DNA from: a bacterium
GTDB taxonomy: Bacteria > B130-G9
DNA: 11,752 nt
Reading direction: 5' to 3'
Assembly: GCA_021160245.1 (NCBI GenBank)
Contig: JAGHCW010000229.1
Span: 1-11,752, forward strand
Both the position numbers and the translations under genes were made by a program. Under the pieces are notes generated by a model. The model saw only the letters and a program-made list of their open reading frames with translations. It did no database searches and had not been told where the DNA came from. Shown here in pieces: positions 1-11,752 of this stretch. The number at the start of each line of letters is the position of its first letter. The first letter of the stretch is position 1.

Positions 1-384
1 ATTTTGATCCTTCAGATTGTGCGAAGCGGTGATCATTGCAGCGCCTGTTGCCCCGCGAACAAGCATGTAAAGCGGAATGGCCGGCGTCGGCAATATCCCG
101 ACCGAAAGGACGGAGGCGCCAGCCTTGCGCGCGCCTCGAATGAATGCATTTATGAAATGACCTTTCGGGTCTCTCGGGTCCCAGCCAATCACGATTGGGT
201 TGTCTCGTTTGAATCGGCCAAGTCTTTCGAGGTCCGTTATGAAGCAGAAGGCGTAAAGCTCCATGAAGCCCGGTGTTATGACTCCGGCCTCTTGGAAGGC
301 CTTCAGTGGGTCGAATCCGCGAGCCCGGGCGCTATCATCAAGCGCTGTCGGGCGGCGAATGCCATCCGTGCCCTGAATCCGCAT
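1..384 (-). CDS. Phosphohexomutase family protein (GlmM/PMM-like), N-terminal 128 residues, runs off the window
   Basis: Reading the minus strand from ATG at 384 gives 128 codons without a stop up to the window edge, so the C-terminal domains are missing. Visible alpha-D-phosphohexomutase hallmarks are the N-terminal IQGTDGIRR (residues 3-11), GWDPRDP (67-73), GILPTPA (96-102) and the active-site serine loop TASHN with Ser121, the residue phosphorylated in this family. Members interconvert hexose 1- and 6-phosphates. Position just downstream of a GlmU-type domain suggests phosphoglucosamine mutase (GlmM) in UDP-GlcNAc synthesis, but phosphomannomutase or phosphoglucomutase cannot be excluded because the sugar-specificity loop lies outside. 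AGGAG at 392-396, 7 nt before ATG, supports the start. It lies 65 bp after the preceding gene on the same strand and is probably co-transcribed. Oddity: the usual Pro after SHN is Leu here. The family call is secure; the substrate is inferred. Confidence 0.85.
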   Translation of the reverse strand, partial: MRIQGTDGIRRPTALDDSARARGFDPLKAFQEAGVITPGFMELYAFCFITDLERLGRFKRDNPIVIGWDPRDPKGHFINAFIRGARKAGASVLSVGILPTPAIPLYMLVRGATGAAMITASHNLKDQN

Positions 385-449
385 GTTTTTGCTCCTGCTT
401 CGCTGGTTGGATCGTTTGAGAGCTGAAGTAATGTCAGAACGTCAGCGAA

Positions 450-2306
450 TCAATTTTCGGCTTGCCAAGCTGTTGAGATCGAGCTGCCAATCTCGCTTAG
501 ATATTGCTCCGCCAACTTAAGATCATCTTCGGTGTTTATGCCTAGCGCTTCTCGGCTGTCCTTCACTTGGCAGATCGCCGCCTTGCCGCCCTTCTCTAAG
601 AGGAGTTTGACGGCGTCAGTAAGATAATACTCCCCCTGGGCGTTTTCATCGCCAACCTGGCCCACAAGGTCTAGGAATGAGTGGTCGGAGCCGAGGCAAT
701 AGACTCCCACGTTGATTTCTTTGATCTCCTTCTCGGCGTCAGTGGCATCTGCCGCCTCTATGATTGCCTCGAGATTCCCATCATCATTTCTCTTGATGCG
801 GCCGAGGGAACCCGGCTCGTCTAGCACAGCAGTTGTGAGCGCCAATTGGGCATCCTCTCCGGTGAGTCGCTCCATTAGGCGGTTTATGATGTCAAAGGTC
901 AAAAGCGGCGTGTCACCATTCAGGATGATCATGCTATTCTTTGATGGGCGGATGTGGGGAATGACCTGCATAACGGCATGAGCTGTTCCAAGCTGCTCCT
1001 CCTGATGAACGAAGACGATGCGGCCCAAATCATCGGTGATCTGAGTGTAGTTGCTCTTGACATAATCCATGACGCCCTGGGCTCCGTGCCCCACCACGAC
1101 ATAGATATCCCTCATGCCGAACTTGCCGACGAGGTCCAGAACATAACCCAGAAGCGGCTTCCCGTTCAGTTCTGTCAAGACCTTGGGCACGTTCGCATTG
1201 TTCATCCTCTTGCCCTTGCCGGCCGCCAAGATTATGCAATCCATGTTCGTTACAATACCGCACTTGCCTAGGCATTTAACAAAAGCGTCAACGACGTCCG
1301 GATCGAACTGGGTTCCTTTATTCTCTGTGAGCCGCTTGACGGCCACATCAAGCGTCATCCGCCGTCTGTAGCTCCTCGTAGAAGTCATCGCGTCAAAAGC
1401 GTCCGCCACACATAATATCCGCGAGAGAAGCGGTATATCCTGACCTGCGAGTCCGTCAGGATAGCCCTTCCCATCCCAACGCTCGTGATGGTGCCTAATG
1501 AGCACCTTCTCTGTGGACAGAAAACTCAGCGGCTCGATCATCCGCGCCCCTTTGTCCGGGTGCTCGCGCATTATGCGCCACTCGTCGTCGGTGAGTTTTG
1601 TTGTTTTGCACAACACTTCTTCCGGGACGCCTATCTTGCCTATGTCGTGAAGGCTGCCGCCTATCTGGAGAGCAACTATTTGTCCGTCATCAAGGCTCAT
1701 CTCGCTCGCGATCCGGACAGAGTATTCGGTTACTCGCGAGGAATGACCTTGAGTGTAAGCATCTCTTTCCTCTAAAACGACGGCAAAGGATTTGATGATC
1801 TCCAGATAGCTCCTCCGAAGTTCATCACGAGAGTCCTGAAGCTCAGTGGTTCTAAGTCGCACCTTCTTCTCAAGCTCAAGGTTGAGCTCTTTGAGCTCCT
1901 TGGTCAGGCGGATATTCTCGAGCTTCAATCGCCGCTTGTCGATTACGGTCTGCACGGTATGCAGCAGCTGTTCGACCTTGAAGGGCTTGGTAATGTAGTC
2001 GTATGCGCCCTTCTTGAGCGATGAGACCGCTGATTCGACCGTCATGTAAGCCGTCATCAGAATAACCGCTGTCTCAGGCTCCCGCCTCATCCGCAACACG
2101 TGGTCTAAGAGGGTCAAGCCGTCCATTCCGGGCATCCTGATATCCGTAACTATCGCGTCGAATGAGGAATCTCCAAACAATTGGAGCGCGGAAAGCCCGT
2201 TGTCCGCTGCCTCAACGTGGTAGCCACCCATGGTAAGAGCCTGGACAAGGTTGTCTCTAAGGCTTGCAGAATCCTCAACAACAAGAATCGAAGATTTCGC
2301 TTCCAT
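450..2306 (-). CDS. Response regulator REC-HD-GYP fused in frame to GlmU-type uridylyltransferase
   Basis: A 618-residue protein from ATG 2306, chosen because AAGGAG at 2312-2317 sits 6 nt upstream; an in-frame ATG at 2327 would add 7 residues. Residues about 5-120 are a receiver domain with phosphoacceptor Asp55 (TDIRMPGMDG), Thr85 and Lys107. About 120-170 is a charged, coiled-coil-like linker. About 172-350 is an HD-GYP domain with LHDIGKIG (His220, Asp221) and HHERWDGKGYP (273-283), the motifs of c-di-GMP phosphodiesterases of the RpfG type. From Met355 follows a GlmU N-terminal domain: LAAGKGKRM (360-368), PKVL (374-377), GTAHAV (440-445), NGDTP (463-467), GEYYLTD (558-564). That domain makes UDP-GlcNAc from GlcNAc-1-P and UTP. 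The left-handed beta-helix acetyltransferase half of classical GlmU is absent. It follows rpmB and precedes a phosphohexomutase. Each domain call is strong. The fusion itself could be real or caused by a sequence error at the junction. Confidence 0.9.
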   Translation of the reverse strand: MEAKSSILVVEDSASLRDNLVQALTMGGYHVEAADNGLSALQLFGDSSFDAIVTDIRMPGMDGLTLLDHVLRMRREPETAVILMTAYMTVESAVSSLKKGAYDYITKPFKVEQLLHTVQTVIDKRRLKLENIRLTKELKELNLELEKKVRLRTTELQDSRDELRRSYLEIIKSFAVVLEERDAYTQGHSSRVTEYSVRIASEMSLDDGQIVALQIGGSLHDIGKIGVPEEVLCKTTKLTDDEWRIMREHPDKGARMIEPLSFLSTEKVLIRHHHERWDGKGYPDGLAGQDIPLLSRILCVADAFDAMTSTRSYRRRMTLDVAVKRLTENKGTQFDPDVVDAFVKCLGKCGIVTNMDCIILAAGKGKRMNNANVPKVLTELNGKPLLGYVLDLVGKFGMRDIYVVVGHGAQGVMDYVKSNYTQITDDLGRIVFVHQEEQLGTAHAVMQVIPHIRPSKNSMIILNGDTPLLTFDIINRLMERLTGEDAQLALTTAVLDEPGSLGRIKRNDDGNLEAIIEAADATDAEKEIKEINVGVYCLGSDHSFLDLVGQVGDENAQGEYYLTDAVKLLLEKGGKAAICQVKDSREALGINTEDDLKLAEQYLSEIGSSISTAWQAEN

Positions 2307-2332
2307 ATAACACTCCTTGCCGAGCATTAGCT

Positions 2333-2347
2333 GCCGGAAGTACCGGC
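2333..2347 (-). other. Small intercistronic hairpin between rpmB and the REC-HD-GYP-GlmU gene
   Basis: GCCGG and CCGGC flank a 5-nt loop in the 52-bp gap between the two genes. No T run follows in the direction of transcription, so this is not a convincing intrinsic terminator. It could be a minor RNA-processing or attenuation element, or chance. Confidence 0.25.
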
Positions 2348-2358
2348 GCCGCTAGGCT

Positions 2359-2601
2359 CTAGCTCTTCGTCTCTTCGGTCGGGGAACTTGACTCGATCTT
2401 GAAATTCCCTTTGTGATACTTCTCCACTTTGCCAGCCTTGAGGCAGCTTGTACAAACCTTGATGCGCTTCTGCTTGCCCTCAACGATCGCCCGAACTGTC
2501 TGGAGGTTCGGCTGCCACCTGCGATTTGTAACATTGTGCGCATGGCTGATGTTGTGACCAAACATCGGTTTCTTGCCGCAGACCTCGCATACTCTTGCCA
2601 T
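2359..2601 (-). CDS. rpmB: Large-subunit ribosomal protein bL28 (zinc-binding C+ form)
   Basis: An 80-residue basic protein matching bacterial L28. It starts with [11 protein letters not shown], then has [19 protein letters not shown] (residues 16-34) and [15 protein letters not shown] (45-59). Two CxxC pairs (Cys5/Cys8 and Cys50/Cys53) form the zinc-ribbon seen in the C+ version of this protein. It is a structural component of the 50S subunit. ATG lies 1 nt after the rph stop, and its ribosome-binding site (AAGGAG, 7 nt before ATG) lies inside the end of rph, so the two are probably translationally coupled. The C-terminal tail beyond about residue 68 is Ser/Glu/Lys-rich and probably disordered. 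Length is normal for the family apart from that tail. Identification is secure. Confidence 0.97.
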
Positions 2602-2602
2602 A

Positions 2603-3349
2603 TTAAATCTCCTTTCCGACCACCAAGATGTGGTTTATATCTCCAAGCACTTCCCGCTGCATCTTCACCAGATGAGCTATCCCCTGCTCCGCGAGATCGA
2701 GCAACCCATTTAGGGTCCTTCTGTCGAACGGCTCGCGCTCAGCCGTCCCTTGAATCTCCACGATCTCGGAGCTATCCATCATTACAACATTCATATCGAC
2801 CGCTGCCGTAGAATCCTCAGAATAATCAAGGTCCAGCAGAAGATCACCTCTCACTATACCAACGCTGGTCGCCGCAACAAAGCTCCTTAAACATGGCAGG
2901 CTTTGCTTCGTGCCGATTATCCATGTGAGCGCATCGCAGAGCGCGATAAACGACCCCGTTATGGAGGCCGTCCTTGTGCCGCCGTCCGCCTGAAGTACGT
3001 CGCAATCTATCCAGATTGTTCTGTCAGGAATCATCGAAAGGTCAACAGCCGCCCGCAAAGAGCGACCGATTATGCGCTGTATCTCATGGGTGCGCCCCGA
3101 GACGCGGCCCTTCAATGACTCCCTCGGAATCCTAGTCGCGGATGAACGAGGCAGCATACCATACTCGCCTGTTATCCAGCCCTGACTCTTGCCCCGCAGG
3201 AAAATGGGGACCTCGTCTTTGACGGTCGCCGTGCATAGCACCTTCGTGTTGCCCTGCGTTATCAGAGCCGAGCCCTCAGCATACTTCGCAAATCCGCGCT
3301 CTATCTTAACCGGCCGTAATTCGTCAGCTGCTCTTCCATCGGCCCTCAA
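2603..3349 (-). CDS. rph: Ribonuclease PH (tRNA 3'-end phosphorolytic exoribonuclease)
   Basis: A 248-residue protein collinear with RNase PH. It has an N-terminal R-A-D-GR...LRPV segment, [10 protein letters not shown] (34-43), [13 protein letters not shown] (57-69), [12 protein letters not shown] (85-96), [17 protein letters not shown] (116-132) and DMNVVM (185-190) with EIQGTAE (198-204). The family trims tRNA precursor 3' ends using inorganic phosphate, as a hexameric ring in the cytoplasm. The start is TTG at 3349: an in-frame TAA lies a little upstream, no in-frame ATG is near, and GGAGG is centred about 10-12 nt before it. The N-terminus aligns with the family from this codon. It sits 53 bp after the octanoyltransferase gene and 1 bp before rpmB, in one co-directional group. 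Length is normal and the key motifs are intact. Confidence 0.97.
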
Positions 3350-3402
3350 CTCGTCTATTCCTCCAAATTATTCGCTCAATGTGCTCTCAGAATAGCCTGA
3401 TA

Positions 3403-4218
3403 CTATCTCCGAAAGTTCCAAGAATCGCTCGAGTACTTCTTCCGCATCAAATCCTCGGCAAGCTCCTTCTCCGTACAATCTGGCTCGCCTCGCTCCGCAT
3501 CAAGCCCGAGCTGGGAAACAAAGCCCTCGGCAATAGCGCTTGCCGCCTCATCGTAACAGACGGCGCGGCCAAGCACCTCATTCAACGAGGTCGGACCAAA
3601 ACCGTCCAGCACACGCTCCTCTTCAAGACCATCATGCCCGGCAATAGTATCTAGCATCAGCTGAAGGTCAAGCCGAAGTGGAATCGATCCATGCTGCATA
3701 AATACGCTTTGACCTCGCTTCTGAGCGCTGCCGATCAGCTTACGGCCATCGACCATTATCTCGTAGGCCGAGCTAATCATAAAACAAGCGGGCGAATTAC
3801 TTGCGCCTCGCGTGTCGCGGCCGGCAGCCATCTCGATCTTGTCTGCAGGAATACCTAGACGCTCACATCCGGCGATCAAGCAGGCAGAAATCGCTCTGTA
3901 ACACTCAAGCAACGAGCCTGAGAATGGGCCTGTCCCAACGCCCGAAATCACCGAATACGTAAGTTCGTTGTGATGCAATACGGCGCGTCCACCGGTTGGC
4001 CGGCGAACCACTTCAACGCCTCGTTCTTGACAAGTTGAAAGCCTTATCGCGTCGCTTGTCCTCTGAAAATAGCCAAGCGATATGCACGGTCTCTCCCAAC
4101 TGTAGAGCCGCACAGTTACATCATCGCGACCGGGCTCAAAACTAAAATGGAGCGATTCGTCCATCGCCATATTGAAGGCGCCAGAGCATAGCCCCGAATC
4201 CACTAGACGTAAGACCAT
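3403..4218 (-). CDS. lipM: LipM-like octanoyltransferase (lipoate-protein ligase A family)
   Basis: A 271-residue member of the BPL/LplA/LipB fold. Visible motifs are RRPTGGRAVLHHNELTYS (72-89), the NSPACF segment with Cys145, DGRKLIGSAQKR (157-168) with conserved Lys160, and HGSIPL (176-181). A cysteine in the ACF segment is the catalytic acyl-thioester residue of LipM-type octanoyltransferases, whereas LplA ligases lack it. LipM moves octanoyl from acyl carrier protein to GcvH, the first step of lipoyl assembly, after which LipA inserts sulfur. A gcvH gene lies on the opposite strand about 3.5 kb away, which fits this role. The start is ATG at 4218, with only a weak purine-rich upstream sequence. 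The protein is soluble with no signal peptide. A LplA-like ligase remains the alternative, but the cysteine context favours LipM. Confidence 0.85.
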   Translation of the reverse strand: MVLRLVDSGLCSGAFNMAMDESLHFSFEPGRDDVTVRLYSWERPCISLGYFQRTSDAIRLSTCQERGVEVVRRPTGGRAVLHHNELTYSVISGVGTGPFSGSLLECYRAISACLIAGCERLGIPADKIEMAAGRDTRGASNSPACFMISSAYEIMVDGRKLIGSAQKRGQSVFMQHGSIPLRLDLQLMLDTIAGHDGLEEERVLDGFGPTSLNEVLGRAVCYDEAASAIAEGFVSQLGLDAERGEPDCTEKELAEDLMRKKYSSDSWNFRR

Positions 4219-4288
4219 ATCACCATTTTCTTCGTTCCATTAAGATACTGAAGTCATCAATAACCGGGTCGCTCGGACCACGTCGCAT

Positions 4289-4627
4289 TCAGTTCGAGGG
4301 TGAACCTGCCCGACGTAGTTTCTTCAAGCACATATAGGCCAATAGACCACCCAAAACAAGAAAAACGATACCAAGCCAGAAATAGGGTGTCATAGCCAGC
4401 ATGATGCAGCAACAGATAAGCGCAAAAACACCGGCCAAGACAAATGCGTAGCCCCATCCCCTTAAGAGCGATCCCAACAGACACACGAATGAGAATCCAT
4501 AGAACAAAGTGAGGGCGATGATGGCGCTTATCTGTGAGCCTTCATACATCCCGTGCTCTTTCCCGCAGCCTTGTAGGACGGACGAACCAAGGACTAGAAT
4601 GAAAACTGCACAAGCGGTTGATCTCAC
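4289..4627 (-). CDS. Small membrane protein with lipobox-like N-terminus, coupled to the phosphate transporter gene
   Basis: A 112-residue hydrophobic protein whose family I do not recognise. The N-terminus looks like a lipoprotein signal peptide: Arg2, a hydrophobic core, then LQGC with Cys21. After it come about three membrane-spanning stretches (roughly 32-54, 58-79 and 82-100) and a short basic tail LKKLRR. The start is GTG at 4627; it overlaps the stop of the transporter gene by 4 bases (GTGA), and GAGGAG about 5 nt upstream lies within that gene's end. This predicts translational coupling and suggests a role alongside the transporter. The Cys-rich run ICCC (71-74) in the second segment is unusual. 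It could instead be a plain polytopic protein whose first segment is a signal anchor. Being a gene is likely; its function is unknown. Confidence 0.7.
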   Translation of the reverse strand: MRSTACAVFILVLGSSVLQGCGKEHGMYEGSQISAIIALTLFYGFSFVCLLGSLLRGWGYAFVLAGVFALICCCIMLAMTPYFWLGIVFLVLGGLLAYMCLKKLRRAGSPSN

Positions 4628-6432
4628 GAGAACTCCTCTATGTCCGACGCAGTGTACTCATCTGTGAGCTCGAACGCCTCCAGCACATTCACAATGTTAT
4701 CAGCTGTCTTCTCCATATTGGACACTATATCATTTGATATGACCTGTCCCCAGAGCTTCTCCTCGATCTTGGACTCACCTCTTCTGAACGCAACGTATCT
4801 GTCTCTGTTGCGCTTGCGAAATGAGTGTTTCATCTCGTCGATTTTCTCCTCTTTCTTAAGCGCGGCATTTGCATGAGGCCTACTACCCTCTCTCAGTGCG
4901 AGCAGTGATTCACCCGTCATACTCAGAACTAGGTCCGACATCGCAACGATGTCTGCCTTCGCCGGCGCAGAGAGACACTGACCGAGCTTCTTAAGCCGCT
5001 CAAGTAACTTCGAGGTGCTCTCCATCGCATCTCCCATGTTCTCAACGTCGTTGACAGCATGCAACAGGCGCGTCAGCGCCTCGCTGTCTGCCACAGAGAC
5101 ACCCTCGTTGATCACCATGCTGATATACTCTGTGATCTCTGCCTGATGACGGTCAAGCTCGTCCTCCAATCGCATGATCTCCGCCTTGGGAGATAGGTCC
5201 TCCGTCGATATCATCCCGCGCGAAATGGACAGCATCTCATGGGCACGCTCAAACATGTGCAATATCGCCTTCTTTATCTGGCCGATAGCCACCGGCGGGA
5301 GATTAAGGAACTGCTCCTGAAGAAAACGACCTCTCAATGATCTCTCCTCAACCACCTTCTTGTCCGGTAGAAGCCAAGTAACGAGGCGCGCCATCAGACG
5401 AATGAATGGCAGCTGTATCGCCGTGTTCGCGACGTTAAACATGGTGTGGGCGTTGGCGATATGCCGGGCAATTGCTGCTTGAGAGTTTGCTTCCCCAGGC
5501 GTAACAAAATCGACGAATCGCTCGAAATAGGAGAGTACTGCAACTACCCACACGACGCCAAGAACGTTGGAGACAAGGTGGGCTACTGCCGCCCTCTTCG
5601 CGTCGCAGCTTGTGCCAATGGACGACAAGAGAGCCGTGACCGTTGTGCCGATATTGTCCCCTAGCATCAGCGGCACTGCGGTTTTGAAATCAATAAGGCC
5701 GCTCGTGCCAAGGGCGATAACCAGCCCGACTGTTGCGCTACTGGACTGGACTACGACGGTGAGGATTATCCCGGCGAGTATCCCCAATAGAGGTTCTTTG
5801 CCAAATTGCACAAAGAAATTGGGGAACTCTGGACTCTCGCGAAGCGGCTCAAGGCCACGAACCATGGTCGTTAATCCATAGAACAGAACGCCAAAACCAA
5901 GAACCGACCGGCCCCAAAGCTTCACATGCTCACGCTTCGAGCTCATGCTGACCGCCATGCCAATGGCAAGAATCGGCAGAGCATACTTCGTTATCTTGAA
6001 CGCTATCAACTGAGCGGTTATCGTCGTTCCAATGTGCGCCCCGTATATGACCCCCATCCCCTGCACAAGCGACATAAGCCCCGCATTCACAAAACCGACA
6101 ATCATGACCGTCGTCGCGCTGCTGCTTTGGATAATTGCAGTCAAGGCCGCGCCGACCATCACCCCCCTGATCGAACTACTCGTCAGAAACTCAAGTATCC
6201 GACGAAGCCGCTGCCCAGCCACCTTTTGAAGGGAATCGGACATGATCTGAACGCCGAAAATGAAGAGACCCAGGCCCCCAACCACGCTAAATAGAAGGGG
6301 GGTGAAATCCACAGTTGCTTTCAGCCGACCGAGGCCCGCGAATATGCCAGTGACCCAGAGCAAACACAGACCTATGCCCAGGACTCCAACGCCTATGAGC
6401 TTTCTGCGTAGTGACTGAGTATCGATCTGCAT
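4624..6432 (-). CDS. Na+/Pi-cotransporter family protein (NptA/PNaS type) with C-terminal PhoU-like domain
   Basis: A 602-residue inner-membrane protein. Two inverted family repeats each carry the signature QSSSAT (102-107 and 229-234), followed by GAHIGTT (131-137) and GDNIGTT (258-264), typical of sodium-dependent phosphate cotransporters. About eight hydrophobic segments span residues 13 to about 350. The remaining roughly 220 residues are helical and charged, with the alternating heptad-like character of a PhoU domain. The expected role is phosphate movement across the membrane, with the PhoU-like tail as a sensor or regulator; substrate direction cannot be read from sequence. I start at ATG 6432, preceded by GAGG with 6 nt spacing; an in-frame TTG at 6444 would add four residues. 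It is the first gene of the minus-strand block, behind the candidate promoter, and its end overlaps a small membrane-protein gene by 4 bases. Confidence 0.92.
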   Translation of the reverse strand: MQIDTQSLRRKLIGVGVLGIGLCLLWVTGIFAGLGRLKATVDFTPLLFSVVGGLGLFIFGVQIMSDSLQKVAGQRLRRILEFLTSSSIRGVMVGAALTAIIQSSSATTVMIVGFVNAGLMSLVQGMGVIYGAHIGTTITAQLIAFKITKYALPILAIGMAVSMSSKREHVKLWGRSVLGFGVLFYGLTTMVRGLEPLRESPEFPNFFVQFGKEPLLGILAGIILTVVVQSSSATVGLVIALGTSGLIDFKTAVPLMLGDNIGTTVTALLSSIGTSCDAKRAAVAHLVSNVLGVVWVVAVLSYFERFVDFVTPGEANSQAAIARHIANAHTMFNVANTAIQLPFIRLMARLVTWLLPDKKVVEERSLRGRFLQEQFLNLPPVAIGQIKKAILHMFERAHEMLSISRGMISTEDLSPKAEIMRLEDELDRHQAEITEYISMVINEGVSVADSEALTRLLHAVNDVENMGDAMESTSKLLERLKKLGQCLSAPAKADIVAMSDLVLSMTGESLLALREGSRPHANAALKKEEKIDEMKHSFRKRNRDRYVAFRRGESKIEEKLWGQVISNDIVSNMEKTADNIVNVLEAFELTDEYTASDIEEFS

Positions 6433-6457
6433 GTAACGCCTCAAGTCCTAAATAATG

Positions 6458-6490
6458 TGATAATTGTCCCTTAGTAATTTGATAATAGTC
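6458..6490. repeat. Pair of 11-bp direct repeats, 22 bp apart, over the minus-strand promoter
   Basis: TGATAATTGTC (6458-6468) and TGATAATAGTC (6480-6490) agree at 10 of 11 bases, and their starts are 22 bp apart, about two helical turns. The right copy contains the candidate -10 of the transporter promoter and the left copy covers the predicted start region. That is the layout of a tandem repressor site, but AT-rich chance similarity is possible. Confidence 0.4.
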
Positions 6491-6509
6491 GTCTCATCGG
6501 AGTGGTCAA
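6482..6509 (-). promoter_or_regulatory. Candidate sigma70-type promoter of the transporter-led minus-strand block
   Basis: On the minus strand TTGACC (6504-6509) is followed after 16 bp by TATTAT (6482-6487). Each differs from the consensus at one position. Transcription would start near 6475, giving a leader of roughly 40 nt before ATG 6432. No start site can be proven from sequence. Confidence 0.55.
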
Positions 6510-6513
6510 GTTA

Positions 6514-6531
6514 GAACTCAAGTAGGAGTTC
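6514..6531. promoter_or_regulatory. Palindrome GAACTC-N6-GAGTTC in the divergent intergenic region
   Basis: Perfect 6-bp arms (6514-6519 and 6526-6531) flank a 6-bp spacer. It lies just upstream of the candidate minus-strand -35 and about 70 bp before gcvT, so it could be an operator for either or both directions. A small RNA hairpin in a gcvT leader is the alternative. Confidence 0.4.
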
Positions 6532-6602
6532 CCTCAGTTGACAGTTCAAACCTCTTATGTCAGGCTGTTTCCCCTCTTTATACATAAGATTAGGAGTCAC
6601 AA

Positions 6603-7721
6603 ATGACAGTATCAAAGAAGACCGCTCTGAACCGTATCGCTAAGGAGCTGGGCGGAAAAATGGTGGAGTTTGCCGGCTGGGAGATGCCGATCCAGTTTTC
6701 GGGCATTGTGGACGAGCACAACACCGTCCGTACGGCCGCTGGCCTGTTCGATGTCAGCCACATGGGCGAGATTGAGTTCAAGGGCAAGGATGCGTTCACA
6801 GCAGTCCAGAGACTCGTTTGCAACGATGTTGCTGGGATGTCTATTGGGCAGGCGATGTATTCCGGCCTTTTGTATCCAAACGGCACGTTCGTCGATGACC
6901 TGCTCGTTCACAAGATATCCGACGAGCACTTCATGCTCTGCGTTAACGCGGGCAATTGCGACAAGGACTTTGCTTGGATGAAGGATAACACCTCGGGCGA
7001 CGTTGAAGTCGTGAACACAAGCCTCGAGACATCGCAGCTCGCGCTTCAAGGCAAGAAAGCGAAGACAATTTTGCAGAAGCTGACGCCGATTGACCTCAGC
7101 ACGATCAAATACTACTGGTTTGCGTTTGGTGAAGTAGCGGGCGTGGAGAATCTACTAATCGCAGCAACAGGCTACACCGGCGAGCGAGGCTTTGAGGTCT
7201 ATGTGCCAAATGAGCACGCTGAGCGACTTTTCCGAGAGATAATGAAGGCCGGCGAGGAGTTTGGCATCAAACCCATCGGGCTGGGCGCAAGAGACACCCT
7301 TCGGTTTGAGGCGGGCATGATGCTTTATGGCAATGACATTGACGACACGACTACGCCGCTCGAGGCGAACCTTAACTGGATCGTGAAGATGAACGCGGGC
7401 GATTTTATCGGGCGCGACGCGCTGCAGCAGCAAATGAACGAGGGTCTGAAGCGGCGCCTCGTCGGTTTCGAGATGGTAGGCGCTGGCATTCCGCGGCATG
7501 GCTACAATATCGTCGCAGGCGATAAGAAGATCGGTTACGTAACGAGTGGCACGAAGGCGCCTTTCCTGGCGAAAGCCATCGGACTCGGTTATGTGCCCAT
7601 TGACATGACCGAGTTTGGAGCTCAGATACATATCGACATAAGAGGAAGAGCTGTTGAAGCAAAGGTCATACCCACGCCTTTCTACAGGCGACCGAGATTG
7701 AAGAAGAAGAAAAAGATCTGA
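6603..7721 (+). CDS. gcvT: Glycine cleavage system T protein (aminomethyltransferase)
   Basis: A 372-residue protein, normal for GcvT. Motifs are FAGWEMPIQF (23-32), the LFDVSHMGE segment (48-56), NGTFVDDLLV (93-102) containing the Asp98-Asp99 pair where the family's catalytic Asp lies, GYTGERGFEVY (190-200) and GLGARDTLRFEAGM. The T protein transfers the methylene group from aminomethyl-lipoyl GcvH to tetrahydrofolate, releasing ammonia and leaving dihydrolipoyl H protein. ATG 6603 is preceded by AGGAG (6592-6596) with 6 nt spacing. It is the first gene of the gcvT-gcvH-gcvPA-gcvPB operon. The C-terminus ends in an unusual run of five lysines (KKKKKI) encoded by an A/G tract, which could be a slippage-prone stretch or an RNA/folate-polyglutamate contact; this is only speculation. 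Identification is secure. Confidence 0.97.
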   Translation: MTVSKKTALNRIAKELGGKMVEFAGWEMPIQFSGIVDEHNTVRTAAGLFDVSHMGEIEFKGKDAFTAVQRLVCNDVAGMSIGQAMYSGLLYPNGTFVDDLLVHKISDEHFMLCVNAGNCDKDFAWMKDNTSGDVEVVNTSLETSQLALQGKKAKTILQKLTPIDLSTIKYYWFAFGEVAGVENLLIAATGYTGERGFEVYVPNEHAERLFREIMKAGEEFGIKPIGLGARDTLRFEAGMMLYGNDIDDTTTPLEANLNWIVKMNAGDFIGRDALQQQMNEGLKRRLVGFEMVGAGIPRHGYNIVAGDKKIGYVTSGTKAPFLAKAIGLGYVPIDMTEFGAQIHIDIRGRAVEAKVIPTPFYRRPRLKKKKKI

Positions 7722-7768
7722 CGTAGGTTCTGTTCGATGAACAAGATGATTTTAAGGAGAATATCAAA

Positions 7769-8155
7769 ATGGTCCCCGAGAGTTTCAAGTACGCAAAATC
7801 ACATGAATGGATAGACCCGGCAACCGGCAAGATCGGCATCTCCGACACCGCGCAAGACCAACTTGGCGACATGGTCTTTGTTGAGTTCCCGGAAGTAGGC
7901 GAGGAGTTCAGCAAGGGCGATAGGTTCGGCTCTGTCGAGTCGGTCAAGGCCGTTAGCGACTGCTATCTACCAGTCTCCGGCAAGATCAAGATGATCAACG
8001 ATGACCTATTGGCCGCGCCCGAGATAATCAACCACGAGCCGTTTGAGAATGGCTGGCTTGTGCAGATTGACATCAAGGACCCCGCCGAGCTGGATGGCCT
8101 CATGGATGCCGCTGCATACGAGAAGTTCGTTGCGGAGGAGGCGGCCAAGCATTGA
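7769..8155 (+). CDS. gcvH: Glycine cleavage system H protein (lipoyl carrier)
   Basis: A 128-residue GcvH, the usual length. It begins with the FKYAKSHEW segment, and the lipoyl-lysine hairpin GSVESVKAVSD puts the modified lysine at residue 60. Then come LPVSG, the N-D-x-L segment and the conserved NHEPFENGWLVQI. The lipoyl arm shuttles the aminomethyl group between the P, T and L proteins. ATG 7769 has AAGGAG 9 nt upstream in the 47-bp gap after gcvT. The stop codon overlaps the TTG start of gcvPA (TTGA). GcvH is also the acceptor of octanoyl from LipM-type enzymes, and a lipM-like gene is present in the divergent block. Identification is secure. Confidence 0.98.
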   Translation: MVPESFKYAKSHEWIDPATGKIGISDTAQDQLGDMVFVEFPEVGEEFSKGDRFGSVESVKAVSDCYLPVSGKIKMINDDLLAAPEIINHEPFENGWLVQIDIKDPAELDGLMDAAAYEKFVAEEAAKH

Positions 8156-9498
8156 GGCGATATATCCCTAATACTGATGCCGACCGGGAGGCGATGCTCA
8201 AGGAGATCGGCGCCTCATCCGTCGAGGCGCTTTTTGCAGATATCCCAAGTGACGAGTTATTGGGCCGGCCGCTCGGTCTGCCGGCTTCGTTGTCCGAGCC
8301 GGATCTAGTCGCATTGATGAAGCAGCTGGCGGCGCAGAATGCCAGCGCGGACGACCTAACTTACCTGCTTGGCGCCGGCTGCTATAGCCACTACATCCCG
8401 AGCGTAATTGACCACGTTCTGACGCGGTCGGAGTTTTACACTGCCTACACGCCCTACCAGCCGGAGTTGAGCCAGGGCACGCTCCAGGTGATGTTTGAAT
8501 TCCAAACGATGATCTGTCAGCTCACCGGCATGGATGTCACCAACGCCTCGATGTACGACTGCTCAACAGCCGTGGCCGAGGCAGCGATGATGGCGGGTAG
8601 AATCCTGCGAAAGCGCAGCAAGATCCTCATCTGCCGGACGGCGCATCCAGAATATCGGGCGGTTACTAAAGGCTATCTTGCCCGCATTGGGATGGACTAT
8701 GAGGAGGTCGGTTTTGACACTGATGGCCGCATAGATCGGGCAGAGCTGGCCGGCAAGCTCGACGATTCTGTCGCGGGAGTAATCGTGCAATCACCCAACT
8801 TCTTCGGCGTTATTGAGGAAATAGCGATTGTGGCGGATGCGGCGCACGAAGCCGGGGCGCTGCTTATAGATGCTATCTCTGAGCCGCTATCTTTAGGAAT
8901 ACTCAAACCGCCCGGCGAGCAGGGCGCAGACATTGTGGTCGGGCAGGCACAGAGCCTCGGTATCCCGATGTCATTCGGCGGACCCCACCTGGGATTCTTT
9001 GCGTGTCGCCAGAAATTCATGAGGCAGATGCCGGGTCGTCTATCCGGGAGGACAGTTGACCACGACGGCCGCCCGGGCTTCGTCATGACCCTTGCTACTC
9101 GAGAGCAGCACATACGCCGGGCTCGTGCAACGTCGAATATATGCACGAATCACCAGCTCTGTGCCCTCGCGGCAGCTGTTTATATGACATTGATGGGCAA
9201 GGAAGGGATGCGAGAGCTTGCCAGCCTCAATCTTCTCAAGGCCGACTATGCCAAAAAGCAGCTCGCCCAGAGGGGAATGCAGCCGCTCTTTACTGGCCCG
9301 ACGTTCAATGAATTCCCCGTGGGACTACCGAGGCCGGCTGCCTCGGTGAACGAGGCGCTTCTTGAAAAGAAGATCGTGGGAGGCCTGCCTCTGAACCGCT
9401 TCTACCCCGAGTTCGACGAGAAGGCGATGCTCGTGTGCTTCACGGAATTCTCATCAGCCGAGGCAATTGACACATTCTGCGAGGAGGTGACCCGATAA
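8152..9498 (+). CDS. gcvPA: Glycine dehydrogenase (decarboxylating) subunit 1
   Basis: A 448-residue protein corresponding to the N-terminal half of one-chain GcvP. It starts RRYIPNT as usual for subunit 1, and has GAGCYSHYIPSV (74-85), FYTAYTPYQPELSQGTLQ (95-112) and FEFQTMICQLTGMDVTNASMYD (115-136). With subunit 2 it forms the P protein, which decarboxylates glycine on PLP and loads the aminomethyl group onto lipoyl-GcvH. As expected for this half it lacks the PLP lysine motif. The start is TTG at 8152, overlapping the gcvH stop by four bases, with GGAGGAGG about 10 nt upstream inside gcvH. An in-frame ATG occurs only 14 residues later, which would cut off the conserved N-terminus. It ends overlapping gcvPB by one base. 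Confidence 0.96.
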   Translation: MRRYIPNTDADREAMLKEIGASSVEALFADIPSDELLGRPLGLPASLSEPDLVALMKQLAAQNASADDLTYLLGAGCYSHYIPSVIDHVLTRSEFYTAYTPYQPELSQGTLQVMFEFQTMICQLTGMDVTNASMYDCSTAVAEAAMMAGRILRKRSKILICRTAHPEYRAVTKGYLARIGMDYEEVGFDTDGRIDRAELAGKLDDSVAGVIVQSPNFFGVIEEIAIVADAAHEAGALLIDAISEPLSLGILKPPGEQGADIVVGQAQSLGIPMSFGGPHLGFFACRQKFMRQMPGRLSGRTVDHDGRPGFVMTLATREQHIRRARATSNICTNHQLCALAAAVYMTLMGKEGMRELASLNLLKADYAKKQLAQRGMQPLFTGPTFNEFPVGLPRPAASVNEALLEKKIVGGLPLNRFYPEFDEKAMLVCFTEFSSAEAIDTFCEEVTR

Positions 9499-10985
9499 TG
9501 GCGAATATCAGGAAAGAGATGGAAGGGCTCGTCCTTGAGGAGAAACTCATATTCGACCGCAGTCGGCCCGGAAAGAAGGCCTACTCGCTGCCCAAGTCTG
9601 ATGTACCGGAGACGCCTCTGAATGAGATGTTGCCAGAAGGCCTTCTTCGCGACACGATTCAGGATTTCCCCGAGGTCTCAGAAGTTGACGCAGTGCGCCA
9701 CTTCACTAGGCTTTCCACGTGGAATTACGGCGTGGACTCGGGCTTTTACCCACTCGGGTCATGCACGATGAAGTATAACCCCAAGGTGAACGAGAACATG
9801 TCGCGTCTTCCCGGATTTGCCCAGACGCACCCCTACCAAGGGGACGATCTCTCACAGGGCGTTTTGCGGTTGATGTTCGAGCTCTCTGAGTATCTCGGGG
9901 AAATCGGCGGCATGCACTCTGTGACGTTGGCTCCAGCCGCCGGGGCGCACGGGGAACTGACCGGGATGTCGATTATCAGGGCACACCACGAGAGGGCTGG
10001 CAATCCCCGCTCGAAGGTTATCGTTCCCGACTCCGCACACGGGACGAATCCAGCAACGACCGCAACGGCCGGGTATGCCCCGATAGAGATCAAATCGAAT
10101 GAGCGCGGCTGCACCGACCCCCGCGCGGTCGAGGCGCTCATGGATGAGCAAGTTGCGGGGATAATGCTAACGAACCCCAACACGCTCGGACTCTTTGAGG
10201 AGAACATTGTCGAGATAGCTAGGATAGTCCACTCAAAGGGCGGCCTCGTCTATTGCGACGGCGCCAATCTGAATGCTGTCATGGGCGTCGCGCGCTTCGG
10301 CGACCTGGGTGTTGACGTCATGCATTTCAACCTGCACAAGACCTTCGCGACCCCACACGGGGGTGGTGGACCCGGAGCAGGACCCGTGGGGGTTGTGGAG
10401 AAGCTGGCCCCATTTTTGCCTATTCCGACAGTTGAAAAGAACGACAACGGCTATTATCTCAACTACGATCGGCCCCTCTCTATTGGGCAGATAATCGGCT
10501 TTGCGGGAAACTTCGGCGTGATGATAAAGGCCTATTGCTGGATTCGCTCGCTCGGGCCGGACGGAATCGCGGCGGCCACGAAGAATGCGGTCCTGAACGC
10601 GAACTATATACTAGCTCGCCTCAAGGGCCATTACCACCTCCCATTCGACCGCGTATGCAAGCACGAGTGCGTATTCTCCGACGCCTATCAGCTCAAACAC
10701 GGCGTCACGACTATGGATATAGCCAAGCGACTTATGGACTACGGGATGCACCCCCCAACTAACTACTTCCCGCTGATAGTCAAGGATGCCATCATGATCG
10801 AGCCAACGGAATCGGAGGATAAGGCCTCAATCGACAACTACATCGACGCGATGATAGCAATAGCGAACGAGGCGCAGGCCGACCCCGATCTCGTCAAATC
10901 CGCGCCTCACAAAACCAAACTCTCGCGCCTCGATGAAGTGCAAGCCGCCCGCAAGCCGGTGCTCCGCTGGAAGAAAGAAGATTAA
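9498..10985 (+). CDS. gcvPB: Glycine dehydrogenase (decarboxylating) subunit 2
   Basis: A 495-residue C-terminal half of the P protein, carrying the cofactor site. The motif HFNLHKTFATPHGGGGPG (276-293) includes Lys281, the expected PLP Schiff-base lysine. Other landmarks are FYPLGSCTMKYNPK (83-96), SAHGTNPATTATAGY (179-193), NPNTLGLFE (226-234) and YCDGANLNA (252-260). ATG 9498 shares its A with the gcvPA stop (TAATG), and a strong AGGAGGTGA (9482-9490) inside gcvPA precedes it, so translation of the two subunits is probably coupled and balanced. It is the last gene of the operon. A hairpin follows the stop directly. The C-terminal KPVLRWKKED is normal for the family. Identification is secure. 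Confidence 0.97.
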   Translation: MANIRKEMEGLVLEEKLIFDRSRPGKKAYSLPKSDVPETPLNEMLPEGLLRDTIQDFPEVSEVDAVRHFTRLSTWNYGVDSGFYPLGSCTMKYNPKVNENMSRLPGFAQTHPYQGDDLSQGVLRLMFELSEYLGEIGGMHSVTLAPAAGAHGELTGMSIIRAHHERAGNPRSKVIVPDSAHGTNPATTATAGYAPIEIKSNERGCTDPRAVEALMDEQVAGIMLTNPNTLGLFEENIVEIARIVHSKGGLVYCDGANLNAVMGVARFGDLGVDVMHFNLHKTFATPHGGGGPGAGPVGVVEKLAPFLPIPTVEKNDNGYYLNYDRPLSIGQIIGFAGNFGVMIKAYCWIRSLGPDGIAAATKNAVLNANYILARLKGHYHLPFDRVCKHECVFSDAYQLKHGVTTMDIAKRLMDYGMHPPTNYFPLIVKDAIMIEPTESEDKASIDNYIDAMIAIANEAQADPDLVKSAPHKTKLSRLDEVQAARKPVLRWKKED

Positions 10986-10989
10986 TTAG

Positions 10990-11019
10990 GTGGGGGGATG
11001 CCGTTGCATCTCCCCCCAC
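10990..11019 (+). terminator. G/C-rich stem-loop after gcvPB (possible terminator or 3' stabiliser)
   Basis: GTGGGGGGATG (10990-11000) pairs with CATC-T-CCCCCCAC (11007-11019) around the loop CCGTTG. It forms about 11 base pairs with a 2-nt bulge, starting 5 nt past the gcvPB stop codon. The stem is strong, but no T run follows (ACACCCCCTC), so classical intrinsic termination is doubtful. Factor-dependent termination or protection of the gcv mRNA 3' end is possible. The next gene starts 32 nt later. Confidence 0.5.
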
Positions 11020-11038
11020 ACCCCCTCTGCAACTTTTG

Positions 11039-11050
11039 AGGAGGTGATCC
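11039..11050 (+). promoter_or_regulatory. Exceptionally long Shine-Dalgarno of the nucleotidyltransferase gene
   Basis: AGGAGGTGATCC is a 12-nt perfect complement of the common bacterial 16S rRNA 3' tail (GGATCACCTCCT). The AGGAGG core ends 7 nt before the ATG at 11052, which is near-optimal spacing and fixes the start of the downstream gene. Confidence 0.75.
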
Positions 11051-11051
11051 G

Positions 11052-11372
11052 ATGGATAAAAGAGTCCATTCAGTAATACTCAGATATAGGGATGGCCTTG
11101 ATAAGGTAGGCGTGCGGAATAGTAAGATAATCCTGTATGGGTCATACAACAATGCGACGGCCAGAGAATACAGCGACATCGACCTCATTGTTGTCTCCGA
11201 TAGTCTTGCGGATCTCGACATTTGGGAGAGGCAGTGCATTCTTGGTGACGCAACCTCGGGAATATACGAGCCGATCGAGGCGATGGGATACACCGTTGCC
11301 GAGTACGAGGCGATGGGTCCCGGGACGTTCATCGGGCAAGAGGTCAAGGCTAAGGGGATTGAGGTTGTATAG
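11052..11372 (+). CDS. Minimal nucleotidyltransferase (MNT) domain protein
   Basis: A 106-residue protein with the polymerase-beta-type nucleotidyltransferase core. It has KIILYGSY (25-32) with Gly30-Ser31 and, after a short loop, YSDIDLIVVSD (40-50) with the metal-binding Asp42 and Asp44. A third acidic residue is probably Glu73 or Glu76 in YEPIEAMGY. The C-terminal EVKAKGIEVV is typical of stand-alone domain proteins of this group. Such proteins transfer nucleotides to unknown targets. Many are antitoxins that AMPylate a HEPN toxin encoded next door, but no HEPN-like gene is visible on either side here, so a toxin-antitoxin role is not supported. The start is set by a 12-nt Shine-Dalgarno. 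It follows the gcv operon behind a hairpin and converges on the next gene, 26 bp away. Confidence 0.8.
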   Translation: MDKRVHSVILRYRDGLDKVGVRNSKIILYGSYNNATAREYSDIDLIVVSDSLADLDIWERQCILGDATSGIYEPIEAMGYTVAEYEAMGPGTFIGQEVKAKGIEVV

Positions 11373-11378
11373 AAGAAT

Positions 11379-11398
11379 GACAGGCTAGAAAGCCCGTC
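11379..11398. terminator. Short hairpin between convergent genes (weak terminator candidate)
   Basis: GACaGGCT-AGAA-AGCCcGTC folds into a 7-bp stem with one mismatch that fills the gap between the stop at 11372 and the convergent stop at 11399. Its symmetry and position suit a bidirectional end, but there is no T run on either strand, so this is only a possibility. Confidence 0.3.
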
Positions 11399-11752
11399 CT
11401 ACACCTTGCGGGTGGTGACGTCCCCGACGACGCCATTGAACTTCCTGAGCGTCTTCTCCACAAGCGGTATCTTCTGGGCGTTAAAGAGCGCCTCGTTCTC
11501 CGGCTTCCTGATGGGCTCGCGTGAGGCCGCCTCTTCGGTATCGGGGCGATTCGCCGGCTCGGTTCCCCCAGTGGGGCTTCCGCCGCCGCGCGTCCTAACG
11601 TCATTGGGCTTGCTTTGTTGTGCTGCATCCACCCCGCTCGGGGTCTGCCGGGTCGGCATGGTTTCATTAACGGTGCCGGACGGGGGCTCTGCCGGCTTCG
11701 GGCGGGCCACCCGCGTGGCCTCTTGGGTTTTTGGCGGCAACTGCTTAGGGGG
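11399..11752 (-). CDS. C-terminal part of a proline-rich protein, possibly the DnaX (gamma/tau) tail
   Basis: The minus strand is open from the window edge to TAG at 11399 (117 codons); the 5' end lies outside. The TTG at 11740 is not convincing as a start because the frame continues upstream and no ribosome-binding site is seen. Most of the visible part is rich in Pro, Thr, Gly, Ser and Glu and looks disordered. The last 30 residues look folded, with IPLVEKTLRKFNGVVGDV near the end. A P-LV-x3-L-x2-F-x-G-x-V pattern after a low-complexity linker recalls the C-terminus of DNA polymerase III gamma/tau subunits, but this is a weak resemblance and the protein could be something else. An overlapping reading frame on the same strand (11350-11667) is Arg/Pro-rich and rejected. 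Confidence 0.5.
   Translation of the reverse strand, partial: PPKQLPPKTQEATRVARPKPAEPPSGTVNETMPTRQTPSGVDAAQQSKPNDVRTRGGGSPTGGTEPANRPDTEEAASREPIRKPENEALFNAQKIPLVEKTLRKFNGVVGDVTTRKV

Follow-up and report, generated by a model that had tools for sequence, protein, structure and literature searches.

A conserved fusion of receiver, HD-GYP and GlmU-type uridylyltransferase domains in one bacterial family

Cyclic-dinucleotide signals usually reach envelope synthesis through transcription, PilZ-type receptors or non-covalent complexes such as DacA–GlmM. In an 11,752-nucleotide stretch of bacterial DNA (the window), a first-pass annotation made from the letters and their open reading frames described a single frame that joins a receiver, an HD-GYP domain and the N-terminal catalytic domain of GlmU, which acts in the synthesis of UDP-GlcNAc. 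The locus raises the question of whether such a protein is genuine and, if it is, whether it ties cyclic-dinucleotide turnover to the supply of an envelope precursor.

Reading frame, junction and distribution

The frame lies at the positions first given for it (450–2306), and its strand, which had been left unstated, is minus; the plus strand of this interval is not open and contains many stops. The frame begins with an ATG (2306), which has AGGAG directly 5' of it, and ends in a stop at 450–452 (Table 1). A second in-frame ATG lies upstream at 2327, and positions in the Pfam and NCBIfam scans are counted from this upstream ATG, that is, with an offset of +7. The 618-aa product carries the three domains in the order described: Pfam matches from the N to the C terminus were Response_reg (98 bits), HD_5 (145), NTP_transf_3 (71) and NTP_transferase (46), and every motif was found (Asp55, HD, HHExxDGxGYP, LAAGKGKRM, PKVL, QLGTAHAV, GDTP and GEYYLTD). 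The NCBIfam model for NosR-family RR-HD-GYP proteins matched at 276 bits over residues 14–356, below its 400-bit cut-off. The GlmU model (TIGR01173) matched at 213 bits, below the equivalog cut-off of 366.85 bits that applies to bifunctional GlmU, and its coverage is limited to model positions 2–237 of 452; thus, only the uridylyltransferase half is encoded, and the C-terminal acetyltransferase half is absent. Judged from sequence, these domain and motif matches are far beyond chance.

Table 1 Features of the fusion gene and of neighbouring genes in the window
Feature	Position	Strand	Basis or remarks
RR-HD-GYP-GlmU(N) fusion protein	450..2306	-	618 aa; frame, Pfam and NCBIfam; conserved in G001–G003
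Receiver domain, residues 1–125	1932..2306	-	Pfam Response_reg, invariant residues, model pLDDT mostly >90
Continuous helix of ~71 residues, residues 111–181, coiled-coil-like, joining receiver and HD-GYP	1764..1976	-	AlphaFold model
HD-GYP domain, residues 179–345	1272..1772	-	Pfam HD_5, alignment to 4mcw and 5z7c, invariant columns, Foldseek
Fusion junction, ...KCLGKCGIVTN/MDC...	1242..1274	-	Ungapped; no Shine-Dalgarno-like motif before Met355
GlmU-type uridylyltransferase domain, residues 355–618	450..1244	-	NCBIfam glmU, PDB matches, invariant columns, Foldseek
rpmB (ribosomal protein L28), upstream neighbour	2362..2601	-	Read from sequence; same place in relatives
rph (RNase PH), upstream neighbour	2603..3349	-	Same order in relatives
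Downstream phosphohexomutase, 5' part, GlmM-like	1..384	-	Cut by contig end
Conserved lipoprotein/membrane protein, 110–140 aa	4289..4627	-	No Pfam match
Na+/Pi cotransporter with PhoU domains	4624..6444	-	Same operon in relatives
Small MNT-type nucleotidyltransferase	11052..11372	+	Pfam NTP_transf_2

Errors that lose a stop or introduce an indel, and so join two neighbouring genes, are a priori common in metagenome-assembled genomes, and the ancestral Met355 sits at the junction. We searched sixty genomes with the whole fusion protein. The same fusion was present as one open frame in all four genomes of the family, spanning three genera: that of the window (G000) and, among the relatives in which the first-pass annotation had proposed to look, G001, G002 and G003, which belong to two other genera. 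These three proteins are 69–70% identical to the window protein over aligned residues 8 to 613–616 (numbered from the upstream ATG), and the junction, FDPxxVDxFxxCLxxxGI(I/V)T(S/N)/MDC(I/V)ILA, has no gap in any of the four. Neither observation that had been named as fatal to the fusion was made: relatives encode one protein rather than two separated by a stop before Met355, and the junction is free of indels. The shared single-frame junction, present in four independent genomes at this divergence, rules out assembly error or two separate genes, and we regard an artefact as extremely improbable. Over residues 336–372, which span the junction, pN/pS was 0.17–0.33 with synonymous sites of the fusion saturated or nearly so between genera, which argues that the junction is translated and under coding constraint. 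The junction has essentially no added linker and retains the old GlmU start methionine (Met355). An internal start at this methionine, yielding a separate GlmU, is unlikely, as no Shine-Dalgarno-like motif precedes it in any of the four fusions. On these comparisons of sequence, the fusion is genuine and conserved in this family.

The fusion seems confined to a single small lineage of uncultured bacteria. Among 386 genomes sampled across the domain, with the top three candidates per genome scored, only the four family genomes gave a full-length match; receiver–HD-GYP proteins elsewhere in this sample end near residue 345–355. Further phylum searches found no fusion in 6 genomes (all candidates scored) or in 80 genomes (top 15 candidates scored), which brings this limited search to about 470 genomes, and the fusion-bearing family seems to be the sole one of its phylum in the genome set searched. 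No plasmid match covering 80% of the query occurred among the 5,000 best-scoring records. Exact-peptide patterns found no fusion on genome contigs, a weak negative because such patterns would also miss relatives at 70% identity. Stand-alone GlmU-N proteins of 242–269 aa were present in 9 of the 13 genomes with loci read, with no receiver–HD-GYP neighbour, and nowhere in the loci examined did unfused RR-HD-GYP and GlmU genes lie side by side. To the first-pass annotation this architecture was not known as a described family, and our literature search, whose reach ended short of supplementary architecture tables (PMC8846402 Table S1), likewise found no description of receiver, HD-GYP and GlmU in one protein. 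The domain architecture appears to be new; its constituent parts are known.

Catalytic residues and predicted structure

In the receiver, E11, D12, D55 (the phosphoacceptor), T85 and K107, the residues expected of a response regulator, are invariant in the four fusions. The metal ligands, catalytic Asp/Lys pair and signature motif of the HD-GYP domain are likewise invariant (H188, H220–D221, K224, H249, H273–H274, D302 and DGxGYP, here DGKGYP), and D182 aligns with Asp183 of PmGH. Alignment to 4mcw and 5z7c places Tyr184 at the position of PmGH Glu185 (Tyr184-Thr-Gln in all four fusions), and the trinuclear E/D-T-G signature, with its Glu185-equivalent carboxylate ligand, is absent. HD-GYPs have been split into an E/D-T-G group that binds three metals and a Tyr/Phe group suggested to be binuclear (Bellini et al., PMC4159591); dinuclear HD-GYPs perform the first hydrolysis only, and some HD-GYPs cleave 3'3'-cGAMP (reviewed in PMC8177086). 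Tyr184 therefore assigns the fusion to the Y/F subgroup, with two metals predicted rather than three. The best PDB match to the receiver–HD-GYP part, 5z7c, is a 3'3'-cGAMP phosphodiesterase that likewise has Tyr at this position, so c-di-GMP is not to be assumed as the substrate. The domain may be a two-metal enzyme with pGpG as its end product, or may favour another cyclic dinucleotide. Degradation of c-di-GMP, as first proposed, is thus uncertain. GGDEF proteins are encoded in all four family genomes; the fusion operon contains no partner kinase gene.

The GlmU domain has R367, K375, Q435, G440, T441, D465, E517, N532, Y561 and N591, which are invariant in the four fusions and with 20 diverse GlmUs, and Q438 is a further annotated residue of this domain. 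The catalytic Arg/Lys loop, the Mg-binding Asp and Asn and the sugar-contacting Glu, Asn and Tyr are all in place, and the domain matches PDB GlmU structures with an E value of 1e-44. By the residues checked it is catalytically complete and predicted to be active. The GlmU motif GYGRI has a near-invariant Tyr, in place of which all four fusions have Leu (GSLGRI; Leu501 of the window protein). Between genera, the GlmU half is 55–58% identical, compared with 78–79% for the HD-GYP half; this faster divergence would fit fewer constraints, adaptation or a changed sugar specificity, each of them possible. The expectation that the GlmU part makes UDP-GlcNAc holds for the uridylyltransferase step, and a separate GlcN-1-P acetyltransferase is required in place of the missing C-terminal half.

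We folded the protein with AlphaFold using two separate alignments, one of receiver/HD-GYP relatives and one of GlmU relatives. With the former, the receiver, helix 111–181 and the HD-GYP domain were mostly predicted at pLDDT above 80–90, and the best Foldseek match of this model was PmGH (4mcw). With the latter, residues 355–610 were mostly at pLDDT 60–93, and the best Foldseek matches of the GlmU part were GlmU structures, 1g97 first. Overall pTM was 0.45–0.49 and each domain was modelled only where its own alignment was deep, so the models do not place GlmU confidently against HD-GYP.

UDP-GlcNAc supply and gene neighbourhood

Matches over the model cut-offs were found for glmS in three of the four family genomes, for murA in three and for lpxA in all four, with the glmS and murA gaps falling in two less complete assemblies; the presence of these genes indicates that the family needs UDP-GlcNAc. 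In each of the four genomes the fusion alone reaches 200 bits or more against the GlmU model. The next best reaches about 70 bits, and a second bacterial-type GlmU that would render the fusion redundant was rejected on this basis. Also rejected was GlmR/YvcK, which can serve as an accessory uridylyltransferase (PMC10128056) and has no match in the four genomes.

A further protein scores above the Arch_glmU cut-off (306 bits; checked in G000). In G000 this paralogue (G000:C162, L131; in relatives L127, L132 and L133) sits directly 5' of glmS, and the same pairing occurs in G001. The nucleotide-loop sequence of the paralogue is GQGAGLSPLS in G000 and GRGANLSPLS in the remaining three genomes, compared with GSGERLEPIT in ST0452; Gly or Asn thus replaces the Arg of the ST0452 motif in all four. 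This Arg is known as a catalytic residue of the superfamily. The substitution suggests a dead or altered nucleotidylyltransferase domain in a protein retained for its acetyltransferase half, although the paralogue could retain some activity. A stand-alone beta-helix acetyltransferase of 228–245 aa (G000:C25:5955-6479, L141; L134 and L135) was found in G000, G001 and G002; it resembles the C-terminal half of Arch_glmU and is a candidate GlcN-1-P acetyltransferase. With no other intact bacterial-type GlmU, no GlmR and an Arch_glmU that lacks the Arg, the fusion stands as the leading candidate for UDP-GlcNAc pyrophosphorylase. Gene content in these draft genomes, which are 83–95% complete, would be read most simply with acetylation carried out by one or other of the two beta-helix proteins and the uridylyl group transferred by the fusion.

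As far as contigs extend, one gene order is common to the window and its relatives: phosphate transporter, small membrane protein, lipoate ligase, rph, rpmB, fusion and phosphohexomutase. Within it, rph, rpmB, the fusion gene and the phosphohexomutase gene form a shared operon. In all four genomes the phosphohexomutase gene comes directly after the fusion, and in G001 and G003 the two genes share a 4-base overlap. The phosphohexomutase is unusually long, with 740–782 aa in G002 and G001 (L119 5096-7318, plus strand; L121 8068-10416, minus strand), and its matches to GlmM/PMM models are confined to domains I and III. Its score against GlmM, about 100 bits over the N-terminal part, is far below the cut-off of 447, which leaves its substrate uncertain. 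A second GlmM-like protein scores 182–198 bits in G000, G001 and G002; in G003 the match is partial. At the other end of the gene order, the relatives likewise retain the cotransporter and the conserved small protein that follows it within one operon.

Tethering, proposed coupling and the alternatives

We favour, with modest confidence, a working enzyme that is tethered to a phosphorylation-controlled cyclic-dinucleotide phosphodiesterase, an arrangement that would co-localise, and probably couple, cyclic-dinucleotide turnover and envelope-precursor supply. The GlmU domain would form UDP-GlcNAc from GlcNAc-1-P provided by a separate acetyltransferase. The receiver would govern the state of a dimer formed through the long helix and, by analogy to other receiver–HD-GYP proteins, phosphorylation of Asp55 would alter the dimer and linker helix and so set HD-GYP activity. 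Links between cyclic dinucleotides and GlmSMU enzymes in other bacteria make coupling plausible: in Staphylococcus, GlmM binds the c-di-AMP cyclase DacA and inhibits it (PMC6368335), and c-di-GMP raises transcription of glmS and glmU in Salmonella (PMC10100716). A signal could run from the receiver or the dinucleotide to GlmU, or from UDP-GlcNAc state to HD-GYP. More tentatively, allosteric control of the only functional GlmU uridylyltransferase in the cell may come from receiver phosphorylation and dinucleotide binding or hydrolysis, or the phosphodiesterase may be controlled by UDP-GlcNAc. In the first-pass annotation, a genuine fusion would tie a phosphorelay and c-di-GMP turnover covalently to precursor supply; the physical tie stands, but by itself it does not establish regulation of either activity by the other.

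A serious rival, although we lean against it, is a passive fusion, in which loss of a stop codon joined GlmU-N to the HD-GYP gene and brought co-expression and co-localisation only, with no allostery. The virtual lack of extra linker, the retained GlmU start methionine, the stand-alone GlmU-N proteins of 242–269 aa in many other genomes with no adjacent RR-HD-GYP gene and the occurrence of the fusion in a single family all fit such an origin, but the fusion has been kept over three genera between which synonymous sites are saturated, and none of the four genomes has it re-split. It is improbable that the domain uses a sugar-1-phosphate other than GlcNAc-1-P while the Arch_glmU paralogue makes UDP-GlcNAc. 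That paralogue exceeds a curated cut-off and adjoins glmS in G000, as does its orthologue in G001; the operon mutase scores 100 against the 447-bit glmM cut-off, and another phosphohexomutase is encoded elsewhere in the genome. The paralogue is nevertheless without the catalytic Arg in each of the four genomes, and the fusion domain fits GlmU far better than other nucleotidylyltransferases and keeps the GlcNAc-contacting Glu, Asn and Tyr. We give little credence to a GlmU domain that is mainly a sensor, relaying UTP, GlcNAc-1-P or UDP-GlcNAc status to HD-GYP so that precursor supply sets the dinucleotide level. The better conservation of the HD-GYP half (78–79% versus 55–58%) would suit a sensor, and Staphylococcus offers a known case in which a GlmSMU enzyme is coupled to a cyclic-dinucleotide enzyme, GlmM–DacA, the closest published logic (PMC6368335); however, every GlmU catalytic residue checked is retained and there is no other intact bacterial-type GlmU, so catalysis is probably needed.

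Regulators of the RpfG, TM0186 and NosR type share the receiver, HD-GYP domain, phosphoacceptor, metal ligands and GYP motif with the fusion but stop after HD-GYP, where the fusion adds a third, biosynthetic domain; the fusion also differs from them in the Tyr that replaces PmGH Glu185 and in missing the 400-bit NosR cut-off. With bifunctional GlmU it shares a complete N-terminal uridylyltransferase domain and its catalytic residues, and it has N-terminal signalling domains instead of the C-terminal left-handed beta-helix acetyltransferase. Stand-alone GlmU-N proteins of other phyla (242–269 aa) have the same acetyltransferase-free domain, which is neither fused to nor beside RR-HD-GYP in the loci examined. 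The dacA–ybbR–glmM genes and the DacA–GlmM complex (PMC6368335) likewise couple a cyclic-dinucleotide enzyme physically to an enzyme of UDP-GlcNAc synthesis, but there a c-di-AMP cyclase and a mutase associate non-covalently, whereas here a phosphodiesterase is covalently joined to a uridylyltransferase. GlmR/YvcK, an extra uridylyltransferase tied to cell-wall stress (PMC10128056), belongs to a different protein family. In the fusion, a core precursor enzyme, apparently the sole intact one of its type, is covalently bound to a two-component-controlled phosphodiesterase. Because of this attachment, a direct effect of second messengers on UDP-GlcNAc supply could be examined in a single purified protein. 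If the allosteric reading were true, this would be a direct covalent link from second-messenger signalling to an essential envelope-precursor enzyme.

Elsewhere in the window, the small MNT-type nucleotidyltransferase gene downstream of gcvPB possibly encodes a component of a HEPN/MNT toxin–antitoxin system.
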